From contig JAPOQZ010000074.1 of the NCBI GenBank assembly GCA_026710435.1, positions 1 through 64,000 on the forward strand: a stretch of 64,000 nt of DNA, in the 5' to 3' direction. The position numbers and the translations under genes were made by a program. A model generated the notes under the pieces. The model did no database searches and was not told the origin of the DNA. It saw nothing but the letters and a program-made list of their open reading frames with translations. Below are positions 1 through 64,000 of the stretch, in pieces (position 1 is the first letter of the stretch; each line of letters opens with the position of its first letter). This stretch comes from a bacterium. GTDB lineage: Bacteria > Actinomycetota > Acidimicrobiia > Spongiisociales > Spongiisociaceae.

Positions 1-2172
1 CGCCACCACTGATTCCAAGGTTCCGGGAGCGAAACGTCGTCCGGGCAGTCTCCCGACTGCCTCTCCATTGCGGCGCCACCACTGATTCCAAGGTTCCGGG
101 AGCGAAACGTCGTCCGGGCAGTCTCCCGACTGCCCCTCCATTGCGGCGGCACCGACACACTCAGCCCGGTACCCATCCACCATGTCCGGGCAGTCTCCCG
201 ACTGCCCCTCCATTGCGGCACCCATGCCCGAACGTTGAGGTTGTGACGGAGGGCCTGTCCGGGCAGTCTCCCGACTGCCCCTCCATTGCGGCATCGCGGA
301 GGCACGGACTCGGTGGGTCGGCTGGCAGGTCCGGGCAGTCTCCCGACTGCCCCTCCATTGCGGCACACTCGAGCGCCGCCGCCCCGGTGAGCGTCCGCTA
401 TGTCCGGGCAGTCTCCCGACTGCCCCTCCATTGCGGCGGTGGCACCGCGGAGGCGGGTACGGAAGCCGATGGGGTCCGGGCAGTCTCCCGACTGCCCCTC
501 CATTGCGGCGGCTTCGCCGTCGCCGGGATCGGCCCGCAGCGACAAGTCCGGGCAGTCTCCCGACTGCCCCTCCATTGCGGCCGGCCCAAGGGTCGGGCTG
601 TGCATCCAAGGGGCAAAGTCCGGGCAGTCTCCCGACTGCCCCTCCATTGCGGCTGGGTAGACGCCGAAGACCGCAACGCCGTAGCGGAGTCCGGGCAGTC
701 TCCCGACTGCCCCTCCATTGCGGCATCGTCTCTCCGACAGGATGACCGGCCCTACCCGAGTCCGGGCAGTCTCCCGACTGCCCCTCCATTGCGGCATTAC
801 CCCTGGCCGTCGCTGACGATCACGCCTGCCGTCCGGGCAGTCTCCCGACTGCCCCTCCATTGCGGCGCCACCCTCGGGAGTACTCGCTTTGGCAGCGGCC
901 AGGGTCCGGGCAGTCTCCCGACTGCCCCTCCATTGCGGCCCTATCAGGGCGACCAGGAGCGCCCTGGGTGGTATCGTCCGGGCAGTCTCCCGACTGCCCC
1001 TCCATTGCGGCACCGCGGCCTCCAGCTGAGGAACTCGACCTCCAGCGTCCGGGCAGTCTCCCGACTGCCCCTCCATTGCGGCATCGAGGAAGACGCCGAA
1101 GGCGGGATCGTGAAGCGGGGTCCGGGCAGTCTCCCGACTGCCCCTCCATTGCGGCCCCTAAAGTCGATACGCCGTATGAGCACTGTGGAGGTCCGGGCAG
1201 TCTCCCGACTGCCCCTCCATTGCGGCACCGAATGCCACGACGACCACCGGGAGGGAGTGCAGAAGTCCGGGCAGTCTCCCGACTGCCCCTCCATTGCGGC
1301 ACCGTGGCCGACGCCGCGGAGCTGACCACGGCGTTGGTCCGGGCAGTCTCCCGACTGCCCCTCCATTGCGGCGCATACCACCAACCGAGTGGCGACGTGT
1401 ACGCCGTCCGCGTCCGGGCAGTCTCCCGACTGCCCCTCCATTGCGGCGTGGCCGCCCGGGTCCGTCTCCCTATACGAGTCGACGTCCGGGCAGTCTCCCG
1501 ACTGCCCCTCCATTGCGGCCGCTCTTGCTTGACGATCTGCTCGCTCTTTATTTTAGTCCGGGCAGTCTCCCGACTGCCCCTCCATTGCGGCGCCCATAGT
1601 GGTCGATGAGCTGGCCGAGGAGCTGATGTCCGGGCAGTCTCCCGACTGCCCCTCCATTGCGGCGTCGGGCAAACACTCTACTGCCCGACTCACGTTGAGG
1701 TCCGGGCAGTCTCCCGACTGCCCCTCCATTGCGGCACGATCACTGTCGACACGTCGAAGGTCCTGGACGGCAGTCCGGGCAGTCTCCCGACTGCCCCTCC
1801 ATTGCGGCCCTGGACCCGGAGGAGCTTCGCCTCTACGACCAGCGCGTCCGGGCAGTCTCCCGACTGCCCCTCCATTGCGGCGTTGAACGTGTGGCGTGCA
1901 AGCGGTGGTGGACAGGCGGGTCCGGGCAGTCTCCCGACTGCCCCTCCATTGCGGCACGGAACGCTGTGATAGCCGGTATCAGCTTCACCAGGTCCGGGCA
2001 GTCTCCCGACTGCCCCTCCATTGCGGCTTGCGTGACGTTGAGCTGCGTGATGCGGTTGGGGTCGTCCGGGCAGTCTCCCGACTGCCCCTCCATTGCGGCC
2101 TGCGTGGCATGGGGGTGGCCTTCCGTGTTAGTAGACGTCCGGGCAGTCTCCCGACTGCCCCTCCATTGCGGC
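1..2172 (+). CRISPR. CRISPR array, 30 complete 36-bp repeats (GTCCGGGCAGTCTCCCGACTGCCCCTCCATTGCGGC), spacers about 35-39 bp, truncated at the left window edge
   Basis: Repeat starts read at 39,112,184,257,329,402,474,546,618,689,760,831,904,976,1047,1120,1191,1265,1337,1412,1484,1556,1628,1700,1773,1846,1920,1992,2064,2137. The repeat contains a perfect 8-bp stem GGGCAGTC/GACTGCCC with a TCCC loop. Confidence 0.99.
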
Positions 2173-2559
2173 GGAGGTATACGTCCTGCGGGCTGCGGTT
2201 CTGGACCGCGTTGTCAACCACCGCCGGATCCTCGAACCCATCAGACACATACCACCAGCATAAAGGGAGGCCAATTACCATCTTGAACACGCCCCAGTAC
2301 CACTAGCAGGAGTCAAGCAAACACGGGGCGGTTCACCTTTATTGGGCTATCGGTGGTGCCCCCTACAAGTGTGGCATGGCGCCCCTGTACAAACGCTCTG
2401 CCGACCAAGAGTACAACAGTGTGATGGGTAGCTCTTGTCGGCTTCTCTCAAGCCTGCTTAGAATAAGTACGCTCGCAATGTTTGAACTGTCATTAGCCGG
2501 ACCCGGCTAGAATTACTTCAAGGTCGGACTGTTACCTAGAGTGGGAGAGTCAGGCACTC

Positions 2560-3014
2560 GTGGTTGGTCTTAGAAGCAGTAGTCCCACTATGAACCCGAT
2601 GGTTAATCGTATGAGTAGATTGGCCCTTCTAGTAGCCGTTGTCGCGTTCGTCGTTGTGGCGGCCAGGGTGGTGGCCCTCTTGCGCAGAGACGATCCCGTC
2701 GCGTCGACTGAGCCGGTTCCCAGCGCTTCGACCTCCGTCACGACCGGTACGAGCACGAGCACGACCCCCACCTCCGTAGCCGCAACGACGACGGTACCCG
2801 CCGGAGGCGACGTCACTACGACGACGGCCGAGGCCGCTACAAATCTGATACGAGGCGCGGTCGGTCCCGAGTTGGGCAGCAGCCTGGTTGAACTGGGCAT
2901 GGCCCGGGGGCGCAGGTGTCTGACGACGGGCTGGTGCGGGTCGAGACCGCTCTCACCACGGCGGGCTGCCCGCTACGGGGTCAGATCCAGCGGGACAGTC
3001 GTGGCAGGCGATAA
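2560..3014 (+). pseudogene. Small membrane-anchored Thr-rich protein, apparently frameshifted in a G-run near 2905
   Basis: N-terminal TM and Thr-rich linker. After a -1 shift in 'cccgggggcgc' the reading continues as GGAQVSDDGLVRVETALTTAGCPLRGQIQRDSRGRR*, stopping at 3012-3014. Confidence 0.4.
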
Positions 3015-3057
3015 CCAAACTCACGGAGAGATTATCGGGACCAAACACCCTGGTGGG

Positions 3058-4662
3058 TTGTACCGCCGCGGTCGTCACCCGTTGCTACGTGCGGCGCTCT
3101 CAGCGGTGTGGCCGGGCCTTGGGCACTTCGGTTACTGCAATCGTCGAGCGATGATCCTGAGCATGGGAACGCTCGGCGGCGCCGCTGTCGCATTCACCTA
3201 CATCGCTACGCGCAGCGAGCAGACCTTGCTCGCTTGGAGCGTGACCATATCATTTCTCTGGGTCGTCATGGTCGGCGCCGCGGGCGCCTTCGTCTTTCGC
3301 GTAGCGGTCGCTGCCGATGCGTACCGGGTCGCGCGACATCGGTCCGGACCGCAACACCATGAAACCCACCGACTCGTATCAGTGGCGGTGTGGGTCATGC
3401 TCGCGGTGATCGTCGCAGCGCCGCACCTGCTCGTCATCCGCTACGCCACCGCTCAGATCACACTGTTGTCGAACGTGTTCACTGCGACCGATACCCGGAC
3501 CGCAATTCCGACTCCGGTTCAGATCACCCCGGTTACCAAAGTCTTGGCGCTGGATACCGCCACCACCGAGGCGCTGGGATCGTCAACAGAAGCTCATGTT
3601 TCGGTTCCGACGGAAACTCCCGCTCGCTCGGCCACGGCTCGGTTGACCCGACCCACCTCCACGCCGACAGCAGCCACCCACTCGCCGACGGCTATCCCTC
3701 CAGCCACCACAATCCCACCGACCACCACAATCCCACCGACCACCGCATCTCCTTCGACCACATCTGGTTCCACTACGGCTACGCGACGGACTTGGGACGG
3801 TGCCGAACGTCTCACGATCGTCCTGCTCGGCAGCGACGCGGGATTCGATCGCCACGGTGTACGGACCGACACCATCATTGTGTTCTCGATCGACATGGAC
3901 ACAGGCCACGCTGCAGCATTCAACATCCCGCGTAACTGGCAAGGCCTCACCTTCCCCGAAGGAACACCCGCATCTATACAATGGCCAGCCGGCTATCCGG
4001 GTATCGCCAACGAGGTCTACGGGCTGGGATCGAGGTTCCCCCGCGCCTTCCCGGACATCGAGGATCCGTCCGGCTACTCGATCAAGTCGGCCCTCGCTCA
4101 GCTGACAGGCCTACCAATCCAGTATTACGTGCTGGTGAGCATGGAGGGCTTTGTAGAAACCATCGACCTCTTCGGTGGTATCGATGTGCATGTCACCGAA
4201 TCGATCAACGACCGAATAAGGCCCATCGTGGCAGGCGGGCCACCAATCGACATCGTTGTTCAACCCGGCGACCACCATCTCGACGGCCTGACCTCCCTCG
4301 GTTATGTACGGTCCCGAAGCACCAGTTCCGACTACCACCGGATGACCCGACAACGTTGTGTAGTCGAGGCACTGATCGGCCAAAGCTCGCCAGCCGAGGT
4401 GCTCGGCAACTACACGGCACTCACCAGCATCATCTCCGATCATTTCAGGACCGACATACCCCTCGAACGCCTAGACGATCTCGTCATCCTCGGACGCGAT
4501 CTTGACACCAGCACGATCATCACCGTCAACTTCGTACCCCCTGAGTTCCCAACGGGCCGGGCACCGGTTACCCAGGTACGCCAAGCCGTCGCTCAGGCAC
4601 TCGGAGGCACCACCAACGCGGCCAACGTTTCGCTGGCCGACAGCTGTAGAGGGACGGAGTAG
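3058..4662 (+). CDS. LytR-CpsA-Psr (LCP) family protein
   Basis: N-terminal TM helices, Pro/Thr linker, then LTIVLLGSDAG...RTDTIIVFSID...AAFNIPRNW...GGIDVHV...YVRSRSTSSDYHRMTRQRCVVEAL, typical LCP motifs. The N-terminal boundary is uncertain because the ORF opens at 2560. Confidence 0.8.
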   Translation: MYRRGRHPLLRAALSAVWPGLGHFGYCNRRAMILSMGTLGGAAVAFTYIATRSEQTLLAWSVTISFLWVVMVGAAGAFVFRVAVAADAYRVARHRSGPQHHETHRLVSVAVWVMLAVIVAAPHLLVIRYATAQITLLSNVFTATDTRTAIPTPVQITPVTKVLALDTATTEALGSSTEAHVSVPTETPARSATARLTRPTSTPTAATHSPTAIPPATTIPPTTTIPPTTASPSTTSGSTTATRRTWDGAERLTIVLLGSDAGFDRHGVRTDTIIVFSIDMDTGHAAAFNIPRNWQGLTFPEGTPASIQWPAGYPGIANEVYGLGSRFPRAFPDIEDPSGYSIKSALAQLTGLPIQYYVLVSMEGFVETIDLFGGIDVHVTESINDRIRPIVAGGPPIDIVVQPGDHHLDGLTSLGYVRSRSTSSDYHRMTRQRCVVEALIGQSSPAEVLGNYTALTSIISDHFRTDIPLERLDDLVILGRDLDTSTIITVNFVPPEFPTGRAPVTQVRQAVAQALGGTTNAANVSLADSCRGTE

Positions 4663-5099
4663 ACGGTCTACACGACACGGATGTACGCCTCGTGCAGACC
4701 GCTCAGACACATCCGTGGCCGTTCCAAACTCGCCCAGCGGCGGGGGCCCTCTCGTCGCTGCCGAACCTCGCAGCCAGCAGCTCGGAAAGGACCCCACTCA
4801 CCGTCAGGTATTCGGGGTCACAGGGGTGGGGATGCTCCTATGGTTGCCAAATCGGGGACGGGGCCGCCTCGTGGGTGGAACCAGGTCTGGTATCGGGTTG
4901 CTAGCTGGTGGTTGTGGTAGCGGCCGAGTTACAGTTCTGAGATTCGGGCCGGGCGAGTTCCGAGAGCCCGGGCGGCCTGGGTGACGGTGATGCCGGCATC
5001 CTGGCGCCGGGTGCGTAGGCGAGCACTGCTCCGGGTTGGTCAGCAGCCGGTAGATCTGTGGGACGATGTGCCGCTTGAGGCAGCGGATGATCTCTTTGC

Positions 5100-5350
5100 G
5101 GTTGGTCTCCCCGCCGAGCACGGCGGAAACCGAGATAACGCTCGATGTGGGCTCGAAATGTTCACCCTCCAGCTCGCCGACGTCGTCGGGGACGAATCCT
5201 GCCCACCGGAGGTGAACAAACTGGGTCGCACCATCGGCCGCCGGTGTTCCCAGATCACGAACTGGCACCTCTCGAAGGTGACCAACAGATGCCACCGAAG
5301 CTCTCGACAACCTGATCAAACGCATCAAACGAGCAGCCTTCGGGTCTGCT
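5100..5350 (+). pseudogene. ISL3-family-like transposase C-terminal remnant
   Basis: ...TDATEALDNLIKRIKRAAFGF-like reading; about 200 bp is similar to 24640-24840 in this same window. Confidence 0.55.
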
Positions 5351-5611
5351 CATCGGACGTCAACCCCGGGTCCGCAAACCCTGATCCCGCTCAGCCCGGC
5401 GCACCCACAGCCGCAGCGTCTCAGACGAACATCGGAACTTCTCAGCAATCGAACAGATCGCTGCCCACTCCGGAGCGGTGCTCCCCCCGATTTTCCAACA
5501 CCATCCGGACAGCCCGTTCCCGAACCTCCGGCGAATACATGATCGGTCTTCCCATGACTCCATTATCTCCCAACTAATCGAGTCTCCGGGGAAACCGGGG
5601 CGGTTCAAGGA
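5350..5611 (-). mobile_element. IS3-family remnant: frameshifted OrfA plus terminal inverted repeat-like end
   Basis: Minus-strand frames give MGRPIMYSPEVRERAVRMVLENRGEHRS and SEWAAICSIAEKFRCSSETLRLWVRRAERDQGLR (OrfA HTH). Flanked by TGAACCGCCCCGGTTTCCCCGGAGACTCG at 5579-5611. Confidence 0.7.
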
Positions 5612-5653
5612 GCATCCGGGGCGGTTCAGACGAGCCAGACGCCGAGCTTCTGG

Positions 5654-5689
5654 GTCCGGCCAGTCTCCCGACTGCCCCTCCATTGCCGC
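5654..5689 (+). repeat. Orphan degenerate CRISPR repeat
   Basis: GTCCGGcCAGTCTCCCGACTGCCCCTCCATTGCcGC matches the array repeat at 34/36 positions. Confidence 0.9.
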
Positions 5690-5779
5690 GTTGTCGGCGT
5701 TCGGTTGTTACGCGATCGTGCCAAGATCGGCATGCAAGTGGAGCCACTCCCGCGGGGCAAGTGAAGGGACGGAGTTCGG

Positions 5780-6193
5780 ATGACGGATTGGAATGACTGG
5801 AATCAAGCTGTGATAGACGAGTTCCGTACCAACGATGGCCGGGTGGGCGGCATGTTCGAGGGTAGTCCCCTCTTGCTTCTCCACCATGTGGGTGCTCGAA
5901 CGGGCCTCCGACGGGTCGCCCCGCTCATGTATCAGGACGTGCCGGACGGCTATGCGATCTTCGCGTCCAAGGGCGGAGCCGACACCAATCCCGACTGGTA
6001 CCACAACCTGGTGGCTAATCCCGAGACGGAGGCCGAGGTCGGGAGCGAGACGGTTCCTGTCCTAGCCCGTATCGCCAACGATGAGGAACGGACCCGGATC
6101 TGGACCCGGCAGAAGAGCGACTATCCCCAGTTCGCGGATTACGAGTCCAAAACCCAGCGGGTCATACCGGTGGTCGTCCTGGAACGCACGTGA
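5780..6193 (+). CDS. Nitroreductase/deazaflavin (F420)-dependent oxidoreductase family protein
   Basis: LLLLHHVGARTGLRRVAPLMYQ...FASKGGADTNPDWYHNLVANP motifs of the Ddn family. Confidence 0.85.
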   Translation: MTDWNDWNQAVIDEFRTNDGRVGGMFEGSPLLLLHHVGARTGLRRVAPLMYQDVPDGYAIFASKGGADTNPDWYHNLVANPETEAEVGSETVPVLARIANDEERTRIWTRQKSDYPQFADYESKTQRVIPVVVLERT

Positions 6194-6322
6194 ATAGAGG
6201 CGGATGAGGTTCACCTCAGAGTATCTGCTTGCTGGCCAGGACACTCCGCTCGATGTGGCGCGATGGGAACGAAATCGTCGTCATCGCCATCAATGCTCGT
6301 CCTCGATCTCGGGCTGCCTCGC

Positions 6323-8827
6323 TTAGGGGCAGACGTCGAGATCCAAAAGGAACAGATCGTCGCTGACGGCGTCCAGCCCGTGCCAATCTGCGGGAAGGCA
6401 TCCGGTCAACGCGTTGCCGGCCAGGTATAGGTGAGTGAGACTGGCTAGGTCACCCAACTCGGTGGGAATATCGCCGGTTAGGAAGTTGTCACTGAGGTCC
6501 AACTCGGCCAGATCGGTCAGGTGACCCAGTTCGGCCGGGATATCTCCCCTCAATCGGTTTCCGCTCAGGTGCAGTCCGGTCAGGTCGGTTAGCTGACCGA
6601 GTTCGGCGGGTATCGCACCCCAGAAACGGTTGTGCTCGAGATTGAGCACTGTCAGGTTGGTGAGGTCGCCGAGTTCGGCGGGTATAGGCCTATCCAGCCG
6701 GTTGCTACCGAGGTTCAGTTCCTCCAGGTTGGTTAGGCCGCCGAAGCTCTTCGGTATGTGTTCGGTCAGTTCGTTGCCGTACAGGTTCAGGTACTTGAGA
6801 TCGTTGAGGCGACCAAGGGCAGCGGGTATCTCGCCCCACAGCCAGTTGTTGGCGAGGTCCAGGCTTGCCAGATTGGTCAAGTTTCCGAGATCGGCGGGGA
6901 TCTCCCCGGTCACATCGTTGCCTCCGAGGTCCAGTTCGACCAGACTCGCTAGATTCCCCAGCTCGGCGGGTATCTCTCCCGACAACCGGTTGTCACCGAG
7001 CTGAAGATAAGCCAGGCTGCCCAGTTGACCGAGTTCGCTGGGTATCGGTCCCAGAATCTGATTGTGCGCAAGACCGAGCCGCCTCAGGTTGGTCGCATCG
7101 CCAAGCTCGGTCGGTATCTGACCGGACAGCCGGTTACCGCTGAGATCAAGGCTCTCCAACTTGGTCAGCAAGCCCAGTTCCGGGGGTACTTCCCCCAAGA
7201 GCCGGTTGTCGTTGAGATGTAGGGTCTCCAGATCGGTCAGCCCGCCCAACCAAGCGGGGATCCGGCCTGACAGTTGGTTGCTCCCGAGCAGCAACTGTTG
7301 CAGACCGGTGAGGCGAGCCAAGTCGGGGAGGCTTCCCGACAGGGCGTTGTCACCGAGATCCAGCTGCTCCAACTCGATGAGGTTGCCCAGTTCCCCAGGT
7401 ATGCCACCGGATAGGTTATTGCTCCCGAGATTCAGCAGCGTGAGCTTCGTAAGGTTGCCTAGCTCGGCCGGTAGGTTCCCGGATAGTCCGTTGGCCGACA
7501 TTTGGAGCTGTGTCAGGTTGGTTAGCTCACCGAGCCAGGCGGGAATCTCACCGGACAACCGGTTGTTACCGAGCCACAGCCGCTCCAAGCGTACGAGGTT
7601 TCTCAGTGAGGACGGTATTTCCCCGGAGAACCGGTTGTTTTGGAGATACGCCCTCTCCAACCCGGATAGTCCACCCAGCCAAGCAGGCAGTTCACCCGAC
7701 AGCTGGTTGCCCTGAAGCCACAGAATCCTGAGGTTGGTCAGGTTTGCCAACTCCGACGGCAGCTCTCCCGTGAGGGCATTCTGGTCGAGATCCAAGCGCC
7801 TGAGGTTCGTGAGCTGGCCTAGTTCGGGTGGGATGTCCCCTGAGAGAGCGTTGTTCCAGAAGTTCAGTATCCGGAGTTTGCGAAGCTCTCCGAGTTCCGC
7901 CGGGATGGTCCCCTCCAACTCGTTGACGCGCAGATTCAGTACCCGTAGGTTGTCCAGATTCCCGAGTTCGGACGGGATCCCACCCGTAAGGCCGTTGAAG
8001 CTCAGGTAGAGCACCGCGAGGTTATGAAGGCGACCGAGTTCGTCGGGTATCCCGCCGTCTAGTTGGTTGATGCTGAGATCCAACCATGCGAGATTCTCGA
8101 GCTCTCCGAGTTCGGCCGGGATAGTCCCAGCCAACTCGTTGCCACGCAACAGGAGATGGGTCAGATTCGTCAGGGTTCCCAACTCAACCGGAATCGCACC
8201 CGAGAAACCATTGTTGTGCAAGTCGATGACCCTGAGATTCCGCAGGGAGCCTAGATGAGCGGGCACCGGTCCCGTGAGCCGGTTGAAGGAGAGGTTCAGG
8301 TCGGTTAGCTCGGTCAGCTGAGCGAATTCAGGCGGAAGAGGTCCGGAGAGAAGGTTGTCCTGGAGATTCAATACGCGCAATCCGGTGAGGTCGCCGAGTC
8401 CAGACGGGAGATCTCCGGACAGGTAGTTGTCGTGGAGGTCCAGAACCTGCAATTCGGTGAGATAACCGAGCTGGGTCGGGAGTTCGCCTGTTAGACCGTT
8501 CGAAGCGAGTTCGAGTTCGGTGACCCGGCCGTTGTCGTCGGTGGTGACACCCTCCCACTCACCTAAGGGCGTGTCCTCCAGCCAGTTACCCGAACTCGCC
8601 CACCGCTCGCCATCGGTGGAGCGAAACAGCGTGATCAGGACGGCGCGATCGCCCGAGTCAGCAGAGACCGCGGCTGCGATCCCGGACTCGGCAGCCGCCA
8701 AACCCCAAACACCGGAAGAGGACACCGTAAGCAACAGAGCCAAACCGCCTGCTAACAGAGCCATGCGGGGACGTGCACGGCGAGCGTTTTGCCTAAACAA
8801 GTGCGGTGATAGCCGACGGATCGTCAT
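6323..8827 (-). CDS. Secreted leucine-rich-repeat protein with about 29-30 plant-type LRRs
   Basis: Repeated LxxLxxLxLxxNxLxGxIPxELGxLxxL; N-terminal signal segment MALLAGGLALLLTVSSSGVWGLAAAE; ATG at 8827 preceded by AGGAG. Confidence 0.9.
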   Translation of the reverse strand: MTIRRLSPHLFRQNARRARPRMALLAGGLALLLTVSSSGVWGLAAAESGIAAAVSADSGDRAVLITLFRSTDGERWASSGNWLEDTPLGEWEGVTTDDNGRVTELELASNGLTGELPTQLGYLTELQVLDLHDNYLSGDLPSGLGDLTGLRVLNLQDNLLSGPLPPEFAQLTELTDLNLSFNRLTGPVPAHLGSLRNLRVIDLHNNGFSGAIPVELGTLTNLTHLLLRGNELAGTIPAELGELENLAWLDLSINQLDGGIPDELGRLHNLAVLYLSFNGLTGGIPSELGNLDNLRVLNLRVNELEGTIPAELGELRKLRILNFWNNALSGDIPPELGQLTNLRRLDLDQNALTGELPSELANLTNLRILWLQGNQLSGELPAWLGGLSGLERAYLQNNRFSGEIPSSLRNLVRLERLWLGNNRLSGEIPAWLGELTNLTQLQMSANGLSGNLPAELGNLTKLTLLNLGSNNLSGGIPGELGNLIELEQLDLGDNALSGSLPDLARLTGLQQLLLGSNQLSGRIPAWLGGLTDLETLHLNDNRLLGEVPPELGLLTKLESLDLSGNRLSGQIPTELGDATNLRRLGLAHNQILGPIPSELGQLGSLAYLQLGDNRLSGEIPAELGNLASLVELDLGGNDVTGEIPADLGNLTNLASLDLANNWLWGEIPAALGRLNDLKYLNLYGNELTEHIPKSFGGLTNLEELNLGSNRLDRPIPAELGDLTNLTVLNLEHNRFWGAIPAELGQLTDLTGLHLSGNRLRGDIPAELGHLTDLAELDLSDNFLTGDIPTELGDLASLTHLYLAGNALTGCLPADWHGLDAVSDDLFLLDLDVCP

Positions 8828-9146
8828 CTGGTGGTTGCTCCTGCATTCGACGGAAAGGACTCTTATCGGAGAGGCACCAAGCGCTTGGACGAGCTTACTC
8901 AATTCATCCCAGATCGACGGGGATTGGCACGGATGCGTCATGGGAAGAGGGCCGGCTAGCCGATCCACCCCGGATGCGGGAGTACCGGCACAGGGAGTAG
9001 GCGGGGCACCGGCCGCGAGCCGGGTGACGGTACCGGCCCCCCTCCCGATGGGCTTCCCGATCCGGGCTAAGAACGAGGGTACGAGCGGCGCGGATTACCA
9101 CTCCCCCAGCCCGGCTTGCGCCACCGGGCCGCCACGGATCCCCCTC

Positions 9147-9251
9147 CTAGGAGGGGCCTGAAGAACGGGGGTAGAGGTTGACCCGCGTTCGCTGACCTGG
9201 GAGTCTCTTACCGACCGTCGGGCCAACATGGGGTTTCTCAGCACCTTCCTA
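9147..9251. repeat. Dispersed intergenic repeat type B, copy 1 (CTAG-bounded)
   Basis: GTTCGCTGACCTGGGAGT...GGGGTTTCTCAGCACCTTCCTAA, similar to 21624-21728. Starts inside the perfect palindrome CCCCTCCTAGGAGGGG (9141-9156). Confidence 0.65.
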
Positions 9252-9333
9252 AACTCCCCGGTGTCTTCACCCCACTGTGAAGGTGGTGTTGAATCCATCC
9301 GGACGCGAAAGGTCCAAGAGCTTGGGTAGGGAC

Positions 9334-10851
9334 ATGTCACAGCCCAACATCCTGTTCGTCATGGCTGATCAGTTGGCGCCGCACTTCACCGGCGCATACG
9401 AGCACCCGTTGGTCCGGACACCGGCGATGGACGCCCTCGTGGAGCGCGGAACCCGGTTCGATACCGCCTACTGCCCATCGCCGTTGTGCGCCCCTTCACG
9501 ATTCTCGATGCTGACCGGCCGGCCTGTATCGGCCGTCGGGGCATGGGACAACGCCGCGGAGCTGCCGGCGTCGGTTCCCACCCTCGCCCACTACCTGCGC
9601 CTGGCAGGATACCGGACCACCCTGTCGGGAAAAATGCACTTCGTGGGACCCGACCAGCTCCACGGGTTCGACGAGCGGCTCACCACCGACATCTACCCGG
9701 CCGACTTCGCGTGGACGCCCGACTGGAACGCACCCGGGAACCGGATCGACAAGGGGTACCACAACATGGACAGCCTGTCCGAGGCGGGCCAGGCCCTGGC
9801 CACCTACCAGATCGACTACGACGAGGAGGTCGGCTTCGCCGCCGTCCGCCACCTCTACGACCTCGCTCGTGACTCAGACAACCGACCCTTCTTCCTGGTG
9901 GCGTCGTTCATCCACCCCCACGACCCCTACGTAGCCCGGCCCGAATGGTGGAACCTCTACGACCACGACGACATAGACCTACCGGACGTATCGCCCATAG
10001 ACTCACTCGATCCCCACACGCAGCGGATCCGCGGCGGCATCGAGGCGGACACGGTGGGTTACACCGAAGCCCAGTGCCGGAACGCCCGCCACGCCTACTA
10101 CGCCAACACCAGCTACTTCGACTCGTGGCTGGGCACCCTCGTCGACACGCTTGACGAGACCGGCCGACTCGACAACACGGTGGTCATCGTCACCAGCGAC
10201 CACGGGGACATGCTGGGAGACCGCGGCGCCTGGTTCAAGATGTCCTTCTTCGAACGGTCCGCCCGGGTTCCCCTCATCATGGCCGGACCGGGTGTGGCGA
10301 ACGGGACTGTTCCCAACGCCTGCTCGCTGCTGGATCCCCTCCCCACCCTGCTCGACATGGCCACCGACGGCAAGCCCTGGCCGGAACCGGCCGCTCCACC
10401 CGCCGGCCGCAGCCTGTGGGAGAGCGCAACCGGCGGTATGGATCCCATCGACGAGACCACGGCCGAGTACATGGCCGAAATGGCGGCCGATCCCATGTTC
10501 ATGATCCGGCGCGGACGCCACAAGTACATCCACTGCGACACCGACCCCCCACTCCTCTATGACGTGGAGGCCGACCCCCTCGAACGAGACAACCTCGCCA
10601 AGGACCCCGGCCACGCCGAACTCGCCTCAGGCTTCGCCGCAGAAGTCGCCCGACGATGGGACAGCTCGGCCATCCGCGACCAGGTTCTCGCCTCGCAGCG
10701 AGCCCGCCGGGTCGTGCAGGCAGCCTTGGAAACCGGGGACCTCCACTCCTGGGACTACACACCGCCACGCGACGCCGCCAACCAATACATCCGCAACCAC
10801 ATGGACTGGGCCGAGGCCGGCCCCCGCACCCGGTCCCCGCCGCTCGATTGA
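9334..10851 (+). CDS. Sulfatase, choline-sulfatase-like
   Basis: QPNILFVMADQL...CPSPLCAPSRFSMLTGR (C-x-P-S-R active site), SGKMHFVGPDQLHGF, TSDHGDMLGDRG. Confidence 0.88.
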   Translation: MSQPNILFVMADQLAPHFTGAYEHPLVRTPAMDALVERGTRFDTAYCPSPLCAPSRFSMLTGRPVSAVGAWDNAAELPASVPTLAHYLRLAGYRTTLSGKMHFVGPDQLHGFDERLTTDIYPADFAWTPDWNAPGNRIDKGYHNMDSLSEAGQALATYQIDYDEEVGFAAVRHLYDLARDSDNRPFFLVASFIHPHDPYVARPEWWNLYDHDDIDLPDVSPIDSLDPHTQRIRGGIEADTVGYTEAQCRNARHAYYANTSYFDSWLGTLVDTLDETGRLDNTVVIVTSDHGDMLGDRGAWFKMSFFERSARVPLIMAGPGVANGTVPNACSLLDPLPTLLDMATDGKPWPEPAAPPAGRSLWESATGGMDPIDETTAEYMAEMAADPMFMIRRGRHKYIHCDTDPPLLYDVEADPLERDNLAKDPGHAELASGFAAEVARRWDSSAIRDQVLASQRARRVVQAALETGDLHSWDYTPPRDAANQYIRNHMDWAEAGPRTRSPPLD

Positions 10852-10969
10852 CAGCCGTCCCGCGGCCCGGACGCGGGCGGCGCGGCGGGAAACTACGCGG
10901 CGGGAGGGGACCCGGACACCGGACCACGATCCACGCACTTCTCCGTTGGCACTGGTTCCGGGAAACCGG

Positions 10970-11374
10970 TCAACCAGCGATCACGCCCTCTGCCCACTCC
11001 AGGATGCGTTCGGAGAAGCGGCGGCATTCCTCGACCTCGGCCTCGGGCACCGGGCGGGCACTGACGTAAGGCGCCGGGTAATTGCGAGAGAAGTCCTTGA
11101 CGAACTCGTCCGGGTAGCCTTCGACCGCATCCTTGGCGCTGGGTACGGGGCACTCCTCCACCGGTTCCGACACGTTGCGCGTTCGCGGGAAGAGAGATCC
11201 TGCCGTGATGTAAACGGACTTCAGAGCCAGCTCCGCTGCCGAAGCGAAGTCCCTCACGGCCTCCTTGGTGTCCCCCGTCTCTTCCAGAACCCTCCCGCCC
11301 GTGGCGTACCTCCAGGCAGCGCGGTTCAACCATTCCTCCGCGATCTGGGGGTTGCTGTTCGGAAGGCTGCTCAT
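10970..11374 (-). CDS. HEPN-domain-like protein (MNT/HEPN module partner)
   Basis: AEEWLNRAAWRY...AVRDFASAAELALKSVYI...ERILEWAEGVI, adjacent to a nucleotidyltransferase. No histidine in the ORF. Confidence 0.65.
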   Translation of the reverse strand: MSSLPNSNPQIAEEWLNRAAWRYATGGRVLEETGDTKEAVRDFASAAELALKSVYITAGSLFPRTRNVSEPVEECPVPSAKDAVEGYPDEFVKDFSRNYPAPYVSARPVPEAEVEECRRFSERILEWAEGVIAG

Positions 11375-11800
11375 TCAAGGCCAACCGAATGCTTGTCGAA
11401 CACGAGGCGACCCTCCTCCTGGGCCCACATGCAGGGACTGACCACTACATGTCGCATGCGGGTCAGGTCCTCCACATCGGTCACGAAGGCATTCACGGGG
11501 TACGGGCAGAAGAACCGTGCAACGTATCGGATCTCCCGTTCCCACCGGTCCCAGATGTCCACCGGCATACCGTCGAAGCCACGAGGATGTCGATGTCAGA
11601 GCGGAGGGTGTCCTCTCCCCGCACGGTCGACCCGAACAGGTAGACCTTGTCGGGATCGAACCTCAACACCAGGTCGATCGCATTGGCAACCCGGTCTCGG
11701 GGAAGTCCCGGATACGGCAGCGGCGCCTCCCCTTTGCGAATCGCCCTGCGCTGGCGCTCCAGGATGTCGACACCCGGATGATCGACCCGAGGGAGACTCC
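11371..11800 (-). pseudogene. MNT-type nucleotidyltransferase (antitoxin-like), frameshifted
   Basis: YLFGSTVRGEDTLRSDIDILV (GSx10DxD motif) in one frame; MPVDIWDRWEREIRYVARF...E* continues in another frame across about 11569-11580. Confidence 0.7.
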
Positions 11801-12042
11801 AAGCTGTGTTGACCTTGCGGGATCCGGCCGGCGCGGGGGAACGCGAAGCGGTGCCCATCACGGCGAATCCTCCCAAAGCCCAACGGGTCTGGTCTTCCCA
11901 GGCCCATCCATCCGTCTTGATTCTGAGGTTAGTTGCGGTTCGAACGCGGCAGCGATCCCCACAGGCAGCTGACGGGCCGGCCCAGACAGTCTGGTGGCCG
12001 ACGACCGGGGGGCGGTCGGGTGGCAATTACACTGGGCGGACC

Positions 12043-13347
12043 ATGTCACGAACTCCAACGGCAATCCAGCAAGGACAGGCGGCTCGCGCCGCCCAGAGAA
12101 GACTGGCAGCGGCGGGTTCCGGAACCCGGACCGAGGTGCTGAGGCATCTCGAGCGCCTGCTCGGAGAGCGGGAGGCGGAGCTCCTGGCCGTCAACAAACT
12201 CGACCTCGACGCACCCGGGGCGGGCGAGCTCCCCGGGCCTATCCTCAAGCGGCTGGCACTGTCGCCCTCCAAGATGCAGACCTTGCGGGAGGGGGTCAGG
12301 GTACTGATCGACAATCCCGACTCGGTAGGGAAACCGCTTGTCCGGCGAGAACTCGACGACGGGCTTGTGCTGGAACAAGTCCGGGTGCCGATCGGCGTGC
12401 TGCTCATCGTGTTCGAGAGCCGCCCCGACGCGGTCATCCAGATCGGCTCGCTGGCGCTGCGGACCGGCAACGCGGTGCTCATGAAGGGGGGATCGGAGGC
12501 TCTGCACTCCAACCGGGCACTCACCGACCTGCTGCGGGAGGCAGTGGCCGAGGCGGGCGCCGACCCCGACGTGGTCCAGAACATCGAAGGTCGCGAGGCG
12601 GTGGGCGACCTGCTGGCGATGGACGAGTACATCGACCTTGTCATCCCTAGAGGCTCGGCCGACCTGGTCCGCTCGATCAAGGCCGCTTCGCGTATCCCGG
12701 TGCTCGGTCATGCGGACGGTGTCTGCCACGTGTACGTGGACTCCGCGGCCGATCCCGAAATGGCGGTACGGGTCACCGTCGATGCCAAGACGAACTACGT
12801 GGCGGTATGCAACGCCGCCGAGACACTCCTGCTGCACCGCGACTTCCCGGCCGGGCCGGCGGTGGTCCGTTCGCTGCTAGAGGCCGGGGTCGAGGTGCGC
12901 GGTGACGACGACGTGCAAGCCATGGCGGCCGGCGTGGTCCCCGCCCAGGAGTCGGACTTCGGGTACGAGTTCGGGGATCTGATCATCTCCGCCCGGGTGG
13001 TGGCCGGGGTCGACGAGGCCATCGACCACATCCATACGTTCGGGTCGGCCCACACGGACACGATCGTGACCGAACATGCCGAGACGGCCCGGCTGTTCCT
13101 CGACACGGTGGACGCCTCATCGGTGTTCTGGAACGCCAGCACCCGCTTCGCCGACGGGTTCCGCTTCGGGCTGGGCGCCGAGGTGGGTATCGCCACCGGA
13201 CGCGTGCATGCGAGAGGACCGATGGGCGCGGAGGGTCTGTTCACCACCAAATGGCTGCTCAGCGGCAACGGGCACGTGGTGGGCGACTACGGGCCGGGCA
13301 AGAGGTCATACACCCACCGGGACCTACCGCCGGCCCACGGCGTCTAG
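12043..13347 (+). CDS. proA: Glutamate-5-semialdehyde dehydrogenase (gamma-glutamyl phosphate reductase)
   Basis: VRVPIGVLLIVFESRPDAVIQIGSLALRTGNAVLMKGGSEA...IPVLGHADGVCHVYVD. Confidence 0.95.
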   Translation: MSRTPTAIQQGQAARAAQRRLAAAGSGTRTEVLRHLERLLGEREAELLAVNKLDLDAPGAGELPGPILKRLALSPSKMQTLREGVRVLIDNPDSVGKPLVRRELDDGLVLEQVRVPIGVLLIVFESRPDAVIQIGSLALRTGNAVLMKGGSEALHSNRALTDLLREAVAEAGADPDVVQNIEGREAVGDLLAMDEYIDLVIPRGSADLVRSIKAASRIPVLGHADGVCHVYVDSAADPEMAVRVTVDAKTNYVAVCNAAETLLLHRDFPAGPAVVRSLLEAGVEVRGDDDVQAMAAGVVPAQESDFGYEFGDLIISARVVAGVDEAIDHIHTFGSAHTDTIVTEHAETARLFLDTVDASSVFWNASTRFADGFRFGLGAEVGIATGRVHARGPMGAEGLFTTKWLLSGNGHVVGDYGPGKRSYTHRDLPPAHGV

Positions 13348-13535
13348 CCCCGATTTTTCATGCGGGGGTTTGCACTAGGCGAGCAGAGTGCGGGATATAG
13401 GCTTCTGACCAGGGACTACGGCCATTTCCACTACCCTGTCTCGGCCCGGCGGGACCTTCACCCGTCGGGTGAAGCCAGGCCCAGTCACGATCATGTGGTT
13501 GATGTGGCCTGTTGCCGTGGGTGTGTCTGGAAACA
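13345..13535. repeat. Dispersed repeat type C, copy 1
   Basis: About 190 bp similar to 39851-40039. Begins TAGCCCCGAT at the proA stop codon and ends GTCTGGAAACA. Confidence 0.75.
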
Positions 13536-13582
13536 TGAAGAATCAAGGTTAGAGGCAACCGAGGGTTGCTGCACGCTCGCCG

Positions 13583-14470
13583 TCACTCGATGCCGAACAT
13601 CACTTCCCGGAGGTTCACCGTTGTTGTGTGATAGCGCTCCGGATCGAGGCGAGCAGAGCCGATCCGCAGGCCGGTCATCCCCTCTCTGGAAGTGGTGGTG
13701 ACGCGCAGCGCCGAGTCTTCGAACTCCAAGACCCCGAGTCCTAGACAGCGCCCGGTCTGATCGTGGACACCCACAATCAGACGGTCGAGCCGCGAGAGAT
13801 CGAAACCGGCGGGCAGGCTAGGCGCGAACACGGTCGGCCTCACCCTCCATCGCTGCAACGGCTCCTCCAGAGCCATGAGGAACTTGGCGGCACGGAGTTC
13901 CATGCGTTCGCCGGGACTCATCGGAGCCACGCCGCGCGGTGCCGGGACCGTGATCACGTTGGCGGAGAGGAATCGGCGCAGCAGGCCCACCATGGGCTCC
14001 ATCTCGGCGCCCCTCTGCAAGGCCACGACGACGTCCGGGTCGACCAACTCCACCTTGTGGTACTTGAGTGTCTGGCCGATCACACCGGAGATCGAACCGC
14101 TTGTATCGACGACGACCAGGTCAGCATCGGACCGGGCGGAGCTAACGAGCGAGGCGACGCCCGCCACATGCTGGAGCCTGAATCGGTCAGGGGCGATCGC
14201 GCCTACGAAGCGGAGGTCGTCGGCGACTGCGAAGGTGTCCAGGTCCTCGCTGGAGTGGAGCCACTTCAGGCCCACGCACGTAGGCGGCCCCACGCTCGTG
14301 ATGGCCAGATCGCTATCGATGTAGGCGACTGTCCGGCCGAGCCCGAGGGCGGCGCCGGTGAGCATGCGGGAGAAGGAGGTCTTACCGGTGTCGGGTCCAC
14401 CGATCATCATCACCACACCCCCGTCCTCAGCGAGTCGCTCGGCGAGATCGACATGAAGCGGATCGACCAT
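13583..14470 (-). CDS. P-loop protein resembling Clp1/Grc3-type polynucleotide 5'-hydroxyl kinases
   Basis: VVMMIGGPDTGKTSFSRML Walker A, DSDLAITSVGPPTCVGL, VVVDTSGSISGVIGQTLKYHKVELVDPDVVVALQ. Confidence 0.7.
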   Translation of the reverse strand: MVDPLHVDLAERLAEDGGVVMMIGGPDTGKTSFSRMLTGAALGLGRTVAYIDSDLAITSVGPPTCVGLKWLHSSEDLDTFAVADDLRFVGAIAPDRFRLQHVAGVASLVSSARSDADLVVVDTSGSISGVIGQTLKYHKVELVDPDVVVALQRGAEMEPMVGLLRRFLSANVITVPAPRGVAPMSPGERMELRAAKFLMALEEPLQRWRVRPTVFAPSLPAGFDLSRLDRLIVGVHDQTGRCLGLGVLEFEDSALRVTTTSREGMTGLRIGSARLDPERYHTTTVNLREVMFGIE

Positions 14471-14560
14471 GGCTCAATGGTAAACAGGGCTCAGCCGGTA
14501 GCCGGCCGTTAGTTGTCGGCGGTTGCTTTGCCGGGCGTACGTGCCTGTAGGCTGTGGACC

Positions 14561-14815
14561 ATGCAAGCAGATATAACCATCACCAATCCGGCCGGTCTCC
14601 ACGCGCGACCAGCCGCCGAATTCGTAAAGCGCGCCAAGGCTTCGCCGTCGGCAGTCACTGTCACCGCCAACGGCAAGACCGTCAACGCGAAGAGCATGCT
14701 TGGGATCCTCAAGCTAGGCGCTACCCGAGGAACCACCATTTCGGTTGACGTGGACGGGGATGACGCTTCCGAACTCATCGCCGACTTCACCGCGCTACTC
14801 TCGGTGGAGGGCTGA
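14561..14815 (+). CDS. ptsH: Phosphocarrier protein HPr
   Basis: ITNPAGLHARPAAEFVKRA...VNAKSMLGILKLGATRGTTISV. Confidence 0.93.
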   Translation: MQADITITNPAGLHARPAAEFVKRAKASPSAVTVTANGKTVNAKSMLGILKLGATRGTTISVDVDGDDASELIADFTALLSVEG

Positions 14816-14969
14816 ACCACCGTCCTGGCCGGGCGTCTCGCGTCGATGGCATCCGGTCTCGGACCGGGCCGGTTACCTGACCCAGGGGAGTGCGGAGTCA
14901 GAAGGCTCGGTGCGCGGCCCAGGGGAGTCCCGACCGGTTCCGAACGGTAGGTGGACCCGGCGCGGGTCG

Positions 14970-16664
14970 TCAGACGGTATTCAAGAGCATCCGCACCTCG
15001 GAGCTGTCGGCGGCACCGAGGCATCGGTTGGCCAGTGTCCGGCAGGCCTCCCGGTCGAGCTCGCGGACCCTCTCCTTGATAGTGGGAACAGATGGGATGG
15101 CTACCGACAGCTCCGTGACGCCGAGGCCTATCAGCACGGGAACCGCCAGCGGATCACCGGCCATGGCTCCGCAGACCCCCACCCAGCATCCGGAGGACCC
15201 GGCCGCGGAGGCTGTCTCTGCTATGAGCCGGAGGACGGCAGGGTCGAAGGCGTCGGCACGGCCGGCAACCTCCCGGTTGGTGCGGTCTACCGCCAGTGTG
15301 TACTGGGTCAGGTCGTTGGTCCCGATCGAGAAGAAGTCCACGTGGCGGGCCAGTCGAGCGGCGACCAGGGCCGCCGAAGGAACCTCGATCATGATCCCCA
15401 CCTGGTATCCGGTGGCGTATTCGAGGCCGTCCCCGGCTAGCGAGCGCTCAGCCTCCTCGAGGGCGGTCCGGAAGTCCATGAGGTCGGCCAGCCCTGCCAC
15501 CATCGGCGCCATGATCGCGAGTTGCCCTGCGGTGCCGGCTCTCAATAGGGCCCTGAGCTGGGTGCGCATCAACTCCGGACGGGCCAGGGTAAGGCGGATG
15601 CCCCGCAGACCCAGGAAGGGATTCAACTCCTCCCCGATCTCGATGCCGGGCACCTGCTTGTCACCGCCGACATCCAGGGTGCGGACGACGACCAGGTGAT
15701 CCCCGAACGCGGACAGGACCGACCGGTATGCCTCGTACTGCTCGTCCTCGGAGATGGGGCGGGTCCTGTCGAGGAAGAGGAACTCGGTCCGGAATAGGCC
15801 GACCCCCTCCGCACCGCGCTCCACGGCCCGCCGGGCGTCCTCGTCCGATCCGATATTGGCCGCCACTTCGATATGGATCCCGTCCAGGGTCACGGCCGGC
15901 TCGTGGGTCCGTTCGGCTGCCTTCTCTTCCGCTCTGTTCTGCCTCTCCTGCCGTTCCCGGAGCACGTCCAGCATCTCCTGGGTGGGATCCACGTAGACCT
16001 CACCGGTATCCCCGTCCATTGCCATCAAGGTTCCGGGCTGCAGTTCGGGCAGGTCCGTTCCGACCACTGCCGGGAGTCCCATTCCCCGGGCGAATACGGC
16101 AATGTGGGAGGTGGGGCTTCCCTCCATCGTGCACAGGCCGAGGGCCATCCCCGGGGGAAGGGTCGCGGTCTCCGACGGGAAGAAATCGGATGCCACCAGG
16201 ATGGAGGGCGCCGCAAGATCGTCCCATGTGTCCAGCGGCAAGCCGAGAACAGACCTCAGAAGCTGGTTTCCCACGTCGCGGACGTCGGCGGCGCGGGCGG
16301 CGAGGTACTCGTCGTCCAGAGACTCCAGAATGGCGGCGGACTCCTCGGTGACCTGGTGGATGGCCGCCTCACTACACAGTGACTCCGATTCGACCAACAT
16401 CCTGATCTCGTCGCTGAACTCGGGGTCGTCGAGGAGCAGGAGGTGGGCGCCGATGACCTCAGCCTCCTCCGATCCTTCGCCGTGGAGGTCTTGAAGGCCT
16501 TCGAGCCTCGCCCGGACCAGTTCCTCGCTGCGAGCAAGCTTCGCCATTTCGGCTCGGGGGTCGCTCACCCGGCGTGGCGAGACTTCGGGAAGGCCGGAGA
16601 CGTGCAGGTGGACAGGGCCGATGGCGATGCCCGGCGACGCTCCGATCCCGGAGAAGCCGATCAA
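14970..16664 (-). CDS. ptsI: Phosphoenolpyruvate-protein phosphotransferase (PTS enzyme I)
   Basis: MEGSPTSHIAVFARGMGLPAVVG...VGLFRTEFLFLDR...FFSIGTNDLTQYTLAVDR...CVGVCGAMAGDP-like motifs. Confidence 0.95.
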   Translation of the reverse strand: MIGFSGIGASPGIAIGPVHLHVSGLPEVSPRRVSDPRAEMAKLARSEELVRARLEGLQDLHGEGSEEAEVIGAHLLLLDDPEFSDEIRMLVESESLCSEAAIHQVTEESAAILESLDDEYLAARAADVRDVGNQLLRSVLGLPLDTWDDLAAPSILVASDFFPSETATLPPGMALGLCTMEGSPTSHIAVFARGMGLPAVVGTDLPELQPGTLMAMDGDTGEVYVDPTQEMLDVLRERQERQNRAEEKAAERTHEPAVTLDGIHIEVAANIGSDEDARRAVERGAEGVGLFRTEFLFLDRTRPISEDEQYEAYRSVLSAFGDHLVVVRTLDVGGDKQVPGIEIGEELNPFLGLRGIRLTLARPELMRTQLRALLRAGTAGQLAIMAPMVAGLADLMDFRTALEEAERSLAGDGLEYATGYQVGIMIEVPSAALVAARLARHVDFFSIGTNDLTQYTLAVDRTNREVAGRADAFDPAVLRLIAETASAAGSSGCWVGVCGAMAGDPLAVPVLIGLGVTELSVAIPSVPTIKERVRELDREACRTLANRCLGAADSSEVRMLLNTV

Positions 16665-16860
16665 GGCAGCACGCTCGGGAGGCTCACGGACGAGATGACT
16701 CGTTGTGTTGCGATCATGTGCTGTCTTTCTTGAGGCCGATCAGTACGGTAGCCGTCCCGAAGTGGACAGCAAAGAACTAGCGGCCGGTGCTCTCCGGGGC
16801 AGGCGGCAGCCCGGCAAATCCGTGATCAGGCTTTATGGGTTGCGATGAGGGTCGACCGGA

Positions 16861-17718
16861 TCACGAGGAAACCGATGGCATGCCCCGACCGTGCCCTCCT
16901 GACACCGCTCCCTCGCCGCGGAGGGTTTGCAGGAAGTCCTGATGGATCGCTCCGTTGCTCGCCACCACGAACGGCTCCGAGGGTCGGACGGGTCTTCCCA
17001 GAGGGTCGGTGACCGTGCCACCCGCTTCCATGACAAGGAGGGTTCCCGCTCCCATGTCCCACGGCGACAGGTCCTCCTCCCAGTAGCCGTCCATCCTTCC
17101 GCACGCCACCATGCACATGTCGAGCGCGGCCGAGCCGAGACGCCTGATGCCTTGAACCTCCTCGAGGGCCCGCCGGAAAGTCGTTTGGCAGGTACCGATC
17201 CGTTCTCCCCGGTTGTAGGGGAACCCGGTCACGACGAGCGCCTCGGCAAGGGAACCGGTGGAGCTCACTTCGATCGGCGAGCCGTTGACACGGGCTCCCC
17301 GTCCGGCCACCGCCACGTACTCGTCCCCGTTGGTTACGTCGACCACCACGCCTACCTCGGGTAGGTTGTCGATCCACAGGGCGACCGAGACGCTGATCCA
17401 GGGGAATCCGTGGATGAAGTTGGTGGTGCCGTCCAGCGGGTCAACGAGCCAGACCCGTCCCGCCGCGGGCAGGGCCCCACCCTGCTCCTCGGCCACCACC
17501 CGGTCCTCAGCCCGGTGAGCCGCGAGCACATGGCGTATCGATCTCTCCGATCGGAGGTCTGCCTCGGTGACCGGGTCGGCGTCGGCCTTGAAACGCACAC
17601 CCAGGTCCCCTTGCAGAGCTGACCTCACTTCGGCGGCGCCGGCGCGGGCCGACTCCAGAGCCACCATGGTGTCCGACCCATAGGCGGGTGAGAACCCGTC
17701 GACGCGGGGCTTCATCAT
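16861..17718 (-). CDS. Inositol monophosphatase family protein (SuhB-like)
   Basis: EEQGG...VWLVDPLDGTTNFIHGFPWISVSVAL; AALDMCMVACGRMDGYWEEDLSPWDMGAGTLLVMEAGG. Confidence 0.9.
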   Translation of the reverse strand: MMKPRVDGFSPAYGSDTMVALESARAGAAEVRSALQGDLGVRFKADADPVTEADLRSERSIRHVLAAHRAEDRVVAEEQGGALPAAGRVWLVDPLDGTTNFIHGFPWISVSVALWIDNLPEVGVVVDVTNGDEYVAVAGRGARVNGSPIEVSSTGSLAEALVVTGFPYNRGERIGTCQTTFRRALEEVQGIRRLGSAALDMCMVACGRMDGYWEEDLSPWDMGAGTLLVMEAGGTVTDPLGRPVRPSEPFVVASNGAIHQDFLQTLRGEGAVSGGHGRGMPSVSS

Positions 17719-17782
17719 ATCGGCGTCCGAGGCGGTGCCCCTGTCAAGGCCCGGGGAATCCGCGGAGCACGGGGGCAACTAG

Positions 17783-17811
17783 CCAGAAGGGTGGTGTGAA
17801 ACCCCTTCTGG
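17783..17811. terminator. Hairpin CCAGAAGGG...CCCTTCTGG between suhB-like gene and 17882 ORF
   Basis: 9-bp perfect inverted repeat in an intergenic region. Confidence 0.4.
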
Positions 17812-17881
17812 GGCCGTCGACCGATGACACGATGCCTGGTCAGAGGAAGACGGGCCATTGTTACCCACCGTTTTGGACGTC

Positions 17882-18181
17882 CTAGCGGGTCCGAGGGAGG
17901 TCGGCGGCTTTCAGGAGGGAGCCGTTGGCGTCGAGGATGCCTATCTTGGTGCCGATAGTGGCCGGACTGGCCGCGAACAGGTCGGCGCGGTTGATGACCA
18001 GGTAACGGTAGCCCTCGAGGGGCCGGAGACGTTTCACCGTCTTCTTTATCTGCTTGTTGTCGGCTGCGATACCCAGGGAGCCCTTGGGACAGATCAGGTC
18101 GGCGCGTCCGGACGGATCCGGTTCGGCGGAGAGCTTGCTGATCATCGCGCTCTGTAACTGGTCGTGGGTCATTCGGGCCAT
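17882..18181 (-). CDS. Hypothetical protein
   Basis: ORF of 99 aa in a collinear run of genes; no recognised domain. Confidence 0.5.
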   Translation of the reverse strand: MARMTHDQLQSAMISKLSAEPDPSGRADLICPKGSLGIAADNKQIKKTVKRLRPLEGYRYLVINRADLFAASPATIGTKIGILDANGSLLKAADLPRTR

Positions 18182-18231
18182 TTCCTACCTCGGGCGAGTC
18201 GGTTGGGGTCTCGATGATACAGGTAGGTGGA

Positions 18232-19356
18232 TCAACTCGTCCGGTCCGCCATCCGCGCTCGGAGATTCCCGATGAGAGGGGCGTCGGCGTCGCCCAGTCC
18301 CACTACGGACAGCCACCCCCCTGCATCGAGGGCGTCGTGAAGTTCGGCCATGCCGGCGACACGATCATCGGTCAGCGCCAGTCCGGCGGTGATTGCCTCG
18401 CAGAGAGCCTCGGTGGGGAGACCCCTCCGCGCCGCGGCGCGGGCAGGACCCACGAGGCGCTCATCCGGACCGAGCTTCAGAAGTGGATTCCGCGCCACTC
18501 GCCGGATGGGATCAACCAGGGCGGTGCCCGCGAAGCGATCGAGGTTGGAACGCCCGTACGCGACGAGTTCCTCCAACTGCCAGTCGTCCACCTGGCTCGC
18601 GAGGACCTCTGCCATGGTCTCGGCGATCTCCTCGAGTCGCGCATGGATGGACGGGTCCGAAACCGACTGGGCGACCGTTTCATGTCCGGCTTCCAAGCCC
18701 AGGAAGGCTGCGGCGGCGTGGAGTCCGTTCACGAGCCAGAGTTTCCTCATGCGGTGGAGACGCAGGTCAGGCACCAGTTCGAATCCTGCAATTCCCGGAT
18801 CTACGCCCATCCAGTCCCCGCGGGCGACCTTGAACTCGAAACGGGACTCGACTTCCAGCGACAAGCCGCCTCCGGCAGAGCCGGGCACCATACGGTCCAC
18901 CAGAGTCTCCGGAAACCCCACCGACTGCGGTACGCCTCCGGCCAGACTCTCGATGTGTTGCCGGAGCAGAGCGGTGTTGGGATCTGCATTCTCGCACGCC
19001 AGCACGTTGCGGATCCGGCTGTCCTCCCTGCGGAGGGCAGTTGCTATGGTCGGTGCGACCCGGCCGAGGACTCCGGCACCCACCGCGGTGCATACCAGTT
19101 CTGCGGACGCGGTAGCGGTTATTGCCTGCTCGGTTTCGCCTGCGTCTACCGCGCTGACACCGGTGATCGTGCGTGTCGAGCGACCGTCACTTCCCACCTC
19201 GATCACCGGGTACGAGCCGTTGCGGTTCAACAAATCCACCACCTGCGGCGAGACGTCCAGGAACACGACCTCCCAGCCGGACCGTGCGAACAGCCAACCG
19301 AGGAGACCCCTGCCAATGTTGCCGGCGCCGAACACGACGGCTCGGCGGGTGGTCAT
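18232..19356 (-). CDS. mtlD: Mannitol-1-phosphate 5-dehydrogenase
   Basis: RRAVVFGAGNIGRGLLGWLFARSGWEVVFLDV; located in the PTS mannitol operon. Confidence 0.88.
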   Translation of the reverse strand: MTTRRAVVFGAGNIGRGLLGWLFARSGWEVVFLDVSPQVVDLLNRNGSYPVIEVGSDGRSTRTITGVSAVDAGETEQAITATASAELVCTAVGAGVLGRVAPTIATALRREDSRIRNVLACENADPNTALLRQHIESLAGGVPQSVGFPETLVDRMVPGSAGGGLSLEVESRFEFKVARGDWMGVDPGIAGFELVPDLRLHRMRKLWLVNGLHAAAAFLGLEAGHETVAQSVSDPSIHARLEEIAETMAEVLASQVDDWQLEELVAYGRSNLDRFAGTALVDPIRRVARNPLLKLGPDERLVGPARAAARRGLPTEALCEAITAGLALTDDRVAGMAELHDALDAGGWLSVVGLGDADAPLIGNLRARMADRTS

Positions 19357-19805
19357 TCGGTGGGCGCGGCGAGAGTCTCCCGGACATACTCGGCATCGGT
19401 GGCGGTGGCCAGCCGGGCGCAGAGATCCTCGTCGTCCAGTACCTCGGCCAGATGTGACATCACCGCCAGATGCTCGTCTCCGACCGCGGCCAGCCCGAAG
19501 ACCAGGAAGGCCCGGTCGTCGTCGTCACCCCACGGTATGCCGTTCGGATACTGGGCCAGGACCAGCGCGGTCCGCTTGATCATTCCCCGGTCCTCGTAGG
19601 TGCAGTGGGGGAGGGCGATGCCATTACCCAGGTACGTTGAGATCACGGCCTCGCGAGCGAGCATCGACCCCCCGTACCCGGCCTCCACCGCCCCTAGGTC
19701 GAACAACATCCCCGACACACGTTCGATAGCTGCCTTCTGGGTGCTTCCCTGCTCGCCCAGAGTGATGGCCTCGACCGCAGTTACAGATTCTGTGACCATT
19801 GGCAA
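19353..19805 (-). CDS. PTS mannitol-type EIIA
   Basis: MLAREAVISTYLGNGIALPHCTYEDRGMIKRTALVLAQYPNGIPWGDD, with the phosphorylatable His motif GIALPH. Confidence 0.88.
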   Translation of the reverse strand: MPMVTESVTAVEAITLGEQGSTQKAAIERVSGMLFDLGAVEAGYGGSMLAREAVISTYLGNGIALPHCTYEDRGMIKRTALVLAQYPNGIPWGDDDDRAFLVFGLAAVGDEHLAVMSHLAEVLDDEDLCARLATATDAEYVRETLAAPTE

Positions 19806-19812
19806 TCAGCTC

Positions 19813-20136
19813 TCAGATTCCCTCGACGTCGGTGCCTGCAGTCAGGTCCGCGACGAGTTTGACCAGGGCCGGGTCGTTGAGGAATGTACGGAACGCGACC
19901 ACTGCCGCGCCTGGTGCGACCTGCTTGACCCGGGCGGCCAGCCCGGCGTGGGTGACTACAACGTCAACGCCCGCAGGAATGTCGTGGACAGGTGAGTGGG
20001 TGACCTTGATGTTGAGCTTGGCCTTCTTGATCTTCTTCTTCAGGAAGTTCGTGACCATCAGGCTCGAACCCATCCCCGCCTCGCAGGCCAAGACGATCCA
20101 GCGGACATCCGCTGCCGCTTTCGTTACTGAACTCAT
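19813..20136 (-). CDS. PTS mannitol-type EIIB
   Basis: IVLACEAGMGSSLMVTNFLKKKIKKA (EIIB Cys loop). Confidence 0.88.
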   Translation of the reverse strand: MSSVTKAAADVRWIVLACEAGMGSSLMVTNFLKKKIKKAKLNIKVTHSPVHDIPAGVDVVVTHAGLAARVKQVAPGAAVVAFRTFLNDPALVKLVADLTAGTDVEGI

Positions 20137-20163
20137 GACGATGTTCCTTCTGGTTGGCGAAAC

Positions 20164-20194
20164 GGGAAGAGCCTCTCGTGGAGAGGCTCTTCCC
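20164..20194 (-). promoter_or_regulatory. Intercistronic hairpin between EIIC and EIIB
   Basis: GGGAAGAGCCTCTC-GTG-GAGAGGCTCTTCCC: perfect 14-bp stem, 3-nt loop, no following T-run. Confidence 0.7.
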
Positions 20195-20220
20195 ATTCTA
20201 GAGGGTTTCCTTCCGGGTGT

Positions 20221-21315
20221 TCAGCCGGTGGGGATGGCGGGCATGGTGCCGATCATGTCCTCCGTTCCCTCTTGCTCCTTCACCGGGGATACCCGCAGCA
20301 GCAGCGTTCCCACCACGAAGGCCGCGGCTGCGGCGACTACCACTCCTAAGAGCACACCGACGTGTTGACCCCTCGGAGTTACCGCCAGGTAGGCGAAGAT
20401 CGAGCCGGGTGAGGGTGTTGCGGTCAGCCCCGCATCGAATATCACGAAGACGATGTCGGCGAGGATGCCGCCGGCCCAGACCGACAGGATCATGATCGGG
20501 TGCATGAGGATGTACGGGAAGTAGACCTCATGGATCCCACCAAAGAAGTGGATGACGATCGCGCCGGGGGCCGACAGCTTGGCCAGGCCCTTGCCGGCGA
20601 ACCAGTACGCGAGAAGCAACCCAAGACCGGGCCCGGGGTTGGTCTCCAGGAGAAAGTAGATCGATCGTCCTGACTCAGCCGCCTGCTCAACCCCTAGCGG
20701 CCCCAGGATGCCGTGGTTTATGGCGTTGTTGAGGAACAACACCTTCCCGACTTCGATGGGGATGTCCGCCAGCGGTAGCAGCCCGGCGTCGGTGACCCAC
20801 TCGACCAGGTTCCCGAAGAAGGCTGCGATTGCGGCCATGATCGGGCCGATGATCAACTTGCCGAGAATGGCCAGTACGAAGCCGAGAATCCCGGCCGAGA
20901 AGTTGTTGTAGAGCATCTCGAACCCGACTGCGACCTTGTCCTGGAAGGCGTCGTCGATCTTCATGATGATCCACGCGGCCAAGGGGCCGACCAGCATCGC
21001 GCCCAGGAATTGGGGCGGATCGCCGACGGCGCCGCTAGCCAGTTCGAAGTCGGCGCCGATGACGATTCCCATCGTCGCGATGGCGCCCATCACGCCTCCC
21101 CGATGCCCGTACACCATCTTGCCGCCTGTGAACCCGATCAATACAGGCAACAGGTAGACGATAATGGGTCCTACCAGCTCGGAGAGACTCTCATTGGGTG
21201 TCCATCCGGTGGGAATGAAAAAAGCGGTGATCAAACCCCAGGCGAGAATTGCGCCAATGTTGGGAATGACCATACCCGCCATATACCCCCCGAATTTCTG
21301 AAGACGTGCAAGCAT
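20221..21315 (-). CDS. PTS mannitol transporter EIIC
   Basis: MLARLQKFGGYMAGMVIPNIGAILAWGLITAFFIPTGW...VYGHRGGVMGAIATMG...NNAINHGILGPLG...HFFGGIHEVYFPYILMHP. Confidence 0.93.
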   Translation of the reverse strand: MLARLQKFGGYMAGMVIPNIGAILAWGLITAFFIPTGWTPNESLSELVGPIIVYLLPVLIGFTGGKMVYGHRGGVMGAIATMGIVIGADFELASGAVGDPPQFLGAMLVGPLAAWIIMKIDDAFQDKVAVGFEMLYNNFSAGILGFVLAILGKLIIGPIMAAIAAFFGNLVEWVTDAGLLPLADIPIEVGKVLFLNNAINHGILGPLGVEQAAESGRSIYFLLETNPGPGLGLLLAYWFAGKGLAKLSAPGAIVIHFFGGIHEVYFPYILMHPIMILSVWAGGILADIVFVIFDAGLTATPSPGSIFAYLAVTPRGQHVGVLLGVVVAAAAAFVVGTLLLRVSPVKEQEGTEDMIGTMPAIPTG

Positions 21316-21371
21316 CCGACCTCCTCCCGAATGTAAGTGGATACGTTTTCAGCCTAGATTCGACAGGGGGG

Positions 21372-21408
21372 GTGATGCAACTACCGCGGGGTGATGCAAC
21401 CACCGCGG
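21372..21408. repeat. Tandem direct repeat GTGATGCAACYACCGCGG x2 upstream of the mannitol operon
   Basis: gtgatgcaactaccgcgg-g-gtgatgcaaccaccgcgg read directly. Confidence 0.8.
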
Positions 21409-21520
21409 CGTTCTTCGACGTGGGGTATCGATGCCTGCCGACACGATCGTGTCCCCCGGATCCGACTTTTTGCTCTGGAGATGTGGGCGGGAGGGTTTCC
21501 ACGTATGCGTGAGACAGCAT

Positions 21521-21627
21521 CTAGAAGGGTGCTGAACAATGACGATTGCTCGGGCCTGCCGCCCGCCAGCCCAGGCATTTTGCGGGCGGTTGGCAGGCCG
21601 CTGGTGGATTGCTCAGCACCCTCCTAG
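21521..21627. repeat. 107-bp palindromic repeat type A, copy 1
   Basis: CTAGAAGGGTGCTGAACAATGACGATTGCTCGGGCCTGCC...GGCAGGCCGCTGGTGGATTGCTCAGCACCCTCCTAG; near-complementary ends. Confidence 0.92.
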
Positions 21628-21728
21628 AACAAGGGGTGAATGGCTTATGAGGGTTGTCGCAGCGTTCGCTGAGCCGGGAGTTTGTCGTCGACCTTCGGGC
21701 TAGCGGGGGTTTCTTAGCACCCTCCTAG
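21624..21728. repeat. Dispersed repeat type B, copy 2, abutting type A copy 1
   Basis: GTTCGCTGAGCCGGGAGT...GGGGGTTTCTTAGCACCCTCCTAG, similar to 9147-9251. Confidence 0.65.
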
Positions 21729-22408
21729 CGGCGGACGATTGTCCGGTAAGCAGTAGCCATGATGACGGCGGCTACAGCGAGCGCAGGCGTACCCAGTACC
21801 CAGAAGGCGATCGCGCCCCAGGGACTCGAACTCCACAGGTACAGCAACGCCAACCCGGGACCGAAGAACACAGAACAGCCCAGCACAAGTCTCAGGAGCC
21901 TCATCCGGTTACCCCGGCTCAGTTCCGAACTGAGGGCGAGTGCTTGAAAGCCGCCGGCCCGCCTCTCGACGATCAGGAACGGGTAGAAGCTATAGATCAT
22001 CAGCACCATGATCCCGGGCACGACGAGGAACACGGTTCCGACCGAGACGGTGAGGAAGAAGGCCGCCGAAGCTCTCACGAACCCGTCCCGTACCCACCAG
22101 TCGTCCCTGGGGGGCCGGCCGGAACGGTCGGATGAGACGGCTGCCAGAGCGGTCCGGGAGAGAGGCCATGCGGCGTATCCGCCCAGGGAGAGGCCGAGTA
22201 GCCAGATCAGCAAGTTCAACCAGTAGCTGTCGGTTGCCTGATTGACGAGTAGCACCAGGGCGGGCACCGCCATCAGATACGAGGAGCGGGCCAGCAGCCG
22301 CTTGTCGTGCCTCCGGAAGCCCGAGATGCCCGCCGACAGGACCTTGCTGACGGATAGTGGCGATGCTTGTCTGGACGGCACGTTTCGACCTCTTGGGCGA
22401 GCGTCCAA
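21725..22408 (-). CDS. Hypothetical multi-pass membrane protein
   Basis: Several hydrophobic segments (YLMAVPALVLLV, FFLTVSVGTVFLVVPGIMVLMIYSFYPFLIVERRAG, AIAFWVLGTPALAVAAVIMATAY). Confidence 0.65.
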   Translation of the reverse strand: MDARPRGRNVPSRQASPLSVSKVLSAGISGFRRHDKRLLARSSYLMAVPALVLLVNQATDSYWLNLLIWLLGLSLGGYAAWPLSRTALAAVSSDRSGRPPRDDWWVRDGFVRASAAFFLTVSVGTVFLVVPGIMVLMIYSFYPFLIVERRAGGFQALALSSELSRGNRMRLLRLVLGCSVFFGPGLALLYLWSSSPWGAIAFWVLGTPALAVAAVIMATAYRTIVRR

Positions 22409-22532
22409 GGCTACACCGTCGGATCACTCCGAACGAGGTGCCCACATGGCCGGCGCGCGGCCTCCGCCGTTCGCGCGACTGCGGGTGGGGTCTTGCGGCT
22501 CGCCGGTGCCCGTTGGTGCATCGTTCGATCCC

Positions 22533-22639
22533 CTGGGAGGGGTGCTGAACAATGACGATTGCTCGGGCCTGCCGCCCGCCGACCCAGGAGTCATGCCGGC
22601 GATGGCAGGCCGCTGGTGGATTGCTCACCACCCTCCTAG
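22533..22639. repeat. 107-bp palindromic repeat type A, copy 2
   Basis: CTGGGAGGGGTGCTGAACAATGACGATTGCTCGGGCCTGCCGCCCGCCGACCCAGG...GGCAGGCCGCTGGTGGATTGCTCACCACCCTCCTAG. Confidence 0.92.
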
Positions 22640-22648
22640 GCTGCTCGC

Positions 22649-23464
22649 ATGACGAGTGGCGCTCCCCGGCCTATCACCTTCCTTTCCGACTTCGGGTGGG
22701 ACGACGAGTTTGTCGGGGTGGTCCACGGAGTGATCGCCACCCTCGCTCCCATGTGCCGCGTCATAGACCTCAACCACCGGGTACCGAGGGGCGATGTGAG
22801 ATCGGGGGCGCTCACGTTGCTGCGGGGAATCCAGTACATGCCACCCGGCGTGCTTCTTGCCGTGGTGGATCCCGGCGTCGGTACCAGCCGCCGGGCGGTC
22901 GTGGTGGAGACTCCCTGGGGATACATGGTCGGGCCCGACAACGGGCTCCTATCGCCGGCGGTGGCTCTCGTCGGCGGCGCCACACGGGCATTCTCGGTAG
23001 AGAACCCCGATGTCATGCTTCCTGCTCGAGGCCGGACTTTCGAGGGGAGGGATCGTTTTGCTCCCGCGGCAGCTGTCCTCGCGGCGGGCGAGGCAGACCC
23101 TCACGAATTGGGTCCCCAGGTCGATCCGCATGCTCTCGAACCGCTCCTGCTTCCTCTCTCCGATGTGTCGGACGGCCACGTGGAGGGTCAGGCCTGGTGG
23201 GTGGACACTTTCGGAAACGTGCAGACCAACATCTCACCCGAGGATCTGGAGGAGGCGGGGATGTCGCAGGGGCAGGACGTCGCGGTGCGCGTTGGGCTCA
23301 TGAAGTACCGGGTTCCGTGGGTGGGAAGCTACGCAGAAGTAGCAGAGGGACGCCCGCTCATGCACATCGACTCGGTCGGGCTGATGGCCCTGGCGGTCCG
23401 GGGAGGCCGGGCCGACGAGCACTTCACGTTGGGAGCCGGAACGTCTGTCGTGATCACGTCCTAG
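22649..23464 (+). CDS. SAM hydrolase / S-adenosyl-L-methionine hydroxide adenosyltransferase (DUF62) family
   Basis: ITFLSDFGWDDEFVGVVHGVI...LAVVDPGVGTSRRAVVVETPWGYMVGPDNGLLSP...VDTFGNVQTNI. Confidence 0.9.
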   Translation: MTSGAPRPITFLSDFGWDDEFVGVVHGVIATLAPMCRVIDLNHRVPRGDVRSGALTLLRGIQYMPPGVLLAVVDPGVGTSRRAVVVETPWGYMVGPDNGLLSPAVALVGGATRAFSVENPDVMLPARGRTFEGRDRFAPAAAVLAAGEADPHELGPQVDPHALEPLLLPLSDVSDGHVEGQAWWVDTFGNVQTNISPEDLEEAGMSQGQDVAVRVGLMKYRVPWVGSYAEVAEGRPLMHIDSVGLMALAVRGGRADEHFTLGAGTSVVITS

Positions 23465-23567
23465 GAGGGTGCTGAACATTGACGATTGCTCGGGCCTGCC
23501 GCCCGCCGACCCAGGCATTTTGCGGGCGGTTGGCAGGCCGCTGGTGGATTGCTCAGTACCCTCCTAG
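23461..23567. repeat. 107-bp palindromic repeat type A, copy 3
   Basis: CTAGGAGGGTGCTGAACATTGACGATTGCTCGGGCCTGCC...GGATTGCTCAGTACCCTCCTAG; supplies the TAG stop of the upstream CDS. Confidence 0.92.
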
Positions 23568-23595
23568 TTTGATCGTGGTCGGTCTGCGTCGCGGG
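23565..23595. repeat. Short dispersed repeat type D, copy 1
   Basis: TAGTTTGATCGTGGTCGGTCTGCGTCGCGGG, similar to 37281-37311 TAGTTTGGTCGTGGTCGATCTGCGTTGCGGC. Confidence 0.6.
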
Positions 23596-23889
23596 CGGTG
23601 AGCCGAGGGTCAGAGACTGAACAGTTGGATCACGAATACGATCCCAGCCAGCCCGATGATGCCGAGAAGGATGAGGAGGGTGAAAGCTGTTCCTGGTCTC
23701 AAGATTAAGCGAGGCTACCTTCGGCGACGGGCAACCACCACTCGAATGCTACTCTGCTAGGTCTCCGGAAACGAGAGGGGTCATAGGCCGGGGCCGCTGA
23801 TCAGGGGGGTGCTGTATCTCGCGGCGCGGTACGGCGAGACCCTGAACCATCTAGCCACTCGAAACTGTCCAGCACCCATTGTGGTGACT

Positions 23890-24903
23890 GAATCCCTGCG
23901 CGCATGTGCGAGAAGTTGGTAGGTCTGGGCGAGCTTGATCTGCTGGCGTTCGGTCGTCCGGTGCGTCTGCGGTGGCGCAGAATCGCCGCTGGTTGTGTCC
24001 GAACCCCGACTGTGCGGAGAAGTCGTTCGTCGAGTAAGACGCCACATCGGTCCGCCCCGGGCGTTGCTGACATCCCGAGCAGCAAGATGGGCGACCATCG
24101 GGGTCAGGCGGCGGGTCCGCTCCGTTGAAGAAGTCGCCGAAGATCTGGGCTGTGATAGGCATACGGTGAACCGCGAGGTCCGCCGACCGGGTAGGTAAGG
24201 TCGAGGCTGTGGGCGTGGACAAGAATCGCTATTCTGGCGGCGCGGCCAGTTCCGTACGAAGAAGTGGATCCGCCGGGCCGTCCTGGACATGTCGGGCCCA
24301 ATCGCACGGCCTACGACCGGGTCCTTCCCAACGCGCTGCAAGTCGCGGACCCATTCCATGTGAAGCCCCTCGCCAAATCAGCGACTCGACGAAGTACGCA
24401 GAGAGTCTAGAACGAAACCCTCGGGCATAGGGGCCGCAAACACCCGTTAGCAGCGTAGAGCCGGACCCCCGCTTCCTGACATCTGCTTCCGGACGCATCA
24501 GCGACCGGGGCCGAACCCCGCCTCCGGGCCTCCTCAATGCCGGTGACCCCACGGAGAAGTCTGCACAGCCTGGCACGCCACCGAAACCGTACGAGGCATC
24601 TACGAGATCGCCTGCCCCGCCGTCGCGCTCCGATACACCCACCCGGCTCGCCGACGACGTTGAGGACGAATCCTGCCCGCCTACGGTCAACAAGCTGGGT
24701 CGCACCTTCGCCCGCTGGTGTCCCCAGATCACCAATTGGCACATCTTGAACGTGACCAACAGATGCCACCGAAGATCTTAACAACCTGATCACAGGTTGT
24801 TAAGATCTTCGGTATCAAACGCATGAAACGGGCCGCCTTCGGGTTCCGCAACTTCGCGAACTACCGAATACGGGCTCTCTTGTATGCGGGGAAACCCAAC
24901 TAG
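23890..24903 (+). pseudogene. ISL3-family-like transposase, multiply disrupted
   Basis: Fragments in several frames, including an HTH-like HTVNREVRR segment, DVEDESCPPTVNKLGRTFARWCPQITNWH and IKRMKRAAFGFRNFANYRIRALLYAGKPN*. Confidence 0.65.
24768..24813. repeat. Perfect 21-bp-arm palindrome inside the transposase remnant
   Basis: ACCGAAGATCTTAACAACCTG-ATCA-CAGGTTGTTAAGATCTTCGGT. Confidence 0.97.
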
Positions 24904-24917
24904 GACCTGGAGCCACC

Positions 24918-25826
24918 TCAGCTTATGTCTAAGAAGGCTCTTGTCCCATCAAATGAGAAGCTCTCCTCGATAATCAACACGAGACTGTCTACATCAGAAG
25001 ACGAGATCTCCCAGCAGAGATTTCCAGTGAGGATCCCCTCACTGAACACTTCGGTGAACGAATCTAACTCGTTGGGGACTACTGCCATACACTGATCAGA
25101 GACAACAACCGCTGACTCACCCACAACTGACATGCTCATTGACCACAGTAGGGAGTCAGAATCCGCTCCCTTATACTTAGCCTCTATCAGCACCAATACA
25201 TACTGGTAGCCTGGTGCTGGAGGTGCGTTGAACTGATTCTCACTCGCTACAAGTTCCGCCGCATCCGGTGTGACAGAGAGGACCGAGATATCCCAGTCAC
25301 CAATGCTAACAACTTCACCGATAGATATAGGGTTATCCCGCGATCCTATATCCGTGGCAGGAGAACCCTGGTTGGTCTCGCCACGGCTTTCGTATCCTAT
25401 GAATAGGTCGCCTTCATCGTCCGACCATAAGTAGAAGTCGATCATTACTTCACCACCCGTTGATGTGAGAGCTCGACCTTCGCAATTCAGGTTTGTGTCG
25501 TCTCTGCCTAATTCAGTAGGAGAATAGATCTTCAGGATCGTTGTAGAGAAGGGCCCTGGCTGTTCCTCACTCAATGCGATAACGTCGCTTACGATATCCT
25601 CACAGTATAGGCCATCAAAGCCTCCAACTAGTACGGTAGTAGAGGTAGTAGGAGAAGCGGTCGAAGGGTTCGCAGAGACCGCGGTTGTTGTGTTTGCATT
25701 CTGATCTGCCGTTGCAGTTACGATAGATGTTGTGGAAGTCGTGGAATCGGTCACACCACCGCAGGCCGGGACCAATAACACAAAGGCTACACCGAATGCA
25801 ACGGCCCGCTTAAGAGTTATCATCAT
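24918..25826 (-). CDS. Putative lipoprotein with Ser/Thr-rich linker and C-terminal DUF4352-like domain
   Basis: AFVLLVPACGG lipobox; ISIGEVVSIGDWDISVLSVTPDA...YQYVLVLIEAKYKG. Confidence 0.6.
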   Translation of the reverse strand: MMITLKRAVAFGVAFVLLVPACGGVTDSTTSTTSIVTATADQNANTTTAVSANPSTASPTTSTTVLVGGFDGLYCEDIVSDVIALSEEQPGPFSTTILKIYSPTELGRDDTNLNCEGRALTSTGGEVMIDFYLWSDDEGDLFIGYESRGETNQGSPATDIGSRDNPISIGEVVSIGDWDISVLSVTPDAAELVASENQFNAPPAPGYQYVLVLIEAKYKGADSDSLLWSMSMSVVGESAVVVSDQCMAVVPNELDSFTEVFSEGILTGNLCWEISSSDVDSLVLIIEESFSFDGTRAFLDIS

Positions 25827-25863
25827 TGTGTGTCCTTCGAATGTATCTTGGCCCAGTTTGAGC

Positions 25864-26883
25864 TTAGGGGCCGATGACGAGTTCTTGATCGGATTGTGTG
25901 GTGGATGCTAGCTCGGACTCTAGTCCGCCTTCCGGTTCGGCGAACCCGCAGTCGAAGACGGCTTCCTCGAGGTCTTGGCCGCCTAGGACCACGCGTTCGT
26001 AGAAGACGACCTTGGCTATCTGGTCGGGGGTCAAAGTGTCCTGGAAGGCAGGCATCTGGCCGCCTCCCCCCACCGCTTTGCCGGTGTCGCCGTACGTAGC
26101 CCGGCCGGCGCCCTGGAACCCGGTGGTGCCGAGCGAGACCCACTCGATATGGTCCGTGCACATCGCGAAGGTCTCGAGTACCGCACCTGCCAGCGCCGGA
26201 CCCGATCCGCCTTCACCTCCCGCGCCGTGGCACGACGCGCAACTCGATGGCTCGTTGTAAACGACGATCCCTTCGCTCACCAGAGCGCGGACATCCACCC
26301 CGCCGGCGCCTCCCCCTGCGGCGAACTCGGACCCGTCGCAGTTCTCCACCATCCCGGTCAGCCGGTCGACCGCCAATTGGCCTCCCGCCCCGCAGGTCGG
26401 ACCGTGGGCGAACGTGACCAGATACACGAGACCTACGAAAGGCACGGCGAAGAAGAGCATCGTCAGCCAGCGGGGGATTGCGGCCGCGATCCGTTCCGTG
26501 ATGCCCGCCGTGGGACCGGTGATCACCGCCTCGAAGTCGAGTGCCTCCGAGACGGTGACCCGCTCGGGAGGCGGAGGCGCCGACGATGCGGCCGCGGCCA
26601 CAGCCGGCTGCGGGGCGACGGTGGCGACCGCGGCGGGTTGGGCGGACGGCGTAGGTGCGGGTTCGGGTGCCGGAGGCGCAGCTGTGGCGGGCGGAGGTGC
26701 GGCCGCGGAGGCCGGACGGTCCGCAGGTCCTCGCTCCGAAGGGGCTGCTACTCCACCTGCCCACGCGGCAAGCACGTCTTCGACCGCGAGTCCGTCGGCC
26801 TCGGCCCTGGCGGCTGCCGATCGCTCGACCAGATGTTCGGGACTCCCGAGCCTGGATGCAGCCGCGGCCAGCAGATCGCTCAT
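25864..26883 (-). CDS. Membrane-anchored mono-haem cytochrome c (CcoP-like)
   Basis: N-terminal PEHLVERSAAARAEADG motif, Pro/Ala linker, one TM, CASCH haem motif, MPAFQDTLTPDQIAKVVFYERVV. Confidence 0.75.
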   Translation of the reverse strand: MSDLLAAAASRLGSPEHLVERSAAARAEADGLAVEDVLAAWAGGVAAPSERGPADRPASAAAPPPATAAPPAPEPAPTPSAQPAAVATVAPQPAVAAAASSAPPPPERVTVSEALDFEAVITGPTAGITERIAAAIPRWLTMLFFAVPFVGLVYLVTFAHGPTCGAGGQLAVDRLTGMVENCDGSEFAAGGGAGGVDVRALVSEGIVVYNEPSSCASCHGAGGEGGSGPALAGAVLETFAMCTDHIEWVSLGTTGFQGAGRATYGDTGKAVGGGGQMPAFQDTLTPDQIAKVVFYERVVLGGQDLEEAVFDCGFAEPEGGLESELASTTQSDQELVIGP

Positions 26884-26920
26884 AGCAACACCTCGCGGCT
26901 CATGCCGGCACCCCCATCCG

Positions 26921-27736
26921 TCACCGCAATTCCGCCAGGTAGGTCGCGAGCGCATCCAGGTCTCGCTGGGACAGGTGGCCATAGGAAGGGTGTATCCCGT
27001 CCGGGAAGACCTGTTCGGGATGGGTCAGGAAGGCGACGAAATCATCGGCGGTCACCGGGGTCTCCGAATCGCGATAGGAAGGCCGGGACCCTACGTGGGC
27101 GATATCGGGTCCGATCCTCTGTACCCCGAAGGTGGCGGTTCGGAGCGCATCGGCAAAGGTCTCGGTGGCCGGCCCGAGGCCGACATCCGCTAGGACGGGC
27201 CGCACCAACTGGGTATGGCAGTACCCGCAGCCCTGGTTCAGGTAGACCGATCTGCCTGCCTGTCCGAGGCTGCTCATTGGGGAGTCGAAGACCAGGTGCC
27301 GGTAGTCGCCTCCTGCATTGAACGGACCGATCAGCGTTATGACCAGTCCGAGCAGGAAGAGGCCGCCCAGCATGATCGAGGTCCGTACGGGACGGTATCT
27401 GCGGCCTTCGAGGATCGGGGTTGCCTTGCTCCGGACCGGGCCGGTGGTTACGGGCTGCTCCTCCACCGGAGGGAGAGTGGCCACTACGGCAGCGGGGGCC
27501 GCCGCGGCAGCCACAGGCTGCGCAACCGGTTCGGGAGTGGAAGCCGGCGGTGGAGTTGCTTCGGTAGGCGGAGGGGGAGCCGGGGGAGTCGGCGGTGGCG
27601 CCCCACCGCTCCAGGCGCCCAGGACCGCCTCGTAGCTGGTGCCGTCGGCCTCGGCCCTGGCCTGGGCAGCCCTCTCCACCAAGTGCTCGGGCGCCCCGAG
27701 GGCAGCTGCCGCCGCGGCGAGAAGGTCACTCATCAC
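26921..27736 (-). CDS. Mono-haem cytochrome c, CcoO/FixO-like
   Basis: GRSVYLNQGCGYCHTQLVRPV..., RIGPDIAHVGSRPSYRD; N-terminal PEHLVERAAQARAEADG motif. Confidence 0.78.
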   Translation of the reverse strand: MMSDLLAAAAAALGAPEHLVERAAQARAEADGTSYEAVLGAWSGGAPPPTPPAPPPPTEATPPPASTPEPVAQPVAAAAAPAAVVATLPPVEEQPVTTGPVRSKATPILEGRRYRPVRTSIMLGGLFLLGLVITLIGPFNAGGDYRHLVFDSPMSSLGQAGRSVYLNQGCGYCHTQLVRPVLADVGLGPATETFADALRTATFGVQRIGPDIAHVGSRPSYRDSETPVTADDFVAFLTHPEQVFPDGIHPSYGHLSQRDLDALATYLAELR

Positions 27737-29180
27737 CGGTCTCCTCGCGGTCGACGGCGGCCACCGGCATGAGAATCTCCACTGTCCGGGCGGGACCGGC
27801 CAGATAGGTGCCCGCAGCGGTCCATACCAGGAGAGCGATCCCGATCAACGCCACGACCGAGGCGAGAGCCCCGAGCGTGAACAGCACATCCACACCGGCA
27901 AGGCTCTCGGAGAAGCCTTCTCCCACGTTGGCGCGGGCGCCCGAGGAGGAGGCCCAATTCCAGGTCACGCCGGTGACGAGCCCACTGACCATCAGAGCGG
28001 CCGCCGTTGCGCCCCCGCCCCAGAGGGTGAGCCGGAGACCGCGGGCCGCTTGGCGCGGGTCCGAAAGTTCCCGTCCGGTCGTACGCGGCAAGGCGTAGAA
28101 GATGAATGCCATCGCCAGCACCGGTACTGCCACGAGTGACAGCCCGGTGACCAATCCGTCGTGCCAGATGGTCAGACCCACCACGGCAGCCACGGAGCGG
28201 AATCCGGAAACTCCGACCAGCACCGTGAGGATGGTGTAGGCGACAGTGCCGGCCATCAGGAGACGGATGACGGGACTCTCCCGGGCAGTTTGCCACTCGC
28301 CCGAGAGGGTCAGGCTCACGGTGGCGACGAAGGTCAAGGCGGAAAGAGCGAGACCCATGGAGGCGACCACCGAAACCGTCTCCGTCCAGTCGGGTGCCGG
28401 GCCGCTCAGGAAACGTGCCGGCGTCGCCAGCAGCGCCACTCCTGCGAGGGTCCAGAATCCTGCCCGGGCGAGAGGACCGGAGAACAGTGGCTGTCCACTC
28501 TCCTTGACCAGGACGTAGTAAGCGCCGCCCAACGCCGCGGCCGGGAAGGCAAGGGTCCACATCCCCCCTGAAGTCAGGCTCGTTTGGAGAAACGGACCCA
28601 TGCCGGCCAGCCCTGGAATCGAGGCCGTGATGTGAAGCGCCGGAAACCACCAAACGGCTCCAATGACGTAGAGAAGCGACACGTAGGAGCCGTCCTCGCT
28701 CCGACCGCGGATCATCGAGGTTACGAGCAGAACCGGTACCAGCAGGAGGGCCGCGATTGGCCAGTCAAGGAGTGGGGGGAACTCGGCAAGCTCGGGTCCC
28801 GATGGGCCCCGGAACAGGATCATGAGGGTGCCGACCAGTACCAGCAAGCCGTAGACGCTGCCCGCCAGTAACGCTAGGGACTGGTGTTCCATACGTGTCC
28901 CGACTAGCCGCGGTGTGAGGTAGTACGCGGTAGCCTGAGCGAACGTACCTCCGAATCCGTACGCGAGGAGCGATGTGGTGGCCGGCCGGAGACGACCGTA
29001 GGACAGGAAGGTGGTGTCCGCGAACAGCGTGGGTACGGCCAGCTTCACGAGCGTCAGGCAAAGCAAGGCGACTCCCGCCAGCAGCAGCAGGCAGGACAGC
29101 AGCATGAGACCGGAAGCCGCGGTCTCCCGCTCGCTCTCCATCTCAGCCGCTTCGCGTATGCTCGTCTCTCCGGTCGCCAA
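27726..29180 (-). CDS. CcoN-like (cbb3 oxidase subunit I family) membrane protein lacking canonical metal/haem histidines
   Basis: LSYGRLRPATTSLLAYGFGGTFAQATAYYLTPR (cf. SYGRLRPLHTNAV..FGG), TLSGEWQTARESPVIRLLM, TIWHDGLVTGL, VSGLVTGVTW. Only 3 His in 484 aa. Confidence 0.8.
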   Translation of the reverse strand: MATGETSIREAAEMESERETAASGLMLLSCLLLLAGVALLCLTLVKLAVPTLFADTTFLSYGRLRPATTSLLAYGFGGTFAQATAYYLTPRLVGTRMEHQSLALLAGSVYGLLVLVGTLMILFRGPSGPELAEFPPLLDWPIAALLLVPVLLVTSMIRGRSEDGSYVSLLYVIGAVWWFPALHITASIPGLAGMGPFLQTSLTSGGMWTLAFPAAALGGAYYVLVKESGQPLFSGPLARAGFWTLAGVALLATPARFLSGPAPDWTETVSVVASMGLALSALTFVATVSLTLSGEWQTARESPVIRLLMAGTVAYTILTVLVGVSGFRSVAAVVGLTIWHDGLVTGLSLVAVPVLAMAFIFYALPRTTGRELSDPRQAARGLRLTLWGGGATAAALMVSGLVTGVTWNWASSSGARANVGEGFSESLAGVDVLFTLGALASVVALIGIALLVWTAAGTYLAGPARTVEILMPVAAVDREETGDE

Positions 29181-29472
29181 TCCGGTGCTCCCCCGGGTCG
29201 CTCCTGCTTGCCAGAGCGTAGACTAATGCCATGACGAGGCCCCTCGGTCCGCCGCGGCCCGATGCATCCGTCCGGCTGGCGATCCCGTCCGAGCGAACTC
29301 CACTCGAAGCCCTGCTTGGTTTAGCGAGCGACCGCCTTTCTGCTTCAATGGTATCCACCGAGTCGGGTAACAGCCCGCGTCTCGCCAAGGTAATCCCGAT
29401 GGGTTGCCAACCGGTAGAGGCGGCGCAGGCGGGGACACCTCGAGTCGAGGCGAAACGGAGGCGAATCACCAG

Positions 29473-30246
29473 ATGCTGCAACGCATGCTTCGGCAGATGA
29501 CCGACCAGACGCGTGCGCTAACCGGCTGGGGTCTGTTCCTCCTGGGCCTCGGGGCGGTCGTGGTGGGAGTGTGGTTCAACCATTACTCGAACTTTCCCTC
29601 TATGGAGACGGTCACGATCGCTGTGGAGGATGCAACCGGTCTTCAGGTGGGGGACCAGGTCGTATTCGACCGGGAAGCCCGCACCGTGGCCGCTACCCCG
29701 GTGGTCGATCCGGCCGTTCCCCAGGTCCCGGTGGACCTTGCGGTCGATGTCGACACGTTCGGCTGGCTACCGAGAGACTGCATGCTCCAGGGCAGCGACT
29801 GGTGCTTACCGTGGTCGACCCTGGGCCACCTCGTGGCGTTCGGCGGAAGCCAGATCATGCTCGTGGGGATAGCCATCGCGGTGATCCTGGGCCGTCGGAT
29901 GACCTGGTCGCTGGCCGCCTTAGCCGCATTCCTGGCTATGTTCGAGTTGGTCATGCTGCTGGGTAACGTTGCGTCCGAGTGGCTGAACCTGGCGCAGGGA
30001 CCGCTCAACTGGACCGAACAGAACGATGCGTTCGCGATCTGGCAGCCTCTGGTTCTCGGCAACGATGTCGGAGTCAGTTGGGGTGCGATCAAGGATTTCA
30101 TCTCGATCAACTACAACATGGGTGCGCTCACCTTTATCATCTTGTTCGCCCGATGGGTTCAGGGGTTCGGTGGGCCGATGCCTGAGCAGAGGCCCTCGGA
30201 GATGGTCTCGCCGTACGGGCGTCCGCTGGTTAAGGGAGCCAAGTAG
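29473..30246 (+). CDS. Hypothetical membrane protein, first gene of the b6-type complex operon
   Basis: Multiple TM segments; immediately followed by a ferredoxin and cytochrome b genes. Confidence 0.65.
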   Translation: MLQRMLRQMTDQTRALTGWGLFLLGLGAVVVGVWFNHYSNFPSMETVTIAVEDATGLQVGDQVVFDREARTVAATPVVDPAVPQVPVDLAVDVDTFGWLPRDCMLQGSDWCLPWSTLGHLVAFGGSQIMLVGIAIAVILGRRMTWSLAALAAFLAMFELVMLLGNVASEWLNLAQGPLNWTEQNDAFAIWQPLVLGNDVGVSWGAIKDFISINYNMGALTFIILFARWVQGFGGPMPEQRPSEMVSPYGRPLVKGAK

Positions 30247-30702
30247 ATGGCCAAGTCGGAAGTCTGGTTCGAGACACCCCCGTTCCGTGACGATTACCAG
30301 TTGGCGATGGTCGAGACCAGCTATGTCCAGGGTCAGGTGCGGCCCCGCCAGTTTCTGCATATCAACCAGGCGGAGTGCATCCTGTGCGAGGGGTGCGTGG
30401 ACATCTGCCCCTGGAAGTGCATCCACTACCTTTCGCTGGACGCGATCGACGAGGCCTACGGGGTTGACCACCCGGAGGACAGCTCGGACAACGTGGGGTT
30501 CTTCGTCGTCGACGAGTACGAGTGCACCCGGTGCCAGTTGTGCATCGACCGGTGTCCTACCAACGTAATCTCGATCGGTAAGTTCGAGGGCTCGGTGACC
30601 GACACGGCCCTCAACTCGGGGCTCATCGGTCAGGCGCCATGGGATCAGGACACGGGCGCCCGTGATTTCAAGAACGGCTATACCTACGGAATGCGCTGGT
30701 AA
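30247..30702 (+). CDS. Two-cluster [4Fe-4S] ferredoxin-type protein
   Basis: CILCEGCVDICPWKCIHY and CTRCQLCIDRCPTNVISIGKF. Confidence 0.9.
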   Translation: MAKSEVWFETPPFRDDYQLAMVETSYVQGQVRPRQFLHINQAECILCEGCVDICPWKCIHYLSLDAIDEAYGVDHPEDSSDNVGFFVVDEYECTRCQLCIDRCPTNVISIGKFEGSVTDTALNSGLIGQAPWDQDTGARDFKNGYTYGMRW

Positions 30703-30714
30703 CGGAGGCTTTCG

Positions 30715-31485
30715 GTGATCGGCAACGGTATGAAACTGCGGGAAAGGGTGGCCGAAGCGGCCGATTCATTCCGGAGGAGCCCATTCTGGGAGTCGATGTT
30801 CCGGCCCGGATCCCCGTTCAAGAGGGGTTACAGCGACAGTCCCCGCAACCGGTCCTACGTGATCATGAACAACGTGCTCTACCACCTCCATCCGGTGAAG
30901 GTGAAACGGCACGCCGTCCGCCTCTCCTACACGCTGTGCTTGGGCGGTCTGAGCTTCTTCCTGTTCATCCTGCTAACGATCACCGGCATCTTCCTAATGT
31001 TCTACTACCGGCCGACCTCCCCGGCCGCCTACATCGATGTGGAGGCCCTGTCCACTTCGGTCGCCTTCGGCTCGCTGGTGCGCAACCTCCACCGGTGGGG
31101 CGCCCACCTGATGGTGCTGACGGTGTTTCTCCACATGTCGAGAGTTTTCTACCACGGTGCCTACAAGCCGCCCCGCGAGTTCAACTGGGTGGTCGGCGTC
31201 GTCCTGCTGCTGCTCACCCTGCTGCTGTCCTTCACCGGCTACCTGTTGCCATGGGACCAGTTGGCGCTGTGGGCGGTCACCGTGGGTACCAACATGGCCG
31301 GTTTCACGCCCGTATTCGGCAACCAGGTGAAATTCGCCCTGCTCGGAGGCATCGAGGTGACCGGCAATACGCTGCTTCGCTTCTACGTCCTGCACGTCCT
31401 ATTCCTTCCGTTCGTGATCGTGATCTTCATGGCCGTTCACTTCTGGCGGGTCAGGAAGGACGGTGGGATATCGGGGCCCCTTTAG
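30715..31485 (+). CDS. Cytochrome b6-type N-terminal cytochrome b subunit
   Basis: [38 protein letters not shown]...[21 protein letters not shown]-x14-H in the fourth helix; [14 protein letters not shown] Cys near the N-terminus. Confidence 0.92.
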
Positions 31486-31501
31486 GAACTGTTGAGGACC
31501 G

Positions 31502-32407
31502 ATGGTCGAGATACCGGAACATCTGCTAAAACGCTCCGCGGAGGCGAAGGCTAAGGCGCTCGGCGTACCGGTTGATCAGGTACTGGCCGAGATGCGGGGG
31601 GAGCTCCCGCCTGCGCAGCCGACCGCGCCGCCTCCTGCCCCGGTGCTTCCGTCTCAACGCTCGGTACCTGAGTCCCCGCCGCCCCCGCCCGCCGTGGCAT
31701 CGCCTGGACCCGCTCCCGAACCGGTGGCTCCGGTAGCCGAGACACGGCAGCCGGCCCCCGCCGCGGCTACTCCGGAGCCACCCGCCGGCCCGGCGACCAC
31801 CGTCGCCCCGCCCTTGTCCGACAACGGCGCCGCCACCACCGTCACGCCCCGTCCGGTGGCCCCGCCCCAGGAGATTCCCGAGGGTGTTCGACCGCAGCGG
31901 CTACTCACCGTGGTCAAGGCCAGGGCCATCCAGCAGGTAAAGGCCACGCCAACCGACAAGGTGAACACCTGGCCCCACTTGATGATCGCCGAGTTCACGG
32001 CCCTCATGGTCATCACGGCCGCCCTGATCGTCCTATCGGTGATTCTCCAGGCACCGCTCCTGGAGTTGGCGAACTTCAACCAGACACCTAATCCGTCCAA
32101 GGCCCCGTGGTACTTCCTCGGTCTGCAGGAGTTGCTGTCCTACTACGACCCGCAGGTCGCCGGTGTCATCATCCCGACGATCACGGGTCTGGTCGGGTTC
32201 ATGGCCATCCCCTACGTGGACCGGAACCCATCTACCAAGCCGTCGGATCGCAAGTTCGCCATCATGCTGTTCACCTTGTTCCTAGCCGGCTCGGCGACGC
32301 TGACGCTGCTCGGCACGCTGTTCCGCGGGCCCGGGTTCAACTTCACATACCCGTGGGCGGACGGCATATGGTTCGACGATCTCAAGGATTGGGTGCACTT
32401 CGAATGA
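31502..32407 (+). CDS. Subunit IV-like C-terminal cytochrome b subunit with N-terminal [15 protein letters not shown] extension
   Basis: [25 protein letters not shown]...[39 protein letters not shown]. Confidence 0.88.
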
Positions 32408-33300
32408 CGGCCCTGCAACTGCTGATCGTGGCGATCTCCGCGGTGGTGGTGCTCGGCGTGCTCGGCGCCTTCCTCATCGCCTACCGCCGTTCGGGTGAGA
32501 GTCCTAGACCGTCCGGAGCCTGGAGATCGGGAGTCTCCCGCGAAACGCGCCGGGCGGATAGTTCCCGGATCCCGTCCCCTCTGGTAGTACGGCAACCGGA
32601 ACCGGCCATGGATGAGCCTGAGGTCGAGGAGGCTCCTTCCGAGGCGCCCGAAGCAGTCGTCCCGGCCGCCGTCCAGACCGTCGAGGTCATGCAGGTGGAG
32701 GAGTTGTCTCCCCAGGAGGCCGGTGTCAACCGTCGCCAGTTCTTCACCAGGGCGCTCGGGATCACCTTCGGGGCGTTCCTCGGGCTCAATGCCATCTCCT
32801 ATCTGGCGTTCCTGTGGCCCCGCCTCTCTGGTGGCTTCGGGTCCGACATCGACGTGGGGGCCGTCGCCGACCTCCAGACCGATGTGATTCTCAGCGACGG
32901 ATCCATCCTTCCGAAGTTCGTACCCGAGGCGCGGGCCTACATCGTCCCATTCGCCGAGTCGGACATCTCCCGTTCTCAGTTCGAGGGGATGCCGGTCGTG
33001 GTGGGCGGGCTCAGCGCCCTGTTCCAGCGGTGCGTTCACCTCGGGTGCCGGGTTCCCTGGTGCGAGACGTCGCAGGGTTTCGAATGCCCGTGCCACGGCT
33101 CGAAGTACAACTACGCGGGCGAGTACGAGGCAGGTCCGGCCCCGCGCAACCTGGACCGGTTCGAGGTCTTCGAGGAGAACGGGCGCTACATCGTCAAGAC
33201 CGGCACCATCTTCCAGACGGCACGGGCTATAGCCAAGACCGTCCCATACCCGCAGGGCCCATCCTGCATCGCCCTGACCACGACCGACGAGGAGGCATAG
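32404..33300 (+). CDS. Rieske [2Fe-2S] protein
   Basis: [27 protein letters not shown]. Confidence 0.93.
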
Positions 33301-33303
33301 CCG

Positions 33304-34767
33304 GTGGCCACCCTGGTTGTAACGATCGTGGCCCTCGGCGCGATCGGCTGGGTCGCCTACCTGGTGGGCTCGGGGTCGCGGCGAGACCGCCGTGACCCGG
33401 TACCCGCCAACCTGTCTGCCTCGCAGACCGACGACGAGTTGGAGACCAAGCGCCTCGACCGGACGCTGGCCGGAGCGGTTGTGACCGCCGGCTTCCTCAC
33501 GCTTGCCATGCCCATCTATTACCTCGGCGAGTTGGACCGCCAGGAGGGCTTCGTCCATGAGTTCAGCGACGCCTCGCTGGAGCGGGGACACGAGGTGTGG
33601 GATGAGTTCGGGTGCGGAGACTGCCACGGGACCGCAGGAGGAGGCGGTGTGGCCGCATTCCTGGAGGAGCGATCGCAGGTCAACGTCGCGGGTTGGGCGA
33701 GCCCGGCGCTCGACGATCTGTTCTACCGCTACGACCGGGACGAGGCCCGGTTCTGGATCGCCTACGGCCGCGCCAACACGCCGATGCCCCCCTGGGGTCT
33801 CGAGGGTGGTGGGCCCTTGAACACTCAGCAGATAGACGACCTCCTCAACTACATCGCATCGTGGCAGGTCGACCAGACCAGCGCTCTCCTCAAGGTCGAG
33901 GGTCTGGTGAACGGGGCAGTGAACCGCCTGGATGGCTCGGCGGATTCGGTCTCCACCCAGATAGCCGAGCAGGAGGCGTTGATCGAGACGATCCGGACCT
34001 CGGGGGAGACCTCACAAGCGGCGTCGGACATCGCGGGGCAGGCTAGGGATCTGCTCGATGGAGCGGGCTCGGGAATCGACACCGATGGCGACGGCCTCTC
34101 CGACGTCACCGAGACCGGGCTGACCGCGGTGCTCCAAGAGGCGTTCGGGGCCGGCTTCGTCGCGACGGAACTGTCTTTCGATCCCCGCAACGCCGAGACA
34201 CTGATAGGCATCCGGGACGCCGCTTCGGCTGCCAGGGCGGTCGGCGATCTCGAATCCACCGCCACCTCGCTTACGATCACCTTCCAGAACCAGGAAGTTC
34301 TGCTCGAACAGGCCCGGTTCGGCCTCGGATTCCTCGAGGAGGCGGCTAGCAACGCACGCTGGGAGGTCGACATCGGCGGCGTGGCGCAAGCGTCGTTCGA
34401 TGGGGATCAGGAGGCGGCTACCCGGGCCATCAGCCTGTTCAACTCCTACTGCGCACGCTGCCACACGGCCGGATACTCGGCCGGCCCCGCCTTCCAGCAG
34501 ACCCAGGCTTCGGGGGCGCTCGGACCGTCGCTGCGCGATGGACGGTCCCTTACCCAGTTCCTCACCACCGAGGACATGTACGAGTTCATCTCCGTCGGTT
34601 CGGTCGAGGGCGTGGGTTACGGCGTCAACGGAGTCGGATCGGGTCGTATGCCCGGCTTCGGTATGGTGCTGTCCGAGGACGACCTGACACTCATAGTCCG
34701 GTACCTGAGGGGTACCACTCTCGATGGTGTTGAATACATCGATGGAGCCGAAGGAGGGGAGGCTTAA
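33304..34767 (+). CDS. Membrane-anchored di-haem cytochrome c
   Basis: CGDCHG and CARCHT motifs flanking a long insert with DTDGDGLSDVTE. Confidence 0.88.
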   Translation: MATLVVTIVALGAIGWVAYLVGSGSRRDRRDPVPANLSASQTDDELETKRLDRTLAGAVVTAGFLTLAMPIYYLGELDRQEGFVHEFSDASLERGHEVWDEFGCGDCHGTAGGGGVAAFLEERSQVNVAGWASPALDDLFYRYDRDEARFWIAYGRANTPMPPWGLEGGGPLNTQQIDDLLNYIASWQVDQTSALLKVEGLVNGAVNRLDGSADSVSTQIAEQEALIETIRTSGETSQAASDIAGQARDLLDGAGSGIDTDGDGLSDVTETGLTAVLQEAFGAGFVATELSFDPRNAETLIGIRDAASAARAVGDLESTATSLTITFQNQEVLLEQARFGLGFLEEAASNARWEVDIGGVAQASFDGDQEAATRAISLFNSYCARCHTAGYSAGPAFQQTQASGALGPSLRDGRSLTQFLTTEDMYEFISVGSVEGVGYGVNGVGSGRMPGFGMVLSEDDLTLIVRYLRGTTLDGVEYIDGAEGGEA

Positions 34768-35120
34768 TGCGGGAGCTGTTCCGGGCGCTGCTGTCGCAGA
34801 ACCTCCTGTTCACGGGGATCATTCTCACAGTGGCAGCCGTCCTCGTGTTCTTCGGCAGCGTCTACCTGCTGCAATACACAAACCTCGGCAAGCGTCTGGC
34901 GATCCTGGTGTCGGGTGCGGGTATCTTCGGCTGGACCACGATCAACTCGATCCTCTTTGTTCTCTACGCCCCCCGGGGGCCCCGACCCGTGGACTTCGAA
35001 GGGCTGAACGCTTTCGAAATCCGGATCATCCCCGGTGCCTTCACTGCCGCCTCCGCGATTCTCTTCACCATGTTCCTGGTCGCACTCCATCGCTACGAAC
35101 GGGACCAGGAACGCGATTAA
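34767..35120 (+). CDS. Small three-TM hypothetical membrane protein, last gene of the operon
   Basis: Overlaps the preceding stop; hydrophobic segments. Confidence 0.7.
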   Translation: MRELFRALLSQNLLFTGIILTVAAVLVFFGSVYLLQYTNLGKRLAILVSGAGIFGWTTINSILFVLYAPRGPRPVDFEGLNAFEIRIIPGAFTAASAILFTMFLVALHRYERDQERD

Positions 35121-35328
35121 CCCTGAATCCTGGTGTCCCCCGACATACCCATGGGAGGCCACTTCAAGCCTGTTGTCGCGGCTTTGTTCACATGCACCCC
35201 ACGGGTGAACGTCGCTCTCAGCCGGCGGGCTTGTCGAGTCCGCCGCTATCGCCGTCGAGAGTCTGCCAACTGTTACCCCATTCGCTCAGAAGACCTCGCG
35301 AATGAAGAATCGGGTTAGCAGGGAAGCG

Positions 35329-35952
35329 CTACCGGTCACCCCCCAGATAGAAGCTCAGGATCTGGAGTTCGGTGGCTAGGTCCACTTGGCGCAGGTAGGT
35401 GTTCCCCGTGATGTTCAATACGGTCGGAGCGAAGTTCAGGATCGAGGGTACTCCCGCCTTGGAGAGTAGGGTGGCTACCTGCTGGGCGGCTTTGGCAGGC
35501 GTAGCGATTATCGCGACGGCGATGTCCAACTCCATGGCGTCTCGGGCCAGCGAGCCCACCGGGCGCACGACGATCCCGGCGACGGTGCTACCGATCTTTG
35601 AAGGATCGGCGTCGTAGAGACCGACAATCCGGAAGCCTCGTTTCCCGAAGCCGCCGTAGTTGGCGAGAGCCGAGCCGAGATTGCCTACGCCTACCACGAC
35701 CACGTCACGGTCCCTGGTCAGTCCCAGCGCCTTCCGGATCCGGGCCGCCAACTCATCTACGGGATAGCCAACCCCACGGATGCCAAAGGACCCCAGGAGT
35801 GATAGGTCCTTGCGGACACCGGCCGCATTCATATTGCTGAGCCGAGCCAGATCCTTGGACGATATCGTCGGTTGATCCGGTGGCAGCAGTTCGATGCAAC
35901 GCAGGTAGCGCGGCAATCGCTCCACGGTGGCTACGGGTAAACCCCATTTCAT
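35329..35952 (-). CDS. rex: Redox-sensing transcriptional repressor Rex
   Basis: VERLPRYLRCIELL...ARLSNMNAAGVRKDLSLLGSFGIRGVGYPVDELAARIRKALGL...VVVGVGNLGSALANYGGF. Confidence 0.94.
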   Translation of the reverse strand: MKWGLPVATVERLPRYLRCIELLPPDQPTISSKDLARLSNMNAAGVRKDLSLLGSFGIRGVGYPVDELAARIRKALGLTRDRDVVVVGVGNLGSALANYGGFGKRGFRIVGLYDADPSKIGSTVAGIVVRPVGSLARDAMELDIAVAIIATPAKAAQQVATLLSKAGVPSILNFAPTVLNITGNTYLRQVDLATELQILSFYLGGDR

Positions 35953-36011
35953 CGACGCTACGTTAACCCACCAATCGGAGCACGAGTGCCGCCGCCACTA
36001 ACATCGCAAGC

Positions 36012-37283
36012 GTGAACGCACACCACGACGAGACCCGTTGCGACACGGATCCGACCGGTTCCCCGGATGCACCCCCCTGGATGTCGGGCCGGGCAAGCAT
36101 CTCGGTCCCCGAAGTTGACTTGCCCCAGGGGTTCGCCTTGCACAGCGGCAACATCGGGATCAAGGACCAAACCAGGGACGTGATGATCCTCTCGGCGGTG
36201 GAGGGAACCACGGCCGCCGGGATGTTCACGCGGAGCCGGTTCTCCGGTCCGAGCGTGATCCTTAGCCGCGAGCACGTGGCGGATGGAAGAGGCCGAGCGG
36301 TGGTGGTGATCTCCAAGAACTCCAACGTGGCAACCGGTGAAGTCGGGGTGGCCAATGCCGCCGAGTTGGCTGAGTTGACCGCCCGGGTGGTCGGTTGCGA
36401 CGCGAGGGACGTTCTGGTGGCGTCCACCGGGGTGATCGGTGTGCGTTACCCGATGGAACGCATCCGGCGGTACATGACCGCCTTGGCGAGTGATCCGGAG
36501 GCCTTCGACACCCCCGGCTCCGCCACCACTGCAGCCGAAGCGATCATGACCACGGACACCCATGCGAAGGTGGCTCAAGCTCGGGCGACTCCGGCGACGG
36601 TGGTGGGGATCGCCAAGGGGGTGGGCATGATCGAGCCGGACATGGCCACCATGCTCGCGTTCGTAGCGACAGATGCCGCGGTGCCGTCTCCCGTTCTCGA
36701 TGCCCTGTTCCGGCGGGTGGTGGATCGTACATTGAACGCTCTCAGCATCGACACCGACACTTCTACGAGCGACACAGCGGTGATCCTGGCGTCCGGTACG
36801 GCCGGGCCGGTGGACGAGACGGAGTTGGAGGCGGCCGTCGAAGAGGTGTGCCTGGACCTGACCCGCCAGTTGGCCGCGGACGGGGAGGGCGCCGAGACGC
36901 TGATCGTGGTCACCGTGGACGACGCCAGGGACGACACCCAGGCCAAACGGGTGGCGAAGGCGATAGTCAACTCTCCCCTCGTGAAGACCGCCGTGCATGG
37001 TCGCGACCCGAATTGGGGGAGGGTGGCGATGGCGGTGGGCAAGTGCAACGATCGCGATATCGATCAGGACCGCGTGGTGATCCGGTTCGGCGAGACCGAG
37101 GTCTATCCGGAGCCGGCGACGCCACAGATGCTTGAAGGGCTGGCGCGGTACCTGGCCGAGCCTGAGATACTCATCCACGTGAGTCTGGGGATCAGACCCG
37201 GTGAAGGCGGAGGCCTATTCACGGTGTACGGCTGCGACCTCACCGACGGATACGTCCGCATCAACGCCGATTACACCACCTAG
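36012..37283 (+). CDS. argJ: Bifunctional glutamate N-acetyltransferase/amino-acid acetyltransferase
   Basis: RAVVVISKNSNVATGEVGVANA, GVIGVRYPMERI, GMIEPDMATMLAFVATDA, HGRDPNWGRVAMAVGK. Confidence 0.95.
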   Translation: MNAHHDETRCDTDPTGSPDAPPWMSGRASISVPEVDLPQGFALHSGNIGIKDQTRDVMILSAVEGTTAAGMFTRSRFSGPSVILSREHVADGRGRAVVVISKNSNVATGEVGVANAAELAELTARVVGCDARDVLVASTGVIGVRYPMERIRRYMTALASDPEAFDTPGSATTAAEAIMTTDTHAKVAQARATPATVVGIAKGVGMIEPDMATMLAFVATDAAVPSPVLDALFRRVVDRTLNALSIDTDTSTSDTAVILASGTAGPVDETELEAAVEEVCLDLTRQLAADGEGAETLIVVTVDDARDDTQAKRVAKAIVNSPLVKTAVHGRDPNWGRVAMAVGKCNDRDIDQDRVVIRFGETEVYPEPATPQMLEGLARYLAEPEILIHVSLGIRPGEGGGLFTVYGCDLTDGYVRINADYTT

Positions 37284-37311
37284 TTTGGTCGTGGTCGATC
37301 TGCGTTGCGGC
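37281..37311. repeat. Short dispersed repeat type D, copy 2 (starts at the argJ stop codon)
   Basis: TAGTTTGGTCGTGGTCGATCTGCGTTGCGGC. Confidence 0.6.
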
Positions 37312-37629
37312 GGACCATCGGAGCGATTCGTGGTCGAGTCCAACTACATCGGCTGTACTCGGGACGGGAGAGTGCCGTTACTCGGGGAGGGCGGCGGCGG
37401 TGCGACCCATGGGATAGTTGGAGGAGCCAGCCACGTCTTCTGGTCGAGTAGTCAAGAGACTTTGTGGGAGAGGCTTAAGTGTGCCGTCGGCGCTGCGTCG
37501 TGTGCCCGATGGACCGGCGAGCTGTCACCGCAGGAAGTGGCGGATGCCCGCGAGTACTACGGGCTTGACCCTTAGCCCGGCGCTTGCGCGGCGGCGTAGG
37601 GGTTGATGAGTCTGGGTATGGCCGTCAAC

Positions 37630-38985
37630 TCAGGGTGGGGCGCGGTTGGTATCGGCGTGGAGCGCTCTGAGGATGGCGAGTGTGTGGGGGTCGGGGTCGG
37701 GCGGCTGGTAGCCACAGGTCCGGTTGGGTGGTAGCAGGCGCCGCCGTTTGGGTGGGGATTGAGGGTCGATGCGTAGGCCTCGGCGGTGTATGGCGCCGTG
37801 GTGGTGCCACCAACACAACGTGGTGAGATTGTCGGGGGAGTGGTTCCCGCCTCTGGACAGCGGGGTGATGTGGTGGACTTCGAGACGGTAGGTGGAGGTG
37901 CATCCGTCGATGGTGCAGCCGTCGTCTCGTCCTAGGACAGCCCTTCGAACCGATGGCCGTAGCGAAGCGATGGTTCCGTGGTGGACGATGTCCTGTCCAT
38001 CCGTGGTGATCGCCTCGGTGCGGCCCACGCATTGGATGAGGTCGACGGTGTCGGGTCCGACCCGGGCTCCTCCAAGGACGGCAACGCCCCGCTCGTATCC
38101 GGACGTTCGGGCAAGAGGGCTCTGGGCTACGACCATGAGCGACGGTTCCCGCCGGTTGCGAGCCTCCCGCATCCGATCCGAGGTTGTCTTGGCCGGTTCG
38201 GGATGCCGGTCCAGTTCGTCCTGGCAGAGGGTGGTGAGCGCCAAAGCTCTTCTCTGTCTCGCATCGGGACGGGCTTCTGTGGCCGGTACCAGCTTCTCGC
38301 CTCTGCGGTCCAGACCCTCGCGGCAGATCTCCGCTTCCAGAGCGCCGAGGCGTCCTCTCACCTGCACATGGGTGCCGTCGAGGGACGGTTGGAGGCTCAG
38401 GTACTGGCTCTCGAATAGTCCCCGCTCGTCGGTCCGGGTCATCTTGCGGTGCGCTTGCAGGAGCCGTGCGACTGATTCGAGGTCCAAGTCCCGGCTACGC
38501 TCGATGACATCTTCGGTGGCGCCCGCTTCGGCTAGCCGGGTCTCCACCAGCATCCGCTGATAGCAGACGGCGCCTTGCCGGATGTCTTCGATCTGGTCGG
38601 CTCCTAGGAGCTTGGCCAGATACACCAGGTCCCGGGCGGTGGACCTGCTCGTGTCGAGCTGGGATGCGACCATCTCGGCGGGGGTGCGGTACCCCATGCG
38701 GGCCACTGCACCCCGTCGCAGCATGTGTTTGATCCATTGGAGTTGGTCGCCCCTGGCCCGGCTGATCTGGGCTTCGGCCTTGACCAGCCCGGCTTCGGCT
38801 TTCGCATCCTCAACGTCTGCGTGCGCATAGTCTCCGGTGCTCACCATGTGCTGCGCCCGGTCGTATACCCGCTGCCGTTCGCTCTGGTAGCGGCTGGCGA
38901 ACTGGTCGGGCTTGGAAGCGCCCAGGAAAGTGTGCCCGGGTTGGACCGTTTCCTGGTGCGGATAGTCGAGTAAGTAGCCGTACAT
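37630..38985 (-). CDS. DUF222/HNH endonuclease family protein (13E12-like)
   Basis: C-terminal CTIDGCTSTYRLEVHHITPLSRGGNHSPDNLTTLCWWHHHGAIHRRGLRI. Confidence 0.88.
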   Translation of the reverse strand: MYGYLLDYPHQETVQPGHTFLGASKPDQFASRYQSERQRVYDRAQHMVSTGDYAHADVEDAKAEAGLVKAEAQISRARGDQLQWIKHMLRRGAVARMGYRTPAEMVASQLDTSRSTARDLVYLAKLLGADQIEDIRQGAVCYQRMLVETRLAEAGATEDVIERSRDLDLESVARLLQAHRKMTRTDERGLFESQYLSLQPSLDGTHVQVRGRLGALEAEICREGLDRRGEKLVPATEARPDARQRRALALTTLCQDELDRHPEPAKTTSDRMREARNRREPSLMVVAQSPLARTSGYERGVAVLGGARVGPDTVDLIQCVGRTEAITTDGQDIVHHGTIASLRPSVRRAVLGRDDGCTIDGCTSTYRLEVHHITPLSRGGNHSPDNLTTLCWWHHHGAIHRRGLRIDPQSPPKRRRLLPPNRTCGYQPPDPDPHTLAILRALHADTNRAPP

Positions 38986-39059
38986 ACGTTCGTATAATAT
39001 CAGCAGGGTGTGACATAAACAAATCGACTCTATCTCAACCAGTCGGCTTATACAGGAAA

Positions 39060-39437
39060 GTGTTAAGTTCCAAGCATTCAGGTGAGGCGACATCTCTCGG
39101 TACGGTCGGGGATGATATATTCGAACGGTTGGAGGCGCATTGCCTGAGAAGCGGAGAGTCAAGATCCGCGCCGAGGAAGCGATTGCTTCGAGAGGGATTG
39201 CGTACGGAGGATCATCCCGGGATCGTGTTCCGATCCGGTCCGGGAGGGCGGCGGGCCGGTTTGATCGGCGGGCCGGACGTTTGGGAGGTTGTGCGAGCGA
39301 TTCCTGGCCCAAAGCTCGGTCCGCGTAACAGGCTGGACGCCATCCGGGACCGGATGGGCTTGACGGCGGACCAGGTAACGATCGCCCTGCAGTATTACGC
39401 AGAGCACGGGCCAGAAGTTGACGGATGGCTCCTGTGA
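39060..39437 (+). CDS. DUF433-like antitoxin candidate
   Basis: EDHPGIVFRSGPGGRRAGLIGGPDVWEVVRAI...; immediately upstream of a DUF5615-like toxin. Confidence 0.65.
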   Translation: MLSSKHSGEATSLGTVGDDIFERLEAHCLRSGESRSAPRKRLLREGLRTEDHPGIVFRSGPGGRRAGLIGGPDVWEVVRAIPGPKLGPRNRLDAIRDRMGLTADQVTIALQYYAEHGPEVDGWLL

Positions 39438-39469
39438 CTGGACGAGGAGGCTGAGCGCGCCGAGGTGCG

Positions 39470-39853
39470 ATGGCGGAGGGGCCAGGAGTTACTTGGCAAG
39501 TGAAGCTTCTCTTCGACGAGATGTGGTTGCCGACCCTTGCACGAGCACTGCGTCAACGAGGTCATGACGTGGTGGCGGTAGCGGAGCTTCCCGAGCTCCG
39601 GGGTAGTCCCGACGACGCGACATACCGGGAAGCACGCCGGCAAAGCCGGCTCATCGTTACCGAGAACGTATTGGACTACCGGCCGCCGGCTGCCACAGAC
39701 GCCAGAGCCGGGCGGGCCCATCCCGGGCTCGTCTTCACCAGCAATAGGGCCTTTCCGAGGGCAAGCCGGCGGACGGCGGGCAGGTTGGTACTGGCGCTGG
39801 ACGCGTTCCTCAGCACCGGAGAGGCAGTCGCGGGGGAGCACTGGCTCGGTTAG
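39470..39853 (+). CDS. DUF5615 PIN-like toxin candidate
   Basis: VKLLFDEMWLPTLARALRQRGHDVVAVAELPELRGSPDDATYREARRQSRLIVTENVLDY. Confidence 0.7.
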   Translation: MAEGPGVTWQVKLLFDEMWLPTLARALRQRGHDVVAVAELPELRGSPDDATYREARRQSRLIVTENVLDYRPPAATDARAGRAHPGLVFTSNRAFPRASRRTAGRLVLALDAFLSTGEAVAGEHWLG

Positions 39854-40039
39854 CCCCGATTCGTCATCCGCGGGTTTGTATTGGCGAACGGGGTGTGGGA
39901 TGTGAGCCTTCTGGCCGGGGATTATGGCGTTCTCCATGGTCCCGTCTCGGAAGGCGCGACTTCACGCGTCTGGTGAAGCTGGGCCCGGTTCCGATGACTT
40001 GGTTGATGTGCAACACTGCAATGTGTATGTCTGGAAACA
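39851..40039. repeat. Dispersed repeat type C, copy 2
   Basis: TAGCCCCGATTCGTCATCCGCGGGTTTG...GTGTATGTCTGGAAACAC, similar to 13345-13535. Starts at the toxin stop codon. Confidence 0.75.
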
Positions 40040-40071
40040 CTACCAAGCAGGGCTAGCTCTGCTTGGTAGTG
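40038..40071. terminator. Strong hairpin upstream of nuoA
   Basis: CACTACCAAGCAG-GGCTAGCT-CTGCTTGGTAGTG, perfect 13-bp stem. Confidence 0.55.
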
Positions 40072-40200
40072 GTGTCGACCAGGATCCGGCCGCCGCCGGG
40101 CTCATTTCCGAGCACGTCGGTGGGTGGCGACTTACGTGCCGGTCGTTTTGGCACTGACCGTCCCGTTTTCCTAGGCTGAAATGTCTAACGAAGGGACGGG

Positions 40201-40620
40201 TTGGAGCTGTCTGAGTATCTCCCCATCGCGGTGATGTTCCTGCTGGCTGCGGCATTCGCAGGGGTCTCCCTCGTGGTCTCCTACCTGATCTCCTACAAGC
40301 GTCCGACTCCGGAGAAGCTGGAGCCCTACGAATGCGGGATCGTCACGGAGGCCGAACCCATCCAGCGGTTCCCCGTCAAGTTCTACCTGGTGGCGATCCT
40401 GTTCGTCATATTCGACGTCGAGATCATCTTCCTCTTCGCCTGGGCCTCGGTATTCGGTGACCTCGGATGGCCCGGGGTGATTGCGGTGGCGGTGTTCACC
40501 CTGCTCATAGTGGAGACCCTCGGATATGTTTGGAAGCGCGGGGCACTGGACTGGAACGTGTCCCGTCGCGCCCGCTACCGGCCCGAGACGGCGCGGGCCG
40601 CCGGGGAGTACGTTGCCTGA
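40201..40620 (+). CDS. nuoA: NADH-quinone oxidoreductase subunit A
   Basis: [50 protein letters not shown]. Confidence 0.95.
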
Positions 40621-41090
40621 TGGCCCGGCTCACCACACCACCTCACCTCCTCACCACGACGCTCGGGACGGCGATGCGCTGGGCGCAGACGCAATCGATG
40701 TGGCCGGCCACATTCGGGCTGGCCTGCTGCGCTATCGAGATGATGGCCACCGGGACCGCCCACAACGACCTGGCCCGTTTCGGGATGGAGGTGTTCCGGG
40801 CTTCGCCACGCCAAGCGGATCTGATGGTGGTGGCAGGGCGTGTCTCGCAGAAGATGGCCCCTGTCCTGCGGCAGGTCTACGACCAGATGGCCGATCCCAA
40901 ATGGGTAATCTCGATGGGGGCGTGTGCCTCCACCGGCGGGATGTTCAACAACTACGCGTTGGTGCAGGGGGTTGACCAGATCGTTCCGGTAGACATCTAC
41001 GTACCCGGGTGTCCACCCGGTCCACAGTCGTTGATGCACGGCATCCTCACCCTCCAGGACAAGGTGATGACCGGGGAGTTGGCCCGCTGA
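40620..41090 (+). CDS. nuoB: NADH-quinone oxidoreductase subunit B
   Basis: [15 protein letters not shown]...[41 protein letters not shown]. Confidence 0.95.
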
Positions 41091-41596
41091 TGGCCGCCGG
41101 AAAGGATCCCGTGGCGGTCGGCGGAGACGACCTGTCGAGCGGGCTGCTCAATGCGGTGGCTTCCGCGCGTCCCGAGACCTCCCTGGAGGACGAGGTCATC
41201 CGGGTGGCGCCCGACGATCTGGCCCGGCTGGCCGGTGCGGCTCGGGCGGCCGGATTCGAGGTGTGCTCCGACATCACCGCGGTGGACTACCTGGGGATAC
41301 GCCGAACCCGCTTCGAAGTGGTCGTGAACCTGCTTTCCCTCTCACTCAACCGCCGCCTCCGTATCCTCGCAGCGGTTCCCGAGGATGATCCTGCCGTTCC
41401 GTCCCTCGTAGCCGTCTACCCGGGCGCCGGCTTCCTCGAGAGGGAGGTCTACGACATGTTCGGGATCCGTTTCGAGGGCCATCCGGACCTCACCCGGATC
41501 CTCATGCCCGACGACTGGGAAGGGCACCCGCTGCGTCGTGACTTCGGAGTCGGGGCGGTGCCGGTCCAGTTCAAAGAAGCCCACCAGGTTTTCTGA
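41090..41596 (+). CDS. nuoC: NADH-quinone oxidoreductase subunit C
   Basis: EREVYDMFGIRFEGHPDLTRILMPDDWEGHPLRRDF. Confidence 0.95.
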   Translation: MAAGKDPVAVGGDDLSSGLLNAVASARPETSLEDEVIRVAPDDLARLAGAARAAGFEVCSDITAVDYLGIRRTRFEVVVNLLSLSLNRRLRILAAVPEDDPAVPSLVAVYPGAGFLEREVYDMFGIRFEGHPDLTRILMPDDWEGHPLRRDFGVGAVPVQFKEAHQVF

Positions 41597-42951
41597 TGTC
41601 CCGCAACCCTGCCACCACCGACATCTGGGTATCCGGCACCGAGGTCCCGGAGGTACCCGAGTGGATGGTGGCGGGCACCGACGAGGGCGCCCAGGAGATG
41701 AACCGGGAGGAGACCCGGGACCGGGCGGTGGAGCAGCGAGGCAGCCGGGTCGTCGACGACTGGGTCATCGACGATGCGGTGGCGGACGACGAGCGCATGA
41801 CCGTCAACATGGGCCCTCAGCATCCCTCCACCCACGGGGTTCTGCGGCTCAACCTCGAGTTGGAGGGCGAGATCGTGCGCCGGATCAAGCCGGTCATCGG
41901 CTACCTCCACACCGGTATGGAGAAGACCGCCGAGACCCTGACGTTCCTGCAGGGTGGGACCAATGTGACCCGGATGGACTATCTGGCGCCCCTTCACAAC
42001 GAGCTCTGCTATTCACTGGCGGTGGAGAAACTGCTCGGCGTGGAGATCCCTCCCCGAGCCCAGGCGATCCGGGTGCTGATGACCGAACTGAATCGGATCT
42101 CGTCCCATCTCGTGGCCACCGCCACCAACGGCATGGACATCGGCGCCCTCTCCATGATGATGTACGGGTTCCGGGAGAGGGAACTCGTCCTCGCCTTCTT
42201 CGAGAAGACCACCGGCCTGCGCATGAACCACAACTACATCCGACCGGGCGGGGTTGCTGCCGATCTCCCCGACGGGTGGGAGGACGACGTGGAGGAGATC
42301 CTCGAACGGATACCTGCCGCCATGCGGGACTACGAGGATCTGCTGAAGGAGAACTCGATCTGGAAGGGACGAACCCAGGGTATCGGGATCATCACCGCCG
42401 AGGAGTGCCTCGCCTACGGGATCACCGGTCCCACTCTCCGGGCGACCGGAGTGGAGTGGGACCTGCGCCGCTCGCAGCCCTACTCGGGTATCGAATCGTA
42501 CGACTTCGACGTCGTCACCGGCAGCCGAGGCGATGTCTACGATCGCTACCGCGTGAGGATCGGCGAGATGCGGCAGTCGCTGCGGATCGTGGCCCAGGTC
42601 GCCGACAGCATGCCGCGCGGCGATTACAGGACAGGGGACCGCAAGGTGTCGCCACCTCCCCGGCGCCGGATCGACGAGTCGATGGAGGCGCTGATCCACC
42701 ACTTCAAGATCTACACCGAGGGTTTCAAGGTCCCGGCCGGCGAGACGTACGTGGCGATCGAGTCCCCCCGGGGCGAACTCGGCTGCTACCTCGTGTCCGA
42801 CGGGGGCGGATCCCCGCTACGGATGCACACGCGGGCACCGTCATTCTCCAACCTCCAAGCCCTGCCGATCATGATGGCCGACTCGCTGGTGGCCGATACG
42901 GTCGCCTGCATCGCCTCGCTTGATCCCGTCATGGGCGACGTGGACCGGTAA
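41596..42951 (+). CDS. nuoD: NADH-quinone oxidoreductase subunit D
   Basis: MTVNMGPQHPSTHGVLRLNLELEGEIVRRIKPVIGYLHTGMEK. Confidence 0.95.
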   Translation: MSRNPATTDIWVSGTEVPEVPEWMVAGTDEGAQEMNREETRDRAVEQRGSRVVDDWVIDDAVADDERMTVNMGPQHPSTHGVLRLNLELEGEIVRRIKPVIGYLHTGMEKTAETLTFLQGGTNVTRMDYLAPLHNELCYSLAVEKLLGVEIPPRAQAIRVLMTELNRISSHLVATATNGMDIGALSMMMYGFRERELVLAFFEKTTGLRMNHNYIRPGGVAADLPDGWEDDVEEILERIPAAMRDYEDLLKENSIWKGRTQGIGIITAEECLAYGITGPTLRATGVEWDLRRSQPYSGIESYDFDVVTGSRGDVYDRYRVRIGEMRQSLRIVAQVADSMPRGDYRTGDRKVSPPPRRRIDESMEALIHHFKIYTEGFKVPAGETYVAIESPRGELGCYLVSDGGGSPLRMHTRAPSFSNLQALPIMMADSLVADTVACIASLDPVMGDVDR

Positions 42952-44958
42952 TTGGCCATGTCCTACACCTGGTCGGCGGTAGCGGAGGAGCGTGCCCGTA
43001 AGGTCATAGCCTCCTATCCCCAGCGGCGCTCTGCTGTGATGCCGCTGCTATACATCGCGATGCGGGAGGATCTCGATCAGGGCAGCGACCGGCTCACGCC
43101 GGAAGGGATGCGCCGGGTGGCTGAATTGGTCGGGCTCACACCAGCCCAGGTCTCGGCGGTGGCCAGTTTCTACACGATGTACAAGCGGGAGCCGGTAGGC
43201 CGGTATCTCGTGTCGGTGTGCACCTCACTCTCCTGCTGGCTGGGTGGCGCCGACGACGTCCTGCACGCGGTCGAGGACGAGGCCGGTGCTCCCTCCGGCG
43301 GTACTGGGAGCGACGATCTCATCTCTCCCGAGCACGTCGAATGCATCGGGGCCTGCGCGGGAGCGCCGGCACTTCAGGTCAACTACGAGTTCGTGGAAGG
43401 CGTCACCCCCGGCAAGGCCCGGCAGATGGTCAGGTGGCTCCGGACCGAGCGGCCCCTCGAGGTGACCGGCGACGAACTCCAGAAACGCTTCGGGGGTCGT
43501 ACATCCTTCCCGTGGGCGATACCCGATGCGGTGGGTGCCGGCGGGCCCGTCCCTGCATTCTCTGCGTTCGGAACGGAAGTACCTGCCGGGCTGCTGGAGC
43601 CGGATCCGCAGGAGGTGGCTCCGACGACCGGCAACGGCGAGTCTCCGATGATCCTCACCGCCCGGATGAACGAGCACCCCCGGACCAGCCACATGCTCAC
43701 TACCTACGAAACCACCGGCGGCTACGCCGCTCTCCGCAAGGTCCTCGAGCAGCCCGGCATCGCACCTGGCGACATCACCGCCGAGCTCAAGACCTCGATG
43801 CTGCGCGGGCGGGGCGGGGCGGGATTCCCCGCCGGCGTCAAATGGGGCTTCCTGGCGCCCCCCCGGCCCTCGTACCTGGTGGTGAACGCCGACGAGTCCG
43901 AACCGGGTACCTTCAAGGATCGCCAGCTCATGGAACGAGACCCCCACCAACTGGTCGAAGGTGTTGTGATCTCCTCCTACGCCAACGAGGCCCACCACGC
44001 CTTCATCTACGTGCGTGGCGAATATCCGAGGGCTGCCAGGCGGGTCCAGGACGCCGTCGACGAGGCCTACGCAGCCGGTTACCTGGGCCGGGACATCCTC
44101 GGCTCCGGATACGACCTGGAGGTGACGGTGCACGTCGGGGCGGGGGCGTACATATGCGGCGAGGAGACCGGCCTCCTCAACAGCCTGGAAGGTCGTCGCG
44201 GCGAACCCCGTCTCAAACCTCCTTACTTCCCGGCTGCGAAGGGCCTCTACATGATGCCCACGATCGTCAACAACGTCGAGACCCTCGCCAACATCCCATG
44301 GATAATCAACAACGGCGGGCCCGCCTACGCGGCGATCGGTCCGCCGGCCTCGCCGGGACGCCGCATGTGTTCGATCTCGGGCCACGTCAACCGGCCCGGA
44401 AACTACGAGATCGTAGAGGGCCTCACCTGGCGGGACCTGATCTTCGACGTGGCGGGAGGCATGCGCGACGGCAACCGTCTCAAGGCCTGGGTGCCGGGAG
44501 GCGCATCGTCTCCCTGGTTCGTGCCCGAACTCCACCTTGACACCGAGGTCACCAAGGAAGCCATCGACGGGCACGGCTCGATGACCGGGTCAGGAGCGGT
44601 GATCGTGATGGACGAGACGACCGACATGGTGGCGGCGGCGGAGCGCCTCGTCCGCTTCTTCGCCCACGAGTCCTGTGGACAGTGCACCCCTTGCCGGGAA
44701 GGAACCGTCTGGCTGGACTTGATCCTGAGACGGGTCATGGACGGGCAGGGTCGTCCGGTGGACGCCGACCTCCTACTCGACGTATCGGACAACATCTCGC
44801 CCGGACTCAACTGGCCCCCGGCGATGACCACGATCTGCCCGCTGGGGCCGTCCGCTGTCTCTCCGGTTGTTTCCCTGCTCCGGTACTTTCCGGAGGAGAT
44901 AGAGGCCTACGTACGCCAGGCCAACCTGATCCCGGTAATGATCGGAGGTCTGCGTTGA
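42952..44958 (+). CDS. NuoE-NuoF fusion protein
   Basis: N-terminal 24-kDa domain (ASFYTMYKREPVGRYLVSVCTSLSCWLGG...VECIGACAGAPALQVN) fused in frame to the 51-kDa domain (GRGGAGFPAGVKWGF...CGEETGLLNSLEG...ESCGQCTPCREG). Confidence 0.93.
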   Translation: MAMSYTWSAVAEERARKVIASYPQRRSAVMPLLYIAMREDLDQGSDRLTPEGMRRVAELVGLTPAQVSAVASFYTMYKREPVGRYLVSVCTSLSCWLGGADDVLHAVEDEAGAPSGGTGSDDLISPEHVECIGACAGAPALQVNYEFVEGVTPGKARQMVRWLRTERPLEVTGDELQKRFGGRTSFPWAIPDAVGAGGPVPAFSAFGTEVPAGLLEPDPQEVAPTTGNGESPMILTARMNEHPRTSHMLTTYETTGGYAALRKVLEQPGIAPGDITAELKTSMLRGRGGAGFPAGVKWGFLAPPRPSYLVVNADESEPGTFKDRQLMERDPHQLVEGVVISSYANEAHHAFIYVRGEYPRAARRVQDAVDEAYAAGYLGRDILGSGYDLEVTVHVGAGAYICGEETGLLNSLEGRRGEPRLKPPYFPAAKGLYMMPTIVNNVETLANIPWIINNGGPAYAAIGPPASPGRRMCSISGHVNRPGNYEIVEGLTWRDLIFDVAGGMRDGNRLKAWVPGGASSPWFVPELHLDTEVTKEAIDGHGSMTGSGAVIVMDETTDMVAAAERLVRFFAHESCGQCTPCREGTVWLDLILRRVMDGQGRPVDADLLLDVSDNISPGLNWPPAMTTICPLGPSAVSPVVSLLRYFPEEIEAYVRQANLIPVMIGGLR

Positions 44959-47387
44959 CCACGGCGGAGCGTCCGGTGGTGCGGCTCACGATCGACGGAA
45001 CAGAGGTCGAGGCCGCAGCCGGCGAGCTACTGATAAAGGCCGCTGAGGACTCTGGAACCTACGTTCCGCGCTTCTGCTGGCATCCGCGCATGAACCCGGT
45101 CGGCATGTGCAGGATGTGCCTCGTCGAACTCGAGACTCCCCGAGGCCGCCTGATCATTCCGTCTTGCATGCAGCCGGTGAGCGACGGCATGGTGGTCTAC
45201 GCCGAATCAGAGGCGGCTCGCAAGGCACAGGAGGGGGTGCTGGAGTTCCTACTCCTCAACCATCCCTTGGACTGCCCGGTGTGCGATAAGGGCGGCGAGT
45301 GTCCGCTCCAGGATCAAACCATGTCCTACGGACCCGGCGAGAGCCGCTTCGTCGAGGAGAAGCGCCACTTTGCCAAGCCGATCCCGATCAGCGATCTGGT
45401 GCTGTTGGATCGCGAGCGATGCATACTGTGCGCCCGCTGCACCCGGTTCGCGGACGAGATATCGGGCGACCCGCTGATCGAGTTCCAAAACCGAGGCAAC
45501 TACACGCAGGTGCTGACCTTCCCCGACGAGCCGTTCAACTCCTACTTCTCGGGCAACACCGTGCAGATCTGTCCCGTTGGAGCGTTGACCGCCGTGCCTT
45601 ACCGCTTCCGGGCCCGTCCCTGGGATCTTCAAGTTGCCGAGAGCACCGGCATGGTTCATACCGAGGGGAGCCGCCTGGCAGTCCATGCCTCGCAGAATCG
45701 GGTGCTGCGACTGCTCGGTGTGGATAACGGTGCCACCAACCAAGGCTGGCTGTCGGACAAGGAACGCTTCGGTTTCGAGTTCGTCAACTCGCCCGACCGG
45801 CTCCGCACACCCCTCATCCGGGAAGGGTCCGGATTCCGCGAAGCAGGATGGGGAGAGGCCCTCGACCTGGTGGCGCAGCGGCTCACCGCTGCAATTGCCG
45901 ACCGGGGAGGGTCTTCGGTGGCCGCCCTCGGCGGCGCGCGGGGCACCAACGAGGACGCGTACGCCCTGTCCAAGTTCATGCGGGTGGCGGTCGGCTCCAA
46001 CAACCTCGACGCGCAGTTGGGAGACGGGCTCGACGCTCGGTTCCTGGCCGCCTTGGCGGGCCGGGGGCGGATCGACGACCTCGAGTCGGCCCGCACCATC
46101 CTGCTGTGGGGACCGGACGTGAAGGAGACCCATCCCATCCTCTACCTGCGGGTTCGTAGAGCGGCCCAGGAGTTGGGCGCCACCCTGATCGTCGTACATC
46201 CGAGGGGTACCGGCTTGGATGATCGGACCACCCACAAGCTCACCTACCAGCCCGGCACCGGTTCAGCCTTGCTCGAGCGGGTCGAAGCCGGGGAGGGTGA
46301 ACTCGGCGCTGTACGGACCGCTATGGAGCGTGGTCCGTTGCTTGCTCTGGTCGGCCGCCCCGGTCTCGGAGAGGATGCTCGCCTGGCCGAGTCGGTGGCC
46401 GCCTTCGCGAGGGGCCTCGGGGCGAGCGTTCTTCCGCTCGTCCATCGGGGTAACACGTTCGGAGCGCTGGATATGGGTGTCGCCCCGGACCTGCTGCCGG
46501 GTCGGGTGCTCCTCGAGGGGGCGGGAGCTGCACCGGAGTTGCTGTCGGACTGGCGTTCGATACCCGGCGAGCCCGGTCTCGACGCTCTGGGCATCGCAGC
46601 CCGTGCCGCCGCCCGCGGGATTGCCGTCCTCATGCTGTGCGGCGCGGACCCGGTCCGTGACCTTGTGGGCTCCGACGGACGTGCCCTCCTGTCCAGTGCC
46701 GGGTTCGTGGTCGCCCTCGATCTGTTCCTCACCGATTCCTCGCGCCGGGCCGACGTGGTTCTTCCGGCACTGGGCTTCGCGGAGAAGAAGGGCACGGCGA
46801 CCAACCTGGAGGGAAGGGTGCAGATGGTCAACCGCCTCGTACCCGGACCCGGGCAGGCCCGCGCGGACTGGTCGATTCTCGACGACCTGGCGACGCGGAT
46901 GGGGCGTCCCATCGGACTGGCGTCGGGCAAGGAGATCGCCGCGGAGATCTCCAGGGTGGCTCCGGCCTACTCCGGGATCACCTGGGATCATCTCGAATGG
47001 GATGCCCGGGAGGGGGCGGTGGTGCCGATCGATGGCGCCGTCCAGCCGGTCACCTACGAGCCACGCCGCCGGACCTCGCCGAAGGAGGCGCCGCGCTACT
47101 CGCTCCATCTGGCCCGCACCCTCTACGACGACGGAGTGCTCCTGCGGCACTGCCCATCCCTATCCCGGCAGGCACCGGGCGCTTCCGCTCATCTGACACC
47201 GGCACATGCAGCTTCGGTCGGGGTCGGGGAAGGTGACCCGGTCACTTTCCGGATAGGCGAACATTCGCTGACCCTGCCTGTGCGGTTGGACCCGACCCTC
47301 CATGAGGGGACCGTCTACGTACCGTTCAACCAGGCCGACCTGCCGCCGTTGGGCGGCAGGAACCTCGAAGTCGGGGGATGGGCCTGA
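44955..47387 (+). CDS. nuoG: NADH-quinone oxidoreductase subunit G
   Basis: [21 protein letters not shown]...[20 protein letters not shown]...[14 protein letters not shown]. Confidence 0.94.
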
Positions 47388-48472
47388 TGGACTGGATAGA
47401 CGTGGCACTCGTCGTCGCACGCGTGCTGGTGGTGTTCGGCCTTCTAACCGGAGTGACCGTGCTGCTCATCTGGTTCGAGCGCAAGGTCGTGGCGGGTATG
47501 CAGAACCGCGTGGGCCCGGACCGGGCCGGACCCTGGGGCGTGCTCCAGACCCTGGCCGACGGGGTCAAACTCTTCTTCAAGGAGCAGGTGACCCCCCGGA
47601 AGGTGGAGCTGGGCCTGTACTTGGCGGCACCGATGCTGGCTGCCATCCCCGCCTTCCTCATGTTCATGGTGATCCCGTTCGGGAGGCCCTTCCAGGTGAC
47701 CCTCGGCGGGGAAGTCCGGACGGTTCCGCTCCAAGGGGCCGACCTCAACGTAGGGCTCCTCTACATCCTGGCCATGTCGTCGGTGGCCGTCTACGCCGTG
47801 GTGCTGGCCGGGTGGGCCTCCGGCTCGAAGTACCCGCTGCTCGGAGGGGTGCGCGCCACTGCCCAGGCCATCTCGTACGAGGCAGCGATGGGGCTCTCAC
47901 TCGTTCCGGTGGTGCTGTTCGTGGGGTCCATGCGCGTCTCGGAGATAGTCGCCGCCCAGTCGGGCACCCTCACCTTCTTCAACCAGGCGATAGGGCTGCC
48001 CGCATGGAACCTGTTCGTCCTGGCGCCTTCGTTCATCATCTTCTTCATCGCCGCGGTGGCCGAGACCAACCGGGCCCCGTTCGATCTCGTGGAAGCCGAG
48101 CAGGAGATCGTGGGGGGTTTCCACACCGAGTACTCGGGACTGCGGTTCGCGCTCTTCTTCCTGGCCGAGTACATCAATATCTTCACGATGTCGGCGCTGG
48201 CCGTGACCCTCTTCCTGGGCGGCTGGGCGGGACCCACCTGGGACGGGTCGCTCCCCGCATTGGTGAGCGGTCTCCTGCCCACCGTCTGGTTCTTCCTGAA
48301 GGTGCTGGTGTTCCTGTTCGTATACGTATGGCTCAGGGCCACCCTTCCCCGCCTGCGCTACGACCAGCTCATGACCCTCGGGTGGAAGCGGCTCATCCCG
48401 GCCTCCCTGGTCTGGCTGTTCTGCATCGGAGGGGCACTGGCCTACCGTCAATTCGGGCTTCCTTGGAGTTGA
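47378..48472 (+). CDS. nuoH: NADH-quinone oxidoreductase subunit H
   Basis: [38 protein letters not shown]...[30 protein letters not shown]. Confidence 0.95.
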
Positions 48473-48473
48473 A

Positions 48474-49133
48474 ATGGGACCTGTAGAGGCATTCCTGAAA
48501 GGCATGGCGGTAACCGGACGCCAGTTCATCGCCACCGTGTTCGGGAAGGGTCTGGTGACCACCAGGTATCCCCAGGAAATGCGGGAGAAACCGCAGCGCT
48601 TCCACGGACGCCACGTCCTGAACCGCTACGAGGACGGGATGGAGAAGTGCATCGGCTGCGAGCTGTGCGCCGGCGCCTGTCCGGCTCGATGCATATACGT
48701 CAGGGGCGCCGACAACCCGACCGACCAGCCGGTCAGTCCCGGCGAGCGCTACGGCTTCGTGTACGAGATCAACATGCTCCGCTGCATCTTCTGCGGGCTC
48801 TGTGTAGAGGCCTGCCCAACCGAGGCCATCACCCACACTCAACTCTTCGAGATGTCCACCACCAACCGCTCGGACGCCATCTATACGAAGAAGGAACTCC
48901 TGGTGGATGAGAGCGGGAACCCCAACCACATGTTCGAGACCGACCGGTTCGCTGATTTCGAGGAGCTCAGCAAGGCGGACGGGTGGATGCGGGCCACCTC
49001 CCCGCAGGGCCGGGCTGCCTACGAGGGCCAGGTTGCCTGGTCCGGATCGGCAGGTGCCGGTGTGCGGCCCTCCGAGGTGGGCCAGTCCGCCGCCGAAGAG
49101 GGGGAATCAGGGTCGCGGACGGAGGACGCCTGA
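48474..49133 (+). CDS. nuoI: NADH-quinone oxidoreductase subunit I
   Basis: [18 protein letters not shown]...[19 protein letters not shown]. Confidence 0.95.
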
Positions 49134-49732
49134 TGGTCGAACTGGTCATCTTCGTTCTGATGGGAGCGGTGACCCTGGGCGGAGCCGTGGCCGTGGTGAA
49201 AGCGCGCAACCCTGTGTACGGGGCGATGGGGTTGATGGCCACCCTTTTCGCCCTGGCGGTCTTCTATGTGGTGCACCTCGCCCATTTCGTGGCCGCCGTC
49301 CAGGTAATCGTGTACGCCGGTGCCGTGATCACGCTGTTCCTGTTCGTGATCATGTTCGTGGGGGTGGACCGGGCCGAGCGGTTGACCGAGAAGCTTTCGG
49401 TCCAGCGACCGGTGGCTCTCGTGCTTCTCGTGGCGGTCGTGGTGCTGGCCGGGGTGCTGGTTCTCACGGATCGTTTCGACTGGGTGATCACCACCGGGGG
49501 CGAGCCGGCCGCCGTGAGTGGAACGGTCGAGGAGATAGGCTCCAACCTGATCGTCGCTGACGCTCCCGGGGATCCCCGGGCTTCCCGTTGGCTGCTTCCC
49601 TTCGAGGCTACTTCCCTCCTGCTGGTGGTGGCGGCAGTCGGTGCTATCTCCCTGGCGTTCTACCGTCCCCGGCGCCGGGAAGGCGCCGACGACGGTCTCA
49701 AAGGGACTGACACGGGAGGGAGGGCACCGTGA
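49133..49732 (+). CDS. nuoJ: NADH-quinone oxidoreductase subunit J
   Basis: [53 protein letters not shown]. Confidence 0.94.
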
Positions 49733-50034
49733 TCGTCACGGCCGGTTGGTACATGACCCTGGCCGCGGTGCTGTTCCTCGTCGGAGCCGGCGGGTTGCTC
49801 CTGCGCAACAACGCCCTCGTGATGTTCATGTCAGTGGAGTTGATGCTCAACGCCGTGAACCTGACCTTCGTGGCCGCGGCCCGGGCGCACGGAGACATCG
49901 GAGGCCAGATGGCGGTGCTCTTCGTCCTGGTTGTGGCGGCGGCCGAGGTGGCCGTGGGCTTGGCGATCATCGTGTCGATCTTCCGTTCCCGCCAGACGGC
50001 CTCGGTCGACGACCTGTCAGAGCTAGCAGGATGA
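49729..50034 (+). CDS. nuoK: NADH-quinone oxidoreductase subunit K
   Basis: [26 protein letters not shown]...[21 protein letters not shown]. Confidence 0.94.
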
Positions 50035-50106
50035 TCCGCGTGGCCACGTCGTTCACGCGTGGGGCCGGTCGCCCGGATTGCGAGTTACAGGGCAGAAGGC
50101 CCGAGC

Positions 50107-52008
50107 GTGGCTGACTACCTCTGGCTCGTCATAGCCCTGCCGCTCGGAGCGGCGCTGTTCAACCACTTCGCGGGTCGCCGGCTCGGCGAGCCCCTGGCCG
50201 CGGGTCCCGCCATCCTGGCGGTGCTGGGTTCCTTCGGGTATGCGGCGGCGGCCTCCCTCGACTTCTTCATCTCGGAACGCTCCTCGGAGGAAGCGGTCGC
50301 TGTGGTCCACCTCTTCGACTGGATACCCGGCTTGGGCGCCACCGCGGAACTCCTGTGGGATCCCCTTTCAGCCACGATGACGCTCGTGGTGACCGGCGTG
50401 GGCGCCCTCATCCACATCTACGCGGTGGGGTACATGCACGGCGACCCTCGCTTCAGCCGTTTCTTCACCTACCTGAACCTGTTCATCGCCTCCATGCTGA
50501 TCCTGGTTCTAGCCAACAACTTCGCCCTGCTGTTCGTCGGATGGGAATTGGTGGGTCTCTGCTCCTACCTTCTCATCTCGTTCTGGTACACGAGGCCATC
50601 GGCGGCCGCGGCCGGAAAGAAGGCCTTCATCGTGAACCGGATCGGCGACTTCGGGTTCATGGTGGCCCTGATGCTGGTGTTCACCTCGTTCGGCACCCTC
50701 TCCTACACGGAGGTTCTGCACGATCCGGGAGAGGTCATCGGAGCAGCGACCGCCACAGCCATCGGACTGTTGCTGCTCGTCGGTGCAGCCGGCAAGTCTG
50801 CGCAGCTTCCCCTCTACGTGTGGTTGCCCGACGCGATGGAGGGTCCCACTCCGGTCTCTGCGCTGATCCATGCCGCGACCATGGTCACCGCCGGTGTGTA
50901 CATGGTGGCTCGGACGGGCGCGATCTACGGTCTTTCGGATGTCGCCGGCGGGATCGTCGCCACCGTGGGCGCTCTGACAGCGCTCCTCGCCGCCACCATC
51001 GCCATCGCCCAGCGGGACATAAAGCGGGTTCTGGCATATTCGACCATCAGCCAACTCGGCTACATGTTCATGGCGGTCGGCGTGGCAGGCTACGTAGCCG
51101 GCCTGTTCCATCTGGTGACTCACGCGGTGTTCAAAGCGCTGCTCTTCCTCGGTGCCGGCTCGGTCATCCACGCGATGGCCGACGAGCAGGACATGACGAG
51201 GATGGGCGGTCTGCGCGCAAAGATGCCCATCACCCACATCACCATGCTGGTGGCGACCCTCTCGATAGCCGGCATCCCACCGCTGGCCGGTTTCTGGTCG
51301 AAGGACGAGATACTGGCGGTGCTTTTTGCCAAGGGCGGGTACTTCGTCGTTCTGTGGGCGGTGGGGCTGCTCACCGCGCTCCTGACCGCCTTCTACATGG
51401 CCCGCCAGTACTTCCTGGTATTCGGCGGGGCACCGCGGTGGGATGACGGGGCCGACCCGCACGAGTCGCCCCGGATGATGACCGGCCCGCTGATCGTTCT
51501 CGGGCTGCTTACGCTGGTGGTCGGATTCATCAACACCCCGTTCCGGCTCGGGTTCGAACACTTCCTCGAGCCGGCTTTCGAAGGCGTGTACCTGGCTCAC
51601 GCTCCCGAGGACGGCTTCCTCGTGGCGGCCCTGGCTCTGGTGTCGGTGGGCGCCGGGGTGGTCGGTATCGCGATCGCGTTCCTGCTCTACCACAAGGCCC
51701 CGGAGCAGACGCGCGAGCGGCTCCTGGGGAGGGTCAGGCACCCGATGACGGCCTGGGAGCACGGCTACTGGGTGGACGAGATGTACGGCAGGCTGATAGT
51801 TCAGCCGGGTATGCGGATCGCGGTGTGGAGCGCTCAGGTGGTGGATCAGCAGACCATCGACGGGCTGGTCAACGGGATCGGAGGCGCGGTCCGGCGGCTG
51901 GGCCAGGGTCTGCGACCGCTCCAGTCCGGTTTCGTGCGTTCCTACGGCGCCCTGCTAGCCGCCGGCGCCGTGGGCACCGTGGTCTGGATCGTCGTGCGGG
52001 GCTTGTGA
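50107..52008 (+). CDS. nuoL: NADH-quinone oxidoreductase subunit L
   Basis: NFALLFVGWELVGLCSYLLISFWY...LPDAMEGPTPVSALIHAATMVTAGVYMVAR. Confidence 0.94.
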   Translation: MADYLWLVIALPLGAALFNHFAGRRLGEPLAAGPAILAVLGSFGYAAAASLDFFISERSSEEAVAVVHLFDWIPGLGATAELLWDPLSATMTLVVTGVGALIHIYAVGYMHGDPRFSRFFTYLNLFIASMLILVLANNFALLFVGWELVGLCSYLLISFWYTRPSAAAAGKKAFIVNRIGDFGFMVALMLVFTSFGTLSYTEVLHDPGEVIGAATATAIGLLLLVGAAGKSAQLPLYVWLPDAMEGPTPVSALIHAATMVTAGVYMVARTGAIYGLSDVAGGIVATVGALTALLAATIAIAQRDIKRVLAYSTISQLGYMFMAVGVAGYVAGLFHLVTHAVFKALLFLGAGSVIHAMADEQDMTRMGGLRAKMPITHITMLVATLSIAGIPPLAGFWSKDEILAVLFAKGGYFVVLWAVGLLTALLTAFYMARQYFLVFGGAPRWDDGADPHESPRMMTGPLIVLGLLTLVVGFINTPFRLGFEHFLEPAFEGVYLAHAPEDGFLVAALALVSVGAGVVGIAIAFLLYHKAPEQTRERLLGRVRHPMTAWEHGYWVDEMYGRLIVQPGMRIAVWSAQVVDQQTIDGLVNGIGGAVRRLGQGLRPLQSGFVRSYGALLAAGAVGTVVWIVVRGL

Positions 52009-52308
52009 GATGAGAGAAAGCCAACCCGTGGCGCCGGCGGCCCCGGCTGCCGGGCAGCAGTTCCCGCAAACCGCCCGAACCGTGTCCTGCATCGGGCCCG
52101 CCCCCGGCATCAGCGCCAGGATCGAAGGCGTTCCCACCTACGCCCGTCCGGTTCTGCGGATACGGGGCAGGAGCGCTCGTTCCCTCCCGGCCCGGGGGAC
52201 GTCCGACCAGAGCCGCAGGTGCTCGGCCCCCTGCAACCTGCATTCCGGTGCGGGAAGTGTTAGCGGACCCGTTGGGAGCACACGGTCGATTGCCGGACCC
52301 GGTTCGGC

Positions 52309-53853
52309 ATGACCGGATTCTCGACCCTCAGCGCTCTCATTATCGTTCCGGCCGCCGCGGCCGTGCTCGTGATGCTGATTCCGGAGCGGCGCCGCGAGTT
52401 GGTGCGCCCGCTGGGTGTGATCCTGAGCCTGTTGCCGCTCCCTCTGGCGTTCCTTCTCTTTATGGAGTTCGAGCGCGGGGAGGCCGGGTTCCAGTTCGTG
52501 GAGCGGGTCGTGTGGATCGAGCAGCTCGGAGTGGCGTGGCACCTGGGAGTAGATGGGATCTCGCTCCTGCTGGTGGTCTTGACCACCGTGCTCGTGCCGG
52601 TGGCTCTCGGGGCGTCGATGCGCATCGACCATCGGGTCAGGCTCTTCGTGGCGATGAACCTGCTGCTCGAGGCCGGCCTGATCGGTGTGTTCCTGTCGCT
52701 GGACCTGTTCCTGTTCTTCGTGTTCTTCGAAGTGATCCTGATCCCTATGGCGTTCATCATCGGAATCTGGGGAAGTGAGAACCGGGTCTACGCCGCGGTC
52801 AAGTTCTTCCTGTACACGGCCTTCGGGTCTGCGCTGATGCTGGCGGGGATCATTGCCCTGGCGTTCATCCTTCGCGATCAGACCGGGGAACTGGGTTTCT
52901 CGTACCTGGCGATGCTCGACCTCGAGCTCGGAACCACTGCCCAGCGTTGGCTGTTCGGAGCCTTCGCGCTCGCCTTCGCCATCAAGGTCCCGGTCTTCCC
53001 GTTCCACACGTGGCTCCCGGACGCGCATGTCGAAGCCCCGACCGCCGGATCGGTGCTCCTGGCCGGCGTGCTGCTGAAGCTCGGGACCTACGGCTTGCTC
53101 CGGTTCAACCTTCCGCTCTTCCCGGAGGCCGCGCTGGACTTCGTTCCCGTGCTGGCCACCCTGGCCGTCGTCGGAGTGATCTACGGGGCGATCGTGGCGA
53201 TCGTGCAACCCGACCTCAAGAAGCTCGTGGCCTACTCGTCGGTGAGTCACCTGGGCTTCATCGTGCTGGGCACCTTCGCCCTCACATCTCAGAGCCTCCA
53301 GGGGGGAGTGGTGCAGATGATCAACCACGGGCTCACTACCGGTGCCCTGTTCCTCCTCGTAGGGATCATCTACGAACGGCGCCACACCAAGCTCATCGCC
53401 GATTTCGGCGGGTTGGCCTCCTCGATGCCGGTGTTCGCCGGGATGTTCCTGTTCATCGCCTTTGCTTCCATCGGTCTGCCCGGACTGAACGGTTTCGTGG
53501 GCGAGTTTCTCATCCTGATCGGAAGCTATCCCACCCTTCCTCTCTACACGGTGGTGGCCGCCGCCGGGGTGATACTGGCCGCCGTTTACCTCTTGTGGGC
53601 TTACGAGAGGGTCTTCACCGGCCCGCTCACCAATCCTGCCAACCAGCGGGTGTCCGACCTGTCGGTGAGCGAAGTGCTGGTGTTCGTCCCGCTGGTAGCG
53701 TTGATAATCCTCCTCGGCGTGTATCCCAAGGTGGCCTTGGACGTGATCGGACCGTCCACCGACGCGGTGCTGAGCCGGATCGAAGCCACCACGGGGTACG
53801 AGGCGCCCGAGCCCGGTGGACCAGGACTGGTGCTGTCAGGGGGCGGCGAATGA
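52309..53853 (+). CDS. nuoM: NADH-quinone oxidoreductase subunit M
   Basis: FVFFEVILIPMAFIIGIWG...FPFHTWLPDAHVEAPTAGSVLLAGVLLKLGTYGLLRF. Confidence 0.95.
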   Translation: MTGFSTLSALIIVPAAAAVLVMLIPERRRELVRPLGVILSLLPLPLAFLLFMEFERGEAGFQFVERVVWIEQLGVAWHLGVDGISLLLVVLTTVLVPVALGASMRIDHRVRLFVAMNLLLEAGLIGVFLSLDLFLFFVFFEVILIPMAFIIGIWGSENRVYAAVKFFLYTAFGSALMLAGIIALAFILRDQTGELGFSYLAMLDLELGTTAQRWLFGAFALAFAIKVPVFPFHTWLPDAHVEAPTAGSVLLAGVLLKLGTYGLLRFNLPLFPEAALDFVPVLATLAVVGVIYGAIVAIVQPDLKKLVAYSSVSHLGFIVLGTFALTSQSLQGGVVQMINHGLTTGALFLLVGIIYERRHTKLIADFGGLASSMPVFAGMFLFIAFASIGLPGLNGFVGEFLILIGSYPTLPLYTVVAAAGVILAAVYLLWAYERVFTGPLTNPANQRVSDLSVSEVLVFVPLVALIILLGVYPKVALDVIGPSTDAVLSRIEATTGYEAPEPGGPGLVLSGGGE

Positions 53854-55292
53854 CCGACGTCTCCTATCTCGCCATCGCCCCGGAGCTCCTGCTGCTGGTG
53901 GGGGCAGTTGCGGTTCTCATGGTCGACGTGTTCGCCCGCCCGAAGCCACGGATCCACGGTTGGATCACCGCCGTGACCTTCCTGGCCGTGGCGGTGGTCA
54001 TCGGTGCGCAGTGGCACAGGATCGGCGTCGACGGTGTGGGCACATCGTTCGGCGGGACCCTCTTCCTGCACAACCTGTCCGTAACTGCGCGGAGCATCCT
54101 CCTGGTCGTGGCAGTGCTCGGGACGGCCACCGCCTGGGATATGTTGGTGGGCCTCGGGCGGAGGATGGCCGAGGGTCTGAGCCTCGTAATGGTGTCCACC
54201 GCCGGATTCATGCTGATGGGGGCGTCGGCGGATCTGGTCATGGTTTTCGTAGCACTCGAGATCGGCTCCATCGCGCTCTACGTCCTGGCCGGAATCGTTC
54301 GCACGTCCCGAGCCGGGGACGAGGCGGCCATGAAGTACTTCCTGCTGGGAGCCTTCGCATCTGCGATATTCATCTACGGAGGAGCGTTGTCCTACGCCGG
54401 GACCGGCACCACCAACCTCGTGGAGGCGGGGGCAGCCATGGCTACCTACCATGTAGCCCGGCCGGCGGTTCTCCTCATCGGGATGGCGCTGCTGGTAGTG
54501 GGGATGGGATTCAAGGTCACCGCGGCTCCCTTCCACTCATGGGCGCCCGATGTGTACCAGGGCGCGCCCGCCGGGGTGGTTGGTTTCATGGCGGCCGCAG
54601 CCAAGGTTGGTGGCTTCGCAGCCCTCATCAACATCCTGATAATCGGCTTCGATCGGTACACGGAAGCGTGGGCAGACGGTCTGGCGGTCCTGGCCGCGGT
54701 ATCGGTTGGCTACGGGACCCTGCTGGCGATACAGCAATCCGACGTGCGACGGATGCTGGCCTACTCCGGTGTGGCCCATGCGGGGTTCATCCTCACCGGG
54801 ATGACTGCCGGCCTGGCGGGGACGGCTGGTGTGTTGTTCTACCTGGGAACCTATTCTGTGATGCTCGTGGGTGCCTTCGCGGCCGTGACGGTGGTGAGCG
54901 GTCCGGCCTCCTCCGGAAGCAGCTTCGACGAGTACCGGGGCCTGGGCCGGCGGTCCCCGCTGGTAGCCGCCGTGCTGGCAACCCTGATGATCGCCATGTC
55001 CGGGATGCCTCTGACGACCGGCTTCATCGGCAAGTTCCAGGTGTTCAGCTCGGCCTGGGACGGGGGCTATCGCTGGCTGGTCATCGTGGGACTGCTCAGC
55101 TCGGTGGCGGCGTTCTTCTTCTACCTGCGCCTGGTGGTGGTGATGTACTTCCGGCCCGGCGACAGGACGCAGGACCATCCATCACCCTCCGGCCAGATGC
55201 GCTTGGTCCTGCTCTTCTCGGCAGCCGCGACGGTGGCGTTCGGGGTGTTCCCCTCGCCCCTGCTGGGTTGGCTCACCCGGGCCGGTGGTTAG
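53850..55292 (+). CDS. nuoN: NADH-quinone oxidoreductase subunit N
   Basis: FVALEIGSIALYVLAGI...APFHSWAPDVYQGAPAGVVGFMAAAAKVGGFAAL. Confidence 0.94.
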   Translation: MTDVSYLAIAPELLLLVGAVAVLMVDVFARPKPRIHGWITAVTFLAVAVVIGAQWHRIGVDGVGTSFGGTLFLHNLSVTARSILLVVAVLGTATAWDMLVGLGRRMAEGLSLVMVSTAGFMLMGASADLVMVFVALEIGSIALYVLAGIVRTSRAGDEAAMKYFLLGAFASAIFIYGGALSYAGTGTTNLVEAGAAMATYHVARPAVLLIGMALLVVGMGFKVTAAPFHSWAPDVYQGAPAGVVGFMAAAAKVGGFAALINILIIGFDRYTEAWADGLAVLAAVSVGYGTLLAIQQSDVRRMLAYSGVAHAGFILTGMTAGLAGTAGVLFYLGTYSVMLVGAFAAVTVVSGPASSGSSFDEYRGLGRRSPLVAAVLATLMIAMSGMPLTTGFIGKFQVFSSAWDGGYRWLVIVGLLSSVAAFFFYLRLVVVMYFRPGDRTQDHPSPSGQMRLVLLFSAAATVAFGVFPSPLLGWLTRAGG

Positions 55293-56454
55293 GAGGCACC
55301 CGCTAGTAGCCCTGGCAGGTTTGGGGTTGGCTCTTCTTCTGCTGGTGGGCGCGGGCGAACCCCAGGCGCTCCGGACCGCTTCTTCGAACATCTTCCTTAT
55401 CCGGGAGGGGGAGGTTGTGGAGGAGAACCTCTACGTCGCGGCTTCTCTCGTCCGGATCGCCGGAACCATCCGGGGTGATCTCATCGTGGTGGCCACCGAC
55501 CACCTGGAGGTGACCGGTCGGGTGGAGGGCGATGTCATCGGCTTTGCCACCACAGCCAGGCTCACGGGCGCTGTGACCGGGTCGGTGCGACTGGCCGGGG
55601 TCGACCTCGACATGGGCTCCGAAACCGGTGGGGATGTCGTCGGGCTGGGCCGGGACGTGTACCTCGGCGGGTCGGTGGCGGAGGACTCCCTGGTGTGGTC
55701 GAGATCGCTGATAGCTGGAGGTGAGATCGGCCGTGACATGGGTGGCCGAACCTTCGGAAGCATGACGATCGGGGGTCGTGTCGGGCGGGACGTGGAGATG
55801 ACCGTGGGAAGGCTGTGGGTGCTCGAAGACGCCCACATCGGCCAGGATCTTGGATACCGGAGCGCACGGGAGGCCATTATCCACCCCGGAGCGGTCATCG
55901 ACGGGTCGGTGGTCCAGCGGACCCCCCTCGCTCCCGACCTTCGAGCCCGGGCGGTCCGCCTTTTTTTCGGGTTCATCGCATCGGTACTGCTGCTGGCCTA
56001 CGGTCTCGTGATGATCGGGGTCGCACCGGACAAGATGGAGCGCTCGATCACCCGTCTGGCGGATCACCCGATTCGATGCCTGCGACGGGGCGCGGCGCAG
56101 GTGGGAATCCTGGCGCTGCCCATTGTCGGTGCGGCAGCCGGTGTGGTCTGGGGAACGCCGAAGGCTGCTATCGGATTGACCCTGTTCGGTCTCGCCATGG
56201 CGCCACTCGTGGTGCTCTGGCTCTTGTTCCTGGTACTTACGGCGCCGCTGCCGGTCCTGATCTTCGCAGGGCGGGTCGTGAGCCGTGGTCGCCTGAGCGA
56301 CTACGGGGCCTTCGTCCTGCCGGTGATCCCCTTGGCGGCATTGCTGCTTTGGGTTCCCTACGCCGGTCTCGGAGCCGGGGTGGTGCTGCTGGCGTTGGGA
56401 GCGGGCGCGCGTTCCCTCACCGCCGGAGAGCGCTACGTCCTTTCGAGGATGTGA
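55285..56454 (+). CDS. Membrane protein with bactofilin-like (polymer-forming) N-terminal repeats
   Basis: IRGDLIVVATDHLEVTGRVEGDVIGFATTARLTGAVTGSVRLAG beta-repeat pattern; C-terminal TM helices. Confidence 0.7.
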   Translation: MVRRHPLVALAGLGLALLLLVGAGEPQALRTASSNIFLIREGEVVEENLYVAASLVRIAGTIRGDLIVVATDHLEVTGRVEGDVIGFATTARLTGAVTGSVRLAGVDLDMGSETGGDVVGLGRDVYLGGSVAEDSLVWSRSLIAGGEIGRDMGGRTFGSMTIGGRVGRDVEMTVGRLWVLEDAHIGQDLGYRSAREAIIHPGAVIDGSVVQRTPLAPDLRARAVRLFFGFIASVLLLAYGLVMIGVAPDKMERSITRLADHPIRCLRRGAAQVGILALPIVGAAAGVVWGTPKAAIGLTLFGLAMAPLVVLWLLFLVLTAPLPVLIFAGRVVSRGRLSDYGAFVLPVIPLAALLLWVPYAGLGAGVVLLALGAGARSLTAGERYVLSRM

Positions 56455-56523
56455 TGCCAGCCGACGCTAGGCCCAGCGGGGTCCAACGGCACCGACGGCG
56501 AGGGAGGGCGCGGGCAGCTGGTC

Positions 56524-59127
56524 CTACCGGCGCTTCTTGGGGGGCCACTTTCCCTGCTCCTTGAGTTTCTCGCGGCGGCCGGCCAGCAGGACGGCAGCCT
56601 GGTCCAGGTCGAGTTCGGCAATTGCGTGCTCTTTCACCGACGCGTTGACGACGCCATCGGTCACGTAGGGTCCGTACCTACCTGTCTTCACGATTACCTT
56701 GCCTCCCGACTCCGGGTCGTTGCCGAGTTCCTTGAGCGGAGGGGCGGCGGCCCGTCGCCTGGTCTGCTTGGGGGTGTTCATCACGGTCACCGCGTCTTCG
56801 AGGGTGATGCCGAAGAGAAGGAGGGGATCCTCGAGGCTACGGTACTCCTTCCCCATCCTCAGGTAAGGACCGAAGCGACCGTTGGAAGCCACGATGACCT
56901 TACCCGTGTCGGGATGCTTGCCGACCCGCCGCGGCAGGGAGAGCAACCGGAGAGCGTCCTCGATACCCAGTTCGTCGATCACCATGTTCCGGAGCAGCGA
57001 GGCACGTTTGGGTTTCTTGCCGGATTGCCCCTCGTCCTCGCCGAGTTGCACGTAGGGTCCGTACCGACCCACCCGGGCCAGGACCGTGAGGCCGGAATCC
57101 GGGTCGGTTCCCAGAATCTTGTCCCCCTTCGGTTTCTCGAGTATCTCGATCGCGCTCTCCACCGACAACTCGTCGGGAGGCAAGTCATCGGGGACGGATG
57201 CCCGGTCGTCGCCACGGGCTATATACGGTCCGTACCGGCCGACTCGCACGACCACCGGAACCCCTTGGGCGTCCTCGCCCAGGCTCAAGTTGATCTCCCT
57301 GGGATCGATCCCGTCGACATGGTCGCCTGACACGAGACCGAGCAGTCCCGGAGTGCCGTTGCCGTGGAAGAAGCGCCGCAGCCACGGCACCTTCTCCTCC
57401 TCGCCCCTGGCGATCCGGTCGAGGTCGTCCTCCATCCGGGCAGTGAATCCGAAGTCGACCAGGTTCCCGAAGTGGCTCTCGAGCAACTGGGTGGTGGCGA
57501 ACGCGGTGATGGATGGCACCAGGGTGGCACCCTTCTTGAACACGTAGCCACGGTCGACGATCGTGGAGATGATCGAGGCATATGTCGAAGGACGACCGAT
57601 GCCTTTGTCCTCGAGTTCCCGGATCAGGGAGGCTTCGGTGAACCGGCGGGGGGGCTGCGTCTCGTGGCCCTTGGCCTCAACGTCCCGAGCCAGGACCGCG
57701 TCGTCCACCTTCAGAGACGGTAGGTGTCGCTCCCGGCCGTCCAACTCCGCCTGGGGATCGTCCCGGCCTTCCACGTAGACCCGCAGGAATCCGGGGAAGG
57801 TGATCGTGAGTCCCGAGGCGCCGAACTCCAAGTCGGTGCCCTCCGCGACCGTACCCCCCAGCCGGACGCGGGTGCGCTCCCCTCGGGCCGCGGCCATCTG
57901 CGAGGCGAGGGTGCGCGTCCAGATGAGCCCGTAGACACGTTGCTGGTCTCGGTCCCGGACCTGCGGGGCGATCTGTCGCGGGGTCTTCCAGGAGTCGCCG
58001 GCCGGGCGGATGGCCTCGTGGGCTTCCTGGGCATTCTTCACCTTGTTGGTGTATCTGCGGGGCTTCGGGGCGAGGTAGTTGGTTCCGTAGAGTTTCTCGA
58101 TCTCGGCTCGAGCCGTCCGGAGGGCTGTCTCAGAGAGGTTGGTGCTATCGGTGCGCATATACGTGATATGGCCCTGCTCGTAGAGTCTCTGGGCGGCCCT
58201 CATCGTCCGGGAGGCGCCGAAGCGAAGCTTGCGGGACGCTTCCTGTTGCAGGGTCGAGGTTCGGAACGGGGCGTAGGGTTGGCGAGTGTAGGGCTTAGCC
58301 TCAACAGAGCGGATCCTGAACCGGTTGCCATCGGCTGCTGCTGCCAGAGCACCGGCCCGTGCTTCGTCGAGCCGCACGACCTTTGAGGAGGTAAGTTCGC
58401 CCTTCTCGTTGAAGTCCCGGGCGCGGGCGAGGCGGGCACCGTCCACGGCTGCCAGGGAAGCGGTGAACTGCTCCGATGCATCGGTGGCGAAAGTGCCGTC
58501 GACGCTCCAGAAACCGGCTGAGCGGAAGGCCATCCGGCGGCGCTCGCGTTGGACGACCAGCCGGACGGCGACACTCTGGACCCGGCCGGCCGACAAGCCG
58601 CGCTTTACCTTGCGCCACAGCACCGGCGAAAGTCCGTAACCGACCAGCCGGTCCAGGGTCCGGCGGGCCTCTTGAGCATCCACCAGGTCGCTGTCGATCG
58701 AGCGAGGATTGGCGAGGGCATTGCGGATGGCCGAGGGGGGGATCTCGTGGAACACCATACGCCGCATCGGGACCTTGGGCTTGAGCACCTGCTCGAGGTG
58801 CCACGCGATGGCCTCACCCTCCCGATCCTCGTCCGTGGCCAGATACAACTCGGAGGTTTCCGCCAGGAGCCGTTTCAGCGTCTGCACGATCTTTCGACTC
58901 TCGGGGGGAACGACGTAAAGGGGTCTGAAGTCGCGATCCACTTCCACTCCCCAGTCCTTGGCCCATTTCTCGCTCCGGTAGCGGGCCGGGATCTGCTTCG
59001 CGTTGTTCGGTAGGTCACGGATGTGGCCCTGTGAGGATTCGACACGGTACCCGCTGCCCAGATAGCCGGCAATCGTTCGTGCCTTGGTCGCGGATTCAAC
59101 GATGATCAGAGGTCTTGCCATAGTCAA
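56524..59127 (-). CDS. topA: DNA topoisomerase I
   Basis: LIIVESATKARTIAGYLG...YLATDEDREGEAIAWHL...ITYMRTDSTNLS...IGRPSTYASIISTI; Lys-rich C-terminus. Confidence 0.96.
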   Translation of the reverse strand: MTMARPLIIVESATKARTIAGYLGSGYRVESSQGHIRDLPNNAKQIPARYRSEKWAKDWGVEVDRDFRPLYVVPPESRKIVQTLKRLLAETSELYLATDEDREGEAIAWHLEQVLKPKVPMRRMVFHEIPPSAIRNALANPRSIDSDLVDAQEARRTLDRLVGYGLSPVLWRKVKRGLSAGRVQSVAVRLVVQRERRRMAFRSAGFWSVDGTFATDASEQFTASLAAVDGARLARARDFNEKGELTSSKVVRLDEARAGALAAAADGNRFRIRSVEAKPYTRQPYAPFRTSTLQQEASRKLRFGASRTMRAAQRLYEQGHITYMRTDSTNLSETALRTARAEIEKLYGTNYLAPKPRRYTNKVKNAQEAHEAIRPAGDSWKTPRQIAPQVRDRDQQRVYGLIWTRTLASQMAAARGERTRVRLGGTVAEGTDLEFGASGLTITFPGFLRVYVEGRDDPQAELDGRERHLPSLKVDDAVLARDVEAKGHETQPPRRFTEASLIRELEDKGIGRPSTYASIISTIVDRGYVFKKGATLVPSITAFATTQLLESHFGNLVDFGFTARMEDDLDRIARGEEEKVPWLRRFFHGNGTPGLLGLVSGDHVDGIDPREINLSLGEDAQGVPVVVRVGRYGPYIARGDDRASVPDDLPPDELSVESAIEILEKPKGDKILGTDPDSGLTVLARVGRYGPYVQLGEDEGQSGKKPKRASLLRNMVIDELGIEDALRLLSLPRRVGKHPDTGKVIVASNGRFGPYLRMGKEYRSLEDPLLLFGITLEDAVTVMNTPKQTRRRAAAPPLKELGNDPESGGKVIVKTGRYGPYVTDGVVNASVKEHAIAELDLDQAAVLLAGRREKLKEQGKWPPKKRR

Positions 59128-59241
59128 TAGTTACCCTGATTCGGGCGACCATGTCAAGACGAGCCTATCGGTGTATGCCGGCGCCGACAGTTATCATCGT
59201 GGTAAGGGCCGTCTCGCGGTTCTGTCTAACCGGTTTGGGGG

Positions 59242-60603
59242 TTGTTGATCGAACTGTTGCTAAGGGGACCCTTCTCGCGGCTGTGGTGGGCGAGTGCCGC
59301 TTCCTCTTTGGGTGACTGGATAACCTTCTTCGCTACGCTGGCTCTCGCCAGCCAGATAGGCGGTACCACCGCGGTTCTCGTTCCGTTGATGAGCAGGATC
59401 ATTCCCGGTTTGGTTCTCGGTTCGTTCGCCGGCGTAATCGCCGACCGGCTGGACCGCAAGTGGGTCATGGTCCTCTCGGACGGGGGACGCGGCTTAGTGG
59501 TTCTCACATTCGTTCTGGCCGACGATCTCATAAAGATCGCAATCATCTCGTCGGTTCTCGAGATCCTGACGATGATCCGCCAGCCGGCCCGGGAGGCGGC
59601 CGTACCCACGCTGGTCGCGCCCGGGGACCTGGTGACGGCCAACAGCTTCTCCGCCGCCGCCGCCTACGGCACCGCGCCGATCGGGGCTGCTACCTGGAGC
59701 GGTCTAGCCGCGCTGTTCGTGGCATTGGGTGGCTGGGGTCCCATCGACCGTGGCCCCGACCTGGCCTTCGTTATGGATTCGTTCACCTTTCTCGTCTCCG
59801 GTGCGATCGTGGCCACTATCGGCATTCCGAAGCCAACCCTCGCCGAGAATGGGCCCGTGGAGCGAGACTGGCGGCAGCCGCTCCGGGACCTGGCAGAGGG
59901 GATTGCCTTCGTGACCCAGACCCGCACGGTTCGCCGGGTCGTGTTCGGCATGGCGGTTGCCCTGTTCGGGGGGAGCGCCCTGCTGCCGCTCGGACAATCT
60001 TTTGCCCAGGAGGTGCTCGGTGGCGGCGACGCCGGTTTCGGAGTCCTCGTCACGGCCTTGGGGGTTGGGGTAGGGCTCGGTATGCTCGGCGTGGCTTTCT
60101 TCAGTACCGACCGGACCCGATACGACCTCACTTACGCCCTCAGCCTGGGCATAACCGGGCTGGCGATCGGCTTGGCGGCGTTCACGAGAACCGTGATCGG
60201 AGCCTCGGGCTGGGTACTCCTGGCGGGCGTAGGCACCGGATACGCCTACGTGATGGGCTTCACCCACCTCCATGAAGTTGTGGACGACACGTTACGGGGT
60301 CGTACCTTCGCGGCTCTGTTCACCCTGGTTCGAACCGCCATGTTGGTGTCGTTCGCCTTGGCGGTGCTGGTGGCCTCTGCCCTGGATGGAGTCTTGCGAG
60401 CCCCGTTCGACAACGGCATCCGGAACGTATTCGCCTTGGCCGGCGTCCTGATCCTGGGAACCGGACTCCTGTCGATAGCGGCGATCCGCCACGGGTTGGC
60501 CCGACCGCACCTGACCCCGCAGGTCCGCCGCTCCATCAGCGATGCCTCGCACGCCTTCGGCCTCATGAAGGGAAAGAGTCGGGGGAGGACCTACGATGAA
60601 TGA
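59242..60603 (+). CDS. MFS transporter (MFS_3-like)
   Basis: LWWASAASSLGDWITFFATLALASQIGGTTAVLVPLMSRIIPGLVLGSFAGVIADRLDRKWVMVLSDGGRG. Confidence 0.85.
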   Translation: MLIELLLRGPFSRLWWASAASSLGDWITFFATLALASQIGGTTAVLVPLMSRIIPGLVLGSFAGVIADRLDRKWVMVLSDGGRGLVVLTFVLADDLIKIAIISSVLEILTMIRQPAREAAVPTLVAPGDLVTANSFSAAAAYGTAPIGAATWSGLAALFVALGGWGPIDRGPDLAFVMDSFTFLVSGAIVATIGIPKPTLAENGPVERDWRQPLRDLAEGIAFVTQTRTVRRVVFGMAVALFGGSALLPLGQSFAQEVLGGGDAGFGVLVTALGVGVGLGMLGVAFFSTDRTRYDLTYALSLGITGLAIGLAAFTRTVIGASGWVLLAGVGTGYAYVMGFTHLHEVVDDTLRGRTFAALFTLVRTAMLVSFALAVLVASALDGVLRAPFDNGIRNVFALAGVLILGTGLLSIAAIRHGLARPHLTPQVRRSISDASHAFGLMKGKSRGRTYDE

Positions 60604-60762
60604 CGGGCAGCGCCGCCAGACACGGATGCCGGGACGCCGGCAACGGCGACGTTCGCAGGCCCACCGCTGTCCGACCGGCTGGTTGTGTCGGGGCTGACGG
60701 AGGAGGGCCGGCCGGGGATGGTTTTCTCCCCTGGGGAACCGGCAACCGGGAACCGGACCGAG

Positions 60763-61356
60763 ATGTGCCGTTACATAGCCCTGGAAGGCATAGACGGGGC
60801 CGGGAAGACCAGCATCCAGGCGGCGTTGAGAGAGCGATTGGAGTCGGTCGGCATCGAGGTCGTTGCCGTCCGAGAGCCCGGTGGGACCCTTCTGGGTGAG
60901 TCTCTCCGGCGGGTGCTGCTCGATGGGCCCCCGGTCTCGCCATGGGCCGAGGCTCTCATGTTCGCGGCGGATCGGGCGCAACTGATGGCTGACGTTGTAC
61001 GCCCGGCTCTCGAGCGGGGGGCCTGTGTGGTCAGCGACCGCTCCGTCTACTCGTCTCTTGCCTACCAGGGAGCAGGGCGGGCACTGGGTATCGACCGGGT
61101 CAGAAGAATCAACGAACCGGGTCTGGCCGGAAGATGGCCCGACCTGGTCATCTTGCTGGCCGTCAGTACGCGGACCGGATTGGCCAGGCAGCGGCAGGCC
61201 GATCGTATCGGCTCGTCCGGGCACGCGCTCCTGTCGACCGTTGCCGAGGCCTTCGACACCCTCGCCCGCCAGAACCCGGATCGTTTCGTGGTAGTGGACG
61301 CGGAGCGACCTCGCTCGCTGGTCGTTGAAGACGTCTGGGAGGCGGTGGGGTTGTGA
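60763..61356 (+). CDS. tmk: Thymidylate kinase
   Basis: YIALEGIDGAGKTSIQAALRERLES...VVAVREPGGTLLGESLR...VVSDRSVYSSLAYQGAGR. Confidence 0.93.
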   Translation: MCRYIALEGIDGAGKTSIQAALRERLESVGIEVVAVREPGGTLLGESLRRVLLDGPPVSPWAEALMFAADRAQLMADVVRPALERGACVVSDRSVYSSLAYQGAGRALGIDRVRRINEPGLAGRWPDLVILLAVSTRTGLARQRQADRIGSSGHALLSTVAEAFDTLARQNPDRFVVVDAERPRSLVVEDVWEAVGL

Positions 61357-62420
61357 CGATGATGCCGGGAGTCCTCGGCGCGGGGATAGTCGGACACCGA
61401 ACAACGATTGCTGATCTGGAGCGGGAAGTAGCAGCACCCAGCCACGCCTACCTCTTCGCCGGTCCTCCCAACGTAGGTAGAGCGACGGTGGCGCTCGCCT
61501 TCGCGGCGGCCCTCATCAGTACCTCCGACGACAGCCGCCGCAGAGTGATGCGCCACAGCCATCCTGACGTGGTGGTGATCACCCCGGAGGGCAGATCGTC
61601 GTTGGGCGTTGACCAAGCCCGCCGTGCCATAGGAGCAGCCAGCCTCCGACCGGTGGAGAGCGACCGGAAGGTGATCATATTCGACGACGCGTCACTCATG
61701 ACCGAAGCGGCGGCCAACGCCCTGCTCAAGACACTCGAGGAGCCACCGGCGGGCACCGTGTTCATTGCGGTCGTGGGCTCCGAAGACGATCTTCCACCCA
61801 CGGTGGCAAGCCGCTGCCGCGTGGTCCGCTTCGGACGGGTATCCGAGGCGGATATCGTGACGGCCCTTGTCGAGAGAGGGATCGATGAGGAACAGGCGAC
61901 CGTCACGGCCCGGATCACCGGCGGAAGCCCCGGTCTGGCGCTGGACCTGGTGGCGAACCCGGCGGTTCGGGACTTCCGCCGGCGTTGGTTGGAGGTCCCC
62001 GGACGCGTGACGTCCGTGCCGGGCGACGGGTTCCGGCTGGCAGATGAAATGATGGGCGCTCACGAGCCTCTCCTCGCCGCCGTCAAGGAGCGCAGGCAGA
62101 GAGAGAAGCAGGACTTGGAGTCCAGGGGTTACGCCGTCCCGAAGGCCCTATTGGCAGCCCACGACAGCGCCCTGCGTAGAACCGGCAACGCCCTGCTGGT
62201 TGCCGGCTTGGAGATGCTCGCCTCCTGGTACCTCGATTCTGTCTCCGTACAGTACGGAGGACCGCTCCGCAACCCGGACGTAGCCCTTACCGATCTGGCC
62301 AGGATTCCGATCGCGCGGGCGGTCCACTCGGCTGGACTGGTCATGGACGCCGCCGTGCAGATCCGGCGCCACCAGCGACCGAGGTTAGTGCTTGCCTGGC
62401 TGTTCGCGGGACTCGGTTAG
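61353..62420 (+). CDS. holB: DNA polymerase III delta' subunit
   Basis: HAYLFAGPPNVGRATVALAFAAAL...DVVVITPEGRSSLGVDQAR...TEAAANALLKTLEEPPAGTVFI. Confidence 0.87.
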   Translation: MTMMPGVLGAGIVGHRTTIADLEREVAAPSHAYLFAGPPNVGRATVALAFAAALISTSDDSRRRVMRHSHPDVVVITPEGRSSLGVDQARRAIGAASLRPVESDRKVIIFDDASLMTEAAANALLKTLEEPPAGTVFIAVVGSEDDLPPTVASRCRVVRFGRVSEADIVTALVERGIDEEQATVTARITGGSPGLALDLVANPAVRDFRRRWLEVPGRVTSVPGDGFRLADEMMGAHEPLLAAVKERRQREKQDLESRGYAVPKALLAAHDSALRRTGNALLVAGLEMLASWYLDSVSVQYGGPLRNPDVALTDLARIPIARAVHSAGLVMDAAVQIRRHQRPRLVLAWLFAGLG

Positions 62421-62614
62421 GTCGGAATACGGGAGGATCGGCCGACGGCGCGCATCCACTTTGCACCGCTTCGACCTGTCCAAGGGCTGGGAACCTGCAT
62501 GCTGGTCGGGTCTATACTCGATCCGCGCCCCTCGACGCCTGATTCTGGTCTCGAGGGACAGCGATATCGCGCAGGTCCTCTATCCCTGCCGTCCAGCCAG
62601 AACCGGAGTTCCCT

Positions 62615-63277
62615 ATGAGCATCCGCAATGCATTCATCTCCTCCGAACTGTACGACTACATCGTCGCCACCACTCTCCGGGACGACGCGGTGCTCGCCGA
62701 CCTGAGAGCGGAGACTGCGCAGCATCCCGAATCGGGAATGCAGATATCACCCGATCAGGGCCAGTTGATGGGCATGTTGACGGGGCTGGTCGGTGCTTCC
62801 CGGGCAATCGAGGTGGGTGTCTTCACCGGCTACAGCAGCCTCTGCGTCGCACGGGCGCTCCCCGATGACGGCATCCTGGTGGCGTGCGACGTCAGCGTCG
62901 AGTACACGCGAATCGCCCGGCGTTTCTGGGAGCGGGCGGGAGTGTCGGGAAAGATCGACCTGCGGATTGGTCCCGCCGTGGACACGCTCGACGCCATGAT
63001 CGCCAACGACGAGTCAGGCACTTACGATCTGGCGTTCATAGATGCGGACAAGGGCAACTACCCGCGGTACTACGAACGCTGCCTGCGTCTTCTGAGGCCC
63101 GGTGGCTTGATGCTGGTCGACAACGCGCTGTGGGGTGGCCGGGTAGCGGACCCGGAGCGCACGGGCGACATCACCTCGACCATGCGAGATCTCAACAACA
63201 TGGCTGGCCGGGACAGCCGAGTCGAGGTGACTCTCCTCCCGATCGGCGACGGGCTGCTGCTTGCCCGGAAGGTCTGA
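62615..63277 (+). CDS. Class I SAM-dependent O-methyltransferase
   Basis: AIEVGVFTGYSSLCVARALPDDGILVACDVS...YDLAFIDADKGNYPRYYERCLRLLRPGGLMLVDNALWGGRVADP. Confidence 0.92.
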   Translation: MSIRNAFISSELYDYIVATTLRDDAVLADLRAETAQHPESGMQISPDQGQLMGMLTGLVGASRAIEVGVFTGYSSLCVARALPDDGILVACDVSVEYTRIARRFWERAGVSGKIDLRIGPAVDTLDAMIANDESGTYDLAFIDADKGNYPRYYERCLRLLRPGGLMLVDNALWGGRVADPERTGDITSTMRDLNNMAGRDSRVEVTLLPIGDGLLLARKV

Positions 63278-63489
63278 CCCGAGCGCCCGGTCTCCGTTCT
63301 TGGGGGTCCCCCGGTGACCAGTCGCGAACCGGTGGTGGACGGGTCGAAGATGAGCGGTGGGTGGGTACGCGTCGGCGCACCGATCGCGAAGGCCTGGTTC
63401 CCGAGCAGTGCCTCGGTACCACCCGAGGGAGGCATGAGCGGGACCGAGTTGGTGATGGCGACACCGACCTTCGTTCCCGGAGAGTCGCG

Positions 63490-63880
63490 TTAAGGGCGAA
63501 CCCACCCGGAGCGGGTAGAGACCATAGTGTCGTCGAGGACCTCGGTGACCAACTCGCGGATCTTGTAACGCAGATCGTCCAGAGCCTGCTGCCCCCGGTC
63601 GGTCAACGAGTAGTACTTGCGGACCTTGCCTCCGACCACCTGTGGAGACCGTTCTAGGAACCCGATCTCCTCAAGTCCGTGCAGAAGGGGGTAAAGCGTG
63701 CCAAGGTGACAGGTTGTAGCCGTGGATGGCCAACTCCTCGTTCAGGGCAACTCCGTAGACGGGACTCTTGCTCGCACAGTGGAGCACATGGACCCGCACC
63801 AAGCCGAGCAGGATGTCGCGAAAGAGCCTGCTATGGGTCTTGAAGGTGGGATGTCCTTGTATGCGATCGGTTTTGCTCAT
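63490..63880 (-). pseudogene. PadR-family transcriptional regulator, frameshifted
   Basis: LNEELAIHGYNLSP in one frame, then GTLYPLLHGLEEIGFLERSPQVVGGKVRKYYSLTDRGQQALDDLRYKIRELVTEVL in another; one extra T near 63702-63706. Confidence 0.75.
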
Positions 63881-64000
63881 GCAGCTTCCAGTCCGTTTCC
63901 TTCAGGGTCGGCAGGTCAGGCTTCGGACGAGATCCAGTCCCGATTGTGGGTTCGGACTCCACCCTGGGCTGCTCTTGGTATCGTAGCCCGATATTGCCGC

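Follow-up and report, generated by a model that had tools for sequence, protein, structure and literature searches.

A very abundant family of CTAG-inserted MITEs in a Spongiisociaceae genome, with an IS1182-type transposase as its probable mobiliser

The window analysed here is a 64,000-nucleotide stretch of a bacterial genome of the family Spongiisociaceae (assembly GCA_026710435.1, contig JAPOQZ010000074.1, positions 1 to 64,000). Three 107-bp palindromic repeats pointed out in an earlier note, here designated type A, were confirmed at 21521-21627, 22533-22639 and 23461-23567. The gene at 22649-23464, which starts just after the second copy and ends within the third, presumably encodes a SAM hydroxide adenosyltransferase-like (DUF62) protein. 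The repeats and their parts are as follows.

9147 to 9252, plus strand: type B, a related superfamily element with similar termini and a different interior
21521 to 21627, plus strand: type A copy 1, consisting of CTAG, about 99 bp and CTAG
21624 to 21728, plus strand: probable decayed type B element, having a CTAG in common with copy 1
22533 to 22639, plus strand: type A copy 2, diverged, with its right end 9 bp upstream of the ATG (22649) of the next gene
23461 to 23567, plus strand: type A copy 3, the left CTAG of which holds the TAG stop codon of the 22649-23464 gene
23461 to 23464, no strand: left CTAG of copy 3, putative target-site duplication, as judged from empty sites at other copies
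23564 to 23567, no strand: right CTAG of copy 3, putative target-site duplication, as judged from the same empty sites
23465 to 23480, plus strand: left terminal inverted repeat of copy 3, GAGGGTGCTGAACATT
23548 to 23563, minus strand: right terminal inverted repeat of copy 3, GAGGGTACTGAGCAAT

Copies 1 and 3 were 95% identical in an ungapped alignment. Copy 2 was 107 bp long only by way of compensating indels, a surplus G close to its left end being offset by one T lacking internally, and its alignment gave an identity of 64% when ungapped and about 90% when gapped by eye. The 20-bp ends with one mismatch in 20 that had been quoted for the repeat are the consensus of the family; in the window, the ends read CTAGAAGGG in copy 1, CTGGGAGGGG in copy 2, and AACATT and AGTACC in copy 3. 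The inner inverted pair, GGCCTGCC / GGCAGGCC, was found in the copies. The terminal repeats of type A are imperfect (GAGGGTGCTGARCAAT) and 16-20 bp in length, and the mobile part is about 99 bp long, because empty sites, described below, show one CTAG becoming one per side. With a length of 107 bp, type A is short and non-coding, and a transposase gene would not fit in it.

Two other features were observed in the window. One repeat, also bounded by CTAG but distinct from type A, is about 207 bp long (CTAG-CCCCGATTTTTCATG...), extends from 13344 to about 13550 and has several copies elsewhere in the genome. The region 23800-24813 holds a remnant which we take, from a reading of its translation, to resemble an ISL3 transposase; a small inverted repeat with GGGTGCTG ends lies before it, and a perfect 21-bp inverted repeat (24768-24813) follows it.

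The left end of type A was searched for, allowing up to 3 mismatches, in the source assembly, which consists of 4.9 Mb in 270 contigs. As a result, 311 matches were obtained genome-wide, compared with none for the reversed control, and the recurrence of type A, for which 311 represents a lower bound on copy number, is far beyond chance. At the same threshold, the left end had no match in the one same-genus genome, 2 matches in a different genus of that family, and none in the remaining relatives searched in the family and order. The exact left-end pattern was without a match in public genome and viral contigs, a collection that possibly did not cover the source genome, and no match to type A was obtained by blastn in plasmids and phages. 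The genome-wide statistics rest on these pattern counts and on an 843-kb sample picked deliberately around known copies, in which a type A profile detected 94 copies, divided 52 to 42 between the strands, with a median identity of 94% to the consensus and 90% pairwise, including one pair of identical sequence at different sites. By a crude gene model, all 94 sampled copies were intergenic, and they were present in tandem, convergent and divergent gaps in both orientations.

The conservation of type A runs exactly as far as the outermost base of each CTAG, and the flanks beyond are random. Empty sites were sought by joining the flanks of an element and then searching for paralogs. One copy, at L084:12226-12332, is inserted in an ISL3 transposase gene, for which seven paralogs read CGTCGT-CTAG-GACA with a single CTAG. 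The copy at L084:10911 had one clean empty counterpart, in L053, and the copy at L070:15937 lies inside another repeat, the other copies of which have one CTAG at that position, a compatible case with a messier junction. Thus, CTAG is present once before insertion and twice after it, and the empty sites are compatible with both a 4-bp duplication of CTAG and a duplication of TA within CTAG. The density of CTAG was 0.65/kb in predicted genes and 1.74/kb between genes, and this depletion helps explain the intergenic spread of type A. In 17 of the 94 sampled elements, the stop codon of a neighbouring gene was located in or beside their CTAG, and 13 of the 17, including copy 3, were exact CTAG cases. 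In the same-genus genome, the ortholog of the 22649-23464 gene also ends with CTAG, followed by no element, which is consistent with an empty site. A type A copy was also observed between convergent predicted genes at L056:7956-8062, where the duplicated CTAG provides the stop codon for both.

The earlier note had likened the repeat to a MITE/REPIN-like element or a long-hairpin RNA, and it is the first of these that is borne out in its MITE part, by the CTAG duplication seen at empty sites, by the large number of copies and their intergenic location and, at the sensitivity of the present search, by absence from the sister species. Type A is short and non-coding with terminal inverted repeats, a target-site duplication and a high, dispersed copy number, as is characteristic of a MITE, and it represents a very abundant, previously undescribed family of a familiar sort. 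The repeat had been said not to belong to any recognised named family, and this still holds, as no IS1182-type MITE with a CTAG target was found in the literature searched, the scope of which excluded ISfinder and most subscription papers.

With respect to the mobiliser, a dozen DDE_Tnp_1 matches were obtained in the genome, one of which, L110, was identified as an IS1182-family transposase (NF033551, above the cut-off). The L110 element is bounded by CTAG-GAGGGTGGTGT and CTAG-GAGACTGGTGT, and its left end recurred at two further contig edges, in one case directly next to a CAGCACCCTCCTAG end; these two further sites indicate that the resident IS1182 element is multi-copy. In an unbiased scan of 35 fetched relatives for any palindromic tetranucleotide accompanied by an inverted repeat, CTAG ranked best in most of them, with ends of G[AT]G[GA][CGT]TGGTG. 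Closer ends, of the TGCTGA kind, were found in a second IS1182-type element of L128, with CTAG-GAGACTGCTGAAGTA on both sides (its fragment matched NF033551 below the cut-off), and in an IS1182-type element of L185, from a same-order relative, one end of which is CTAG-GAGCCTGCTGATCG. At L128:201-3915, on a Dormiibacterota metagenome contig, two IS1182-type elements lie side by side with one shared CTAG.

The type A terminus, CTAG-GAGGGTGCTGA, has all the near-invariant bases of 19 CTAG-targeting IS1182 elements, and each base departing from their majority was seen in at least one of them. Of 11 terminal bases, type A shared 9 with one end of the resident IS1182 element and 7 with its opposite end, and it shared 9 with the ends in L128 and likewise with that in L185; a 9/11 match has a chance of about 1e-4 per comparison, to be read in view of the several IS families and ends inspected. 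Furthermore, the CTAG target agrees with that of the subgroup, as it should for an IS1182-derived MITE. The similarity of the ends is support, not proof, for an IS1182-type mobiliser. The CTAG-targeting subgroup (L110; L120-L154) is like type A in having CTAG at both ends and a terminal frame of G[AT]GnnTG[GC]TG, but its members are autonomous elements of about 1.8 kb with a DDE transposase, and no significant type A sequence was present past their termini. No significant overall similarity to the resident IS1182 element was found beyond the termini, indicating that type A did not arise from it by simple internal deletion. Because no transposase gene with the exact type A terminus was found in the assembly, we infer the mobiliser from these likenesses. 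Counting against an IS1182 mobiliser, genome G002 has two decayed type A copies, yet no IS1182 match. Within the broad IS1182 family to which the putative mobiliser would belong, IS1272 of Staphylococcus replaces a target stem-loop with no tetranucleotide duplication (PMC5678879), and a 4-bp duplication has been tabulated for one IS1182 element (PMC3281130).

Taken together, type A is a MITE, a non-autonomous DNA transposon of about 99 bp with a CTAG target, and its mobiliser in trans is most likely a transposase of the CTAG-targeting IS1182 subgroup. In this process, a DDE transposase would recognise the terminal repeats of type A in trans, and the element would be inserted at the palindromic CTAG, leaving one CTAG on each side. 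Insertions that break genes would presumably be lost and CTAG is rare in coding DNA, so that survivors would be intergenic, sometimes on the CTAG of a stop codon itself. Several hundred repeats of a single genome would thereby be accounted for by one mechanism, and type A may represent a MITE family tied to the CTAG-targeting IS1182 subgroup, for which the ends and target are defined from 19 elements.

It is unlikely, while deserving serious consideration, that the same MITE with its CTAG duplication is moved by a transposase other than IS1182, for instance one of the IS5 group or one from a lost or unassembled element. IS5 duplicates Py-T-A-Pu, most often CTAG (PMC5493358), and IS5-like genes occur in the genome of type A; other CTAG-bounded families in this genome bear different termini, and no exact partner of the type A ends was found. 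However, the IS5 end of E. coli K-12, GGAAGGTGCGAATAAG, is without the conserved GnGnnTGnTG frame and by eye shares 4 of 11 bases with type A when no gaps are allowed; type A does not have an IS5-like terminal repeat, and the IS5-like genes inspected in the genome had no type A-like ends at CTAG. Two further candidates were rejected: IS630, of which only a single fragment is present in the genome, and ISL3, suspected from GGGTGCTG ends, which has many matches but does not fit in its ends and in the absence of a longer duplication.

An improbable alternative to a MITE is a functional RNA or regulatory hairpin (terminator, attenuator or mRNA stabiliser) under selection. When folded as RNA, the copies in the window gave long, very stable predicted hairpins (z of -2.8 to -6.6), and some type A copies are located at the 3' ends of genes. 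Nevertheless, the window had no Rfam match, and in 86 copies the changes at paired positions affected one side of the pair in nearly every case, both sides being altered in scattered cells only. RNAalifold analysis of 25 copies gave a weak consensus that did not resemble the hairpin of single copies, and its covariation term was close to zero. The interiors of 19 superfamily members folded no better than shuffles (mean z of 0.15), indicating that the fold is not conserved in relatives. The occurrence of copies in both orientations and in all three kinds of gap is also against the long-hairpin RNA. As a caution for annotation, such palindromes beside genes are insertions, not riboswitches. A REPIN/BIME-like element moved by a RAYT (Y1) transposase shares with type A its abundance, palindromic structure, intergenic location and flanking tetranucleotide, but is hardly tenable, as the required Y1 transposase is absent (no Y1_Tnp (PF01797) match in the genome by a search that detects Y1 in control genomes), the type A tetranucleotide is a target duplicated on both sides whereas in REPs a GTAG is found at one end (PMC3733652) with no such duplication, and type A units are not paired REP hairpins.

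Apart from the question of the mobiliser, type A was found to belong to a wider superfamily. Paired CTAG-GWGnnTGSTG ends, at a spacing giving 83-113 bp, were searched for in 395 genomes of the class, and eight were tallied as having the pattern, the listed matches including the source genome, four others of its family (G006, G008, G009 and G011) and three from elsewhere in the class (G224, G277 and G302). A rescan with free spacing (40-450 bp), confined to the stretches around matches of the first search, gave 12 elements, of which ten were 106-108 bp, one was 101 bp and one was 115 bp, with both CTAGs counted; in the source genome, 61 of 66 CTAG-end pairs were 106-108 bp. This sharp length mode near 107 bp is suggestive only, because the rescanned stretches had been chosen by the first, spacing-limited search. 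The interiors differ but can be aligned; a CTGACCTGG-like motif recurs at their centre, as does, within the family, GTTGGCCCG...CGGGCCAAC in the interior. Common descent could by itself account for the similar length. It is a doubtful conjecture that CTAG mini-elements across the class are locked at about 99 bp (107 bp with the CTAGs), with the interior turning over and the termini and CTGACCTGG-like motif being kept. If it were true, transposition would depend functionally on the fixed spacing, which gives a length rule for miniature transposons that can be tested, and two other families of 107 bp might reflect the same rule. RUP of Streptococcus pneumoniae, an IS630-Spn1 MITE, is 107 bp long with about 108 intergenic copies, terminal repeats like those of a resident IS, and has TA in its target (PMC2229807); it differs from type A in its IS630 type and TA target. 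The Correia/NEMIS elements of Neisseria are short palindromic MITEs with long stem-loops and one main form of about 107 bp (PMC2229807), differing in their TA termini, 24-bp terminal repeats and host. Both, the nearest to type A in style, are likened to it by description, not by sequence.

An element of about 341 bp, non-coding and with TGTCC...GGACA ends at CTAG, was also observed (L054:7693-8043, L158, L159, L168, L156 and L160). It often has a CTAG in common with type A, and some of its copies have GAGGGTGCTG at one end instead, as if termini had been swapped between families.
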